A DNA stretch of 50,556 bases from an uncultured Granulosicoccaceae bacterium (GTDB lineage: Bacteria > Pseudomonadota > Gammaproteobacteria > Granulosicoccales > Granulosicoccaceae): NCBI GenBank assembly GCA_938045275.1, contig CALIMV010000125.1, positions 1 through 50,556 on the forward strand. The letters run 5' to 3'. The notes under the pieces were generated by a model. The model was not told the DNA's origin. It saw only the letters and a list, made by a program, of their open reading frames with translations, and made no database searches. Of this stretch, positions 1 to 50,556 are shown in pieces. Each line of letters opens with the position of its first letter. Positions within the stretch are counted from its first letter, which is position 1. The position numbers and the translations under genes are program-made.

Positions 1-110
1 TCAGCAAGACGCAATGTGTTGTAACCGTCGATGAGCTCGGCAGAGCGTTCCGGGTCAGCACTGATGGCTCGTGCATACCGCACGAGTAGATCAGCAATTT
101 GCCTGTTCAT
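1..110 (-). CDS. Truncated gene directly downstream of ubiA, product unknown
   Basis: Only the first 36 codons lie in the window. The frame opens with ATG (complement of 108-110) and stays open to the left edge. The readable N-terminus starts MNRQIADLLVRYARAIS and looks like an amphipathic, charged helix. Its ATG overlaps the ubiA stop codon (ATGA), which implies translational coupling and shared transcription with ubiA. I do not recognise the family, and too little is present to assign a function. A chance frame is possible, but the ATGA overlap argues for a real gene. Confidence 0.5.
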   Translation of the reverse strand, partial: MNRQIADLLVRYARAISADPERSAELIDGYNTLRLA

Positions 111-994
111 GCTGGCACACCCGGTTTGAATAAGTAATCAAGAACTAGCCCGCAAAATATGGTCATGCCAAGGTAGTGGTTGTTTAGAAATGCTTTGGTA
201 CATTGGGCAGGATCGCGCTGTTGCGAAATCTTATTTTGATAAATGATAAAGCCAATGCCGAGCAATAAACTTATATTAAAGATAATTCCTCTTTCAGTAA
301 GTATGCCAACGAAAAACAATAGTGCAAGCATGATCAGTTGTAGTACAACAACAATCGCCAGTTCTCTGTGTCCAAACAGAATGGCGGTCGATTTCATACC
401 CATTTTAATGTCAAATTCTCTATCGGCTATGGCATACAGGGTGTCGTAGGCTATGGCCATGATAACGGTGGCTAAGAAGATCAGCCAACCTATCATTGGC
501 ACAGTATTGATTTGTGCCGCAAAAGCCATAGGTACCGCAAATGCGAAAGCCACGCCAAGAAAGGCCTGCGGCCAATGAGTAATACGTTTGGTGAATGGGT
601 AGACAGCAGCCAGTATTAAGGCCACAAAAGACATCATTATGGTGAGCTTATTGGTGAATAGAACCAAAATAAAAGCGGCCAACATGAGTACACCCGCAAC
701 GCCCAGAGCTTCGGTACCCGTAAGGGCACCTGTGGCCAAAGGTCTGTTGCTGGTGCGCTCTACATGTGCATCCAGATCTCTGTCGGCATAATCATTGATT
801 GCGCAACCAGCGGAACGGGTCAAAATGGTCCCCAAAGTGAATATAATGAGATTGTCCAGATCCGGAACACCACCAGCGGCAAACCATAAGGCCCAAAGTG
901 TTGGCCACAATAGTAAATATATTCCTATAGGGCGATTGAGCCGGGTCAGCGAGATGATATGCGGCAGTTTGTCGCGAAGCGGGTAAGCGATCAA
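107..994 (-). CDS. ubiA: 4-hydroxybenzoate polyprenyltransferase
   Basis: Integral-membrane prenyltransferase of ubiquinone synthesis; it attaches the polyprenyl tail to 4-hydroxybenzoate in the inner membrane. The 295-residue protein has the usual family length. The N-terminal block RPIGIYLLLWPTLWALW (about 21-37) is characteristic. The first Asp-rich motif NDYADRDLD (67-75) and the second, DTLYAIADREFD (184-195), supply the Mg-diphosphate ligands. Hydrophobic segments fill the remainder. The start codon is TTG; no in-frame ATG occurs upstream before the divergent gor gene, and the next internal Met is far too late. The gene is the first of a minus-strand unit that continues off the left edge. 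ubiC, often adjacent in other genomes, is not next to it here. Confidence 0.96.
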   Translation of the reverse strand: MIAYPLRDKLPHIISLTRLNRPIGIYLLLWPTLWALWFAAGGVPDLDNLIIFTLGTILTRSAGCAINDYADRDLDAHVERTSNRPLATGALTGTEALGVAGVLMLAAFILVLFTNKLTIMMSFVALILAAVYPFTKRITHWPQAFLGVAFAFAVPMAFAAQINTVPMIGWLIFLATVIMAIAYDTLYAIADREFDIKMGMKSTAILFGHRELAIVVVLQLIMLALLFFVGILTERGIIFNISLLLGIGFIIYQNKISQQRDPAQCTKAFLNNHYLGMTIFCGLVLDYLFKPGVPA

Positions 995-1066
995 GTGGGT
1001 CTCGGTGTAAACATCATGACATCGGTATAGTAGCGCTTAATAAGCAATCTTAATATGGAATTTTAT

Positions 1067-2416
1067 ATGTCTTACGATTACGACCTCATAGCAATCGGTG
1101 GTGGCAGTGGCGGCATTGCTTTATCGAATCGTGCCGCGAGTTATGGTGCGCGGTGTTTGATCATCGAAAAAGATGTGAAGATGGGTGGAACCTGCGTTAA
1201 TCGTGGCTGCGTACCAAAAAAGGCGATGTGGTATGCAGCGGATATGGCGCACAGCCTGCGCGATGCTCCAGCTTATGGTTATGACATAAAAAGTGCCAGT
1301 TTCAATTGGTCTGAATTCGTAGCAAAGCGCGAAAAGTACATCAGTAATATTAATAATTTCTACGTTAGCTCGTTCGAAAAAAACGGTGTCGATACGGCTT
1401 ACGGATTAGCGAAATTAGTTGATATGCATACCGTTGAAGTCAATGGTAAGCGCTACAGCGCCGAGCGTATAGCCTTGGCGCCAGGTGGAAGTCCAACGGT
1501 ACCTGATATTCCAGGTAATGAGCTTGCTATAACGTCTGATGGGTTTTTTGAGCTACAAAGCCTGCCGGATAAAGTATTAGTGCTAGGCGCAGGCTATATA
1601 GCCGTTGAGCTTGCGGGCATGTTGCAGGCGCTCGGTAGCGATGTCACGCTCGCGGTCCGTAAAACGGGTTTTTTGCGTGAATTTGAAACGATGCTGGCCG
1701 AGAACTTAACAACGGCAATGCGTGAAGACGGTGTGAATCTATGCACAGAATTCACAGCAACTAAAATTGAAAAGCACAACGATAAGCTCAGTGTTATTAG
1801 CGAATCTGGTCAGTCGCTTGAGGGGTTCGACGAGGTCATCTTTGCAATAGGACGTACCCCTGCAACGTCCGAACTCGGATTGAACGAAGCGGGTGTTGAA
1901 GTTAATTCGCGAGGCTATATTCCAGTGGATAAATTTCAGCAAACTAATGTGCCCAGCGTTTTTGCTTTGGGCGATGTAACAGGGCAGGCGGAGTTGACGC
2001 CTGTTGCCATTGCAGCCGGTCGGCGCATGGCTGATCGCATTTATAACAATCAGCATGATCGGCATTTGAACTATGAGAATATTGCCACTGTCATTTTCAG
2101 CCATCCGCCCATTGGCACGATTGGTCTTACGGAGTCCCAGGCCCGCGAGCAGTATGGTGATCAGGTTAAAACCTATGAGGCTGACTTTAATCCAATGTAC
2201 ATGGCCTTCACTGATCATAAGGTTAGAACTGCGATGAAGCTGGTAGTGGTAGGTGCTGAAGAAAAAGTGGTTGGGTGTCACATGATCGGTTTGGCGGTTG
2301 ACGAAATGCTGCAGGGGTTTGCCGTTGCAATTAATATGGGTGCGACGAAAAAAGACTTTGACGATACTGTTGCCATTCACCCAACCAGCAGTGAAGAACT
2401 GGTGACCATGCGCTAG
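1067..2416 (+). CDS. gor: Glutathione-disulfide reductase
   Basis: Flavoprotein that reduces glutathione disulfide with NADPH in the cytoplasm. The N-terminal FAD Rossmann motif GGGSGG is followed by the redox-active disulfide [13 protein letters not shown]. The second dinucleotide motif GAGYIAVE is followed by VRKTGFLR, whose two arginines match the NADPH-selecting pair of glutathione reductases rather than NADH enzymes. The C-terminal HPTSSEEL supplies the catalytic His-Glu pair. I place the start at the second ATG because GGAA at 1057-1060 sits six bases upstream of it and homologues begin close to [12 protein letters not shown]; the frame also has an ATG at 1055 that would add four residues. 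Transcribed divergently from ubiA across roughly 70 bp. Confidence 0.95.
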
Positions 2417-2818
2417 ATTTTGGGCTTAAACAGATATTATGAACTCGTGTGTTCGTTTCTATGAACGTGAGGCGCCAGGACTCTGCGCAGAGTTCACATT
2501 TTTAACTTTCCCGACCAAGTGAAACGGGTTTTTGAGAACATGCGTTCGTTTAACGATTATTGACGAGCAAACTGTGACGGATTCGGCATCCAGTGCGGGT
2601 GAGTAAAGTTTGTAGGTCAAGTACGTAAGGGTAGCGCCGTCTATCCGTATGAGCGTTTGGCCATTTGTATTTCTGGCGAAAGCTTAGCTCCTCAATAATG
2701 GGCTGTGGGGTCATACTTACAGCCATTTTTTTGCCCACAGCTTCCCTATCACTGCCAATTGCCTCAATCGTTTGGCAAAACGGTCGATATTTCTACGGTA
2801 GCGCCCGGTTCTGATTAG
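2417..2818. other. Intergenic gap between gor and the pilin cluster
   Basis: No convincing gene. A 14-bp perfect palindrome, ACTCTGCGCAGAGT (2480-2493), is followed by CACATTTTTAAC and may be a weak transcription end for gor. A 62-codon minus-strand frame (2550-2738) has no recognisable motif and I do not count it. The promoter of the pilin operon should lie in the right half of the gap, but no clear -35/-10 pair is visible. Confidence 0.4.
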
Positions 2819-2845
2819 GTGGCGTTAAAGCAGGGGCTGAGCTTA

Positions 2846-3400
2846 ATGCACCGTAAACTGAACAATAAACGTGGTTTTTCACTGATTGAATTGATGGTTG
2901 TATTAGCCGTTGCTGGTGTTTTGCTGGGCATTGGTCTGCCATCGTTTAAGGATTTTCTGGCCAATAGCAAAATGGCCGAAACCAATAACATGTTAGTTCA
3001 TTCCATACAGCTTGCTCGCTCTACATCAGTGGAACGTTTGGAGTCCACCGGTGTATGCGTGAGTGACGCACCGATGGTTGATGACGCTGTTTGTGCCATA
3101 GGGTCAAGTTACAACAAAGGCTGGTTAGTTTATGTTGACTCTGATGGCGATGGACTGCGAGGTGTTGCCGAAGACATTATAGAACGGGTAGATGCTCCGG
3201 GCCCGGCGTTTACATTTGCTCCAACAAATACATTCGAAAACCAGATTTACTTTAATGATTCAGGCGCCAGTACTACCGTAGCTGGCATTCCGATTTCTGG
3301 AAGCATTGGTGTCGATTACGCTGATGGCTTGCAGGTGAGATTGATAACTGTCTCAGCCAATGGTCGAGTCACTACTGAAACGCCAAAAAATACGCCATAG
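2846..3400 (+). CDS. fimT: Minor type IV prepilin, GspH/FimT-FimU type
   Basis: Pseudopilin expected to prime or cap the type IV pilus after cleavage and N-methylation by PilD. A basic leader MHRKLNNKRG precedes the class III cleavage site, then FSLIELMVVLAVAGVLLGIGL with the conserved Glu five residues after the cut forms the hydrophobic helix. The C-terminal half is a GspH-like beta domain containing a Cys pair. I chose ATG 2846 because AGGGG lies at 2832-2836 and the leader has normal length; the same frame also opens at GTG 2819. First gene of the fimT-pilV-pilW-pilX-pilE unit, with the next start two bases after its stop. FimU would be an equally valid name. Confidence 0.88.
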   Translation: MHRKLNNKRGFSLIELMVVLAVAGVLLGIGLPSFKDFLANSKMAETNNMLVHSIQLARSTSVERLESTGVCVSDAPMVDDAVCAIGSSYNKGWLVYVDSDGDGLRGVAEDIIERVDAPGPAFTFAPTNTFENQIYFNDSGASTTVAGIPISGSIGVDYADGLQVRLITVSANGRVTTETPKNTP

Positions 3401-3402
3401 CT

Positions 3403-3978
3403 ATGATCATTCAAAAAAACATCAATGCGAAATCGCATCGTAAATCAAAGGGTGTTGGTCTTATAGAAGTGTTGGTTGCACTCGTTGTTGTTTCCTTTGG
3501 GGTGCTTGGCATGGCCAGCTTACAGTTAACCGGCATGAAGCACAGTTCTGGTGGCTTTAACCGTTCCAAGGCGCTGCTGTATGCGCAAAGCATGGCAACG
3601 AGAATTCGTCTTAACCGTGTTGGGGTGGATTCGTATGCCTACGACGGGTTTGATTCGAATGGCGTTAATTGTGCGGTATTGCCGACACCCTATTGTCAGG
3701 CGCGTAAAGACGTTGCGACTACACAATCCTGCACCCCGGCTGAGTTAGCGACATTCGATTTGTATTCCGTTTCATGTGGTGATGCGGGGGCGGCTGGAGG
3801 CGCAGACAAAGGGGTTGAAGGCACACTGCCAAATGGCCAGCTCACGATCGACTGTGTGGTTAAGCCCTGCACAGCAGATTCGGCTTACCAGGTCATGATT
3901 ACCTGGACTGCAGGTCGGGCACGCACTAACAGCGATGAGCTGGTATCGCGACGTGTTCAGGTAAGGATGAAACCATGA
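3403..3978 (+). CDS. pilV: Minor type IV prepilin PilV
   Basis: Minor pilin of the type IV pilus priming complex. After a basic leader (KNINAKSHRKSKG) the cleavage region reads VGLIEVLVALVVVSFGVLGMA, the hallmark of PilV. The following block LQLTGMKHSSGGFNRSKA...YAQSMATRIRLN matches the amphipathic helix region of the family. At 191 residues the length is usual. Several cysteines in the C-terminal domain (for example around CAVLPTPYC) could form disulfides in the periplasm. It starts two bases after the fimT stop and overlaps pilW by four bases (ATGA), so translation is probably coupled on both sides. No Shine-Dalgarno of its own is obvious. Confidence 0.9.
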   Translation: MIIQKNINAKSHRKSKGVGLIEVLVALVVVSFGVLGMASLQLTGMKHSSGGFNRSKALLYAQSMATRIRLNRVGVDSYAYDGFDSNGVNCAVLPTPYCQARKDVATTQSCTPAELATFDLYSVSCGDAGAAGGADKGVEGTLPNGQLTIDCVVKPCTADSAYQVMITWTAGRARTNSDELVSRRVQVRMKP

Positions 3979-4667
3979 AGCGCACAACATGTTCATCGCC
4001 TCGCCAGACGCAAAGTGGTCTGACGCTGGTTGAGCTTTTAATTGCGATGGTGCTCGGGTTAATCGTTATCAGCGCCGTAGTCAATACGTATGTTGGTTCA
4101 ACTCGATCAGCTAGATTCAGTCAGGGCTTGGCGTACATTCAGGAAAATGGCCGGTACGGCATTACCACAATGCAGCGTGGCATTCGGCTGGCTGGCTATG
4201 CGCCAAATGGTGACCTTGAACCGTTTGATATCGCCAATAGTAGCTCTACCCAAATCGCTGTCCGGGTAACTGACTTATTCGATTGCAATGGTGTATCCAC
4301 AGCTGGAAGTGGCGGGGTTGCCGTCAACACTTACGCTCACAATGAAGCAGAAAAGACGATCACATGTACCGGCAGCGAAGGTGCTGTAGCCATGCCGGTG
4401 GTCGAGGGCGTTGATGCTATGCGTTTGCTTTGGGGCATAGACGCTGACGACGATGATGTGCCAGACAACTACGTAGTTCATAGCAGTGATATTGATCCTA
4501 ACCTGGTAGTTGCCTTGCGTGTAGCGCTTCTGGTGAACTCCGGCCAGCCTATAAGATCACGAAAGGGCGAAGAGAAACATGTTCTGTTTGATAAAGAAAT
4601 AATCACAGACGATAAAGTTGCGCGCAACGTGTTCAGCAGCACAGTCATGCTACGCAATATAGATTGA
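3975..4667 (+). CDS. pilW: Minor type IV prepilin PilW
   Basis: Minor pilin working with PilV, PilX and FimT/U at the pilus tip. The leader MKRTTCSSPRQTQSG is followed by LTLVELLIAMVLGLIVISAVV, with the conserved Glu of the methylated segment. The next block (SARFSQGLAYIQENGRYGITTMQRGIRLAGY) is the typical PilW signature. The start is well supported: AAGGA at 3963-3967 stands eight bases before the ATG, which overlaps the pilV stop. The 230-residue length is toward the short end for PilW. A 22-base gap separates it from pilX. Confidence 0.9.
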   Translation: MKRTTCSSPRQTQSGLTLVELLIAMVLGLIVISAVVNTYVGSTRSARFSQGLAYIQENGRYGITTMQRGIRLAGYAPNGDLEPFDIANSSSTQIAVRVTDLFDCNGVSTAGSGGVAVNTYAHNEAEKTITCTGSEGAVAMPVVEGVDAMRLLWGIDADDDDVPDNYVVHSSDIDPNLVVALRVALLVNSGQPIRSRKGEEKHVLFDKEIITDDKVARNVFSSTVMLRNID

Positions 4668-4689
4668 TGGGTACTCGGACAGCCATATC

Positions 4690-5238
4690 ATGAGCATTGA
4701 AAACGGTAAAAAACAATCAGGTGCAGCACTTGCAGTCAGCCTAATATTGCTGGTTGCCATGACTATTCTGGGTGTTGCAACTTTAAATATGACGCGTATT
4801 GCAGAAAAAGTATCGAGTAACGCTCAGCAAAAAGCCATCGTATTTGAAACGGCGGAATCGGTACTCAATTCGATGTCCGCAGCCGATGATTTTCAAGACA
4901 GATTGCGTGCATCGCGAACCAGTCATCTGGAGCCAGATGCAGTTGCGCAAACAGAAGAAACCTCGATCTTGAACACGGCACTTGACCAGGAGAATACCTT
5001 TGGTAAGTCGGTTGATGTTACCGCCAGTGCCGAGATTCAATTTTGTGCTGAGAAACCCAACGACGGTACGGAAACAAGTGCTGATGAAAGCCTGAATGGG
5101 CTAATTGGTGTTCAGTACGATGTTCGCGCTTTCTCTGAGATCGCAAACAGTAAAGCGAACGCTGAGCATGTACGCAGAGTGGCCATTGATGGCATACAGT
5201 TTTATTCAGTCGGTAAGTGTAAAACGCCTGGTTCGTAA
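4690..5238 (+). CDS. pilX: Minor pilin PilX
   Basis: PilX-type minor pilin. The N-terminus MSIENGKKQSGAALAVSLILL continues into VAMTILGVATLNMTRIAEKV. The glutamate at position five after the cleavage glycine is absent, as is common in PilX (GspK-like) proteins. The block SNAQQKAIVFETAESVLNSM is a good family match. The C-terminal domain is acidic and carries two cysteines. In pseudomonads pilX is followed by pilY1; here the next gene is pilE after only 58 bases, so the tip adhesin PilY1 is not encoded at this locus. Confidence 0.85.
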   Translation: MSIENGKKQSGAALAVSLILLVAMTILGVATLNMTRIAEKVSSNAQQKAIVFETAESVLNSMSAADDFQDRLRASRTSHLEPDAVAQTEETSILNTALDQENTFGKSVDVTASAEIQFCAEKPNDGTETSADESLNGLIGVQYDVRAFSEIANSKANAEHVRRVAIDGIQFYSVGKCKTPGS

Positions 5239-5296
5239 TTTTAATACATGGTGCTGCAAGAACCGTGGCAGTAACAACGCATGAGTGCAATAAAAC

Positions 5297-5734
5297 ATGA
5301 AAATCAGACAATTTGTTAATCGCTCGAGTGGTTTTTCGCTAGTCGAGTTGATGATAGTGGTGGTTGTAATAGCTTTACTGGCGGCGATAGCTATTCCCAG
5401 TTACAGCAACTACATGCTTAAGTCGAGGCGTGTTGATGGCGTGTCGTTTTTAACTGAAGTGGCCGGTGAGCAAATCAGATTTTCTTCTGAGTACAATCGA
5501 TTTGCTACAACGATGGCTGAGTTGGGCTACGGTGATGCAGCAACAGCAAACTCTGACGAAGGCTTCTACACCGTCAGCATTGCCACAAGCAATGGAGATC
5601 AGTCGTATGTGCTAACCGCTACGCCGGTTGCTGGCGGGCCACAAGCTAACGATACTGAGTGTGCTGTTCTGACGCTCAATTCGTCTAGTCAGAAAACCGT
5701 TAGCGGAACCGCAACACCAGCAGATTGCTGGTAG
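5297..5734 (+). CDS. pilE: Type IV pilin, PilE type
   Basis: Major-type or minor pilin of the PilE group. Leader MKIRQFVNRSSG, then FSLVELMIVVVVIALLAAIAI with the methylation-site Phe and conserved Glu, then PSYSNYMLKSRRVDG, the textbook continuation. At 145 residues it is compact, as expected for PilE. Two C-terminal cysteines (TECAVL and ADCW, the latter at the extreme end) probably form the D-region disulfide. It closes the pilin unit and converges on the minus-strand ybiT-like gene 35 bases away. Whether it makes the main fibre or is a minor pilin cannot be told here because no pilA is in view. Confidence 0.9.
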   Translation: MKIRQFVNRSSGFSLVELMIVVVVIALLAAIAIPSYSNYMLKSRRVDGVSFLTEVAGEQIRFSSEYNRFATTMAELGYGDAATANSDEGFYTVSIATSNGDQSYVLTATPVAGGPQANDTECAVLTLNSSSQKTVSGTATPADCW

Positions 5735-5769
5735 CGGCATACTTTCAGGTTTGCTAAATAACTTGTTAG

Positions 5770-7362
5770 TTAAATAATGCCCTGGCTTTCCAGGTAGTCT
5801 TCGTAGTTTCCGCGATAGTCGGTGTACTGATCGTCACCCAGTTCAATGATTCGGTTGGCTAGTGAGCTGACGAATTCTCGATCGTGGCTAACAAATATCA
5901 CGGTTCCATCGTACAAGTCCATAGACAAATTCAAAGACTCGATCGACTCCATATCCAAATGGTTTGTCGGCTCGTCCATAATCATGATGTTCGGTGATTG
6001 AAGCATTAATTTGCCAAATAACAAACGACCTTGTTCGCCACCTGACACCACGTTGACGGGTTTCTTTATGTCGTCTTTGTTAAATAACAAACGGCCAAGT
6101 ATGCCTCTGATGGCCTCTTCATCGTGATCTTCCTTTGCCCAGCGCGACATCCAGTCGATTATGGTTACGTTGGTTGAAAAATCATCGGCATGGTCTTGTG
6201 CAAAGTACCCGGTATCTGCATTTTCGGTCAGTTTGATACCGCCGGATTTTGGCTGCAGATCGCCAACCAGTAGCTTCAGCAAGGTCGTTTTACCAATGCC
6301 ATTAGGCCCTATGATGGCAACTTTTTCACCTGCTTCGATCATGATGTTCAAGTCTTTCAGGACTAATTCTTCGCCGTAGCCTGCGCTGACATTGTCGAGT
6401 TCAACCGCATTTCTAAACAACTTTTTACCCACTTCAAAACGGATATACGGGTTTTGTCTGCTTGAAGGCTTAATTTTTTCAATTTGCAGCTTTTCAATTT
6501 GTTTTTGGCGTGAAGTTGCTTGTCGCGCCTTGGACTTGTTGGCTTTAAATCGCTGAACAAATGCCTGTAATTCGCCAATTTGGGCTTTTTTCTTGGCGTT
6601 GTCTGCGTACAACCTTTCGCGTGCCTGCGTAGAGGCAAGCATGAAGTCATCATAATTTCCTGGATAAAGTTGAATGCCACCGTAATCCAGGTCAGCCATG
6701 TGCGTGCACACGCTGTTAAGAAAGTGGCGATCGTGCGAAATGATGATCATGGTGCTGTTACGTTCGTTCAGTACGTCTTCCAGCCATCGAATGGTATTGA
6801 TATCCAGATTGTTGGTGGGTTCATCGAGTAACAATATATCCGGGTCACCGAATAAGGCCTGCGCCAGTAATACACGTAATTTTTCACCTGGCGCTACCTC
6901 GCTCATAGGGCCTGTATGCAACTCGAGTGGGATACCAGCACCCAGTAAGAGTTCGCCGGCCTTGGCTTCAGCGGAGTAACCATCGAGTTCGGCAAATTGC
7001 ACTTCGAGTTCAGCTACCTGCATGCCTTCATCTTCACTCATTTCAGGCAGTGAATAGATTCGTTCGCGTTCAGCTTTTATTTTCCATAAATCATCGAAGC
7101 CCATAATGACGGTATCGAGTACGGTTTGATCTTCGAAAGCGAACTGATCTTGTTTTAGTGTGGCGTAACGCGTATTCGGTTCAAACGCCACATTGCCGTG
7201 GGATGGCTCCAGATCACCACCGAGTATTTTCATAAAGGTGGATTTACCGCTGCCATTTGCGCCGATCAGGCCGTAGCGATTGCCTTCACCGAATTTGATG
7301 GAGACGTTTTCGAACAATGGTTTGGCACCGAACTGAATGGTGAGGTTGGCGGTTGTGATCAC
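5770..7362 (-). CDS. ybiT: ABC-F family ATPase, YbiT type
   Basis: Soluble ABC-F protein expected to bind the ribosomal E site and relieve translational stalling. Two ATPase halves in 530 residues, the exact length of E. coli YbiT, with an almost superimposable N-terminus ([21 protein letters not shown]) and Walker [10 protein letters not shown]. The first-half signature is [10 protein letters not shown] rather than LSGGxxxR, which is also the YbiT form, so it is not a defect. The interdomain linker holds the charged ABC_tran_2 helices ([20 protein letters not shown]). The second half has [17 protein letters not shown] and [11 protein letters not shown]. The start codon is GTG. Stands alone, convergent with pilE. 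Confidence 0.95.
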
Positions 7363-7443
7363 AGGTAATTAGGACTGGTTGACTAAGATTGGAGCGTAAG
7401 TTTATCGCTTTTACAGCACTCTGTGGCTAAACCCCTGCAATTG

Positions 7444-8076
7444 CTATGGCTCTGGCCCTACAAGAAGCAAAGACCAGTAAGGTCCTCCGCCTTGGTTGAA
7501 TTCAGTTACGGCACAGGCCATACCCACCCGTGTGACGTTGGGATGGATCAGTTGTTGGCAATCGGTGTTGGTATCGAGCCACCGGTTTATGGCTTCTGCC
7601 GCGGTTTGAGGTCCTGAAGTGACGCTTTCGAAGACCGTTAGCGAGTCGATACCTGCTAAAGAAACGCGCTGCGAAGTTGAAAATCCATCGGACCCAACAA
7701 ACGATTCAAATCGGTTATTGGCCATGTCTGATGCATGGGAGTTACTTATGCGAGCAAGTGTTTCGTCCCATATCAGTTCACTGGCAAGCTGACTGGCAAG
7801 CGCGCTGGTGTCAGTGTCGGTTAAAGCCGGGTTTGAGCTGATGCCACACGATCGTTGACTGTTGCGCAACTGATTGATAATGCGCGGTGCACGGTCGCGA
7901 ATACTGCCAGCCGCTTCACATTGGCGAGGCGCGGAGCAGCTGTGTGTTTTTTCGCAGTCGTCGTGATACCACACGCACGCGTACTGCCCGCACAACTGTA
8001 CCGCATCACACGCAATCAGAAGACTGCTGGACAACAGCACGAATCGACTGATTAAGTAGAAATTTGATCTCAGCAT
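7444..8076 (-). CDS. CAP/SCP-domain lipoprotein
   Basis: Predicted outer-surface or periplasmic lipoprotein of the cysteine-rich secretory/PR-1 (CAP, YkwD) superfamily. The N-terminus ends in a lipobox LLIAC with the acylated Cys at 23. A short cysteine-rich stretch follows (seven Cys between about 23 and 77). The CAP fold is seen in ELIWDETLARISNSHASDMAN and, near the end, RVGMACAV followed by YWSLLLVG. The first active-site-like His is in SHASDMA and a Glu follows in VFESV. Function of bacterial CAP proteins is poorly defined, so I do not go beyond family level. ATG start; monocistronic. Confidence 0.8.
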   Translation of the reverse strand: MLRSNFYLISRFVLLSSSLLIACDAVQLCGQYACVWYHDDCEKTHSCSAPRQCEAAGSIRDRAPRIINQLRNSQRSCGISSNPALTDTDTSALASQLASELIWDETLARISNSHASDMANNRFESFVGSDGFSTSQRVSLAGIDSLTVFESVTSGPQTAAEAINRWLDTNTDCQQLIHPNVTRVGMACAVTEFNQGGGPYWSLLLVGPEP

Positions 8077-8418
8077 GTGCCAGAGTTTAACCGTTAATGC
8101 GGCAACATTTCACTTGATTTGCACACAAGTCCGATAGCCTAAAGGGTATGAATCCGACGAAGTTAGCCTGAGCTGCGGAACGGTTGGGTGTCGCTGTCAG
8201 GTCGCCCTGAGACAGCTGCTTAATACAACGCTAAGGATTGGAAGAACCTGTTGTTAATTGCTGTTTGAAGGTCTGATGTTGGCAATAGGTCTTCGTACTG
8301 GCTGCACTGGAAACTGTGCAGACCAATACGAGAACATTATTTTGAACTTATGTACTGTTTAGACGGTAATCAAATGGTTGTTTTGTATCTAAATTTGATG
8401 CTTCCGTCGTTCAGTGCA
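8077..8418. other. Gene-free stretch with two stem-loops
   Basis: No reading frame of note. Two inverted repeats stand out. The first pairs GCTGTC (8193-8198) with GACAGC (8211-8216), plus AGG with CCT inside, over a TCGC loop. The second runs 8292-8332: CGTACTGG and CTGCAC pair with GTGCAG and CCAATACG, giving about 15 pairs with one mismatch and one bulged A. Neither is followed by a T run on the minus strand, so neither is a clear terminator for dodecin. A structured small RNA is possible but unproven. Confidence 0.45.
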
Positions 8419-8622
8419 TTAGTCTTTCAGTACAAATGAGACTTTCAAAGTGACGCGGTATTCCGAGATTTTTCCACCGTCGACAGTGGCTTTTTGATCT
8501 TTTATCCAAACACTTTTGATGTTTTTCAAGGTTTTATCTGCTCTTTTTACACCTTCTTCGACAGCATCATCAAAGCTTTTGGTCGATGACGCAATGATTT
8601 CGGTGACTTTGGCAACTGACAT
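8419..8622 (-). CDS. Dodecin family flavin-binding protein
   Basis: Small (67-residue) protein that forms hollow dodecamers and stores flavin or flavin-like cofactors. The sequence MSVAKVTEIIASSTKSFDDA, with IKSVWIKDQKATVDGG in the middle and YRVTLKVSFVLKD at the end, is the standard dodecin pattern; the Trp is the flavin-stacking residue. I begin at ATG 8622 because TAGAGGA stands eight bases upstream; the open frame extends 16 codons further but without support. Transcribed alone on the minus strand, divergent from the PLP-lyase gene. Confidence 0.93.
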   Translation of the reverse strand: MSVAKVTEIIASSTKSFDDAVEEGVKRADKTLKNIKSVWIKDQKATVDGGKISEYRVTLKVSFVLKD

Positions 8623-8715
8623 AACAACATCCTCTATTACAAATGAATTAAAGTTAGGCACGGTATACACCCGTGTACCGGAATTGTATCAGGCACCTGC
8701 GGAATAGAATGCAAT

Positions 8716-9927
8716 ATGAAAGATACACTCTCTCAATCCAGCACTGAACATACCGATTTTGCCAGTCAATTACCGGTTGAAAAAACGGTATTTGACCAGG
8801 TAATAGATCGTAAAAACACTGGCAGTTTAAAGTGGGAAAAATACGCTGGTAAAGATGTGCTTCCAATGTGGGTTGCTGATATGGATTTTGCCGTTGCGGA
8901 ACCCATTCAGAACGCTTTGATCGACCGCTTGTCGCACCCTGTTTATGGCTACTCTGTTCAGAGTGATGATTTGAAGCAGACGATCGCTGAGCATCTGAAG
9001 GCGGAGTATGGCTGGACCATTGATACTGACTGGTTGGTTTTTTTACCCGGTGTTGTTACGGGGCTTGCCGTGAGTTGTCGTGCTTTTTGCAAAGACAACG
9101 ACAAAATAATGGTGAATCCACCGATCTATCATCACTTCTACGATTCTCACGAAGGCAAGCGTCAGTCGCTAGTCAAAATACCGCTGCACAAGCAAGGTAC
9201 ACGATGGACTTACGACCTGGATAGCATGCGCGTTGCGTGTGCTAACGACCTGTCCATGATCATGATGTGTACACCTCACAACCCAACCGGCACTGTGTTT
9301 ACGCAGGCGGAGTTGCTACAAGTTGGCAACATGTGTGCTGAGCACGACATGATGATCATTTCCGATGAGATTCACTGTGATCTGGTGATTGATAAAAGTT
9401 CAAAACACATTCCAACAGCGGTTGCGTGTCCTGAACATGCTGATCGAATTGTTACTTTAATGAGCGCCAGTAAAACCTGGAACCTGGCCGGGTTAAATAC
9501 CTCTTTTGCGATAATATCGAATGCGTCGGTGCGTGAACGGTTTGTTAGCGCGTGCCAATCCATTGTGCCGTCAACGCCGCCATTGGCAATGGTTGCGACG
9601 CAAGCCGCATACGCCGCCGGTGGTCCGTGGCGTCAAACTTTGCTTAGCTACCTTTGGGATAACTACAAGATTATTGAGTCGGAGCTGAACACCATTCAAG
9701 GGCTACGCCTTGAACCTCTGCAAGCAACTTATCTTGCCTGGGTGGATGCAACCGATTTAGGCTTGGAAAATACCGCTGCCTATTTTGAACAGCATGGTGT
9801 GGGCTTATCCAGTGGTGAGCAGTTTGGTCAAGCTCAGTATGTGAGAATCAATTTTGCTTGTCCTGCGTCGGTATTGCGAGAAGGGTTGTCAAGAATACGG
9901 TCAGCTGTTGAGGCATTGCCGGGCTGA
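8716..9927 (+). CDS. patB: MalY/PatB-type PLP-dependent cystathionine beta-lyase or aminotransferase
   Basis: Class I/II fold-type I PLP enzyme of the MalY/PatB group, which cleaves cystathionine or cysteine conjugates (C-S beta-lyase). Evidence: N-terminal DRKNTGSLKWEKY and LPMWVADMDFAVAEPI are specific to the group; PHNPTG (187-192), SDEIH (216-220) and the PLP lysine in MSASKTWNLAGLN (K253) follow in order. Length 403 is normal. C-terminal YVRINFACP carries the carboxylate-binding Arg. No maltose-regulon genes are nearby, so the metabolic patB/C-S lyase role is more likely than the MalY regulatory role. It converges on the Nudix gene, with 11 bases between the two ends. Confidence 0.9.
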   Translation: MKDTLSQSSTEHTDFASQLPVEKTVFDQVIDRKNTGSLKWEKYAGKDVLPMWVADMDFAVAEPIQNALIDRLSHPVYGYSVQSDDLKQTIAEHLKAEYGWTIDTDWLVFLPGVVTGLAVSCRAFCKDNDKIMVNPPIYHHFYDSHEGKRQSLVKIPLHKQGTRWTYDLDSMRVACANDLSMIMMCTPHNPTGTVFTQAELLQVGNMCAEHDMMIISDEIHCDLVIDKSSKHIPTAVACPEHADRIVTLMSASKTWNLAGLNTSFAIISNASVRERFVSACQSIVPSTPPLAMVATQAAYAAGGPWRQTLLSYLWDNYKIIESELNTIQGLRLEPLQATYLAWVDATDLGLENTAAYFEQHGVGLSSGEQFGQAQYVRINFACPASVLREGLSRIRSAVEALPG

Positions 9928-9938
9928 TGTGCACATAC

Positions 9939-10577
9939 TTATGCCGGAAGTAGCAATTCGTTGTCGTCCATAGCCTTAAAGAAATTCATGGTCATTCTTG
10001 CTGTAGCGCCCCACAGTGTTTCGCCGTCGAATTCGTTATAAACAATAATAGGATGGCGTAACGCAGACTGTTTGTCCATTTCGCTGCGTGCTCGAAGGGT
10101 GTAGTTGTCAGGGTTATTCAACCAGCAAAGTGGAATAAGAAAAGCTCTGGCGACTTCAGATGTTTCAAGGTTCAGGTTAGACGGCCATTGCATAATGCCA
10201 ACAACTGGCGTTACTCGATAATGGCTAATAGTGTAGTAGTGGCCAAGTTCTGCAATAACCTTTATACGATCTGGCGTTACGCCGATTTCCTCCGTCGTTT
10301 CCCGCAACGCTGTGGCGGTGGCAGATGCATCACTTTCTTCGGTTGCGCCGCCAGGGAAAGCAACTTGACCACTGTGCCGGTCATCTTCATTGGTTGCGCG
10401 ACGAATAAACAGTAGATGCCATTGGTTTGCCGTTTTTACCAATGGCATAAGAACAGCAGCCTGCCGTTGTTTAGCAATATTATTCACATACGCTGAAACA
10501 CCGTCTTCGGTATCTGCATCGCGGTGCAAACCACGAGAATCAGCATTATGCAGTATGGGGAGGTCTTTAACGGTCAT
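9939..10577 (-). CDS. Nudix hydrolase, CoA pyrophosphatase (NudL) type
   Basis: Nudix enzyme predicted to hydrolyse coenzyme A or acyl-CoA into phosphopantetheine and 3',5'-ADP. The stretch LLFIRRATNEDDRHSGQVAFPGG (55-77) is the NuCoA motif that marks this subgroup; the following box ends in LRETTEEIGV (91-100). The box has Asp where the general consensus first Glu stands, a frequent substitution in NudL-like proteins. Total 212 residues. Stands between convergent patB and an upstream acetyltransferase 51 bases away on the same strand, possibly co-transcribed. No gene symbol is assigned because NudL orthology was not tested. Confidence 0.88.
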   Translation of the reverse strand: MTVKDLPILHNADSRGLHRDADTEDGVSAYVNNIAKQRQAAVLMPLVKTANQWHLLFIRRATNEDDRHSGQVAFPGGATEESDASATATALRETTEEIGVTPDRIKVIAELGHYYTISHYRVTPVVGIMQWPSNLNLETSEVARAFLIPLCWLNNPDNYTLRARSEMDKQSALRHPIIVYNEFDGETLWGATARMTMNFFKAMDDNELLLPA

Positions 10578-10628
10578 TGCAGGAAAGTATAGGCTAATCG
10601 ATACAGATTAGTCACTATCTTGATTGGT

Positions 10629-11183
10629 TCAATCATCTGCAGCTAAACGTGCGTATAAGCGAATGTCCCAGAACTGGTCTTTAAACCGTATTCTGGAGCG
10701 TTGTGTGCCTTCATACTGAAATCCGTTGTTGAGTAGTACTTTTTCAGAGGCTTTGTTGCCTTCGGTAGTCCATGCTTGCAAGCGGTTCAATTCCATGTTG
10801 CCATGCGCGTGATCAACCACTGCACGCAAGGCTTCTGTTGCGTATCCGGTGTTCCAGAAGTCAGGGTGTATTTCGTATCCAATGACACCGCAGCTGGCTT
10901 TCTTCTCGATACTGTTGATTCGAACTGAACCGATGGTATCGCTAGTAGAATGTAGTTTTATTATCCATCCAACACCTGTACCGCGAGTATGTAGTTTTGA
11001 CATCCAGCTGACAAAACGTTCGCTGCGTTTTTTGGTTGGATTGTGCGGGACGTCTGAGTATCGAGATATTTCAGAGCAAGACAGGATTTGATGGTAGTCG
11101 TTTGAATCTTGCAGGCTTGGGCACTGTAGCAGTAGTCTCTTGGTTTTAAGCTCAGGAAATGGTGTTGATTTGAGAAATTTCAA
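10629..11183 (-). CDS. GNAT acetyltransferase, RimJ/RimL type
   Basis: Acetyl-CoA-dependent N-acetyltransferase. N-terminal FPELKTKRLLLQCP is the usual opening of the RimJ/RimL-like Acetyltransf_3 group. The core GVIGYEIHPDFWNTGYATEALRAVVDHA (about 113-140) includes the acetyl-CoA pyrophosphate loop, and NRLQAWTTEGNKASEKVLLNNGFQYEG is the conserved C-terminal arm. Substrate unknown; ribosomal-protein, tRNA-ligand or small-molecule acetylation are all possible. The start is TTG: a good GGGGAG sits eight bases upstream and no better ATG exists. Probably first gene ahead of the Nudix hydrolase. Confidence 0.85.
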   Translation of the reverse strand: MKFLKSTPFPELKTKRLLLQCPSLQDSNDYHQILSCSEISRYSDVPHNPTKKRSERFVSWMSKLHTRGTGVGWIIKLHSTSDTIGSVRINSIEKKASCGVIGYEIHPDFWNTGYATEALRAVVDHAHGNMELNRLQAWTTEGNKASEKVLLNNGFQYEGTQRSRIRFKDQFWDIRLYARLAADD

Positions 11184-11228
11184 TGTATGGCTCCCCGTAC
11201 AGGCTCAGTCGATGTTGCTGGACTCTCA

Positions 11229-11260
11229 TTCACTTGTTCTCATTTTCACTTGTTCTCATT
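11229..11260. repeat. Perfect tandem duplication, 16-bp unit
   Basis: TTCACTTGTTCTCATT occurs twice without a gap (11229-11244 and 11245-11260), and part of a third unit (CTCATT) precedes it. It lies in the 240-bp spacer behind the GNAT start. One of five short tandem duplications found between genes in this window. Confidence 0.95.
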
Positions 11261-11424
11261 CGCCTAAACTTATTAGCCAATTTTCTATAGCCTAGCCAAT
11301 GAGTATAGAGTTGAATTTCTTTGTTAGCAAAGCAAAGAAGCTAGTAATTTCTGCACAAATAGTTTCTGTCCTCGGTATCAGTTGAATGTGATTAGCCCAG
11401 AGCTTTGTACTGACTTAAGGGTAT

Positions 11425-11601
11425 TCAAATGAGCCGATTGCGGGTTTTTTTACAGCGGCTACAACGTTCTACAGTCACCAACTTACCAGACTTCACATCA
11501 AACTGTTGTTCTTTGACAATCTTCCATTTATGGTGATTGTTCTTGCACATTATATTCCCGGAACCAGGCTTTTTCTTTTTGAAGGGCAGCACATTGCTCA
11601 T
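11425..11601 (-). CDS. Small zinc-ribbon-like protein
   Basis: Short conserved hypothetical protein, 58 residues from the chosen start. It opens MSNVLPFKKKK and contains CKNNHHKWKIVKE followed by QQFDVKSGKLVTVERCSRCKK; the first Cys, a His and the CxxC suggest a small zinc site. Similar little proteins with the pattern V(I/L)PFK, C-x4-HKW, QFD.K.GKLVT and CxxC are common in gammaproteobacteria. The frame extends 38 codons further upstream, but that part reads into a repeat element (11669-11752), so I start at the Met before SNVLPF. The C-terminal poly-Lys/Arg tail could bind nucleic acid. Function unknown. Confidence 0.7.
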   Translation of the reverse strand: MSNVLPFKKKKPGSGNIMCKNNHHKWKIVKEQQFDVKSGKLVTVERCSRCKKTRNRLI

Positions 11602-11668
11602 CATCAAACTCGCTATTTGAGCGTTTAATTTATTGCGCATTCGTCGTTGCAAGTGCGCGTGGTTAGAA

Positions 11669-11752
11669 GCCATTTCAAGTTCAATGGGGCGCCAAGTCCT
11701 GCTCGCCCAACCCATGCCTTGTCTGAACGCGCGGTCTCAGTATTGAGATGGC
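11669..11752. repeat. MITE-like repeat, short copy
   Basis: Begins GCCATTTCAA and ends TTGAGATGGC, near-perfect terminal inverted repeats of 10 bp. The right arm (AACCCATGCCTTGTC then GAA, and TTGAGATGGC) matches the right arm of a second copy at 33112-33334, and the first 25 bp match at about 18 positions. It seems to be an internally deleted form of the longer copy. It begins two bases beyond the SDR stop codon. No clear target-site duplication is visible. Confidence 0.65.
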
Positions 11753-11754
11753 AT

Positions 11755-12468
11755 CTAGTGATTCTTCTTTTTTACAACGTGTTGCAATGGCCGTACGTTG
11801 ATCTCTTCGAGTACGGCGTTGTCAGGTGAATTCAATATGGTCATTACAGCTGTGGCCACATCGCTGGCCTGCAACGAGTGTTGCCACGCCTCACCGGGTT
11901 CAAACGATAAATCGTTGAAGAACTCAGTTTTAACCATACCTGGATTCACAATGCCAACGTGGCAGTTCGATGATGCGCATTCTGCACGTAAAGACTGTGC
12001 AGCTCCGCGCAGGCCAAACTTTGCTGCGCTGTAGATGCTGCCATAGCGACCGGCTTGTATTGCCGATTCAGATGCAACAAATATCACATCACTGCGATTG
12101 CATTTTTTTATCGTTGGTAACAACGCACGCAATAAAATCAATGGACTTACAAGATTAAGTTGAATGCTCTGTTGTATTTGCATGGCCGAAAAATTTTCAA
12201 GCGCCCCGAACTGGCCTGTGCCAGCATTACACACAACTGCATCAATTGAATTGATTTGATTGTCTGTCGATGTTTTGTCGAGCAAAGATTTAACGAATGG
12301 GGTTATCGAATTGAGATCGGATAGATCGAGCGAGTACTGATGAAGATTGTCTCGTTGCTTGATTTCACTGCGAGACACACCAATTACGCTGTGGCCTTCT
12401 TGCAGCAAAGCTTCTGATATTGCTAGTCCTATACCTTTTGAGTGGCCGGTGACCAGAACTGTTCTCAA
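11755..12468 (-). CDS. Short-chain dehydrogenase/reductase
   Basis: Classical SDR of 237 residues, NAD(P)-dependent. TGHSKGIG (7-14) is the cofactor glycine motif, NAG at 81-83 stabilises the sheet, and the catalytic set is Ser 133, Tyr 146 and Lys 150 (YSAAK). An Arg-containing segment, GVSRSE, after the second strand suggests NADPH preference. The substrate is unknown. TTG start with GAGAG just upstream. It is the last gene of a minus-strand run, 37 bases behind the radical SAM gene; its stop almost touches the right end of the repeat element. Confidence 0.88.
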   Translation of the reverse strand: MRTVLVTGHSKGIGLAISEALLQEGHSVIGVSRSEIKQRDNLHQYSLDLSDLNSITPFVKSLLDKTSTDNQINSIDAVVCNAGTGQFGALENFSAMQIQQSIQLNLVSPLILLRALLPTIKKCNRSDVIFVASESAIQAGRYGSIYSAAKFGLRGAAQSLRAECASSNCHVGIVNPGMVKTEFFNDLSFEPGEAWQHSLQASDVATAVMTILNSPDNAVLEEINVRPLQHVVKKKNH

Positions 12469-12505
12469 AATGCTCTCATGTTAAGTAAACCGTTTGCAAG
12501 CCGTA

Positions 12506-13498
12506 TCAGGTAACGCTTACGCACGGAAAGTACTGCTCTGGAGTAATGTATTCTTGTAGTTGCGTTTCGCAATAGTTTAAAAGATCAGTCTCGGTTTTCT
12601 CGTCGTAGGAGATCATGTTTTCGCGTACATTCATATTGGCGGCGAGTAGTTTTGACTCCGGATAGAGACGAATCATTTTTTTAAAGAACGGCTTGGGTAG
12701 TCGAAAAGGACCCAGGCTCACAGAATGAATGGCAGCTTGATCTAGCTCACTGAATACTTGTTCGAAAAAATTGTTGTAGAGTTTTTCCGCATTGTCAGTT
12801 TTTAATAGTGGATCGAACCTTAATCCAATTCGCCAGCCGTCTTGCTGTAGCGTTTTTAGCGCCGCTAAACGTTTATCCAGGCTTGGCGTTTTATGTTCTT
12901 CCTGAGAAACAATAGGTTCTGGTGACAAGCTGTATGCAACAACGCAGTTATCAATAGCCGGGCGCGTCAGCAGAGTACGAATTTGTGTGCTTTTGGTCCG
13001 AATTTCCAGATTTGCCTTGGGCATCTTGCTGAATGCATCAAGACAATCTGCCATGAAATTTGTCATCGGTTCCAATGCAAGGGAATCGCAATCGTAGCCG
13101 GAAAAAAACCAACTGGGCGTTTGATGACGGTCTGTTGTTTCACGAATGTCTTCGAAGAAGTCGTCGTAGTTAACAAACAGAACGTAGTTGGCAGAACGAT
13201 ACATGCCTTGCAGGTAGCAGTATCGACAATCGTAAATGCAGTTAAGCATGTGCGAGAAATAGTAATTGTTCTTACCACCTATGTGGTAACCAGGCGGGGT
13301 TGCTATCACTCGATTGCCGTGCTTGTTGGCAAGAATAAGGGCTGGATTACTTTTTTGAACTCTGAAATTTTGCCCTGGTGCATTGAACACGTCTGAATAG
13401 CGATTAATCATTATTTGCCGCGCCATCGGGTACCGATCCAGGATTGCCTTGGTGCGAGGCAATTTTAAAATATCCCTTTCTATGTAAATAGTGTCCAT
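12506..13498 (-). CDS. splB: Spore photoproduct lyase-like radical SAM protein
   Basis: Radical SAM enzyme resembling spore photoproduct lyase, which reverses the 5-thyminyl-5,6-dihydrothymine lesion. The cluster motif CxxxCxxC is at C87, C91 and C94. A further Cys at 137 in SGYDCDSLALE has the same offset from the cluster as the H-atom-donor Cys 141 of the Bacillus enzyme (91/95/98/141, a constant shift of four). The two relay tyrosines flanking the last cluster Cys (RYCY) are also kept. Length 330 is close to the spore enzyme. No sporulation gene is seen, so the in vivo lesion is uncertain. Located between a nucleosidase gene (33 bases upstream) and the SDR. Confidence 0.82.
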   Translation of the reverse strand: MDTIYIERDILKLPRTKAILDRYPMARQIMINRYSDVFNAPGQNFRVQKSNPALILANKHGNRVIATPPGYHIGGKNNYYFSHMLNCIYDCRYCYLQGMYRSANYVLFVNYDDFFEDIRETTDRHQTPSWFFSGYDCDSLALEPMTNFMADCLDAFSKMPKANLEIRTKSTQIRTLLTRPAIDNCVVAYSLSPEPIVSQEEHKTPSLDKRLAALKTLQQDGWRIGLRFDPLLKTDNAEKLYNNFFEQVFSELDQAAIHSVSLGPFRLPKPFFKKMIRLYPESKLLAANMNVRENMISYDEKTETDLLNYCETQLQEYITPEQYFPCVSVT

Positions 13499-13531
13499 GG
13501 CGTTGGCTTATATTCAGACTACAGCAAGCGA

Positions 13532-14338
13532 CTAATAACTGAAGCGGGCATTGCTTATCTCCGATGACAGCATTCGGCGAATAGCTTTTGCACTACCTTG
13601 AGATTGCAGTATTTGGTTGCTTGGCAGTTCTCCATAGAGCGCATTGTATCTGTGAAGCAGCTGTTTGAGCGTATTTTGTTCAGTTGCAGTGTAGTGAATG
13701 TGTCTTATTAGTGTCCGAGTTAATGTATTCACCGCTGAATTATCTGGCAGCAGGTCAAAAGGCAATGCCTGAATCATTTTTTCGACCGTCGGAATGGCGC
13801 TCTCGACGTGGCTTGTGGTGGCTTTGGCTGTGACCACCTTGAAGCCTGAGTCTCCGTTGTCAGAAACCGTCTTGATACTATGTATAAACGCCAGATTGAT
13901 CACTTTGCTTGCAGCATTGAAAATCCCGGCCGCCTCCATGTCGAATGCGACGTCTGCGGAATAGTCTTCGGCCGGCTTATCGACGGTAAGCAGCTGTACT
14001 GACCGGGTATCTGGTAGTCGATTTACTGGCGGCAAGTGCGGAAACCACTGTTGTGAGCTAGCCTGGTCCTGAACACCATGGGCCACTAACGTTTGTCCAA
14101 TGGGTTGCTGACAACCAGCGATGCCAACATTAATGACTGCGTTAACATCAGGCAAGACTTGCATCATGGCAGCGGTGCTGGCTGCGGCATTGAGTTTTCC
14201 GGCGCCACATTGCAACAAATACCCGATATCTCCACGGTACAAGCGTAAATGCCGGTGCCCACGAGCCTGCAGTCCGAAATGGGAGATCAGTGGGCGCGCC
14301 TCTGCCGGCAGCGCGGTTATTAGACAAATAGATTGCAT
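13532..14338 (-). CDS. Purine nucleosidase/phosphorylase family protein (MTA/SAH nucleosidase-like)
   Basis: PNP_UDP_1 superfamily protein of 268 residues. The opening ICLITALPAEARPL and VINVGIAGCQ match the MTA/SAH nucleosidase and futalosine hydrolase group; FDMEAAGIFNAAS (132-144) contains the substrate-ribose Glu, and TVSDNGDSG carries the catalytic-type Asp 160. Roughly 85 C-terminal residues extend past the usual nucleosidase core and look helical and basic. It is encoded immediately upstream of the radical SAM gene on the same strand. A role in removing 5'-deoxyadenosine or related by-products is an inference from this pairing. Substrate specificity is not readable from sequence. Confidence 0.75.
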   Translation of the reverse strand: MQSICLITALPAEARPLISHFGLQARGHRHLRLYRGDIGYLLQCGAGKLNAAASTAAMMQVLPDVNAVINVGIAGCQQPIGQTLVAHGVQDQASSQQWFPHLPPVNRLPDTRSVQLLTVDKPAEDYSADVAFDMEAAGIFNAASKVINLAFIHSIKTVSDNGDSGFKVVTAKATTSHVESAIPTVEKMIQALPFDLLPDNSAVNTLTRTLIRHIHYTATEQNTLKQLLHRYNALYGELPSNQILQSQGSAKAIRRMLSSEISNARFSY

Positions 14339-14487
14339 AGGTGCATTGTAACTCTTTGGTGCGTCGGGGCGTGGCTAGCCCAATGGATAGCCTGTAGTAA
14401 AGCATATGTAACCAGATCAATCAGTGTTCTGGCTATGGGTATCTACCCGGGCCACAGGATTGTGAGCTATTGCGCAGTTTATGCAGG

Positions 14488-15519
14488 TTATGGTGTTTGT
14501 TCTGTCATCCACCGATCTATTAAAAAACGGGCTATTGAGTCTTGTCGAGGCAGTTGTAATTCGTAATTTTGATCGCCCCAGGTACCGAAAGTTCGCAGTT
14601 GTTCAACGCTGAACCAGCGTGCGTCCTCCAGTTCATCCGGGTCGCAGGTTATGTCTGAGCTGGTGGCCGTGGCTTCAAATCCGAGCATGATAGAGCGTGG
14701 AAATGGCCATGGCTGTGAGGCAATGTAGCGAACGTTTTCGGTGCGGATATTGGCTTCTTCCAATACTTCTCTCTGCACCGCCTGTTCAAGGCTTTCGCCT
14801 GTTTCCACAAAGCCTGCCAGGGTGGAGAACACGCCTGGTGGCCATTGCTTGTTTCGACCAAGCAGGCACAACGCAGGCGAATTGCCTGAGGCAGGCCGGG
14901 TAACCAGCATGATAACTGCGGGGTCGGTTCGGGGGAATGTCTGGTAATTGCAGTCGCTATTGCCGCAACACTTAATGTGGCCGGCGTTAATACTGTGCAA
15001 GGCGTAACCGCAGCGGACGCAGTATTGGGCGTTGTCGTGCCAATGACTCAATCCGCGTGCGTAGGCCATCAGCGCACCTTCGTTCTTGCTGAACAAAGAT
15101 GGGCCGATAACGCGTAAATCATCGAATCGGATATTGTTGTATTGCGAATAGGCGGTTTGCGCAAGCGACAGCCATGCGCTTAAATCTTGCTCGGCGGTGC
15201 TGGATATGCTTTGCGCAAATATCGGTCGCTTATCGTCCAGCCCCAAAAAAATATTTGTATTGGTGGTTACCGGACAGTCGTTGGTGGCTATGCTGAGCAT
15301 GCACGGCGCCGAATTGTCATCCTCGCCGACCAGAAGTTTGCCGCGCCATACTGGCAACAAAAGTGCGTTTTCGGCTTCATATAATCGGCTTTGTTCAGCT
15401 TCATCTTTGCGAAGATGATCTGCTCGGTCGAGTTTTGTGTGTGTATAGAACATGTCCAAGTGACTGCCGATTGAATCCATTGCAGTATAACGATGATTTG
15501 AGGCACTATTCGCATTCAC
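14488..15519 (-). CDS. nudC: NAD(H) pyrophosphatase / RNA deNADding Nudix enzyme
   Basis: Hydrolyses NADH to NMNH and AMP and removes NAD caps from RNA. All family parts are present: a zinc ribbon with CVRC (167-170) and a second cysteine group at 184-190, FPRTDPAVIML, the Nudix box GFVETGESLEQAVQREVLEEA (236-256) and the NudC-specific SQPWPFPRS (268-276). The N-terminal domain is divergent, as is usual. The frame starts at GTG; internal ATGs at codons 14 and 23 are alternatives and no ribosome site decides between them. Divergent from the GH31 gene with 44 bases between the starts. Confidence 0.93.
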   Translation of the reverse strand: MNANSASNHRYTAMDSIGSHLDMFYTHTKLDRADHLRKDEAEQSRLYEAENALLLPVWRGKLLVGEDDNSAPCMLSIATNDCPVTTNTNIFLGLDDKRPIFAQSISSTAEQDLSAWLSLAQTAYSQYNNIRFDDLRVIGPSLFSKNEGALMAYARGLSHWHDNAQYCVRCGYALHSINAGHIKCCGNSDCNYQTFPRTDPAVIMLVTRPASGNSPALCLLGRNKQWPPGVFSTLAGFVETGESLEQAVQREVLEEANIRTENVRYIASQPWPFPRSIMLGFEATATSSDITCDPDELEDARWFSVEQLRTFGTWGDQNYELQLPRQDSIARFLIDRWMTEQTP

Positions 15520-15563
15520 GGCTAATTCGTTTTGCAGCGTCGCACGGCAGAGATAAGCGCTAT

Positions 15564-17918
15564 ATGAGTGTTCTTCAACTTGTTTCGCCGTTGAGCCAAA
15601 CGGCTACCGGCGCGACCGCCGCATTGAGTCACGGCTATCGATTGCAGATTGATGTGCTGGAGTCCTGGCTGTGCCGAGTGGCAATCACGCCAGTAGATAC
15701 CAGCAACCTCACCAACACCTGGATGATAGGACCACCGGGTTCAACTCCGCCGTGGCAAGGTCGCGACCGCCTCAGTACCGACGGTTATGGGTGCCCCGCG
15801 GTTAATTTGTCCAGCGACCAACGACAGCTGAATAGCGAGCTGTTTTGCATCAACGTGCAATCCGAATCGCTGGCTATTGCCGTCGATCGCGTTGGTTCCG
15901 GCGCGCCTATGCCGTTAATGCATGACCGGCCCATGGCAGCCTATCGGGTATTAGACGGGCGTGGATTGGTCCAGCATGCGCAAACGCGTGAACTGAACAT
16001 GCAGCATTTGGGAATGGGGGATAAGACGGGTAGCCTGGACCGAACCGGAAAGCGTTTTCGAGTACTTCAAACCGATGCACTTGGCTACAACGCGGAAAAT
16101 TCAGACCCTTTATACAAGCATGTACCGTGGATAATCGTCGGTAACAAAGAGCGTGGGTTTTGCGGCCTGTTTTACGACACTTTTGCGGAGCTGAATGTTG
16201 ATCTTGGCGCAGAGCATTCTAACTACCACGATCATTATCGCAGTGTGGAAGTCTTTGAAAAAGCTCTTGTATATTATATTGTCGATGGGCCTAAGCTCGC
16301 CGATGTAACACGAAGATTCCAGCAAATTGTCGGCCTGCCTCACTTTCAGCCTCGATGGGCTATGGGGTTTGCACATACTTCAATGCATCTGGCAGATGCC
16401 GACAACGCCCAGTCTGTCATGCTCGATTTTGTTAATGAATGCCGCAAGCGGTGCGTCCCAATAAGCGCCTTGCATTCAGGCTCCGGTTACACCACCGGCG
16501 CGGATGGGCGTAGATACGTGTTTACATGGAACACCCGAAAATTTCCGGATATCGGTGCGTTTTTTAACACCATCGAAAAGGCGGGGCTGCACAGTTGCGC
16601 AAATATCAAACCGGTGTTGCTGCAAGAGCACCCATTGTTTGCAGAAGTGGCGGGTTTTGGTGGTTTTATTAAAGATGCGCGTGCAAAGCCTGCGATCGAA
16701 ATGTTTTGGGGTGGTCCTGGTGCGAGTCTGGATTTTACAAATCCCGAAACCATTAGCTGGTGGAAAACAGGTGTAACCAAACACGTCCTTGAAGCGGGGT
16801 TCAGTTCAACCTGGAACGACAACAATGAGTGTGAAATCTGGGACGAATCGGCGATGGTTCATGGTTTTGGAACACCGCGTAAAGCGATGGACTTACGACC
16901 GATACATGCATTGCTGATGCTTCGCGCAAGCTATGAGGCAACGCTTGCCTATCAACCAGATAAAAGACCCTACACAATATCCAGGGCCGGGCCGGCAGGT
17001 ATTGCACGTTATGCTCAAACATGGAGTGGAGACAACCGAACGTCCTGGCATACCTTAAAGTGGAATATGGCAAACGGATTGTCCATGAGTCTGTCCGGAA
17101 TGCCGTTCGTGGGGCATGATATAGGCGGTTTTGACGGGCCTAAGCCGGGTGCTGAATTGCTGTGCCGATGGGTGGAGATGATGTGCCTGCACCCTCGTGC
17201 GGTGATGAACTCCTGGAAGCCTTTGGAAGCAGATCCCGCAACCTTGCCATGGATGCACCGCTCTGTTGAACAACAAATCATTGATGTCCTCAACTTGCGC
17301 TATCGATATTTGCCGTGGCTTTATCATTTAAGTTGGTTATCCCACACTACTGGCTCGTCCTGTATTGCACCAATGATGTTGTATTTTGATGATGATGCTT
17401 GCGTCAACGAGCACACCCAATTTATGGTTGGCGATGCTGTGCTGGTTGCGCCGGTTATCGAGTCAGGCGCTTTGCTGCGTAAACTGTATTTGCCGAAGGT
17501 TTGTGGTGGGTGGTATGCCTATAACGCCAACAATGGATTTGAAAAACACTTTGCAGGCGAACAGACAGTCACCATCGAGGCACCGTTGGGCCAATTACCG
17601 GTTTTTATTCGCACAGGAGCGATAATACCAATAGCAAAAAAATGGCCTGTCGACTCGCCACACGATGCGTCTGAAATTGCCATTAGTGTATTTGTCGGCC
17701 AGTCCAGTGGCAAAAGTTGTGCAGAAATATTTTGTGATGATGGCATCTCCTGGCGTCATCAGAAACAGCAAGCTTCATTGCTGCGAGTCGATGTCGAGTG
17801 GGATGAGTCGGCTGTGCAGGTGAATGTGCACGAGCAGTGGACGGGCGAGGCAAGGCCTGCACTCAGCATTGACATTATTGGACTCAATGATCGTTCTAAA
17901 ACGCTGGTGTTGCCTTGA
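15564..17918 (+). CDS. GH31 family alpha-glucosidase
   Basis: Retaining alpha-glycosidase of family GH31, about 784 residues from the chosen ATG. The nucleophile Asp 419 lies in TWNDNNE and the acid/base Asp 490 in WSGDN (numbering from this start). The surrounding blocks HSGSGYTTGADGRRYVF, GMPFVGHDIGGFDG and HPRAVMNSWKP are strong GH31 signatures. N- and C-terminal beta domains flank the barrel. No signal peptide is visible, so a cytoplasmic alpha-glucosidase acting on imported oligosaccharides is likely. The open frame extends upstream into the divergent nudC coding region; I reject that part. A sugar-acid dehydratase gene follows 115 bases later on the same strand. Confidence 0.9.
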   Translation: MSVLQLVSPLSQTATGATAALSHGYRLQIDVLESWLCRVAITPVDTSNLTNTWMIGPPGSTPPWQGRDRLSTDGYGCPAVNLSSDQRQLNSELFCINVQSESLAIAVDRVGSGAPMPLMHDRPMAAYRVLDGRGLVQHAQTRELNMQHLGMGDKTGSLDRTGKRFRVLQTDALGYNAENSDPLYKHVPWIIVGNKERGFCGLFYDTFAELNVDLGAEHSNYHDHYRSVEVFEKALVYYIVDGPKLADVTRRFQQIVGLPHFQPRWAMGFAHTSMHLADADNAQSVMLDFVNECRKRCVPISALHSGSGYTTGADGRRYVFTWNTRKFPDIGAFFNTIEKAGLHSCANIKPVLLQEHPLFAEVAGFGGFIKDARAKPAIEMFWGGPGASLDFTNPETISWWKTGVTKHVLEAGFSSTWNDNNECEIWDESAMVHGFGTPRKAMDLRPIHALLMLRASYEATLAYQPDKRPYTISRAGPAGIARYAQTWSGDNRTSWHTLKWNMANGLSMSLSGMPFVGHDIGGFDGPKPGAELLCRWVEMMCLHPRAVMNSWKPLEADPATLPWMHRSVEQQIIDVLNLRYRYLPWLYHLSWLSHTTGSSCIAPMMLYFDDDACVNEHTQFMVGDAVLVAPVIESGALLRKLYLPKVCGGWYAYNANNGFEKHFAGEQTVTIEAPLGQLPVFIRTGAIIPIAKKWPVDSPHDASEIAISVFVGQSSGKSCAEIFCDDGISWRHQKQQASLLRVDVEWDESAVQVNVHEQWTGEARPALSIDIIGLNDRSKTLVLP

Positions 17919-18033
17919 GCAAACTACCAATAGCATCGATCAAAAACCAGAATCCATTCAAAAAAACGCGGCGCCACTTTAGAGTAGAGCTAGCATACCG
18001 CAGCGAAACACAGGTTCAAAAAACACGATTGTT

Positions 18034-19224
18034 ATGAAAATTCAAACACTAGATACGTACGTTGTCGGCAATCCACCCCCGCATTTCGGTGGGCAATATT
18101 TTATTTTTGTTCGCGTGACCACCGACAATGGCATTGAAGGCTTTGGCGAGGTGTATACAGCTACATTCAGTCCCAAGATAGTAGAGGCTATGATCAGGGA
18201 TGTGTTCGAGCTGCATTTTCTTGATGCGGACCCGTTTCATATCGAAAAACTATGGCGCCGTGTGTATGGACGTGGATACACGTTGCGACCCGATGTGTCA
18301 TTAATGAGTGTGCTCAGTGGATTAGAGATGGCATGCTGGGATATTGTCGGCAAAGCAGTTAACAAGCCTGTATACGAACTATTGGGTGGCAAAGTGCATG
18401 ATCGCTTACGCAGCTATACCTACATTTACCCTCGAAACGGCGAGGACGATAGTGTCTATAGCGACCCGGATCTGGCAGCACAGCGTGCACTTGAATATAT
18501 CGATATGGGCTTTACTGCCTTAAAGTTCGACCCGGCTGGCCCGTATTCGGTCTACGATGGCCGGCAACCATCGCTAACTGAATTGGAAAGGTCGGAACGG
18601 TTTGTTAAAACACTGCGAAAAGCGGTTGGAACAAAAGCCGATCTTTTATTCGGGACGCACGGGCAATTCACTGCATCAGGTGCCATACGATTGGCCAAAA
18701 AACTTGAAAGCAGCGATCCACTTTGGTTCGAGGAGCCAATGCCACCAGACAATCCCAAAGAGATGGCCCGGGTGGCAAGACAAACATCCATACCCATTGC
18801 CACCGGCGAAAGGTTGACCACAAAGTATGAGTTTGCCCGCGTGCTGGAGGCCGAAGCTGCATCAATATTACAAATGGCGCTTGGTCGGGTGGGGGGATTA
18901 CTTGAGGGTAAAAAAATTGCCAGCATGGCTGAGACTTACCATGCCTTGATTGCACCGCACTTGTATTGTGGGCCTATTGAAGGTGCAGCCAATGCGCAAT
19001 TAGCAACGTGTACACCAAACTTTTTAATACTGGAAAGCATTGAGTGCTGGGGTGGATTTCATTCAGATATTCTAAAATCGCCCATGCAGTGGGAAGATGG
19101 ATACGTGATTCCGTCAACACAGGCTGGTATTGGTGTGGAGCTGGATATCGAGGTTGCGTTGGCAAACCCGTATAACGGCTCCTCGCTGCACCTGACAATG
19201 GCCGAAGAGCCGATATTGCCCTGA
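18034..19224 (+). CDS. Mandelate racemase/enolase-superfamily sugar-acid dehydratase
   Basis: Enolase-superfamily enzyme of 396 residues, closest in general look to D-galactonate-type dehydratases. N-terminal capping domain 1-120; the barrel contains LKFDPAG (K164), FGTHGQF (H209), FEEP (E233/E234), TGER (E259) and APHL (H309). The usual first metal ligand Asp in the DxH position is Gly 207 here, and the Asp of the later QPD-type motif is replaced (LQMALGRVGG), so metal binding may differ. Follows the GH31 gene, which suggests use of a sugar acid released from a glycan. It converges with no spare base on the transglutaminase gene. Substrate not assignable. Confidence 0.82.
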   Translation: MKIQTLDTYVVGNPPPHFGGQYFIFVRVTTDNGIEGFGEVYTATFSPKIVEAMIRDVFELHFLDADPFHIEKLWRRVYGRGYTLRPDVSLMSVLSGLEMACWDIVGKAVNKPVYELLGGKVHDRLRSYTYIYPRNGEDDSVYSDPDLAAQRALEYIDMGFTALKFDPAGPYSVYDGRQPSLTELERSERFVKTLRKAVGTKADLLFGTHGQFTASGAIRLAKKLESSDPLWFEEPMPPDNPKEMARVARQTSIPIATGERLTTKYEFARVLEAEAASILQMALGRVGGLLEGKKIASMAETYHALIAPHLYCGPIEGAANAQLATCTPNFLILESIECWGGFHSDILKSPMQWEDGYVIPSTQAGIGVELDIEVALANPYNGSSLHLTMAEEPILP

Positions 19225-21282
19225 TTAAGCGGTCGGCCTGTGAGCAAGCGCTGTTTGGCGATGCGTTAAGCTGTGAATGTATAGCTTGTTCAAATCTTTC
19301 TTTATTTGATAAGTTAACTTCGCTTTGGCTGCGTTATCAATTTGTTGAAATCTTAGTTGAACCAGGTTTTCGCCAACTGAGCGTATCAGGGATGTGTTGG
19401 GCATAAGTGCCATTGCACGATCAATAAGTTGGTTGGGCGTTTCATCGGGTAAGCGTTGTACACCAAGTCGTGCAAGTGTTTTTATATATCGATACCACAA
19501 TATGTCATCGAAACGCTTTGCCGCGTGCGATCGCAATGGCAAGCCAAGTATTGCAAGGCACCAAATTGCAGTGATGATCAAAACCACGACCATAATCTGC
19601 CAAAGCTTTAAGCGCGGCAAACCAAGCTTTTCCAATAACCGATACTGAGAATCATTGTTAAAGTTAACCACCATGCGTTGCCAGTCGTGGTTTAGTTCGT
19701 CGATGCTCAACTTGAACCGTTTTAACCAGGCATTGCCCAACTTTGCCATCATCGGTACAGGTTCGCCATTACCCAGTGCTGCTGCCATGCTGTTGTTTAC
19801 TCGTGCAGGTGCCACCGCGCCGGTAGGGTCATAGCGAACCCACTGGCCATCAAGATAAGCTTCTGCCCAGGCGTGAGCATCAGATTGACGCACAATCATA
19901 TAGTCTGCGTTCATTTCCCCACCCAGATACCCGGTGACCACCCTGGCGGGAATGGCGGCGGCTCTTAACAAAACCACAAAAGCAGAGGCATAGTGTTCAC
20001 AAAAGCCATTGCGTGTCGAGAATAGAAATTCATCTACCGGATTATCGCCGAGTAAGCTCGGTTGTAGCGTGTAGTGGAAATTCTCCTCATTGAAGAATCT
20101 AAGCAGGCTATCGGCGTAGTGCTTGTCGCTGCCCGATTTGGCACGCATCTGATCGGCAAACGCTATGGTTTTGGGGTTATTGCCAGAGAGCTGTGTAAGG
20201 ATTGGGTTTGGACGTACGGGCGATTTAAATGAATTCGACAATGAAGAAGTTTGCTTGTATCGCATAACTTGCGTAATCGGCTTATTGGTTTTTAATTGCA
20301 GGTCGTGCGTCAAATAGGCAAGCGTTCTGCTATTACTGCTGTCTGCAGAGTCAGAAACGGGTAATGAAGTTGGGTGATCGAGTGCAAATAACCAACGCTG
20401 ATGTGTCGATTGCATCATCACCGTATAGTTTATATCGTAGCGACCGGCATTGTTTCGCACGTTCATTAATGCAGCATTGTCGCTGATAGTCCATCGGCGC
20501 CCATCGAAAATATTCATCACTGGACCGCGCCAATAGAGTTGGTTAGCCGGTGGTGGTTGACCATCGAATTCAACTCGAAACGCCACTTCATCTGATCGCG
20601 ATAGCGAGCCAATTGAGCCTGGCGACATAGAGTCGGATAATCCGGTTTTAGCGGTAGCATCTTCCGGTAACGACCACATCGGGCCAGGCAGTCTGGGGAA
20701 AACGAAAAAAAGCAATATCGCTAATGGTGCGCCTTGTAGGAGTAACTTTCCTACCATGCGTATATTACTTCTGGTGCTCGACGCATTGGCCGAGTCACGG
20801 ATAACAGCCAATGCATTGCCTAATGCCAAAACCGCTGGCAGGGTGATTAATGCTGAGAGTATGGATTGCGAATAAAAGTATTGTGTTAGCAGCAAAAAGC
20901 TTGCAAGACATAACAGAAGGGTTGAATCTGAAGGCTTACGTATTTCTGCGAATTTGGCTGATACAAGAATAAACAGGAATGCCACGCAAGGGTCTCTACC
21001 CATAAAGTAACCGTAGTAGAAACGCACCAGCATGGCCCCGCCAATCGCAATAACCGTCATGCTAATGGGTGAGAGTAGTGTGTTAGTGATGACTGACGGT
21101 CGGTGATGCGCCAACAACTTGATTGCAACAATACTAATGCCAACGGCGCTTATCGTCAGTGGTAAATGCAGTAAATGTGGTAGCTGTGATAAAAACAGCA
21201 ACGCAGCCAGCGCATACAGACTTCGCTCATCCAGATGGACTTTTGTGTTACCTTTTTTACGGCGTTGCCAAAGGTGCTTCAT
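19225..21282 (-). CDS. tgpA: TgpA-type membrane transglutaminase-like protein (DUF3488)
   Basis: Inner-membrane protein of 685 residues: five to six N-terminal transmembrane segments (about 25-205), a periplasmic transglutaminase-like domain, a single transmembrane helix near 570-590 and a cytoplasmic DUF4129-like tail. The catalytic triad is readable as Cys 428 (NGFCEHYASAF), His 470 (DAHAWAEAY) and Asp 485 (RYDPTGAV). P. aeruginosa TgpA is the reference. The ATG overlaps the stop of the DUF58 gene (ATGA), so moxR, DUF58 and tgpA form a coupled operon, a widespread arrangement. The stop codon abuts that of the convergent dehydratase gene. Confidence 0.9.
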   Translation of the reverse strand: MKHLWQRRKKGNTKVHLDERSLYALAALLFLSQLPHLLHLPLTISAVGISIVAIKLLAHHRPSVITNTLLSPISMTVIAIGGAMLVRFYYGYFMGRDPCVAFLFILVSAKFAEIRKPSDSTLLLCLASFLLLTQYFYSQSILSALITLPAVLALGNALAVIRDSANASSTRSNIRMVGKLLLQGAPLAILLFFVFPRLPGPMWSLPEDATAKTGLSDSMSPGSIGSLSRSDEVAFRVEFDGQPPPANQLYWRGPVMNIFDGRRWTISDNAALMNVRNNAGRYDINYTVMMQSTHQRWLFALDHPTSLPVSDSADSSNSRTLAYLTHDLQLKTNKPITQVMRYKQTSSLSNSFKSPVRPNPILTQLSGNNPKTIAFADQMRAKSGSDKHYADSLLRFFNEENFHYTLQPSLLGDNPVDEFLFSTRNGFCEHYASAFVVLLRAAAIPARVVTGYLGGEMNADYMIVRQSDAHAWAEAYLDGQWVRYDPTGAVAPARVNNSMAAALGNGEPVPMMAKLGNAWLKRFKLSIDELNHDWQRMVVNFNNDSQYRLLEKLGLPRLKLWQIMVVVLIITAIWCLAILGLPLRSHAAKRFDDILWYRYIKTLARLGVQRLPDETPNQLIDRAMALMPNTSLIRSVGENLVQLRFQQIDNAAKAKLTYQIKKDLNKLYIHSLTHRQTALAHRPTA

Positions 21283-22247
21283 GGTGCCAAGCCATACAGT
21301 GCAAGAGCATTCAGGGCACTTTGTTTATGTTTTTTTCCGCGCCCGGGAGGTAAGTGAGTATCTTTAACATCGAATGAATAGTCTGCTTGTATCTGTTCAG
21401 CACTAAGTACCCAAGCACACAGTCTAGAAAGCTGACGTTCGGTTTCCTGCAGGCCCGTGGATGCCAGATTGAGTTCATTCTGGCCACCAGAGCTTTCATC
21501 GTCGAATGTTTTTACGAACAAGCCTTGCCCGCGTGCTGCAGCCTTCCATGCTATGGCTGATATAGGGTCACCAGGATTATATTCGCGCAAACCTGAAATA
21601 TCACCGTGAGAGGCTTTGCGCGCAGTTTCGCCTTGAGAATCAGTGTTTTTCGATGGCAACGGTGGTGGGTTCTTTTCTGGTGCTGGGTAAACCAAGCTTT
21701 GAACATCGCTGTGCAGATAACACCAGGTTCGCCAGAGTCCCAGCGGGTAGCTGCTGGTAATGGTAATACGTCCTAATTTTAGAAAGCCGCGCGATGTTGC
21801 GGTTTTGACCAGTACAGCCTGGCTTACTTCTCCTGGTTTTATATCAATGACGTCAGAAGCATCAGCGCATTTTAAGGTGACACCGACACGTGCAAGCTTT
21901 GTTTTGTTCTTTATCGCTATAGCAAAGCGAGCGCGCTCGCCAACAAACACATGTTCGCAGGACATTTTTTCGCAAGTAATGCCGGCAACATTTCTGTAGG
22001 TATGTAATAGCGATGCAGCAAAAAGGCCAGTTAGCAGAAAGCACAATGCATAACCCAAACTAAGTGCATAGTTTATTGATGCGATCAACATGATTAACAG
22101 CGAAAACAAATACGCTAATCCGCGTTTTGTTGGAAGAATATAAACTCGCTGATGCTCGATATCCAGCGGTAACACATCTTCAGGGCGCGAGCGAATCAAA
22201 CGCTGCTTGAATGACGTGGCAATTGGAGGCGCGGTAGCGGTGGCCAT
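21279..22247 (-). CDS. DUF58 domain protein
   Basis: DUF58 protein (vWA-like) of 322 residues that usually accompanies MoxR ATPases. Two transmembrane segments occupy about 43-80 (GLAYLFSLLIMLIASINYA then LGYALCFLLTGLFAA). A beta-rich middle follows, and the diagnostic DUF58 core LREYNPGDPISAIAWKAAARG is near residues 215-235. It lacks an obvious full MIDAS motif in the short C-terminal part, as do many short DUF58 proteins. Middle gene of the moxR-DUF58-tgpA operon: 37 bases behind moxR, four-base overlap with tgpA. Exact biochemical role unknown; an envelope-assembly complex is the common proposal. Confidence 0.9.
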   Translation of the reverse strand: MATATAPPIATSFKQRLIRSRPEDVLPLDIEHQRVYILPTKRGLAYLFSLLIMLIASINYALSLGYALCFLLTGLFAASLLHTYRNVAGITCEKMSCEHVFVGERARFAIAIKNKTKLARVGVTLKCADASDVIDIKPGEVSQAVLVKTATSRGFLKLGRITITSSYPLGLWRTWCYLHSDVQSLVYPAPEKNPPPLPSKNTDSQGETARKASHGDISGLREYNPGDPISAIAWKAAARGQGLFVKTFDDESSGGQNELNLASTGLQETERQLSRLCAWVLSAEQIQADYSFDVKDTHLPPGRGKKHKQSALNALALYGLAP

Positions 22248-22284
22248 TATGCGGAATTAAATCGGGAATTTAGTGTAAGGCAAT

Positions 22285-23214
22285 TCAAGGAGACGGAACG
22301 CTGTTCAATAAGTCGATCGCAGCCAAATTGCCTGTACTGACACGGCCCGTGAGCCTGTGGCCGGCTAATGCAGGAAACGCCTTTTGTACATCATCAGGCA
22401 GAACATGATCTCGCTTATCGAGATAGGCAAGCGCTTTGCACAAGCGAACAAGGCTCAAGCCTGCGCGTGAGCTGAGCCCTGCGCCACCTTCTCTGGATTG
22501 CAGTAGCAACGCGTGTATATAGTCGTAAATGGGTTCTGATATATGGGTATCCTGCGATTCATCACTCCATTGCTCCAGTAGTCTTGTCGATGCAACTGGC
22601 GTGAGTTCACTGATCATAGAGCGCATGTCTCCCGCTTTCATCAGTGCGCGTTCAATATCAGGGTCTGGGTAGCCCAGAGTGAGACCAACCAGAAACCGGT
22701 CTAGTTGCGATTCTGGAAGCGGGTATGCGCCCAATTGTTCCGCAGGATTCTGTGTTGCAATAACAAAAAACTCTTTTGGCAGTGCGTACGTTGTACCGTC
22801 AACAGAAATTTGTCGTTCTTCCATAGCTTCAAGTAACGCGCTTTGCGCCTTTGGTGGTGCGCGGTTGATTTCATCGGCCAGTAACACGGAAGTGAAGACA
22901 GGACCTTCACGAAAATCAAACTGTTGAGTCTGCGTATTAAATATTGAGACTCCGATGATATCTGCTGGTAATAAATCGCTGGTAAATTGGACGCGTTTGC
23001 ACCCCAACCCCATGCTCACACCCAGTGCCTGTGCTAAGGTGGTTTTGCCCGTTCCCGGAACATCCTCGATTAACAGGTGTCCTTTAGCCAACATACACGC
23101 AACTGACAATTCCAGCTGTTCGCGCTTGCCAAATAATATGGTTTCGAGCTGTTCCAGTACGTGTGAAATTTCACCAAAGGGTGCCACCGGGATTGGCTGT
23201 GCCGAATTTGTCAT
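22285..23214 (-). CDS. MoxR-type AAA+ ATPase
   Basis: AAA+ ATPase of the MoxR family, about 309 residues, a proposed chaperone for the adjacent DUF58 and transglutaminase proteins. Walker A DVPGTGKTT, Walker B LLADEINRAPPKAQ, the sensor ATQNPAEQLGAYPLPESQLDRF and the C-terminal SSRAGLSLVRLCKA lid are all present. The open frame reaches a TTG at 23244, but the ribosome-site-like AGGA is only two bases from that TTG; I start at the ATG before TNSAQP. A 9-bp inverted repeat (23223-23260) covers the region directly upstream of this ATG and may control the operon. Confidence 0.9.
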   Translation of the reverse strand: MTNSAQPIPVAPFGEISHVLEQLETILFGKREQLELSVACMLAKGHLLIEDVPGTGKTTLAQALGVSMGLGCKRVQFTSDLLPADIIGVSIFNTQTQQFDFREGPVFTSVLLADEINRAPPKAQSALLEAMEERQISVDGTTYALPKEFFVIATQNPAEQLGAYPLPESQLDRFLVGLTLGYPDPDIERALMKAGDMRSMISELTPVASTRLLEQWSDESQDTHISEPIYDYIHALLLQSREGGAGLSSRAGLSLVRLCKALAYLDKRDHVLPDDVQKAFPALAGHRLTGRVSTGNLAAIDLLNSVPSP

Positions 23215-23222
23215 ATCAAAGC

Positions 23223-23260
23223 AATTGGTCGCTACGCTTATCAATCCTTATCGACCAATT
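23223..23260. promoter_or_regulatory. Inverted repeat directly upstream of moxR
   Basis: AATTGGTCG (23223-23231) and CGACCAATT (23252-23260) are perfect complements separated by 20 bases. The left arm begins nine bases before the proposed moxR ATG. In the minus-strand transcript this would be a stem-loop whose loop contains AAGGA. It could be an operator or a leader hairpin. No promoter boxes are clear around it; the remaining 270 bases to the oxidase gene show nothing else. Confidence 0.5.
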
Positions 23261-23527
23261 TCAGCATCGCTAACGGTGTGAACAGGGCATAATGTGACCG
23301 GTCAAAATGAGCTGTGCGGCTTTGTGGGCAGATACGCAAAACCCTGTGTCAAAGCGGCCAGTTTTAGATGTGCATCAGGCAATGCTATCCCAACTCAGGT
23401 TAAAATCCTCGTCGGTGAGGTCGTGACCGGTTTGCTCGTAGCCAGGCACAGTTCTCAATTTGGCCCCGACAGCTATGCTGAGTAATAATGCCCGGCAGCT
23501 CAAACTAATGCAGCACGACACAATTTT

Positions 23528-25684
23528 ATGACCTCCATTTATTCACGATGCCGACATGGCTTTTCGGCAATGCTTGTACCTGCTTTGGTGTCGATCTCTG
23601 CTGGTGTGGCAGCACACGGAAATGCGCACGATAGCGTTGAACTGGACGACTTGGTGCAATCGCCGGTAACAAATGACGCTCAGCTGGCAGAAATTGTGCG
23701 AGTAACGCCTGAGCCTGCCATTAACCCTTCAATAGGTGGTCGTTGGTCTGATGTTTACGATTGGCCACTGGTTGCCGTACATGCAGCATTGCTGCCCAAC
23801 GGAAAAGTGCTTGCATGGGACGCGACACCTGATGACTCGGATGACGACCCACATACCACCGATAACTACACAACACGAGTGACCCTTTGGGATCCGATTG
23901 CTAACTCTCATGTACCAACCAACAACGATACCGACACAGACTTGTTCTGTGCAGGTTCAGCGCACTTGTGGGACGGACGAATACTGTTCGCCGGTGGTGA
24001 TGGAGGTAGAGCTGGTGCAAATGGTCCGCTTGCCAACAGCAATATCTATAATCCGGTAAGCAATACATGGCACCGCACTGAGAACATGCGTGCGCCTCGA
24101 TGGTATTCATCGGTTGCGGCATTGTCTAACGGTGAAATGTTAACCCTGGGTGGCACCTACGAACCATCGCCGTTAGGTGAGGTATTTCAGTTCGATCAAA
24201 CCTGGCGACCATTGTCGGGGACCTTTACGCAGCCTTTGAGTGGTGATTATCAATGGTTGCAACAAACCCCCGAAGGCTCGGTGCTCTCTTTTGGTCCGCA
24301 CAACATCATGGTAGATATCGATACCAATGGTTCAGGCAGTTTTACACCACAAACAATGAGAGACTCGATTGAAGATCGTGACTACGGTAGTTATGCGATG
24401 TACATGCCGGGCAAAATTTTAGTTGCCGGTGGCGCTCAAGGGCTTGAATCTGCAGTAATAATAGATACCGCGACTCGACAAACAGTCGACACCAACCCGC
24501 TAAACAATGGTCGTCGACAGCATAACTTGACGATTCTAGCTGATGGGTCAGTTCTGGCAACTGGCGGTAATGATGATGGTGCTCGCTACTACAGTCCAAC
24601 AGCTCCCGTTTTTGTGCCCGAGCTTTGGAATCCGGACACGGAAATCTGGACGGCGCAAAATACCATGCCAACCACGCGACAATACCATTCCATTGCCCTG
24701 TTACTGCCTGACGGACAGGTGTTGTCTGCTGGTGGTGGAATCTGTGGTGATTGTTACGAACTCGGATACGAGGAACGTAATGCAGAAATTTTTACGCCGG
24801 CGTATTTGTTTAATAGCGATGGCACTTTGGCTTCGCGACCTCAAATATCGCTGGTACCCAGTGTGGCTGACTACGGAGAGTCGATTTCAGTCACACTCGA
24901 CCAAACAAGCGAACTTAGCAAAGCTCATCTGATAAAAATTGGTTCGGTAACCCACTCTGAAAACCAGGATCAACGCCTGGTGCCGCTGGTTTATGAACAA
25001 ACATCGGGAAAAGTTAATCTGACCATGCCCGATTCCAGACATACAGCCCCTCCCGGGCATTATCTGTTGTTTGTTGTTGATAGTGCCGGTGTTCCGTCAG
25101 TAGGAAAAATGCTGAAACTGGGTCAACCATTGGTTGATGCTGACCAGGTTATCAAAACAACACTTGAACAGAACAGTTGGGATAACTATCTAACTCAGCC
25201 GTCGAGCGGTAAATTTAAAGTCGAACTAACTGCCCCGGATGCCACTAAAGTGTATGTGTCTGCAAGTGGTGCCGCTTTTCAACCACAACAAATCGATGCA
25301 TTGTGCACTGCTGAAGTGCAAAATTCGACCGTTGCCGTATGCGAGTTAAATGTCGCTCCTGGGACGCAACTGTACGTCAGTGTGAATGGACCGGCACGCG
25401 CTGACTATTCGTTGGTCTATCGAGACAGTGTCGGTACGGTTATACCCGCACCTCCAACAGAGACCACAACAACGCCAGACCCAAATACACCGGTTCAGGA
25501 GGTCGATACTGGCGAAAATCCCGATTCAGATCAAAGTGATAGCGAATCGATTGCAGACCTTATGCCCGTTGCGCAGAATGGTTCTGTTCGCTCGGGTGGC
25601 GGTTCTGTCACACTCTTTTTTGTGTTTTCACTGCTTATTTCGGTGTTTTACAGACCATTTTCAGCCCACTGCAGGCGAGTTTAG
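23528..25684 (+). CDS. Secreted galactose oxidase-like copper-radical protein with GlyGly-CTERM tail
   Basis: Extracellular or surface protein of 718 residues. A hydrophobic signal segment (about 12-28, ending SAGVAAHG) precedes a kelch-type seven-bladed propeller (70-430) and a DUF1929 C-terminal sandwich (435-535). The five copper-radical residues of galactose oxidase are in place: Cys 141 (LFCAGS), Tyr 193 (RWYSS), Tyr 386-His 387 (RQYHS) and His 511 (PGHYLL). A pre-peptidase-C-like domain (545-632) and an acidic Thr/Pro linker follow. The end, SGGGS, then a hydrophobic stretch, then CRRV, is a GlyGly-CTERM sorting signal, processed by rhombosortase and linked to type II secretion. Substrate unknown: galactose, other primary alcohols or glyoxal-type aldehydes. 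Confidence 0.85.
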   Translation: MTSIYSRCRHGFSAMLVPALVSISAGVAAHGNAHDSVELDDLVQSPVTNDAQLAEIVRVTPEPAINPSIGGRWSDVYDWPLVAVHAALLPNGKVLAWDATPDDSDDDPHTTDNYTTRVTLWDPIANSHVPTNNDTDTDLFCAGSAHLWDGRILFAGGDGGRAGANGPLANSNIYNPVSNTWHRTENMRAPRWYSSVAALSNGEMLTLGGTYEPSPLGEVFQFDQTWRPLSGTFTQPLSGDYQWLQQTPEGSVLSFGPHNIMVDIDTNGSGSFTPQTMRDSIEDRDYGSYAMYMPGKILVAGGAQGLESAVIIDTATRQTVDTNPLNNGRRQHNLTILADGSVLATGGNDDGARYYSPTAPVFVPELWNPDTEIWTAQNTMPTTRQYHSIALLLPDGQVLSAGGGICGDCYELGYEERNAEIFTPAYLFNSDGTLASRPQISLVPSVADYGESISVTLDQTSELSKAHLIKIGSVTHSENQDQRLVPLVYEQTSGKVNLTMPDSRHTAPPGHYLLFVVDSAGVPSVGKMLKLGQPLVDADQVIKTTLEQNSWDNYLTQPSSGKFKVELTAPDATKVYVSASGAAFQPQQIDALCTAEVQNSTVAVCELNVAPGTQLYVSVNGPARADYSLVYRDSVGTVIPAPPTETTTTPDPNTPVQEVDTGENPDSDQSDSESIADLMPVAQNGSVRSGGGSVTLFFVFSLLISVFYRPFSAHCRRV

Positions 25685-25753
25685 CGAAATCAATTCAATG
25701 CAATTGTTATACTGTGGGGTAATACAGTCCCTGAGCTTGTCAGTACTTACAGC

Positions 25754-28700
25754 GTGAAAAATTTTCTCAAGTCCGATCGCCACACCCACAAAGATCCTCA
25801 AGTCCGGCTAAACAGTTTAGGCTCGATGGACTGCAATACATCAGAGAATCAAACCATCATCGAGGCAATGGCATCCAGAGATGATGATGAATCTGTGCGA
25901 TTAGCAGCCATTGATAAACTTGCAACGGTGACGGTGCTACAACGCGTACTCGAATCGCAGTTCGCGAACACTAGTATGGCAGGTGCCGTTGAAACACGGA
26001 TTATCAGCTTGTTATCCGACGACCACGTCAGTGAGTCGGAAGCTAAATCGTTAATGGAAAGTCAGAACCCGATATACGCTCCACTGATTGCCATCAACAG
26101 TGCCAACAAAGCCATTCGGCGGTCGTCGCTATCCAAACTCGACAACGAATCAGCAATGGTTGCTGTGTTAGAGCAAACCAGGTTTCATGACGTGCGCCTG
26201 GCCTGTGCGGAAAAACTGAGTACAGAAGAAAATATCAGATTAGCTCTGGTTGCATGCAGATCAAAAGATAAAGCGGTTGCAAAACTGCTTCAGTCTCGAA
26301 TTGATGAAATAGAGGCAGTAATAGAACAACAGAATGCCGAGAAAGAAGCGGTTGCGTCCACACTGAATTCGATGAGTACCCTTGCCGATAGTGTCTGGTC
26401 TCCGCAATACACTGGTCGATACGCTTCATTGAATGCCAAATGGGCAGCGTTGGATGCTGCCGCACGAGCTGATTCGCAACAGGCGTTTTCAGTTGCTGCC
26501 GCAGCTGCTCAGAAAACCATTGATGAGCACGATGTAAAAGCTGCTGCTGAAAAGGCAGCTGAATCTGACTCCGCCAAAAACCAGGGCTCAACGCAAACTC
26601 AAACTGACGGCACGCCGAGTAGTGAAGCTGTGGCCTCAAGCGCAGGTACTGCGGGGCTTGCTACGAAGAATGAAGGCGCCAGTGGGCTATCACAAGATAA
26701 GTCTGAGAAAAACTGTGCAGTTGAACATCAGCAACATGATGCTAATGATGCAGCAGGTAGCGACAATAAAGCGACCGCAGCGACCACCGCAACATCTGCG
26801 AACAATGCAACACAAACCGACGTTCCGGCTGCTCGGCCCGATCCATTGCGCGATGCCTTGTTGGAAAAATTGAAGCCCAAAAAGCTCATCGAACTGCACA
26901 AGATCGAAGCCGATAAAATCAACGGACCAGAGCCAATTGAAGCTGGCTCTGACAGTGAAAAGTTGCTGGCGCACGCTCAATCAATTGGCGTATTGTTCGA
27001 TCCGCCATTCGATCTTGCTAAAGGTCGTCCAGGGGCAATTACTGAACGGATTAAGCGCGTGAAGTCATTGCTAAACACCGAGTCAGTACTGCCCGGTGTC
27101 CAGTTCGTCAATTGTGTTTACATGGATGAACTCAAAGAGCACGCAAGTGCACTTGAGAACCGACTGGAAAAAGCCAAGCAAGAATCGGTTGACAGGGCAA
27201 AAGCAACGCATCGTCAATTTGGCGCATTAAGCGCTACTATCAGCGATGGCAAATGGGGCCCGGCTAGTAGCATGTTCCGTCGCTTGCAAAAGAAAGTGGA
27301 CGCAATGGAGCCAGCTGAACGTGCCCAATTCACAGATAAAATGGCACGAACTGAAAAACAGTTGGCTGAAATGGCGGACTGGCAGGATTTTGCAGCTCGA
27401 CCCAAATTAGAAGCCTTGTGCGATGTCATGGAAGCCTTGCCGGCTAAAGAGCTTAAACCAGAAGCTCTGGCGAAGGAGATCAAATCCCTACAGGCGCAAT
27501 GGAAAAGCCTGGGTGCAAGTCGTGCTTCAAATGACCTTTGGGCTCGATTTAAAACCGCAGGCGATACGGCATATGAGCCGTGTAAGGCCCACTTCGCGCA
27601 GAAACAGGAATTACGCGAAGCTAAACATGCAATTAAGGTTGAATTGTGTAACGAGCTTGAGAAGCAATACCAAAGTACCGATTGGGAATCGGCTGACTGG
27701 AAAGCGATTCAGCGACTGGTTAACAACGCTAAGCGCGATTGGAGCCGAAACCGTATTCCTGACAGGAAACCTGACCGAGCATTGGAACAGCGATTCTCAG
27801 ACGTATTGAAACCGTTTAATGAAAAACTAAGCGAGCAATATGATGCCAATGTTCAGGAAAAGCGCGAACTAATCGAAAAAATTCAAAAATTGGCGGAGGC
27901 TGAGATTAATCAGCACTCAGTTAATCAAGCAAAGCGTTTACAAAGTGCCTGGAAACAAGTGGGCATTGTTCCACGAAAAGATGATCAAGCGCTTTGGGAA
28001 GAATTTAACGGCCACTGTAAAGTCATATACAAGCATCAACACGAAGCTCAGCGCGAAAAGTATCAGGCGAGCATGAGCCATGTATTCCGTGCACGAGAAA
28101 TAATCAAAACGCTTCGAAAAATTGCCAAGTCATCCGACAGCTCAACGGATACAGGCTCAACTGATGCGAATGTACAGCAGGTACAGGCTTTACAAGCTGA
28201 ATTTCAAGCACTCGAAGAATTTCCAGATAAGGATAAAAAATTCCTGTTGCGGGATTTTCGCGGCGCACTTGATGCTTGTTCAAAGGTTCAAGAGAACGTT
28301 TCGAAAAAACGCGCACAAGCCGAAGTAAGTGAAATTGGCAGGCTGGTTGGGCTTTGTGAGCAACTGGAGAGCGCTGTAGAGATACCCGATAGCATGAGCG
28401 AAACGCTACGCGATGATGTTGCGCATGCCTGGGAGAACGCCTCGGCAAGCGTGGCCAAAGAAACGCTGGCTAAACTGGCATCACGTCGTGATGTTGCATT
28501 GAAACACCTCGATGCTGGCTCCCAATACGACTACGATGCAAACGAGGCAGTACGGCGCCAGCTATTAATTCAAATGGAAATTCTGGCCGACAAAGACACA
28601 CCTGCCGAAGATAAAGCATTGCGCATGCAGTACCAACTTGAGCACTTGAGCGAAGGCATGACATCGTCAGCAGTTGTTGACAAAAAAGCTGAGCTGTCCA

Positions 28701-28792
28701 AGCTTGTTGCTGCCTGGCACGCAGCTGGTCCGTCGAGTCAAAGCTCAAAAGATGCGTTGCATTCACGCTTTTTAGAAGCGACCAATCAGTAA
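25754..28792 (+). CDS. Large DUF349 coiled-coil protein
   Basis: Cytoplasmic protein of 1012 residues. The first 190 residues contain short helical repeats that look HEAT-like (RDDDESVRLAAIDKLATV and similar). A low-complexity Ala/Thr/Ser/Asn linker rich in Gln spans about 250-370. The rest consists of several DUF349 units, visible as repeated helices with a Trp (QAQWKSLG, LQSAWKQVG, KRDWSRNR, ALWEEFNGHC). DUF349 proteins are poorly characterised. GTG start. Only two bases separate its stop from the next gene's start, so it forms an operon with the EAL protein and probably the M48 protease. The Ala-rich linker probably varies in length between relatives. Confidence 0.85.
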   Translation: MKNFLKSDRHTHKDPQVRLNSLGSMDCNTSENQTIIEAMASRDDDESVRLAAIDKLATVTVLQRVLESQFANTSMAGAVETRIISLLSDDHVSESEAKSLMESQNPIYAPLIAINSANKAIRRSSLSKLDNESAMVAVLEQTRFHDVRLACAEKLSTEENIRLALVACRSKDKAVAKLLQSRIDEIEAVIEQQNAEKEAVASTLNSMSTLADSVWSPQYTGRYASLNAKWAALDAAARADSQQAFSVAAAAAQKTIDEHDVKAAAEKAAESDSAKNQGSTQTQTDGTPSSEAVASSAGTAGLATKNEGASGLSQDKSEKNCAVEHQQHDANDAAGSDNKATAATTATSANNATQTDVPAARPDPLRDALLEKLKPKKLIELHKIEADKINGPEPIEAGSDSEKLLAHAQSIGVLFDPPFDLAKGRPGAITERIKRVKSLLNTESVLPGVQFVNCVYMDELKEHASALENRLEKAKQESVDRAKATHRQFGALSATISDGKWGPASSMFRRLQKKVDAMEPAERAQFTDKMARTEKQLAEMADWQDFAARPKLEALCDVMEALPAKELKPEALAKEIKSLQAQWKSLGASRASNDLWARFKTAGDTAYEPCKAHFAQKQELREAKHAIKVELCNELEKQYQSTDWESADWKAIQRLVNNAKRDWSRNRIPDRKPDRALEQRFSDVLKPFNEKLSEQYDANVQEKRELIEKIQKLAEAEINQHSVNQAKRLQSAWKQVGIVPRKDDQALWEEFNGHCKVIYKHQHEAQREKYQASMSHVFRAREIIKTLRKIAKSSDSSTDTGSTDANVQQVQALQAEFQALEEFPDKDKKFLLRDFRGALDACSKVQENVSKKRAQAEVSEIGRLVGLCEQLESAVEIPDSMSETLRDDVAHAWENASASVAKETLAKLASRRDVALKHLDAGSQYDYDANEAVRRQLLIQMEILADKDTPAEDKALRMQYQLEHLSEGMTSSAVVDKKAELSKLVAAWHAAGPSSQSSKDALHSRFLEATNQ

Positions 28793-28794
28793 AG

Positions 28795-29964
28795 GTGTCT
28801 ACCTACTCTGGATTAACTCAACAAGCGCTGGAGCGTGCTTTAGAGAAAGATGAGTTAATTCTCTACTATCAACCCAAAGTCAGCTTGCTCAGTGGCAGTG
28901 TTATCGGTGCCGAGGCACTGGTGCGCTGGAACGTGGGCGAAGGCGACATTATTCCTCCCAGCGTTTTTATACCACTGGCGGAGAGTACCGGTTTATTGCA
29001 CGACATTACCGTGCGCCTGCTCGATCAGGTTGTTAGTGCCTCTGTAGAGCTCCACAAAAACGGGCTTGAGCTTGCTCTGTCAATGAACGTTGCTCCTAAT
29101 GATCTACAGTCTCAAACCATCAGTCGGCATATCAAAGGGTATTTGTCCAAAAAGATTATTCGGCCAACTGATTTGCAGATCGAGATAACCGAAAGTGCCG
29201 TAATGGGTAACTTTGATCAAATTCGGGAAGATATCATTTTGTTAACCGAATTGGGTATTGATGTACTTATGGATGACTTTGGAACAGGCTATTCGTCGAT
29301 TGATCGCTTAAGCCAGTTGCCATTCTCTGCCTTGAAACTTGATCAAGGTGTCGTGCGGCGAATGGGAACATCGCAACAGAATTTGAGCGTGGTTAAGTCG
29401 TCTATTGCAATGGCGCGTGAACTGCAAATGACGTCGGTAGCCGAAGGCATTGAATCGAGTGCAACTTATCACTTTCTTATGGCAAATGGATGTGAAGAGG
29501 CACAAGGTTTTTTTATCAGTCATCCGCTTGCACTAAAAGATTTTATATCGTTTGCTGCTGTCGATCACCAATTTGGCGGCTCTCAAATCGGTAGTGTTCA
29601 TCAGACTGTGCACGATGTGCTCTATCATCGAAAATGTATGTTCGATGTTGTGTATTGCGATCGTGTTGGGGCTCAGGCCTGTTTACCCTCGGTCGTTAAT
29701 CCCGATATAGGTGATTCAGTGGAGCAATCGCGGCTTGGAAGTTGGTATTTTGGTACTGGGCAGCAGCTAAGAGGCATGGTGCCGTACGATTCTGTAGAGC
29801 GACCCCTACGCGAATTGCATAATATCAGTAATGAGATTTTGCAACGAGAATACGGACAACAAGGTGCAGATAAACAGAAGGCAGCCTTGTTACGTATCGA
29901 CTCGTTGGTGAATCAGGTCGTATCCTTACTACATTCATTGGAAAGTGCTTTGCTGCTCAAGTAG
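28795..29964 (+). CDS. EAL-domain c-di-GMP phosphodiesterase with degenerate CZB-like tail
   Basis: Hydrolyses cyclic di-GMP. The EAL domain (1-255) keeps every catalytic landmark: EALVRW (E40), N98, E133, DDFGTGYSS (D160-D161), K181-L-D183, EGIE (217-220) and Q237. No membrane segment or GGDEF domain is present. The C-terminal 110 residues resemble a chemoreceptor zinc-binding (CZB) domain: H278, then SRLGSWYFGTG, then ELHNISNEIL. The usual zinc ligands Cys and the second His of HxxxH are Ser 312 and Asn 346, so zinc binding is doubtful. GTG start two bases behind the DUF349 stop, without its own ribosome site, implying coupled translation. Confidence 0.9.
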   Translation: MSTYSGLTQQALERALEKDELILYYQPKVSLLSGSVIGAEALVRWNVGEGDIIPPSVFIPLAESTGLLHDITVRLLDQVVSASVELHKNGLELALSMNVAPNDLQSQTISRHIKGYLSKKIIRPTDLQIEITESAVMGNFDQIREDIILLTELGIDVLMDDFGTGYSSIDRLSQLPFSALKLDQGVVRRMGTSQQNLSVVKSSIAMARELQMTSVAEGIESSATYHFLMANGCEEAQGFFISHPLALKDFISFAAVDHQFGGSQIGSVHQTVHDVLYHRKCMFDVVYCDRVGAQACLPSVVNPDIGDSVEQSRLGSWYFGTGQQLRGMVPYDSVERPLRELHNISNEILQREYGQQGADKQKAALLRIDSLVNQVVSLLHSLESALLLK

Positions 29965-29990
29965 GGCAATTAACTCAAGAGGTATTTAAC

Positions 29991-31190
29991 GTGCATGCAG
30001 ACGATCTTCGCTATCGAAACGACAAAGAACAATCTGATAATTTGTTGAAAGAAAGAGTTGTCGTGCAAGTCAACGATGCTTTAGCGGAACATGAAGCAGA
30101 GGGCCCCACCGGTTTACGACGACGTTTGCTCTCCACTTCAGTTCGGCTGAGCCGAAAAATGGCTCCAGATATCTATAAATTGTCAGACGAGTGTGTGGAG
30201 CGCTTGTCGATGGATATACCACTGGAGCTCTATGTATTTGCAAGCCCACAATTCAACGCAATGTGTTTCAAACCCGAAGAGGGGCGACTTTTTGTGATGT
30301 TCTCTTCTGCTTTGTTGGAGAATTTCACACCCAAGGAGCTGCAATTCGTAATGGGACATGAATTTGGACATCATGTTTACAACCATCACGCCATTCCCAT
30401 TGGGCATATTGTTAAAGGCCGCACCAGGCCCGATCCTAAATTAGCATTGCGGCTATTTGCCTGGTCGCGTAATGCAGAAATTTCTGCCGATCGTGCCGGC
30501 GCGTATTGTGCTCAGGACTTTCACAGTGTTGCCAGCGCATTGTTTAAGCTGGCATCGGGCCTGACTGGCGATACAGTCAAGTTTGATTTGGAAGAATTTC
30601 TTCAGCAAGTTGATGACATGGAGTCGGCCGATAATGAGCCGGGACAGGGTGCACCTGAAGGTGATTGGTTCTCTACACATCCGTTTAGCCCGCTGCGTGT
30701 AAAAGCACTGAGATTATTTTTTGCATCCAACCTGATGGATAAAGACGGTAGCTCTCTCGATGAGCTTGATGTTGGGGTGCAACGCATCATGAGCATGATG
30801 GAGCCAAGTTATCTTGATGCCAAAACGGATGCGGCAGTTGCTATGCGACAATTATTGTTTGCAGGATCTATTGTTGTTGCAAACTCGGTGGATGGTATCT
30901 CAGACAGCGAGATAGCTGCTTTTGAAAAGTATTTTGATAAAGGTGAATTCAGCGACCGGCTGAACCCTGATCGTATAAAAGAACAACTCCCTCAACGTAT
31001 TCAGCGTGCAAAAGACAATTGCACCGACACGCAATGTATGCAGGTAATTCGTGATCTGTGTGTTATCGCCATGGCCGATAATAATGTTGCAGCCGTCGAG
31101 AATAATGTGCTCAATGAAATTTCAGATGGTCTTGGTGTGTCGCGAACGTTCGTATCGCAAACCATAGAGCAAGATCTCGAGCCTGACTAG
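29991..31190 (+). CDS. M48-family metallopeptidase fused to a TerB-like domain
   Basis: Zinc peptidase of 399 residues. HEFGH at 123-127 supplies two His ligands and the catalytic Glu; NAEISADRAG (161-170) provides the third ligand Glu 163 in the M48 arrangement. Unlike HtpX or Ste24 there is no signal peptide or transmembrane segment, so it should act in the cytoplasm. Residues about 280-395 form a TerB-like helical domain (GSIVVANSVDGISDSEIAAF, then IRDLCVIAMADNN). GTG start with AAGAGG nine bases upstream; 26 bases behind the EAL gene, so it is likely the third gene of the operon. Substrate unknown. Confidence 0.85.
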   Translation: MHADDLRYRNDKEQSDNLLKERVVVQVNDALAEHEAEGPTGLRRRLLSTSVRLSRKMAPDIYKLSDECVERLSMDIPLELYVFASPQFNAMCFKPEEGRLFVMFSSALLENFTPKELQFVMGHEFGHHVYNHHAIPIGHIVKGRTRPDPKLALRLFAWSRNAEISADRAGAYCAQDFHSVASALFKLASGLTGDTVKFDLEEFLQQVDDMESADNEPGQGAPEGDWFSTHPFSPLRVKALRLFFASNLMDKDGSSLDELDVGVQRIMSMMEPSYLDAKTDAAVAMRQLLFAGSIVVANSVDGISDSEIAAFEKYFDKGEFSDRLNPDRIKEQLPQRIQRAKDNCTDTQCMQVIRDLCVIAMADNNVAAVENNVLNEISDGLGVSRTFVSQTIEQDLEPD

Positions 31191-31237
31191 GCAGCCTCGG
31201 GCAGGCAATATTAGGCAGGCCATTTTCGCAAGAGACG

Positions 31238-31254
31238 TGCACTGAGTTGGTGCG
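31238..31254. promoter_or_regulatory. NtrC-like binding site, distal
   Basis: TGCACTGAGTTGGTGCG matches the NtrC consensus TGCAC-N7-GTGCA except for the last base. It lies 217 bases upstream of the amtB ATG, where enhancer sites of nitrogen-controlled promoters are expected. Paired with a second site 72 bases downstream. Confidence 0.5.
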
Positions 31255-31309
31255 CGCGCCCTGCGATGATGCATATATTGCAGGCAAAAACCAATGACTT
31301 TGTAAATAA

Positions 31310-31326
31310 AGCACGGTAACAGTGCA
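31310..31326. promoter_or_regulatory. NtrC-like binding site, proximal
   Basis: AGCACGGTAACAGTGCA fits the TGCAC-N7-GTGCA pattern with only the first base changed. Together with the distal site it suggests control of amtB-glnK by NtrC. I could not find a convincing sigma-54 -24/-12 pair: TTGCA at 31397-31401 has GA rather than GG at -24. Confidence 0.5.
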
Positions 31327-31372
31327 TCTGTCTAACAACACTATGTAATTGCACATTCACCTTTGATAGCAT

Positions 31373-31398
31373 AAGCGCTCATCGAAGAGCGAGCGCTT
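31373..31398. promoter_or_regulatory. Inverted repeat in amtB leader
   Basis: AAGCGCTC and GAGCGCTT are perfect 8-bp complements with a 10-base spacer, 73 bases before the amtB start. It could be an operator or a leader stem-loop; no T run follows. Confidence 0.45.
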
Positions 31399-31470
31399 GC
31401 ATCAGTAGTTGAATGCGATCAGCGTAACGCTTGTTTGTCTGACAAAAATACATTAGCTACGAGGTGTTTG

Positions 31471-32661
31471 ATGGAGGCTTTGCAATCGGGTAGCGATACC
31501 CTGTTTGTTTTACTGGGTGCGATACTGGTTCTGTTTATGCACGCCGGCTTTGCTTTTCTAGAAGTTGGAACAGTAAGGGAAAAAAATCAAGTCAACGCCT
31601 TGTCTAAAATATTTGCAGACTTTGGTGCCTCAACTATTGCGTACTTCTTTATCGGATATCAAATCGCTTACGGTTCAGACTTCTTCTCCGCAGCGAGCGA
31701 GCTTAGTGAAAACAATGGCTACGAGTTAGTCAAATTCTTCTTCCTCCTTACTTTTGCTGCAGCCATTCCGGCAATCATTTCTGGTGGTATTGCGGAACGT
31801 GCAAAATTCTATCCGCAAATGTTGGCATCACTGGTTATTGTTGCCTTTGCTTATCCGTTTTTTGAAGGCATGGTTTGGGCAGGAAATTATGGATTTCAGG
31901 CATGGGTTGAGGGTATTGCAGGTGCTGAGTTTCACGATTTTGCCGGCTCTATAGTAGTGCATGCCATGGGCGGGTGGATTGCATTAGGCGCTGTCGTCAT
32001 GCTCGGTGCGCGCAACGGGCGCTATCGTACTGATGGTTCCATCGGTGCATCGTTTGCGCCTTCAAGCATTCCTTTTCTTGCCCTGGGTGCGTGGATTTTG
32101 ACTGTTGGTTGGTTTGGCTTTAACGTGATGTCCGCACAAGCCGTTGGCGATATCAGCGGCCTGGTCGCCATAAATTCGCTGATGGCGATGGTGGGTGGAT
32201 TACTTGCAGCGCTCATTGCCGGCAAAAACGACCCTGGTTTCCTGCACAACGGGCCTCTTGCTGGTCTTGTTGCAGTATGTGCAGGTTCGGATGTGATGCA
32301 CCCAATGGGCTCGCTCATTGTTGGTGCAATAGCGGGTCTGCTTTTTGTCTGGTTTTTTACTCTCGCTCAAAACAAATGGCGTATCGATGACGTGCTGGGT
32401 GTGTGGCCTTTGCATGGCATTTGCGGTGCCTGGGGTGGTATCGCCTGTGGTATTTTCGGTCAAGAGTCCATGAAAGGTCTCGGTGGGGTTAGTCTCACAG
32501 CGCAGCTTATTGGTACCATCACCGGCGTTGTGTTCGCCACCTTGGTTGGTTTTGTCGTCTATGCAATACTGAAGGTGTCGATCGGAATTCGTTTGACCGA
32601 AGAAGAAGAATTCAACGGTGCTGATCTGAGTATTCATCACATCTCAGCGGCGCAAAAATAA
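31471..32661 (+). CDS. amtB: Ammonium transporter
   Basis: Inner-membrane Amt/MEP/Rh channel, trimeric in the family, for ammonium uptake. About eleven hydrophobic helices in 396 residues. The two pore histidines lie in SIVVHAMGGW and WPLHGICGAWGG, and the signature AGNYGFQAW and GASFAPSSIPFLALGAW are recognisable. I start at the ATG before EALQSGSD because GAGG lies six bases upstream; the frame also has a TTG twelve codons earlier. No cleavable signal peptide is obvious. Followed by glnK, its usual PII partner, 77 bases downstream across a triplicated 17-bp repeat. NtrC-like sites upstream suggest induction under nitrogen limitation. Confidence 0.95.
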   Translation: MEALQSGSDTLFVLLGAILVLFMHAGFAFLEVGTVREKNQVNALSKIFADFGASTIAYFFIGYQIAYGSDFFSAASELSENNGYELVKFFFLLTFAAAIPAIISGGIAERAKFYPQMLASLVIVAFAYPFFEGMVWAGNYGFQAWVEGIAGAEFHDFAGSIVVHAMGGWIALGAVVMLGARNGRYRTDGSIGASFAPSSIPFLALGAWILTVGWFGFNVMSAQAVGDISGLVAINSLMAMVGGLLAALIAGKNDPGFLHNGPLAGLVAVCAGSDVMHPMGSLIVGAIAGLLFVWFFTLAQNKWRIDDVLGVWPLHGICGAWGGIACGIFGQESMKGLGGVSLTAQLIGTITGVVFATLVGFVVYAILKVSIGIRLTEEEEFNGADLSIHHISAAQK

Positions 32662-32676
32662 TAGTTAGCACGACAA

Positions 32677-33077
<401 letters not shown>

Positions 33078-33111
33078 TCGTCGCATCTCGCGTCATTAAA
33101 TCATTCTAAAA

Positions 33112-33334
33112 GCCATCTCAAAATGGATAGCGCGCCGAGCCCGTGCCCTTGCATAGTGATGCAAGGGCGAAGCCGAGTCCGGGGCGCTCATTCAAGTCCA
33201 TAGCCTTACTTACATACCAATCGAACATACCAATCGAACATACCAATCGAAGTGGGTCGCCGCCTGGCCGGCTGCTCCGAGTTTTGCTCAACACATGCCT
33301 TGTCGGAAAACGCTTAACCTCACGTTGAGATGGC
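33112..33334. mobile_element. MITE-like repeat, long copy (no coding capacity)
   Basis: Flanked by a 10-bp perfect terminal inverted repeat: GCCATCTCAA at 33112-33121 and TTGAGATGGC at 33325-33334. Inside are a strong hairpin (GCCCTTGCAT, loop AGTG, ATGCAAGGGC, 33145-33168), a tandem triplicate (33213-33251) and a right arm shared with the 84-bp copy at 11669-11752. There is no transposase frame. It sits between the convergent glnK and lysR-type genes. Size, ends and dispersed copies fit a non-autonomous element, but no target duplication is obvious. Confidence 0.65.
33213..33251. repeat. Three perfect tandem copies of a 13-bp unit
   Basis: CATACCAATCGAA is repeated three times without interruption inside the long MITE-like copy. 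The 84-bp copy lacks this block, so the triplication may be an insertion or expansion specific to this copy. Confidence 0.95.
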
Positions 33335-33352
33335 CTCCCGGGTACTTCGACG

Positions 33353-34261
33353 TTATTGTATTTCCCATGGTGCGTGAGGCGTGAATTTACTGACCATGAA
33401 GTCAGTGAACACACGAACCTTGTTACTTAAATGCCGTCTGTGTGGGTACACAAGCTGGATTGATGAGCTATCGACAGCGTGTTCCTGCAGCAAAGGCACA
33501 ACCAATTTCTTTTCCAGCGATGGCTGCACTACATAACTTGCCAAACGGGCAATACCAATTCCCGCAGTGACCGCTTCGTGCAAGGCAGACGCACTGTTGG
33601 TGTGAAAGTTACCTTTAACTCTCTGCGCGCGAATGCCATCGGATGTCTGAAATTCCCAGTCGTTGAAATGCATGATCGACGAATGCGTCAGGCAGTTGTG
33701 ATTCATTAAATCTTCGGGGGTTGTGGGGGTGCCGTGTTTCGCCAAATATTCTGGTGATGCGCAGATGACACGCTTGTTTACTGCCAAACGTCGTGCCACC
33801 AAAGATTCGTCGGTGAGACCGTCGCTTAATACTATGGCAACATCCACGCCTTCTCCAACCAGATCGACCTCGCGCTCACTCAGCTCGAGTTCCACACGCA
33901 GTTCAGGAAAGTTGGCCATGAATTCAGGCATAAGCTTGATCATCTGGATTCGTGCAAAGGCTGAAATGGTGGTGATGCGCAGTGTGCCAGTGACACGGTC
34001 GTGCAAAGCCATAACCGCATCTTCGGCTTGTTGGATTTCTTGTAGAATCGCACCACAGCGATCCTGAAAAGCATGCCCTTCGGCAGTGAGGCTGAGTTTT
34101 CGCGTAGTGCGTTGAAACAGCCGCGCGCCAAGGCGGTCTTCCAAACGCGTAATGAGTTTGCTAACTGCTGATGGTGTTAGGTCGAGATCTCGAGCGGCTG
34201 CGGAAAAGCTGCCCATGTCGGCGGCCTTCGAAAACACCAGCATTTCTGTGTACTTGTCCAT
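33353..34261 (-). CDS. LysR-family transcriptional regulator
   Basis: LysR-type regulator of 302 residues. The winged-helix domain (1-60) reads FSKAADMGSFSAAARDLDLTPSAVSKLITRLEDRLGARLFQRTTRKLSLT, a clear example split here over residues 8-58. The effector domain follows from about 90 with two Rossmann-like lobes. The closest style is the CrgA/DsdC-like group that often controls neighbouring exporters, dehydrogenases or efflux genes. It is transcribed divergently from the ABC exporter across 173 bases that contain a LysR-like dyad, so that exporter gene is the most likely target. The inducer is unknown. Confidence 0.92.
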   Translation of the reverse strand: MDKYTEMLVFSKAADMGSFSAAARDLDLTPSAVSKLITRLEDRLGARLFQRTTRKLSLTAEGHAFQDRCGAILQEIQQAEDAVMALHDRVTGTLRITTISAFARIQMIKLMPEFMANFPELRVELELSEREVDLVGEGVDVAIVLSDGLTDESLVARRLAVNKRVICASPEYLAKHGTPTTPEDLMNHNCLTHSSIMHFNDWEFQTSDGIRAQRVKGNFHTNSASALHEAVTAGIGIARLASYVVQPSLEKKLVVPLLQEHAVDSSSIQLVYPHRRHLSNKVRVFTDFMVSKFTPHAPWEIQ

Positions 34262-34345
34262 TCTATTAGTGCTGTAGTTTCACTATTTGTGGAGCCACAG
34301 CATATATTATGAGCTATAAATTAACAAATAAAATTGGCCTAATTC

Positions 34346-34362
34346 ATCACAAGTATGGTGAT
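34346..34362. promoter_or_regulatory. LysR-type operator-like dyad
   Basis: ATCAC and GTGAT are separated by seven bases (ATCACAAGTATGGTGAT) in the divergent lysR/ABC exporter spacer. A second short dyad, TGTGGAGCCACA, lies at 34288-34299, next to the regulator start. Both fit, but do not prove, binding by the adjacent regulator. Confidence 0.4.
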
Positions 34363-34434
34363 AGACGTTATATGCTGGGCGAACTCTATGAGGTGTTGCA
34401 CGTATTTGCCTCGGTTCCAACTCTGTACTAGTCG

Positions 34435-36306
34435 ATGTCGTTTTACTCATTTTTCGAGAATCTCGTTAACCCGTTGCCCAATGAGCAGGTGACCAGGCCG
34501 CCGTTGCGCCCGCTGGCTTTTATCTGGTACTACGTAAGGCCAATACGAAAACTGGTGTTTGGCACTCTAATAGTGTCCGGAATTGCGTCCCTGTGCGAAA
34601 TCTCATTGTTTGTGTTTATCGGATATCTGGTCGACTGGATGAACACGACCAAAGCCGAAGATTTTATGGCAACGCATGGTTGGGCTATCGTTGGCATGGT
34701 AGTCGTTGCGTTCGTCATCAGGCCTGCTAGTTTGATCGTAACGCGTTGTTTGCTGAACTTCGCAATATCTCCAGGATTGACCGCAGCTACCAGATGGCAG
34801 AACCATCGATACGTGTTGCGCCAGAGTATGACGTTTTTTCAAAACGATTTTGCGGGCCGTGTTGCGCAGAAAGTCATGCAGACAGGCAATTCGGTAAGAG
34901 AAGTAGTTGTAAATGTGGTTGATGGCCTATGGCTGTTGATCATATACGTCATAGGTATTGCTGTTTTGTTGATCGATATCGAGTTGGTGCTGCTAACGCC
35001 CATGCTTATTTGGTTGGTTGGCTACTCCTGTGTAGTTGGATTTATGGTGCCTCCAGTGAGGAATAAGTCGGCTCGATTGTCTGAAGCAACCTCAGCCATT
35101 ACCGGGCGAGTGGTTGATAGCTATACCAATATTCAATCAGTAAAACTGTTTGCACATAATACGTTGGAAGAGCGCTTTGCAGCCGACGCCATCCAGCGGC
35201 ATGTTCGCGATTTTGTAGCGCTGATGAAAGCGATCATGAACATGACGATTACCATGACGGTGATGAACAGTCTGCTGTTGTTTAGCACAGCATCCCTTTC
35301 AATCTGGCTGTGGATGCAAGGCAGTGTTACTGTAGGTGAGATGGCCATAGCCAATGGGTTGATGTTGAGAATCAATCAGATGTCGGGTTGGATTTTGCGC
35401 ACAATAACGTCATTGTTCGAGCACATTGGTACGGTTGAAAATGGCATTGAAACCATTTGCATGCCAACAGATATTGTTGATGATAAAGCAGCGACAGAGC
35501 TTGTTGTGCACGCAGGCACTGTGGCCTTTAACGATGTCTCTTTCAACTATGACAATAATAATGAAAACAGCGATGAATTTGGCTTGGATGAAAAAGTGCT
35601 GCCGATCATCGATCATTGTAGCTTGACTATTTCGGCTGGAGAAAAGATCGGCCTGGTTGGGCGATCAGGTGCGGGCAAGTCAACGCTGATCAATTTGTTA
35701 ATGCGTTTTCACGATCTCGAATTGGGTAATGTCACCATTGATGGTCAGGATATTGCGCGTGTAACGCAAGAGAGTTTGCGTCGTAACATCGCTGTTGTCA
35801 CTCAAGATACCTCTCTGTTGCATCGTAGCGTGCGCGATAACATTCGATACGGAAAAGCCGATGCAACTGACGAGCAAGTCATAGAGGCAGCTGAACGCGC
35901 CGAGGCCATGCATTTTATTCCCGATCTGGTTGATCTGCAGGGTCGAACAGGTCTGGACGCAACTGTGGGAGAACGAGGCGTCAAACTCTCCGGTGGGCAA
36001 CGACAACGTATTGCTATTGCGCGGGTTATTCTCAAAAACGCGCCTATTCTGATACTGGATGAGGCAACCTCAGCATTGGATTCCGAGGTCGAATCGGCCA
36101 TTCAGGAACAGTTGAAGAATCTTATGCAAAATAAGACCGTTTTGGCTGTTGCCCACAGACTGTCCACAATTGCAGCGTTGGATAGGCTCATAGTACTGGA
36201 CGGTGGTAAAATTGTAGAAGCCGGTAATCACACACAATTGCTGCAAAATCAAGGGCTTTACGCCAAACTTTGGGAGCGTCAATCGGGTGGCTTCCTTGGC
36301 GTGTAA
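34435..36306 (+). CDS. ABC exporter, fused permease and ATPase
   Basis: Half-transporter of 623 residues: a six-helix ABC_membrane domain (about 35-340) followed by an ATPase domain (365-610). Walker A VGRSGAGKST (about 408-417), signature LSGGQRQR (about 518-525) and Walker B PILILDEATSALDSE are intact, so it should be active as a homodimer or heterodimer. It most resembles MsbA/lipid-A-exporter-like and multidrug exporters. The segment between permease and ATPase holds an unusual acidic insert, YDNNNENSDEFGLDEKV. The substrate is unknown. Divergent from a LysR regulator; a poly-T tract (T9) near 36330 may mark its transcription end. Confidence 0.92.
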   Translation: MSFYSFFENLVNPLPNEQVTRPPLRPLAFIWYYVRPIRKLVFGTLIVSGIASLCEISLFVFIGYLVDWMNTTKAEDFMATHGWAIVGMVVVAFVIRPASLIVTRCLLNFAISPGLTAATRWQNHRYVLRQSMTFFQNDFAGRVAQKVMQTGNSVREVVVNVVDGLWLLIIYVIGIAVLLIDIELVLLTPMLIWLVGYSCVVGFMVPPVRNKSARLSEATSAITGRVVDSYTNIQSVKLFAHNTLEERFAADAIQRHVRDFVALMKAIMNMTITMTVMNSLLLFSTASLSIWLWMQGSVTVGEMAIANGLMLRINQMSGWILRTITSLFEHIGTVENGIETICMPTDIVDDKAATELVVHAGTVAFNDVSFNYDNNNENSDEFGLDEKVLPIIDHCSLTISAGEKIGLVGRSGAGKSTLINLLMRFHDLELGNVTIDGQDIARVTQESLRRNIAVVTQDTSLLHRSVRDNIRYGKADATDEQVIEAAERAEAMHFIPDLVDLQGRTGLDATVGERGVKLSGGQRQRIAIARVILKNAPILILDEATSALDSEVESAIQEQLKNLMQNKTVLAVAHRLSTIAALDRLIVLDGGKIVEAGNHTQLLQNQGLYAKLWERQSGGFLGV

Positions 36307-36568
36307 GCAAGAATTTAAGTTGAATTTTTGTTTTTTTTTATGCTCTAACGAGGGAAATAGCGTATTCGGAAAGTAGTTTACGGGCGGCTAATGCGGTAAT
36401 AGTCCCATTCGCTTCACAAGCAACAGCCACTGCTGCTATAAAATGTGTGAAGTGTTTCACTCGGATACAGTTGCTGTCTGCTGTTGCGCTTACAATGGCC
36501 GTTAAACGATAGTACAAGAAGCTACGGCTGGCAGCCAGTCATAAGCCAAAGGGAGACCTGCTTTTTCA

Positions 36569-37546
36569 ATGAAAATTTTGGCGACATCTGCATATGAAAC
36601 GCATGAAATGCTTGATGCATTTTTATCGATGGCGGCCGTCGATAAATCAGGCAATCACACGCTTTGCGATTCCGCTGAAGAGGCAGATTTAATCCTTTTC
36701 GTTGAAAACACCCACTTTGATGACTACCTCTACAAACAGGTGCGACAGCATCCGCTGACTCAGCAATATCCTGAAAAAACCTTTATGTACAACGAATCAG
36801 ATAAGCCCTGGTCGGCCTTGCCTGGTTTGTATTGCTCAATGCCCAGACGTTTTTTTCAAAATAACAAGCAGGTTGCTTTTCCATACCTTGCTACGCCAAA
36901 CGAATTTATCAAGGATGTTCATTCCTGGGACGTCGAAAAACGCTGGCTGTATTCTTTTGTTGGGTCCGCCAGTCATCGTTGTCGCAAAGATGTCATTGGG
37001 TTGACCAAAATAAGTGAGTCCAGTGAAGGAGTTCAGGATACGTCAGAATTCAATGTTTGGGATTGCTCCGCCGACACCAAAGCGGCGCAGGGCATAAACT
37101 TTGCGCAAACCATGGCGCAGACCCAATACATGTTATGTCCTCGTGGCATTGGTACATCTTCATATCGATTGTTTGAAACGCTTGAAGCGGGTCGAGCCCC
37201 AGTGATTATCTCCAATCAATGGGTACCCACCCCGCACATCAACTGGGATTTTGCAGTACGAGTTGACGAACGGGACATCAAATCGATTCCGGCATTATTG
37301 AGATCAATATCCGACGAATCTGAAGATCGTGGCGAGGCCGCACGTGCCGCCTGGGAGTCAGCGTACGCGCCGAACATTATGTTTGATACCGTATGTGAGT
37401 CTCTTGGCTGGTTATTGGAGGAGCGCCGCCATATGGAAGCCCACCACCCATTGCGAAAACTTCGTAAAGTCACCATCGCTGCTGATTTGGCTGCGACCAA
37501 CTTCGCCCGTACGGTTCGTAGACGCTGGCAGCAGGTGTTTTTCTAA
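36569..37546 (+). CDS. Exostosin-family glycosyltransferase
   Basis: Protein of 325 residues of the exostosin (GT47-like) family, presumably transferring a sugar in polysaccharide or surface glycan assembly. The C-terminal half shows the diagnostic block CPRGIGTSSYRLFETLEAGR followed by PVIISNQWVPT, and the earlier WLYSFVGSASHRCRKDV. No transmembrane anchor or signal is seen, unlike the eukaryotic enzymes. A basic C-terminal tail may contact the membrane. The upstream 260-bp gap holds only a small hairpin (GTGAA/TTCAC near 36447-36460). No other glycan genes are adjacent, so donor and acceptor stay unknown. Confidence 0.83.
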   Translation: MKILATSAYETHEMLDAFLSMAAVDKSGNHTLCDSAEEADLILFVENTHFDDYLYKQVRQHPLTQQYPEKTFMYNESDKPWSALPGLYCSMPRRFFQNNKQVAFPYLATPNEFIKDVHSWDVEKRWLYSFVGSASHRCRKDVIGLTKISESSEGVQDTSEFNVWDCSADTKAAQGINFAQTMAQTQYMLCPRGIGTSSYRLFETLEAGRAPVIISNQWVPTPHINWDFAVRVDERDIKSIPALLRSISDESEDRGEAARAAWESAYAPNIMFDTVCESLGWLLEERRHMEAHHPLRKLRKVTIAADLAATNFARTVRRRWQQVFF

Positions 37547-37644
37547 CGTTTAACAGTCTGAACGAGTGTTGCTGGTTAACCTTGCGTAACATATGTGGTA
37601 TACAAAGGGTAGGGAGAACCTAACAACTAGCAACAAAAAGCTGC

Positions 37645-38196
37645 ATGAACGCAAAAGTACTACGTCTGAATAAGGCCGGTACGCCCATCGCTTGGTTGAC
37701 TTGGCAGGAAACTGCAACACTAATGGTCAAAGATCAAGTGATCTGGAGTCTCGGTGAAATTGTTCATACCATACACGGTGGCTACAATAGCTTAGGTGAG
37801 CGATCGCGTTTGGAATTGCCAAGTATTATCGCCTGCGATGGGCGCGTAAACAGCGCAATGTTCACACCTCCACTAACAAATTCTTTGCTCTTTGCGCGTG
37901 ATCAACAGGTGTGCATGTACTGTGGTGTTGATTTTCCAATGCGAGATTTATCTCGTGACCATGTCATACCAACATCACGAGGCGGCCGCGATCAATGGAC
38001 AAATTGTGTCACCGCGTGCAGACGATGCAACAATCGCAAAGGCAACAAGACGCCTGAAGAGGCTAACATGCAATTGCTGGCAATACCGTTTGCACCGAAC
38101 CGTTACGAATTTTTCTATTTGTCCAATCGTGACGTACTGGCCGATCAAATGGACTTTCTCAAAACACGCTTCTCAAAGCGCGTTAGTTGGTGCTAG
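37645..38196 (+). CDS. HNH endonuclease domain protein
   Basis: Protein of 183 residues with a canonical HNH nuclease fold near residues 88-140. Zinc is held by C90-x2-C93 and C125-x2-C128, and the HNH residues are in SRDHVIPTSRGG, DQWTNCVTAC and RRCNNRKGNKTP. The N-terminal 80 residues (VLRLNKAGTPIAWLTWQETA) are conserved in this common stand-alone proteobacterial HNH group; its biological task is unknown. No phage terminase, toxin or restriction-modification genes adjoin it, so I do not assign it to a defence system. The stop falls at the start of a tract of short tandem duplications. Confidence 0.88.
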   Translation: MNAKVLRLNKAGTPIAWLTWQETATLMVKDQVIWSLGEIVHTIHGGYNSLGERSRLELPSIIACDGRVNSAMFTPPLTNSLLFARDQQVCMYCGVDFPMRDLSRDHVIPTSRGGRDQWTNCVTACRRCNNRKGNKTPEEANMQLLAIPFAPNRYEFFYLSNRDVLADQMDFLKTRFSKRVSWC

Positions 38197-38212
38197 TAGC
38201 ACTAGTAGCTGG

Positions 38213-38246
38213 TTGGTGCCTCTGGTTAGTTGGTGCCTCTAGTTAG
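38213..38246. repeat. Tandem duplication of a 17-bp unit behind the HNH gene
   Basis: TTGGTGCCTCTGGTTAG and TTGGTGCCTCTAGTTAG lie end to end with a single mismatch. A related degenerate unit (TTAGTTGGTGCTAGTAG, from 38183) spans the HNH stop codon. Confidence 0.92.
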
Positions 38247-38286
38247 ATAGTCACGAACATCGGTACCTGTTTAGAACGCTGTGATC

Positions 38287-39801
38287 CTAGATCATCGGCG
38301 TTGTTAACGACTCCGGCAAACCGGACAGTTTTAGCAGCAGTTGATCGACATAATCGACGAACAAGCTTTCGCTCGTACCCACTCCGGCAATCTGCACGAC
38401 ATTTATGCCAGTCACACCAATCAGTGTGTAGTACGTCTGGCCGTTTTCAGTTGGGTCTTTCGTTACGTACAGCAGTGCTGGTTCCAAATCAGGTGTGTTG
38501 GCCACTTTTACAACGGAATTTGCGCCGGATAACTGTACGTCATTAATTTGCGTGTTTTGGTGCAGTGTTTTTGCGAATATTTTAGCGGTTGCAGCAGAAT
38601 CAGCTCTGAGTACGGTTAATTCAATCGGTGCGATCTCTGGCTGTGCCTGATTGTATAGTTGCAAGGCAACCATGGAAGTGATGAGTCGAGTGAAGCCATC
38701 CACAGCTGCGGTGCGCCTGCTGGGGTCGGTGCGCAGATTAACGCCTTTTAGAGGTGATGTTTGTACAGTGGTCCAGGAACCACTGAGCCACGGGTGTGAC
38801 AAACTGGTGCTGGCTGCTATCAATTGTTGATTCTGCTTTTCGCGCTCCGTATTCGGGTAACTTTTTGGATCAAGAATTTGAATCGGATCTTGTGGAGGGT
38901 TAGTTAACAGATCTCCAATCAGCTTTTTTCCATTGGGTTGGTTAGCCAGGGTAGTGATGAATCGTTCACCTTCAACATAGGAATATTCAAGTACATTTCG
39001 ACTAATGGCTTGCACGGTTTGCGTTAGTTTGTTTGGAGGATTTGTTTGTCCGAACATGAATTCGTCTAACGCATCAAGACCTTGTAAACAATTAGCTTGA
39101 GCACATATTTTTCGAGTGACATATTGAGCATGACCTTCAAAAGCTGCAGATTGAGCGAATGAGGCGCGAAAATTTAATTCGCGATTTTCATGAATGTTGT
39201 ACTGGATGTCATCTGCTGCATGCACAAGCTCGTGTATCAGCAAAGCCAACATAGCCGATTCTTGCACGTCTTTATCGTTTGAAAGAGAAGCCTGATAGTT
39301 TTGCATCAACGGCAAGCTCACCATCACTTCGCTTTTTCGTGTTGCATACAGCGCTGCGTACGTGCCTTTTTGACCGCGCATTACTGAGTTAAGAAACTGG
39401 TTGGCGAATGCCTTATCGTTGAACTGGTTTTGTATTAACCTCTTGGTTTCGTGACTAACTTCATCAGTAATGGCCATATCACTTGCAATGTTCAAAGACA
39501 CATTCGATAAATTTACGCCAGTGTGTTGCTCTACCAGTGAGCGTGCTTTGCTAAATATTGGCTGCATATGGGAGTTCCAGTCAATCATTGCAGCAGCGGT
39601 TGGCTGTTTAGATACTGCAATGGGTACTGGGGCAGATGCGGTTGTGGTCTGTTTGTCTATTGATGAATAGTTCGAGAAGCTCTGGCAACTGGCTAATGTA
39701 AGTAGTGCGGAACCGGCAACAGCTGCAAGGCATGCCCGAATTGAGACAGAAGCGGCAACGCGTATTCGCAGAGAGGGCTGGGCGGTGGTAAATCGAAGCA
39801 T
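38287..39801 (-). CDS. HExxH zinc-protease-like lipoprotein
   Basis: Predicted lipoprotein of about 504 residues (from the ATG at 39801; the frame also opens at a TTG six codons earlier). The lipobox reads TLASC, with the acylated Cys at residue 45 of the longer frame. The sequence LLIHELVHAADD contains an HExxH zinc motif, and EGHAQYVTRK about 28 residues later can supply a third ligand Glu, a gluzincin layout. The C-terminal 200 residues show no family I recognise. A periplasmic or outer-membrane metallopeptidase is likely, but the family is not established. Monocistronic, convergent with the HNH gene. Confidence 0.72.
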   Translation of the reverse strand: MLRFTTAQPSLRIRVAASVSIRACLAAVAGSALLTLASCQSFSNYSSIDKQTTTASAPVPIAVSKQPTAAAMIDWNSHMQPIFSKARSLVEQHTGVNLSNVSLNIASDMAITDEVSHETKRLIQNQFNDKAFANQFLNSVMRGQKGTYAALYATRKSEVMVSLPLMQNYQASLSNDKDVQESAMLALLIHELVHAADDIQYNIHENRELNFRASFAQSAAFEGHAQYVTRKICAQANCLQGLDALDEFMFGQTNPPNKLTQTVQAISRNVLEYSYVEGERFITTLANQPNGKKLIGDLLTNPPQDPIQILDPKSYPNTEREKQNQQLIAASTSLSHPWLSGSWTTVQTSPLKGVNLRTDPSRRTAAVDGFTRLITSMVALQLYNQAQPEIAPIELTVLRADSAATAKIFAKTLHQNTQINDVQLSGANSVVKVANTPDLEPALLYVTKDPTENGQTYYTLIGVTGINVVQIAGVGTSESLFVDYVDQLLLKLSGLPESLTTPMI

Positions 39802-39896
39802 AGCTCGGTTATCAGGCAATAAATATTGCTGAGCAGTTTACCGAGCTTTGAATTAAGTACGTAGAGCCTTAATGTAAAAATGATGAGTGGTAGGAC

Positions 39897-39925
39897 AAAA
39901 AAAGGGCAGCTTCGTGAGCCGCCCC
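39897..39925 (-). terminator. Rho-independent terminator behind the GH16 gene
   Basis: On the minus strand GGGCGGCT, loop CACGA, AGCTGCCC forms an eight-pair stem (one G-U), directly followed by seven T. It lies 150 bases past the GH16 stop and is the clearest intrinsic terminator in the window. Confidence 0.85.
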
Positions 39926-39959
39926 GAGGATATAAAAAATGTGATGCAGTCGTGTTTTT

Positions 39960-39996
39960 TTGGCTAACTGTTTATTGGTAAACTGTTGTTAGCCAA
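39960..39996. other. Stem-loop in the GH16 3' untranslated region
   Basis: TTGGCTAAC pairs with GTTAGCCAA, and inside GTTTA pairs with TAAAC over a TTGG loop. No T run follows on the coding strand, so it is not a terminator by itself. It may protect the 3' end of the mRNA. Confidence 0.55.
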
Positions 39997-39997
39997 C

Positions 39998-40056
39998 TTC
40001 ACTGGTCAATTCTACTGGTCAATTCTACTGGCCAATAAATTTTACTGGCCAATAAA
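39998..40056. repeat. Four imperfect tandem copies of a 13-bp unit
   Basis: Variants of TTCTACTGGTCAA: a 12-bp copy, one exact copy, and two further copies (TTCTACTGGCCAA and TTTTACTGGCCAA), each followed by TAAA. They occupy the space between the GH16 stop and its hairpin and terminator. Confidence 0.88.
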
Positions 40057-40076
40057 ATGCAACCCGGCTTGCATCA

Positions 40077-41528
40077 TTATTTCTGGTAAGCACGAATGTA
40101 ATCGATCTTGAATTGTGCGGGAAATTGGGTACTGCCATCAGGATTGCCAGGCCACCAACCACCAACAGCAAGATTCACTAGTAAGTACATGTCTTCCCAC
40201 GAAACGTTGCCATTGCTGTGTGAATTGCGTTCCTTGCCATCAACGTACCAAGTTATTTTACCTGGTTCCCATTTTACAGCGTAAGTGTGGAAATCTTTAG
40301 AATAGTCTGGTCCAGCTGCTTCAAAGGTGGGTGTTGAACGCAAGCTCCAATTATCGTAGTAATGATAAGTGTTATACGCCTTGTTTGGTTTATCTCCGAT
40401 GTACTCTACTACATCGATTTCAGGGCGCTTATCATTATCGTGTTGGTGCAACAGCCAAAATGCCGACCACAGCCCTTTGCCTTTTGGAAGCTTGGCTCGC
40501 ATCTCGACATAGCCATAGCGCATCTTGAACTTGTTGTATGTTGTTAATGCGCCAGAGAGATAGGGTTGCCAGTTGGCACTGGAGCGCAAGTGCTCTGGTG
40601 TTTTAATGGCCGTAATGGTCATGTGATTGCCATCAAACTCAAACGGCGAGTGGCCGAAATCAGGATTATTGATTCTATCGACGTAGTACTGTTTCTCGCC
40701 GTTGATTATCCAGCCTGGTCCCCAGCGGTATTTGGAATTCCACTTGGAAGAATCGAGTTTGTAATCATTAAATTCGTCAGAGAACACCAGTCTGTACCCA
40801 TCAGGAGCTGAACCGTTTCCGCCACCATCGTTTAGTGGTTGATCGTTCCCGTTATCGTTATCATTATCGGGTTCTGGCGTTGAACCGTTTGCTGTATTAA
40901 CTGTTAACGCGTTTGATTTTCGAGAAAAATTCTTGGACTGATTAAAAGCAACAATGTTGAACTGGTAGTCTTTGCCCCAGGAAAGATCACGAGCGTAGTA
41001 TTCCGGCGTTGAAACTGTGGTCTTATAACTGCCATTTACATAGACGTTGTAGCCACGAATATTGCCGCTAGGTGCGCGCCATTTAACTTTTGCAGAATTG
41101 CCGTTTTGAATTTCGGCATACAGGGCATCAGGGCGATTTACTCCACCGTTGTCAGGTTCTGGCGGAGGAGGCGCAGAGGTGTCATTGCCGTTTGAACCAC
41201 CAGGTTTAACAGTGACTTCGCGTGACACACTATTGAAGTTCTTGGCTTTGTCGAAAGCGACGATGCCGTATCGATACTCATTGTTCCCGGATACATCATT
41301 GTCGATAAAGTTGGTATTAAAAACGGTCTTGTAATAGATTCCGTTACGATAGATGTTGTAACCCAATACACCAACGTTGTCCCAAGGCTTATTCCATGAA
41401 ACCCTCACAGAGTTATCGGATATTGCAGAGGCCGATACGCCGTTTACTGTGGAAGGTCTTTCATTGTCAGCCCAAACGGGCGTGGGTGCGGCCGTAAGTA
41501 GAAAAAGTCCGATAATAATATTTCGCAT
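40077..41528 (-). CDS. Secreted GH16 glycosidase with two fibronectin type III domains
   Basis: Secreted endo-glycanase of 483 residues. A signal peptide (MRNIIIGLFLLTAAPTPVWA) is followed by two FN3-like domains (about 23-108 and 130-212), an Asn/Asp-Gly linker and a C-terminal GH16 domain (245-483). The catalytic motif is EIDVVE with nucleophile Glu 370 and acid/base Glu 375, flanked by GLWSAFWLL and GGWWPGNPDGS. Laminarin, beta-1,3-glucan, agar or carrageenan are the main candidate substrates; the motif alone does not separate them. Monocistronic, with its own terminator. It fits the same glycan-use theme as the GH31 and galactose-oxidase-like genes. Confidence 0.9.
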   Translation of the reverse strand: MRNIIIGLFLLTAAPTPVWADNERPSTVNGVSASAISDNSVRVSWNKPWDNVGVLGYNIYRNGIYYKTVFNTNFIDNDVSGNNEYRYGIVAFDKAKNFNSVSREVTVKPGGSNGNDTSAPPPPEPDNGGVNRPDALYAEIQNGNSAKVKWRAPSGNIRGYNVYVNGSYKTTVSTPEYYARDLSWGKDYQFNIVAFNQSKNFSRKSNALTVNTANGSTPEPDNDNDNGNDQPLNDGGGNGSAPDGYRLVFSDEFNDYKLDSSKWNSKYRWGPGWIINGEKQYYVDRINNPDFGHSPFEFDGNHMTITAIKTPEHLRSSANWQPYLSGALTTYNKFKMRYGYVEMRAKLPKGKGLWSAFWLLHQHDNDKRPEIDVVEYIGDKPNKAYNTYHYYDNWSLRSTPTFEAAGPDYSKDFHTYAVKWEPGKITWYVDGKERNSHSNGNVSWEDMYLLVNLAVGGWWPGNPDGSTQFPAQFKIDYIRAYQK

Positions 41529-41854
41529 TTTTTTTACGTAATCTCTCTTTAACTAGAGTGAAACTTAGTTGTTGTAAATCGAGCTTCTATACGGCTACCA
41601 ACTGAAGTCGGTTTACTGCCTACCTGACAAAATAACGTCAAACATGGCAGCGACGTACTCTATATCTACAACCTTAAACAAACCTTAAAGGATTAACTGA
41701 AACCCTATAAATAACGTACTAATCAGCGATATAGTGCTACAAATAACACATCTGTAGTGTTGCCTGTACGACACATTACATGTATATGCCAGAAGCGGAC
41801 CTTTTGCAGAATCCTTTGGTTTGTTTTGATTACGGAATTGAAATGCAGGCCGGT
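41529..41854. other. Intergenic stretch upstream of the GH16 gene
   Basis: AT-rich and without a coding frame. It should contain the GH16 promoter at the left end (minus strand) and the 3' end of the reductase gene at the right. A small dyad GTGTTG/CGACAC (41757-41774) with a CCTGTA loop is the only structure seen. No clear -35/-10 pair is readable. Confidence 0.35.
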
Positions 41855-42838
41855 TTAACTGACTTTTATTACCGTTCTACCTTGTACTTGACCCGCTATT
41901 ATGGCATCAGCCAGTGTAGGTACTTCCCCCAATGCAACCTCCTCAACCATTGATTCAAGGCGCTCTATGGGTAGTTCGTTGGCCAATCTTTGCCAGGCGA
42001 CAGCACGTTTTTCGCTTGGACACATGACAGAATCGATACCTAGCAAATTAACCGCTCTTAGCAGGAATGGAATAACAGTTGTGTCGAGTGCTGCTCCACC
42101 AGCAAGACCAATAGCAGCCACGGAAGCACTGTATTTCATTTGCGTTAAAACGTTTGCCAACATGGCGCCTCCGACTGAATCTATGCAACCTGCCCATTTT
42201 TCTTTGTTCAAAGGTTTACCATTTGGGGTTGCTACATCTGCTCTGGGAATAATGGTGTTAACGCCCAATGATCGAAGGTACTCTATGCTCGATTCTCTAC
42301 CAGTAACCGCATCGACTTCATAATTATTTGCGGACAACAATGCGCAGGCTATTGAGCCAACGCCACCTGCAGCACCGGTAACCAATACTGGGCCGCTGTC
42401 TTTTTGTAAGCCCGCATCTTCAAGTGCCATAATGCCCAACATAGCGGTAAGACCAGCAGTACCCACGGCCATTGCCTGGCGAGTGCTGAAGCCATCGGGT
42501 AAAGGTGTAAGCCATTGTGCGTTAACACGAGCTTGTTCAGAGTATCCACCCCAATGAGTTTCTCCCACTCGCCAACCGGTAAGTACGACTTTATCGCCTT
42601 TTTTGTAGGCGTCATTGTCACTTTCTATAACTGAACCGGCAAAGTCTATTCCGGGAACATGAGGGTATTGTCTAACCAGACCACCGAGTCCGCTAAGTAC
42701 AAGGCCGTCTTTGTAGTTGAGCGTGGAATACTCTACCGACACTAAAACATCACCAGCAGGTAGGCTGGAAGGATCGAGCTCTACTAATGCTGTGCTAATT
42801 TTTCCGTCTTCGTTTTTATCGACTTGAATGGCTTTCAT
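41855..42838 (-). CDS. acuI: Acrylyl-CoA reductase (AcuI/YhdH family)
   Basis: NADPH-dependent medium-chain reductase of 327 residues that converts acrylyl-CoA to propionyl-CoA. The opening MKAIQVDK and TLNYKDGLVLSGLGGLVRQYPHVPGIDFAG are highly typical of AcuI/YhdH; VLVTGAAGGVGSIA is the cofactor motif. The family is widespread and in marine bacteria protects against acrylate from DMSP. No dddL, dddP or acuK genes are next to it, so a general detoxifying role is as likely. ATG start with AAGGAAC upstream, monocistronic on the minus strand. Strong family call, less certain physiological role. Confidence 0.92.
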   Translation of the reverse strand: MKAIQVDKNEDGKISTALVELDPSSLPAGDVLVSVEYSTLNYKDGLVLSGLGGLVRQYPHVPGIDFAGSVIESDNDAYKKGDKVVLTGWRVGETHWGGYSEQARVNAQWLTPLPDGFSTRQAMAVGTAGLTAMLGIMALEDAGLQKDSGPVLVTGAAGGVGSIACALLSANNYEVDAVTGRESSIEYLRSLGVNTIIPRADVATPNGKPLNKEKWAGCIDSVGGAMLANVLTQMKYSASVAAIGLAGGAALDTTVIPFLLRAVNLLGIDSVMCPSEKRAVAWQRLANELPIERLESMVEEVALGEVPTLADAIIAGQVQGRTVIKVS

Positions 42839-43035
42839 AGTTTGTTCCTTAAATTACTGAATAAACGATTACTTTACACAGCGGATATTTATTAATGATT
42901 GGATGTAATTCTGCTCGGTTGACTGTTTTTGTAAGCGCAACAGTTGAATCCTTATTGTTATCCGAGGCGTGCAACAAACAATCTGCGATAGATAGTTAAG
43001 TATATACGGTAAAGCTAATTTTCTTTCTAGATTGC

Positions 43036-43407
43036 TTAGGACGTTAGTGCGAGTTTTATAAAAGGGCTGGTCATGGCGTAGATAACGAACAGGCAAAACA
43101 GGATTATGCCTGCAATGGCTAAGGGACGCTCAGTCACTTTTTGTATAAAGTTCGGCGCAACACCCAAACGCCGCTCTTCATTATATGCTTTGCGCGCATC
43201 GGTAGCCCGTGTTTGTTGATATTGGTTCAGTAGTTGTTTTGCTTCGGGCAATTGTGCATCGTTCTGAACCCAGATTGCTGGCATCGATATGCCCCAATTA
43301 CCAGCACTGGTTTCATAGATGTCGATACCATGTTGCTTCATAAGCTCGCGGATGTCTTCCGCTTCATCGTCTGGTACGTTACGTAATTTAAATAGTAGTG
43401 CTGACAT
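43036..43407 (-). CDS. DUF6164 family membrane-associated protein
   Basis: Protein of 123 residues. The N-terminal domain MSALLFKLRNVPDDEAEDIRELM... GIDIYETSAGNWGISMPAIWV is the DUF6164 pattern and looks like a DUF2007-type ferredoxin-like fold. A transmembrane helix (PLAIAGIILFCLFVIYAM) closes the protein. I use the ATG before SALLFKL; a TTG four codons earlier is less likely. Function unknown. It lies on the same strand as acuI but nearly 200 bases upstream of it, so probably a separate unit. Confidence 0.85.
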   Translation of the reverse strand: MSALLFKLRNVPDDEAEDIRELMKQHGIDIYETSAGNWGISMPAIWVQNDAQLPEAKQLLNQYQQTRATDARKAYNEERRLGVAPNFIQKVTERPLAIAGIILFCLFVIYAMTSPFIKLALTS

Positions 43408-43562
43408 GACGTTTAACAAAATAAGCAGTTTCTGCGTTGCTGCTCAGTATACGAGAATTTGGTTACTTGAGCAGGTTGATCGTGTTGGTAGTCAGGCTGT
43501 CGCTATCAACTGGTGCGCTTGTAGAAGAGGAACAGCGAGCGAGCACAATTGCTTGGCTGAGA

Positions 43563-44432
43563 TCAAATGGAAAGGTCTTCGTACAGCGACTCAAGCTCAG
43601 CCACAAAAGCATCATTCCCTCGCTTTTTCGCACCGTTGATCAGGATTTGATACTTCTTTATAAACGTGTGTTTAGTCATTGATATTTGCATTTCACTTAG
43701 CGATTGAGACCGTAGTAATTTGCTGAGTGCGATTAAACGGAACCGGTCCATCCCCCAGTACTTTTTCGATAATTGATCTTCGTGCCCACCTGTTTTTTCC
43801 AGTAAAGCTGAATCTATAAATAAAACTGGATATCGTGAGCAGATGCGTAGCCATAAATCATAGTCCTCGCATGCTGGTAGCGTTTCATCAAAAGCACCGA
43901 CCTCATGAAAAAGTGACTGATGAATGATTGCTGCCGACGGAGAAATCGCGCACAGTGGTAAACAAAATTCGAAAATGTCACCACCACGTTTCTGGTGTTT
44001 ATGCATTGGATTAACGCGTTTGCCATTACGAATCCAGCGTTCGTCGCAATGGCATAGTCGAAATCCAGGTGAAGCTTCTATTGCCTTCATCTGTACAGCT
44101 AATTTGTTTTCAAACCAACGATCGTCTGAATCGAGAAAAGCTATCCATGTACCAGTCGCTACCTCAATACCGCGATTACGTGCGTGTGATACGCCGTGGT
44201 TTGATTGTCGAATTAATTTTACTGTGGGAAAGCGCTCAGCAATGACAGCCGGTGTGTTGTCCTCGGAGCCGTCGTCAACGACTATGATCTGCTGTGGTTG
44301 AATGGTTTGCTTAATGACAGATTCAATTGCTGTGCATAGTGAGTCACAACGATTATAGGTTGGAATAATTACGCTAACCGGTGCCTGTGCCGGGCGATTA
44401 TTACTGGAAGGTTGATGTGATTCAAGTTGCAC
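43563..44432 (-). CDS. Family 2 glycosyltransferase
   Basis: GT-A glycosyltransferase of 289 residues. The sequence PVSVIIPTYNRCDSLCTAIES starts the nucleotide-sugar domain; VVDDGSEDNTPAV and the DxD-type metal site AFLDSDDRW (about 104-112) are conserved; CEDYDLWLRIC matches the catalytic-base region of the family. The last 80 residues are basic and without membrane helices. Probably transfers a sugar to a surface glycan or lipid. The frame begins at GTG. Divergent from the DUF533 gene; no sugar-biosynthesis operon adjoins, so the acceptor is unknown. Confidence 0.9.
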   Translation of the reverse strand: MQLESHQPSSNNRPAQAPVSVIIPTYNRCDSLCTAIESVIKQTIQPQQIIVVDDGSEDNTPAVIAERFPTVKLIRQSNHGVSHARNRGIEVATGTWIAFLDSDDRWFENKLAVQMKAIEASPGFRLCHCDERWIRNGKRVNPMHKHQKRGGDIFEFCLPLCAISPSAAIIHQSLFHEVGAFDETLPACEDYDLWLRICSRYPVLFIDSALLEKTGGHEDQLSKKYWGMDRFRLIALSKLLRSQSLSEMQISMTKHTFIKKYQILINGAKKRGNDAFVAELESLYEDLSI

Positions 44433-44509
44433 TGTTTTACATCGAGCTGGCTATATCGGTTGTCAGCGACCATACTATAGGTAAATTAAACATTGAGTGA
44501 GAAGTCTTT

Positions 44510-45193
44510 ATGGACGCAAAAGTAATACTGGAAAATCTGTTGGAAAAATCGCAAACCGCCACCACAAAAGGCCTTGAAATCGCCGAGCAGAAACTGGGTG
44601 TACCCGAGTCGGGTGAGCAACGAGACGCCATGTTGGATGGCATGGGCAAAGGTGCGCTCGCAGCCGGTGCGATAGCTATTTTGCTCGGTACGGAAAGTGG
44701 TCGTAAATTAACCGGCACAGCGCTAAAGGTGGGTGGTGTTGCTGCCGTGGGTGGTCTTGCATACAAAGCTTTCAATCAATGGCAGCAACAACAAAACACC
44801 AATATTACCCACACTGGTACGCCAATCAATGATCTTGCTGACACAGAAGCGCAAACACGCAGCGAGGCCATCATTTCCGCCATGATCAGTGCCGCAAAAT
44901 CTGATGGCCATGTTGATTCACACGAGCAGAAATTAATTACCTCCAAAATCGAGAGCCTTGGGCTGGAGCAAGACGTTATGTCTTTTCTAATGAAAGAGCT
45001 GAATAAGCCCATGGATGTAGCAACGGTTGTGGCATCGTCAGATTCGCCAGAAGCTGCAAGGGAAATCTATTTGGCTTCTGCAATGGTCGTTGATTCAAAC
45101 AAAGCAGAAGAGCGCGCATATTTGGATTCATTAGCAGCAGGCCTTAATCTTGATGCAAAGCTTGTTCAAGAACTTGAAGCAACGCTTGGTTAA
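44510..45193 (+). CDS. DUF533 (YebE-like) protein
   Basis: Inner-membrane-associated protein of 227 residues in the DUF533 family, which contains a TerB-like fold. The N-terminus (MDAKVILENLLEKSQTATTKG) is followed by a glycine-rich hydrophobic segment (GKGALAAGAIAILLG... VGGVAAVGGLAYKAF, about 45-90) and then a helical TerB-like domain (95-227). In E. coli YebE is stress-inducible, but no function is settled. ATG with GAGAAG upstream. A weak stem with T-rich tail (45302-45332) may end its transcript. Confidence 0.88.
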   Translation: MDAKVILENLLEKSQTATTKGLEIAEQKLGVPESGEQRDAMLDGMGKGALAAGAIAILLGTESGRKLTGTALKVGGVAAVGGLAYKAFNQWQQQQNTNITHTGTPINDLADTEAQTRSEAIISAMISAAKSDGHVDSHEQKLITSKIESLGLEQDVMSFLMKELNKPMDVATVVASSDSPEAAREIYLASAMVVDSNKAEERAYLDSLAAGLNLDAKLVQELEATLG

Positions 45194-45668
45194 TCAGATT
45201 CACTGTAATGCGTTTTAGCTTTATTGCTCGCAGGCATATGTTTTTTTAAGATAGGTTTGGAACGCAGGTGGCAACTGCGTAATTAAAAAGCGTGTTACTG
45301 AAGGTGCCAGTGATAAGCCACCTAAATCTTTTTCAACTTTGATGTAATGCCCGACAATATTCAATCAGGGCTAACAGTGCAAAATTCATCGCTGCCTATG
45401 CTTAAGTTGAGTAGACAGTATTGCAATGAAAAGAGAAAGCATTTCGATTGATATATTTTCTGCAAGTTGTACTATTACCCCGTCGCATAAAACGATGGGC
45501 TTGAGGGAGTTGGGGTCGGACCATCCTAAAATTATGATTTTTTTGATTATTTTGGGAAGATTCGGCTGTTTTATGGGCTTAGAGCGGCTTTTCATGCCAA
45601 AAAAATGCTTGTAACAAAACCGCAGCCCGGAGTGTTGGCCTCAATCAAGTACTTTTATTAAAGTACTT
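45194..45668. other. Long intergenic stretch before the photolyase island
   Basis: 475 bases without a convincing gene. A 62-codon plus-strand frame (45426-45614) has no ribosome site, family resemblance or supporting context. Structures: ACGCAG/CTGCGT (45262-45280), AGGTG/CACCT followed by CTTTTT (45302-45332), and a perfect 9-bp hairpin AAGTACTTT-TATT-AAAGTACTT (45647-45668) that abuts the photolyase stop codon. The last may help end the minus-strand photolyase transcript, although no T run follows it. Confidence 0.45.
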
Positions 45669-47204
45669 TCAAAAAGGTAGCTTAAGCTGAATTGATGTTT
45701 TGGTTACCTTCTTCTTTTGGTTGTTTGATCGCAGTCTGGAGCCATGTTTGGCTAAAACAGCTGCAGTGGGTTCTATGGCTTCGTCGCTTTTTTTAATCTG
45801 ACTGATCTGATCTTTAACCGCGGTGCTGTTAGCTGCGATGTCGCAGACCGGAGTTGGGTAGTCGCCTAAAGATTGATTGTTGTAATTGGCGATCTGTTTG
45901 CTAGTAAAGTTTCTTAGCTCAGGAACCCATTTTTTTGTAAATCGACAGTCCGGGTCATGGTCGAGTAGCTGTTTATGCGGATTGTATACCCGCATTGTGT
46001 TGATACCAACAATACCTGCTTGCATTTGTACTTGTGAAAAATGGATGCCTGGTTCGTAGTCATAGAACACACGTGCAAGTGGGTACTGCAGAACACGCCA
46101 GGAGAGCCTTAATCCAAAACACCCGGTAGTCACAAGCATGGCCCGCATTCGAAAGTTCAGAAACCCGGTGCTTTGCAGACATCGCATGCACGCATCTACC
46201 AAAGGTATACCTGTGTTGCCATGTATCCAGGCCTGCAGCAGTTCGGGCGCATCGACATACTTTACATGTTCAAATGCCGAATTCAGCGCCTGATGTTCCA
46301 TGTGACTTGCTGATTCAAGTCGCTGAATAAAATGATCTCTCCAGTGTAATCGAGACTGAAAAGCGCGTATGTTTCGGACAATGTGTGCTGCTTCTTTGCT
46401 TTGAGACTGTTGATAATCAAGTGTGCGTTGTGCGCTTTGATAGTGAATATTTCGAACGCTGATCGTACCCCAGGCTAAATGTGTTGACAGGCGTGAGCCG
46501 GTTTGAAAAGCGCTATTAGGTGATGAAATGCCGCGAGAGTAACCATTGACTCTGTGTTGAAGAAAGTGATGTAGCTCATCTTGTGCGCACGACTCATTGA
46601 CTTGTTGCATCTTGCGAAACTGAATACGTTGATCGATTTTTTGTGCGGTCATTTCGGTGTATTCAGGCCACATTGTATTAACAATGGAATCAGGTTCGAT
46701 TGGCCATGGTTGAATAAGCGTTGGTGCACTAACCGGCTTTTTATCGAATAAGCGAGCATGCGCAATTTCTGACTGCTGGTCTCTATCGACACACCCTCGT
46801 ACCACACCATTCTGGGTTTCTTCTGCCCATTTAACCGATGTTCGTTCGCACCATTGCATCACGCATTTGTCTCGGTTGAAAGTAATGGCATTCCCGGTTT
46901 CTTCATGGCTGTATATTGCGTCAAAGCCATGCTTGTTAAACAGGTGTTCGAATACATCGGTCGCTTCATCTTTAGCAAAATACAGTTCGCCGCCAATGTT
47001 GCGTAAATCCTGCTGTAGTGCATTGAGTCCCTGCCACCAGGCAAACACATGCATGGCAGATGTGTCTGGCGCATCGTAAAGTGAGGGCTCGCATATAAAC
47101 AGCGCTATCACCTGCTGGTGTTGCTCAATGGCCGATGTAAGAGCCTCGTTGTCGATCAATCGCATATCTCGCTTAACCCACCAAATAGCACGCGATTGAC
47201 TCAT
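45669..47204 (-). CDS. Cryptochrome/photolyase family protein (full-length)
   Basis: Light-dependent DNA repair or photosensory flavoprotein, 511 residues. The N-terminal antenna Rossmann domain begins AIWWVKRDMRLIDNEAL. The FAD domain has SRLHWRDHF, GNTGIPLVDACMRCL, GFLNFRMRAML and a late stretch with YDYEPGIHFSQVQMQAG and INTMRVYNP. The usual DGDLA-type FAD loop is replaced by YEPGIHF, which marks a subgroup apart from classical CPD photolyases; I cannot decide CPD, (6-4) or signalling. A lysine-rich tail extends past the core. The start is fixed by an ATGA overlap with the DUF2256 gene; a further 20 upstream codons exist in the frame. Confidence 0.85.
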   Translation of the reverse strand: MSQSRAIWWVKRDMRLIDNEALTSAIEQHQQVIALFICEPSLYDAPDTSAMHVFAWWQGLNALQQDLRNIGGELYFAKDEATDVFEHLFNKHGFDAIYSHEETGNAITFNRDKCVMQWCERTSVKWAEETQNGVVRGCVDRDQQSEIAHARLFDKKPVSAPTLIQPWPIEPDSIVNTMWPEYTEMTAQKIDQRIQFRKMQQVNESCAQDELHHFLQHRVNGYSRGISSPNSAFQTGSRLSTHLAWGTISVRNIHYQSAQRTLDYQQSQSKEAAHIVRNIRAFQSRLHWRDHFIQRLESASHMEHQALNSAFEHVKYVDAPELLQAWIHGNTGIPLVDACMRCLQSTGFLNFRMRAMLVTTGCFGLRLSWRVLQYPLARVFYDYEPGIHFSQVQMQAGIVGINTMRVYNPHKQLLDHDPDCRFTKKWVPELRNFTSKQIANYNNQSLGDYPTPVCDIAANSTAVKDQISQIKKSDEAIEPTAAVLAKHGSRLRSNNQKKKVTKTSIQLKLPF

Positions 47205-47374
47205 GAAGGTTTTTGTCTCGACGATCGACGACACTTTTGTGAGCAGTAAATTATTGATGGCCACAGTCCGCGAGATTGCCAGCGTTTGCGATTAGTGAAA
47301 GGTAGCCCGCACTGCGGGCAAACCTTACTCTGTTGTTTTGTGTTGCTGCCAGGTTTGGTCTTTTTGTTAGACAC
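47201..47374 (-). CDS. DUF2256 zinc-ribbon protein
   Basis: Very small protein (57 residues) with a treble-clef-like zinc site: CPQCGLPFTNRKRWQSRG and YCSQKCRR, the full DUF2256 signature. DUF2256 genes recur next to cryptochrome/photolyase genes in many bacteria, but their function is not known. I place the start at GTG 47374, whose first bases overlap the end of the upstream FAD-domain gene (GTGTCTAA); the open frame extends further, into that gene. Its stop overlaps the start of the downstream photolyase gene (ATGA). So the three genes are coupled in translation. Short length makes it easy to miss in automatic annotation. Confidence 0.88.
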   Translation of the reverse strand: MSNKKTKPGSNTKQQSKVCPQCGLPFTNRKRWQSRGLWPSIIYCSQKCRRSSRQKPS

Positions 47375-48476
47375 TGTGCTTTTTAACCTGTTTCCAGTAC
47401 TGCGAAAAGCTTCTGAATGCATTCTGCGGTTGCGGATACAACCAGGTTCGTGAATCGGTTGATTCGCCCCAATGATTGCAAGCCGGGTAGTCTTGTCTCA
47501 CGATGGTTGTATTCTGTAGCGCACATTGCAATTGCGCCACCGTGCCATGAACTATGAGCACATTGGGTATCAAATCAGCCCAGTGCAATACAAATTGCCA
47601 ACGATGCCGGCTCATGGGCCATTGGTTGTGTAATGCACTCTCTATAAAAAGCACCTGGTGGTCGGCATCCATACGCCACTGTGCATTTAACTGCCAAATT
47701 GATCGAACGGCAACAGTACCGGAGAGCGTAGGCATCTCTGTTACTGGTACGCCGGGTATGACTTGAGGCATTGACGCATCGGTAGTGTCGGCCAATTCAG
47801 CAGGTCTTTGAAAAGTTGCAAGCTTTTCGTAAGATACGTCCAGAAAAGTGCCTTGCTGATTAGATTGACTGTATTTATTAACGTTGTCCTGGTTGGCAAT
47901 GTAGCGTTTATCGCTGAAAGTGCCGGCCACCCACTGCCAACTTAAGGTATTACTTGCCAAGTCTCCGTCCAGTAAGTGGTAGTGCATCCATTTTGCTGCG
48001 CTTAGCCAATGAGTGTCTCCCATATTGCAGCAGAGCGCAGCCGTCCACATGCGCGCATGATTGTGCATGAATCCATGCGTGATCAAATTTCGTATCTCTT
48101 TATCAATAGCATGAATACCTGTTTTCGCATTCAGTATGGCGGTAGGAATTTGTCTTCGGTTGGAAGGGGAGGGTGTGCGCATATCCGTGAATATATCGTC
48201 ACCACACCGTTGCCAGACTCGATGGAAATATTCTCTCCATGCTAGTTCGTACATTAGCCGGTAGCAGTCTTTGCTTTTATTATGTTTAAAAACAGCTTCG
48301 GCCACGTCGCGAGTAGTAATGATGCCATGGGTGATAAACGGGCTAAGCCAGGTAACATCCCCATTGAGAAAATTTCTGGTTTTGCCGTAACTCACAGGGT
48401 CTATTTGCATTAGCCTCTGTGTAAGATCTTCATAACGGCAGAGAAAATGTGATATATCGTTAGGTCTATTTGTCAT
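47367..48476 (-). CDS. FAD-domain photolyase-like protein with a C-terminal Rossmann-like part
   Basis: Protein of 369 residues without the N-terminal antenna domain. Residues 14-205 match the photolyase FAD domain: TWLSPFITHG, ELAWREYF (77-84), TGIHAIDKEIRNLITHG, FMHNHARM, DGDLASN (170-176) and SWQWVAGTF. Residues 205-265 are a linker. The C-terminal portion (273-335: HQVLFIESALHNQWPMSRHR and ADLIPNVLIVHGTV) resembles the strand-helix pattern of an antenna domain, as if permuted. Related FAD-domain proteins are common in marine bacteria. First gene of the coupled trio. The ATG at 48476 lacks a ribosome site; an in-frame ATG at codon 23 has AGAGG close by. Confidence 0.78.
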   Translation of the reverse strand: MTNRPNDISHFLCRYEDLTQRLMQIDPVSYGKTRNFLNGDVTWLSPFITHGIITTRDVAEAVFKHNKSKDCYRLMYELAWREYFHRVWQRCGDDIFTDMRTPSPSNRRQIPTAILNAKTGIHAIDKEIRNLITHGFMHNHARMWTAALCCNMGDTHWLSAAKWMHYHLLDGDLASNTLSWQWVAGTFSDKRYIANQDNVNKYSQSNQQGTFLDVSYEKLATFQRPAELADTTDASMPQVIPGVPVTEMPTLSGTVAVRSIWQLNAQWRMDADHQVLFIESALHNQWPMSRHRWQFVLHWADLIPNVLIVHGTVAQLQCALQNTTIVRQDYPACNHWGESTDSRTWLYPQPQNAFRSFSQYWKQVKKHSV

Positions 48477-48492
48477 TCGTTTATAAGCTCAT

Positions 48493-49905
48493 ATGCGCAG
48501 CGTAGCACTGATTTTCCCAAATCAACTTTTTGAGTCACATCCGGTTTTACGTAAAAAACCGGAAAAGGTTCTGTTGGTGGAGAATTCATTGTTTTTTGGT
48601 GACGCACAATATCCGATGCGCTTTCATCCGAAAAAAATCACCTATCATCAAGATACACTGGCAGAATTTGGCGCGGCCTTAAAGAAGAAAAAGGTGGTGG
48701 TTGAACACATCACGTATCAGGATGGTGTCTGTGAGCTAGATGGCATCCTGAAGCAACTTTCTCACGACAAATTTGGAAAAATATACTGCGTCGAGCCGTG
48801 TGACTATGTGTTGGAGAAACGTTTGGTGCGAGCCGCACAGAAACATAATATCGAACTAACACTTCTACCTTCTCCCGGGTTTCTCAATACAAGCGAAGAA
48901 AATCAGGAATGGCGCTCCACCAGAAAACGCTGGCATATGGCCGATTTCTACAAGTGGCAACGAGTTCGGTTAGGCATTCTTATGGATGGTAAAGTGCCGG
49001 AAGGCGGGCAATGGAGCTATGACGAAGACAACCGTCGCAAGCTCCCGCTCAAGCAAATACCGTTGCTGCCAGCTCTGCCTGCCAATGATTACCCAACAAC
49101 GCCCGATAATGCCAGGCTTTGGCTGGAAGAGTTTTTACACTCGCGATTAGCATTGTTCGGTCCGTATGAAGATGCCATTGAGTCTGGTCAGAATTGGTTG
49201 TATCACAGTGTTTTAACCCCAATGCTCAACGTTGGATTGCTAACGCCAGATTACGTTGTCAATAAGACTTTGCAACATGCGCAAAAGCACAATGTGCCTA
49301 TAAATAGTGTTGAGGGGTTCATACGTCAGGTGATTGGATGGCGCGAATTCATGCGAGCAACCTATGAAGATCACGGCGTGACAATGCGAACCGGAAACAA
49401 CTGGCAACATACACGACCGATGCCCAAGGCATTCTATACAGCGAAAACAGGCATAGACCCTGTAGATGATTGTATTAAGCGGGTTAATGAACACGCTTAC
49501 TGTCATCATATTGAGCGTTTGATGATACTGGGTGGTTTTATGTTCTTGTGTGAAATTCAGCCAGATGACATTTACAAGTGGTTTATGGAATTGTTCATCG
49601 ATAGTTATGACTGGGTGATGGTACCCAACGTTTATGCCATGAGCCAACATGCTGATGGTGGTTTGATTACCACAAAACCGTATTTTTCTGGTTCAAACTA
49701 CGTAATCAAAATGAGTCACTACAAGAAAGGTCCTTGGAGCGAGGTGTGGGATGCGCTATTTTGGCGATGGATAATTAAAAACAAAGAAAAGCTGGCTGGC
49801 AATCATCGCTGGTCGATGATGTGTAAAAACGCTGAGAAGATGGATAAGGCGAAGCGACAGCAACATATAAAAACAGCGGAAAAATTCTTGAATAGTTTAA
49901 CGTGA
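48493..49905 (+). CDS. PhrB-like cryptochrome/photolyase without the iron-sulfur cysteines
   Basis: Protein of 470 residues of the bacterial FeS-BCP/(6-4) photolyase class. Support: the opening ALIFPNQLFESHPVL, the middle FIRQVIGWREFMR, HHIERLMILGGF, and the class signature MSQHADGGLITTKPYFSGSNYV (384-404). In the reference enzyme PhrB a [4Fe-4S] cluster is held by Cys 350, 438, 441 and 454. Here the first position aligns with Pro 323, and the cysteine loop between KMSHY and ALFWRWI is shortened, with no cysteines. Cluster-free repair or photosensory function is therefore predicted. Divergent from the FAD-domain gene, with only 16 bases between starts. Confidence 0.85.
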   Translation: MRSVALIFPNQLFESHPVLRKKPEKVLLVENSLFFGDAQYPMRFHPKKITYHQDTLAEFGAALKKKKVVVEHITYQDGVCELDGILKQLSHDKFGKIYCVEPCDYVLEKRLVRAAQKHNIELTLLPSPGFLNTSEENQEWRSTRKRWHMADFYKWQRVRLGILMDGKVPEGGQWSYDEDNRRKLPLKQIPLLPALPANDYPTTPDNARLWLEEFLHSRLALFGPYEDAIESGQNWLYHSVLTPMLNVGLLTPDYVVNKTLQHAQKHNVPINSVEGFIRQVIGWREFMRATYEDHGVTMRTGNNWQHTRPMPKAFYTAKTGIDPVDDCIKRVNEHAYCHHIERLMILGGFMFLCEIQPDDIYKWFMELFIDSYDWVMVPNVYAMSQHADGGLITTKPYFSGSNYVIKMSHYKKGPWSEVWDALFWRWIIKNKEKLAGNHRWSMMCKNAEKMDKAKRQQHIKTAEKFLNSLT

Positions 49906-49977
49906 TCTTGAAATTGATAATTTACTGAATGTGAAGGCTGTGGCGAATTGCGGATGACTATACGGTCGAATACTGCA

Positions 49978-50556
49978 TTAAGCCCAGGCGAGCATCAACC
50001 ACGGGCTATGTTCCTTGCTGTGCAGTTTTTTAATGGCGCCGGCGAGTACTTTGTTAGCACCAATACCTTGCAAACCCCACGCTCTTTGCCCTGCAATAAA
50101 CCCATCTGAATAGTGCTGCCAACTTGTGTAGCGTTGCTTTGCCATATGAGATACGACATGCAGATGTTGCATTACCTGATACTTGTGCAGGTAACCCAGT
50201 GCGCCTGCAGCGCTGGCAATGTGCGCAATAACGGCAATCCTGAAAGCATCTCCTCCTTGCGGACCAAGCTCAAGCTGTGAATAACTGGACAGGACAGTGT
50301 CGATCGCTTTTTTTGTGTACTTGTTGTCTGACTGGGTCAGAATTTCTTTAATAGGCCTTTCCAGCATATCCAGCTTACCTATATACCTATAGATTTTGGC
50401 ATACTCGGTTCCTTGCTCTATCTCCATTTTGAAACGCTTAATAGATGCCAGCGCTGTTGATTCATCATCTATATCGAAATCTCGTTTGAGGATATCGGCA
50501 TAGTGTTTCAAATCATCTGCTGGTAGTTCAATTTGAAAGAGTGAAATGGCAGATTT
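49978..50556 (-). CDS. DUF1266-like protein, truncated at the window edge
   Basis: The frame is open from its stop to the right edge, so the N-terminus is missing. The codon at 50509-50511 that could be taken as a start is TTG inside ELPADDLKHYAD, and the reading continues upstream as ISLFQIELPADDL. The C-terminal region YTSWQHYSDGFIAGQRAWG and the end SPWLMLAW resemble the DUF1266 pattern (SW..., Y..G...W, then PW...W). Helical throughout, no membrane segment. Function unknown. It faces the photolyase-like gene, 72 bases away. Family call is moderate. Confidence 0.65.
   Translation of the reverse strand, partial: KSAISLFQIELPADDLKHYADILKRDFDIDDESTALASIKRFKMEIEQGTEYAKIYRYIGKLDMLERPIKEILTQSDNKYTKKAIDTVLSSYSQLELGPQGGDAFRIAVIAHIASAAGALGYLHKYQVMQHLHVVSHMAKQRYTSWQHYSDGFIAGQRAWGLQGIGANKVLAGAIKKLHSKEHSPWLMLAWA

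Follow-up and report, generated by a model that had tools for sequence, protein, structure and literature searches.

DUF2256, a small four-cysteine protein encoded in a cluster with three photolyase-superfamily genes, occurs only in the photolyase-bearing genomes of our sample. This pattern suggests a so far undescribed helper in light-driven DNA repair. We consider it rather probable that the cluster is a UV photorepair island in which DUF2256 is a dedicated partner of the flavoproteins, working in trans. This dedicated partner is the new part of the reading; its mechanism we infer. To our knowledge, photolyases are generally viewed as self-sufficient enzymes. Our literature search found no paper naming both DUF2256 and photolyase.

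Layout and conservation of the island

The host is a marine member of the Granulosicoccaceae. The window, that is, the whole stretch of DNA analysed (50,556 nucleotides), contains the following features.

45647..45668, no strand: perfect 9-bp inverted repeat, AAGTACTTT-4 nt-AAAGTACTT, just past the CRY stop
45669..47204, minus strand: CRY, divergent class-I-like photolyase/cryptochrome, likely 511 aa (PF00875 and PF03441; ATG at 47204)
47201..47374, minus strand: DUF2256, small four-cysteine protein, likely 57 aa (PF10013; GTG overlapping the FADC stop)
47367..48476, minus strand: FADC, inverted-topology photolyase, 369 aa (PF03441 at residues 76-212; predicted structure)
48477..48492, no strand: 16-bp spacer between the divergent FADC and PHRB start codons, from the sequence
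48493..49905, plus strand: PHRB, PhrB/DPRP-type photolyase with 0/4 Fe-S cysteines (PF04244)

All four open reading frames were confirmed, together with their Pfam matches, at the coordinates given by a sequence-only reading of this DNA. The minus-strand trio runs FADC, DUF2256, CRY with overlapping starts and stops, as that reading had described, and PHRB is divergent from it. DUF2256 ends and CRY probably begins within a common ATGA (47204-47201), and for this reason 511 aa is preferred for CRY over the 531 aa of the frame that opens at GTG 47264 (45669-47264, minus strand). The likely GTG start of DUF2256, whose coordinate was derived by hand from the window sequence, overlaps the FADC stop by 8 nt; the frame from ATG 47422 (47201-47422, minus strand) encodes 73 aa and overlaps it by 56 nt. 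Judged from its sequence, the A+T-rich inverted repeat beyond the CRY stop is a possible terminator candidate. It is absent from the terminator-like sites found by our window scan, and promoter- and terminator-like sites are fewer in the actual sequence than in shuffles.

The arrangement recurs in relatives, and the cluster is more than a chance gathering. DUF2256 follows FADC in 16/20 FADC-bearing regions of relatives, and a DPRP without Fe-S cysteines faces FADC in 10/20, across a divergent gap of 19-120 bp. The complete four-gene set is present in 4/20 of these regions, some of which stop at contig ends; the island is therefore a loose cluster with FADC-DUF2256 as its firmest pair. Order and strand of FADC-DUF2256 are kept in the 16 relatives despite a spacing of -112 to +99 nt (with our start choices). 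The idea that the overlaps yield products in linked amounts is not supported as stated, resting as it does on overlaps that vary to this extent.

The pairing of FADC with an Fe-S-less DPRP also recurs in Bacteroidota. From 53 loci (L076-L130 less L077 and L084), 43 were taken for the DUF2256 count and 17 of these for the DPRP count. DUF2256 is carried by 42 of the 43 further FADC genomes, nearly all Bacteroidota judging by their titles, a figure that refers to FADC-bearing genomes alone. FADC and DUF2256 occur without a DPRP in 4/17 Bacteroidota-type genomes.

The three flavoproteins

FADC matches only PF03441 in Pfam (residues 76-212, E 1.2e-19), with no family before it. Its FAD domain spans approximately residues 1-235 and is followed by a C-terminal alpha/beta domain (about 250-369). 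The earlier description of an FAD-domain-only protein with a C-terminal part was right about the FAD domain and wrong about "only", since the AlphaFold2 model (pLDDT 96.2, pTM 0.93) places a confidently modelled alpha/beta domain at 253-369. The C-terminal domain packs behind the FAD domain. Foldseek aligned FADC with DASH and class I proteins in the PDB over about 200-250 columns. N139, R142, W157, D170, D172, N176, W180 and W182 are present in 70/70 members. We take N176, D170, D172, N139 and R142 to be FAD-contact or catalytic residues with roles as in E. coli photolyase; the set includes the Asn facing FAD N5.

A NewPHL group of inverted-topology photolyases is reportedly set out in the NewPHL paper. 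Enzymes of this type are characterised by light-dependent CPD repair in single-stranded DNA, and the named sequences are from D. shibae and M. mesophilicum. FADC resembles these proteins, with an N-terminal FAD domain and a C-terminal second domain as in NewPHL/SPL, Phr4/Phr5, Phr6 and Phr7. The antenna-less FAD protein had been thought undescribed, but inverted-topology photolyases (NewPHL/SPL, Phr4-Phr7) are already published, according to the available parts of PMC9426592 and PMC13274461. The Asn facing FAD N5 is conserved in NewPHL (available part of PMC12083526), and FADC is free of Fe-S cysteines, a trait also described for Phr7. In length, too, it is comparable, with 369 aa against 390-410 aa in five alphaproteobacterial relatives. 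It differs from the published proteins in adjoining an Fe-S-less DPRP and DUF2256. In a tree that holds relatives other than the named NewPHL sequences, some of them plasmid-borne, FADC and Bacteroidota proteins form their own clade (100/99), which is weakly joined (84/43) to alphaproteobacterial relatives and a Deinococcus protein. FADC most likely repairs CPDs, perhaps in single-stranded DNA, an activity that we infer.

Its C-terminal sequence led us to consider FADC as a circularly permuted standard photolyase. This was rejected, as hhalign, Foldseek and Pfam gave no significant match for the C-terminal domain. Foldseek against the PDB returned nothing for this domain at E<=0.001 (the best weak match is a phosphopantetheine adenylyltransferase, prob 0.77), hhalign against the CRY and PHRB N-terminal domains gave nothing significant, and a Pfam search of the 70 FADC members found no C-terminal family in common. 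As to a possible kinship of this domain with the antenna domain of other photolyases, a distant Deinococcus relative has a C-terminal PF00875 at E 0.001, below the cut-off. The inverted domain order is retained as the reading.

PHRB has the DPRP N-terminal domain (PF04244, 143.6 bits against a cut-off of 22.1, E 1e-41). Its best PDB match is 9hnk (E 4.4e-68), with PhrB (5kcm, 4dja) at about 1e-64. H339, Y397, Y403 and W363 align to PhrB His366, Tyr424, Tyr430 and Trp390, the first three of which are the repair-required residues of the FeS-BCP family. The H339 place is H in 104/104 rows of the DPRP alignment, and the Y397 and Y403 places are Y in 103/104, the remaining row being a gap. PHRB differs from PhrB and other FeS-BCPs (4dja, 7ykn/8a1h) in having a Tyr at the Trp342 place and 0/4 of the [4Fe-4S] ligands (its cysteine columns read P, K, gap, E), so the PhrB-like gene indeed lacks Fe-S cysteines, as first described. 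PHRB is an Fe-S-free relative of the PhrB/DPRP photolyases and retains residues required by PhrB for (6-4) repair. PHRB has N10 and F34 where 57/57 Fe-S-type rows have Asp and Glu, respectively, which makes lumazine (DMRL) binding doubtful; the DMRL contacts are those described in PMC9852545, and they may correspond to positions 10 and 34.

Such losses have precedents. The Fe-S cysteines are missing in 7% of 464 FeS-BCPs (PMC4619345, in the part available), and PromaPL/Phr2 lack the Fe-S cluster (PMC9426592, likewise). PHRB, compared by description, is like these a DPRP without Fe-S cysteines, and it differs from them in its linkage to FADC and DUF2256. Among the other Granulosicoccaceae DPRPs scored, 13/17 also have 0/4 cysteines. 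The scoring covered DPRP rows above 250 bits; L075 was scored 0/4 though a contig-end cut leaves gaps in three of the four cysteine columns. The Fe-S-cysteine and DUF2256-subtype counts omit loci L051-L069, L074 and L077 as presumed twins of L031-L050. At least L060 and L061 among them have no twin; the L060 DPRP is without CxxC, and the L061 DPRP yielded no score.

CRY has the two-domain architecture (PF00875 7.6e-21, PF03441 4e-48) of class I/III photolyases (1owl, 4u63) and of its best PDB match, 2e0i (E 6.7e-36). Unlike class I/III photolyases, it lacks the FAD-facing Asn, replaced by His in 9/9 alignment rows, and the proximal Trp, replaced by I, V or L (7, 1 and 1 rows), which sets it apart from class I CPD photolyases. 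A motif DYEPGIH..Q.QMQ is present in 9/9 rows, where 1owl has DGDLAANNGGWQW, and D[YF]EPGIH..Q.QM in 15/15 further CRYs. CRY forms a separate long-branched clade (100/100) in the tree. It is a divergent photolyase/cryptochrome of uncertain role. These replacements and the constant motif would suit a light-sensing set with CRY as photoreceptor and DUF2256 as signalling output, and in 7/67 sampled DUF2256 loci the closest photolyase, no more than 400 bp away, is CRY. However, DUF2256 co-occurs with DPRPs more than with photolyases in general, and catalytic-type residues are retained in FADC and PHRB. We regard a sensory set as improbable.

Linkage of DUF2256 to photolyases

Among 249 Pseudomonadota genomes, DUF2256 occurs in 68, a DPRP in 69 and both in 59 (59/9/10/171; Fisher p 1e-36). 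A PF03441 or PF04244 (DPRP) match is present in 68/68 DUF2256 genomes, and DUF2256 was found in 0/103 genomes without PF03441 and PF04244 matches. A repeat search of all 181 DUF2256-negative genomes, in which a larger number of candidates was scored, found it in 0/40, 0/80 and 0/61. Within the 145 PF03441-positive genomes, DUF2256 is present in 58/68 with a DPRP versus 9/77 without. A family-stratified CMH test confined to these 145 gave z 6.0 (p 1.8e-9), and 0/20000 within-family shuffles reached the observed DUF2256-DPRP count. Among the control genomes, Caulobacter and Synechococcus elongatus match both PF10013 and PF04244. DUF2256 is statistically linked to photolyases, most strongly to those of DPRP type. 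This association reaches well past the genome studied, and the physical linkage recurs across Pseudomonadota. Overall the sequence-only interpretation is partly supported. As the window DUF2256 belongs to a divergent subtype, the linkage seen for the family at large may hold for it in altered form.

The nine genomes with DUF2256 and no DPRP, and the ten with the reverse, indicate that DUF2256 is not exclusively tied to DPRPs and that DPRPs can do without it. Of 67 DUF2256 loci, 41 have a photolyase within 6 kb and 32 have one within 400 bp (31 of 32 on the same strand). In 25/59 genomes with DUF2256 and a DPRP (hand count), no DPRP is within 6 kb of DUF2256, so simple co-transfer is not the whole explanation. 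Co-regulated UV-stress genes might instead be carried together, with DUF2256 serving a separate function under that stress. The loose cluster with its variable spacing and the 26/67 DUF2256 loci without a nearby photolyase fit this account; the invariable presence of a photolyase-family match in DUF2256 genomes argues against it, as do the ten proteins flanking nine unlinked DUF2256 loci, which show no common other partner save malate synthase beside two. We consider it quite unlikely.

A maturation or stability factor for photolyases, which would insert flavin, antenna or Fe-S cluster or act as a chaperone, rather than a DNA or lesion adaptor is a stronger alternative, though still an unlikely one. 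In 23/67 DUF2256 loci the closest photolyase is a DPRP no more than 400 bp away, in 22 of them on the same strand. PhrB Fe-S cysteine mutants were insoluble or not expressed, as told in the available part of PMC4619345, which makes a stability helper plausible. Against this, DUF2256 is kept beside DPRPs without any Fe-S cysteines (in Granulosicoccaceae and at L203), so Fe-S insertion cannot be its sole role, and a plain Fe-S insertion factor is weakened as a candidate. In addition, the ten DPRP genomes without DUF2256 all have 4/4 Fe-S cysteines. Returning to the dedicated partner that we favor, DUF2256 would most likely bind the photolyase, the DNA or both, and thereby keep the enzyme stable or help it to reach lesions.

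The DUF2256 protein and its subtypes

The window DUF2256 matches PF10013 with 46 bits (cut-off 25, E 5.7e-12). This family belongs to the TRASH clan, according to the available part of PMC4047054. The protein has the CxxC, the CxxxC and the conserved basic/aromatic stretch of the family, and C35, C38, C60 and C64 are invariant in 17/17 alignment rows. DUF2256 is probably a small zinc-binding protein made together with the photolyases. The window copy (NRKRW...SRGLW) differs from PF10013 in having N at the W of the WR.. signature (the first W of the canonical WRKKW) and a middle loop two residues longer.

The subtype consensus was built from 40-letter stretches. Near Fe-S DPRPs, W is present in 35/36 counted copies, the 36th (L186) being a false pattern match; near Fe-S-less DPRPs, N is present in 14/19 and W in 5/19. 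That the N subtype directly marks the loss of Fe-S was rejected because five loci (L203, L086, L104, L116 and L123) pair an Fe-S-less DPRP with the W form. More broadly, and tentatively, DUF2256 may serve prokaryotic photolyases in general as an accessory subunit. It would be the first dedicated protein partner of this sort, and its subtypes would correspond to the set of photolyases present; the divergent Granulosicoccaceae subtype would then serve a pair of DPRP and inverted photolyase that is entirely Fe-S-free.

If the partner reading is true, DUF2256 is an undescribed partner that tracks the bacterial (6-4) type within families, and a widespread DUF gains a function testable in model organisms. 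The Fe-S-free DPRPs that are conserved next to FADC also provide a natural contrast for studying the role of the Fe-S cluster. DUF2256 was also sought on plasmids, with no match. Some long DUF2256 frames overlap same-strand photolyase frames; we took these as different frames, not as fusions.

The photolyase island

The sequence-only reading had placed four open reading frames in a photolyase island, with overlapping starts and stops on the minus strand. All four positions matched in the window, and the observation of an island is sound overall. The features are as follows.

45669-47264, minus strand: CRY, a divergent photolyase/cryptochrome (likely start 47204)
directly past the CRY stop: perfect 9-bp inverted repeat
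47201-47422, minus strand: DUF2256, a small four-cysteine protein (likely start 47374)
47367-48476, minus strand: FADC, an FAD domain followed by an alpha/beta domain
48477-48492: gap between the FADC and PHRB start codons (divergent, back to back, 16 bp)
48493-49905, plus strand: PHRB, a PhrB/DPRP-type photolyase
49978-50556, minus strand: neighboring DUF1266 protein (PF06889), past the end of PHRB and opposite to it in strand

CRY probably starts within an ATGA that also holds the stop of DUF2256, and the FADC stop is overlapped by 8 nt by a GTG start of DUF2256. With FADC and PHRB starting so close together, each promoter should extend into the coding sequence of the other gene, or the transcripts should be near-leaderless. 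The same gap measures 19 bp in one relative (L031); in nine more it ranges over 36-120 bp. Pfam assigns PF00875 and PF03441 to CRY, PF10013 to DUF2256, PF03441 alone (residues 76-212) to FADC, and PF04244 with a sub-threshold PF03441 to PHRB. The host belongs to the Granulosicoccaceae; its genome assembly is 82% complete and comprises 499 contigs. The interpretation of a cooperating set is partly right: DUF2256 is linked to photolyases, but the island photolyases are variants of published kinds.

Active sites and relatives of the three flavoproteins

The nearest solved relatives of PHRB are PhrB-type (6-4) photolyases. PHRB retains their repair residues but lacks the four Fe–S cysteines, all of which are missing, as had been claimed. 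H339, Y397, Y403, and W363 of PHRB are the equivalents of His366, Tyr424, Tyr430, and Trp390, which matter in PhrB mutants (excerpts of PMC4619345); they are retained in 103 or 104 of the 104 aligned DPRPs (the PF04244 photolyase family). The place of Trp342 is Tyr in PHRB and in 30/47 Fe–S-less rows. Of 94 columns that are ≥95% uniform in the Fe–S type, 57 are kept at ≥90% in the Fe–S-less type and 37 are not. The lost columns include one Asp and one Glu of the N-domain, and so the antenna of PHRB may differ. Excerpts of PMC4619345 give 7% of 464 FeS-BCPs (Fe–S PhrB-type) as lacking the cysteines. PHRB resembles PromaPL/Phr2 in its missing Fe–S cysteines; this published DPRP-type form has no cluster, and its authors suggest CPD activity for it (PMC9426592).

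FADC was modeled with AlphaFold2 from a 70-row alignment (pLDDT 96.2, pTM 0.93). In the predicted fold, an FAD domain made of helices precedes an alpha/beta domain (residues 253-369); DASH cryptochromes and class I photolyases align with this model over approximately 200-250 columns (Foldseek against the PDB). The domain order is inverted. Comparisons of sequence, structure, and Pfam families gave no support for descent of the C-terminal domain from an antenna domain. Residues N139, R142, W157, D170, D172, N176, W180, and W182 are identical in 70/70 rows; the glutamate of WRE varies (61 E, 9 D), as does the methionine of HNxxRM (64 M, 6 L). No Trp column was seen in this alignment at residues 106-111, which we take to be near the expected place of the triad's third Trp (E. 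coli numbering). The roles of the conserved residues are likewise presumed from E. coli numbering. Judged by sequence, they are how a CPD-type active site would look.

In the FAD-domain tree, the FADC rows from Granulosicoccaceae and Bacteroidota form a single clade (100/99). This clade has only a weak connection (84/43) to alphaproteobacterial relatives and to a plasmid-borne, itself long-branched protein of Deinococcus psychrotolerans (L132, 3857-5230). This protein has 457 aa with the FAD domain first, a C-terminal PF00875 match below the cut-off (E 0.001), and a CxxC...C stretch. It has the appearance of an Fe–S inverted photolyase and recalls Phr4/Phr6, the Fe–S inverted forms described in PMC9426592. 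In three alphaproteobacterial plasmid loci (L131, L134, L135), an AarF/ABC1/UbiB kinase gene lies near the FADC-like gene, directly adjoining it in Ruegeria and Peteryoungia and three genes on in Asticcacaulis.

CRY has its closest relatives among class I/III photolyases and in 2e0i, and forms a long, separate clade (100/100) in the tree, where long branches may misplace it. The 1owl stretch DGDLAANNGGWQW is replaced by DYEPGIH..Q.QMQ in 9/9 relatives, and 15/15 other CRYs show this pattern with Y or F allowed. The FAD-facing Asn has become His, and the proximal Trp is I, V, or L.

Conservation of the cluster

FADC gave a long match, with E below 1e-99, in 22 of the 36 family genomes searched, the window genome counted (two are cut by contig ends), and a fragment in a 23rd. 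The proposed check, conserved co-occurrence of the four genes, bears out recurrence in the family, but only 4 of the 20 regions of relatives that carry FADC hold the complete set. In 16 of the 20, DUF2256 comes after FADC on the same strand; a DPRP faces FADC in 10 (0/4 Fe–S cysteines in all 10), and CRY is present in 9; all four counts are lower bounds because several regions stop at contig ends. Spacing between the genes is variable.

PF10013 occurs in 33/48 genomes of the family. Three genomes with no FADC orthologue (G005, G006, G017) retain the N-subtype of DUF2256 (N at the first W of the common WRKKW stretch) beside PHRB and/or CRY. Of the family's scored DPRPs, 13/17 are Fe–S-less; the remaining four (L204, L206, L208, L212) are Fe–S-type, with W-form DUF2256 and no adjoining FADC. 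Three loci titled Candidatus Gracilibacteria (L071, L073, L084) hold Granulosicoccaceae-like clusters of FADC, DUF2256, and CRY; these are probably misbinned contigs, or else reflect transfer.

An FADC-alignment scan of named genomes gave at least 473 stretches with relatives of any degree; the best 80 are mostly from Bacteroidota (Chitinophagaceae, Hymenobacter, Cytophagales), the rest from Granulosicoccaceae and a few other titles. A DPRP is also present in 30/53 FADC loci (L076-L130 less L077 and L084). Among 44 DPRPs sharing a region with an FADC match, 43 have 0/4 Fe–S cysteines (one, L075, is cut short). The sole exception, L155, adjoins a protein from the clade of alphaproteobacterial FADC relatives. 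DUF2256 was found in 42/43 further genomes, a sample of FADC carriers (all titled Bacteroidota save one Sphingomonadales). Among 17 of these searched for a DPRP, it is present in 13 and absent in 4.

DUF2256 and photolyases

Excerpts of PMC4047054 place DUF2256 in the TRASH clan, a group of metal-binding domains with cysteines. The common form is C..C.RPF.WRKKW...W..V.YCS.RCR; the Granulosicoccaceae form is F.NRK.W.SRGLW.SI.YCS, with a middle loop two residues longer. A link of DUF2256 (COG4338, PF10013) to photolyases was not found in the open-licence papers searched, and a subscription paper could hold one.

We sampled 249 Pseudomonadota genomes (≥90% completeness asked for, window genome included). 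PF10013 occurs in 68, PF04244 in 69 (all 53/53 DPRPs of this sample with 4/4 Fe–S cysteines), and PF03441 in 145. Both DUF2256 and a DPRP occur in 59 genomes (odds ratio 112, p 1e-36). When only the 145 genomes with PF03441 are considered, 58/68 of those with a DPRP carry DUF2256, versus 9/77 of those without. Stratified by family, the association holds (CMH z 6.0, p 1.8e-9), and a count as high as the observed 58 arose in 0/20000 shuffles within families. Every one of the 68 genomes with DUF2256 matches PF03441 or PF04244 (in G220 only below cut-off, E 1e-4), and DUF2256 was found in 0/103 genomes with neither. The initial search scored up to 28 candidates per genome; re-searching the 181 negatives with more candidates (up to about 80-138 in the largest genomes) again gave no DUF2256 (0/40, 0/80, 0/61). 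In nine DUF2256 genomes, absence of a DPRP was confirmed on re-checking; each has another PF03441 match. The sole such match in one DPRP-less genome with DUF2256 (G208) is a 379-aa inverted-type photolyase relative (L273, 1030-2169, minus strand). The 14 control genomes are consistent with this: PF10013 is confined to Caulobacter and S. elongatus, each of which also carries PF04244, and Haloferax carries PF04244 but not PF10013.

A photolyase-class gene lies ≤6 kb from DUF2256 in 41/67 sampled loci, and ≤400 bp in 32/67; by our own rough estimate, a random 12-kb stretch would hold one in about 1% of cases (a few photolyases per 4 Mb). In the 32 close loci the nearest photolyase is DPRP (23), CRY (7), or other (2), on the same strand in 31. 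The DPRP is beyond 6 kb in 25/59 genomes with both, sometimes 7-13 kb away, and the co-occurrence is thus not only tight linkage. At nine of the 26 unlinked DUF2256 loci, ten flanking proteins were identified; apart from malate synthase beside two, they revealed no other shared partner. The statistics are consistent with a protein that is of use wherever DPRP-type (sometimes inverted) photolyases operate, whether or not the genes are linked.

We favor PHRB and FADC as predicted repair enzymes, with DUF2256 probably a small metal-knuckle protein that works in trans as a partner of this group of flavoproteins and may recruit, stabilise, or reduce the enzyme. Its retention beside Fe–S-less DPRPs argues against a pure Fe–S role. 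What a specialist would find surprising here is the link to DUF2256, and model bacteria already allow a test of it.

Approximately 32 kb from the island, the window also encodes a spore photoproduct lyase family protein (12506-13498, minus strand; PF20903, E 8.1e-20), which may be a further enzyme for UV lesions in this gammaproteobacterium, a host that does not sporulate.
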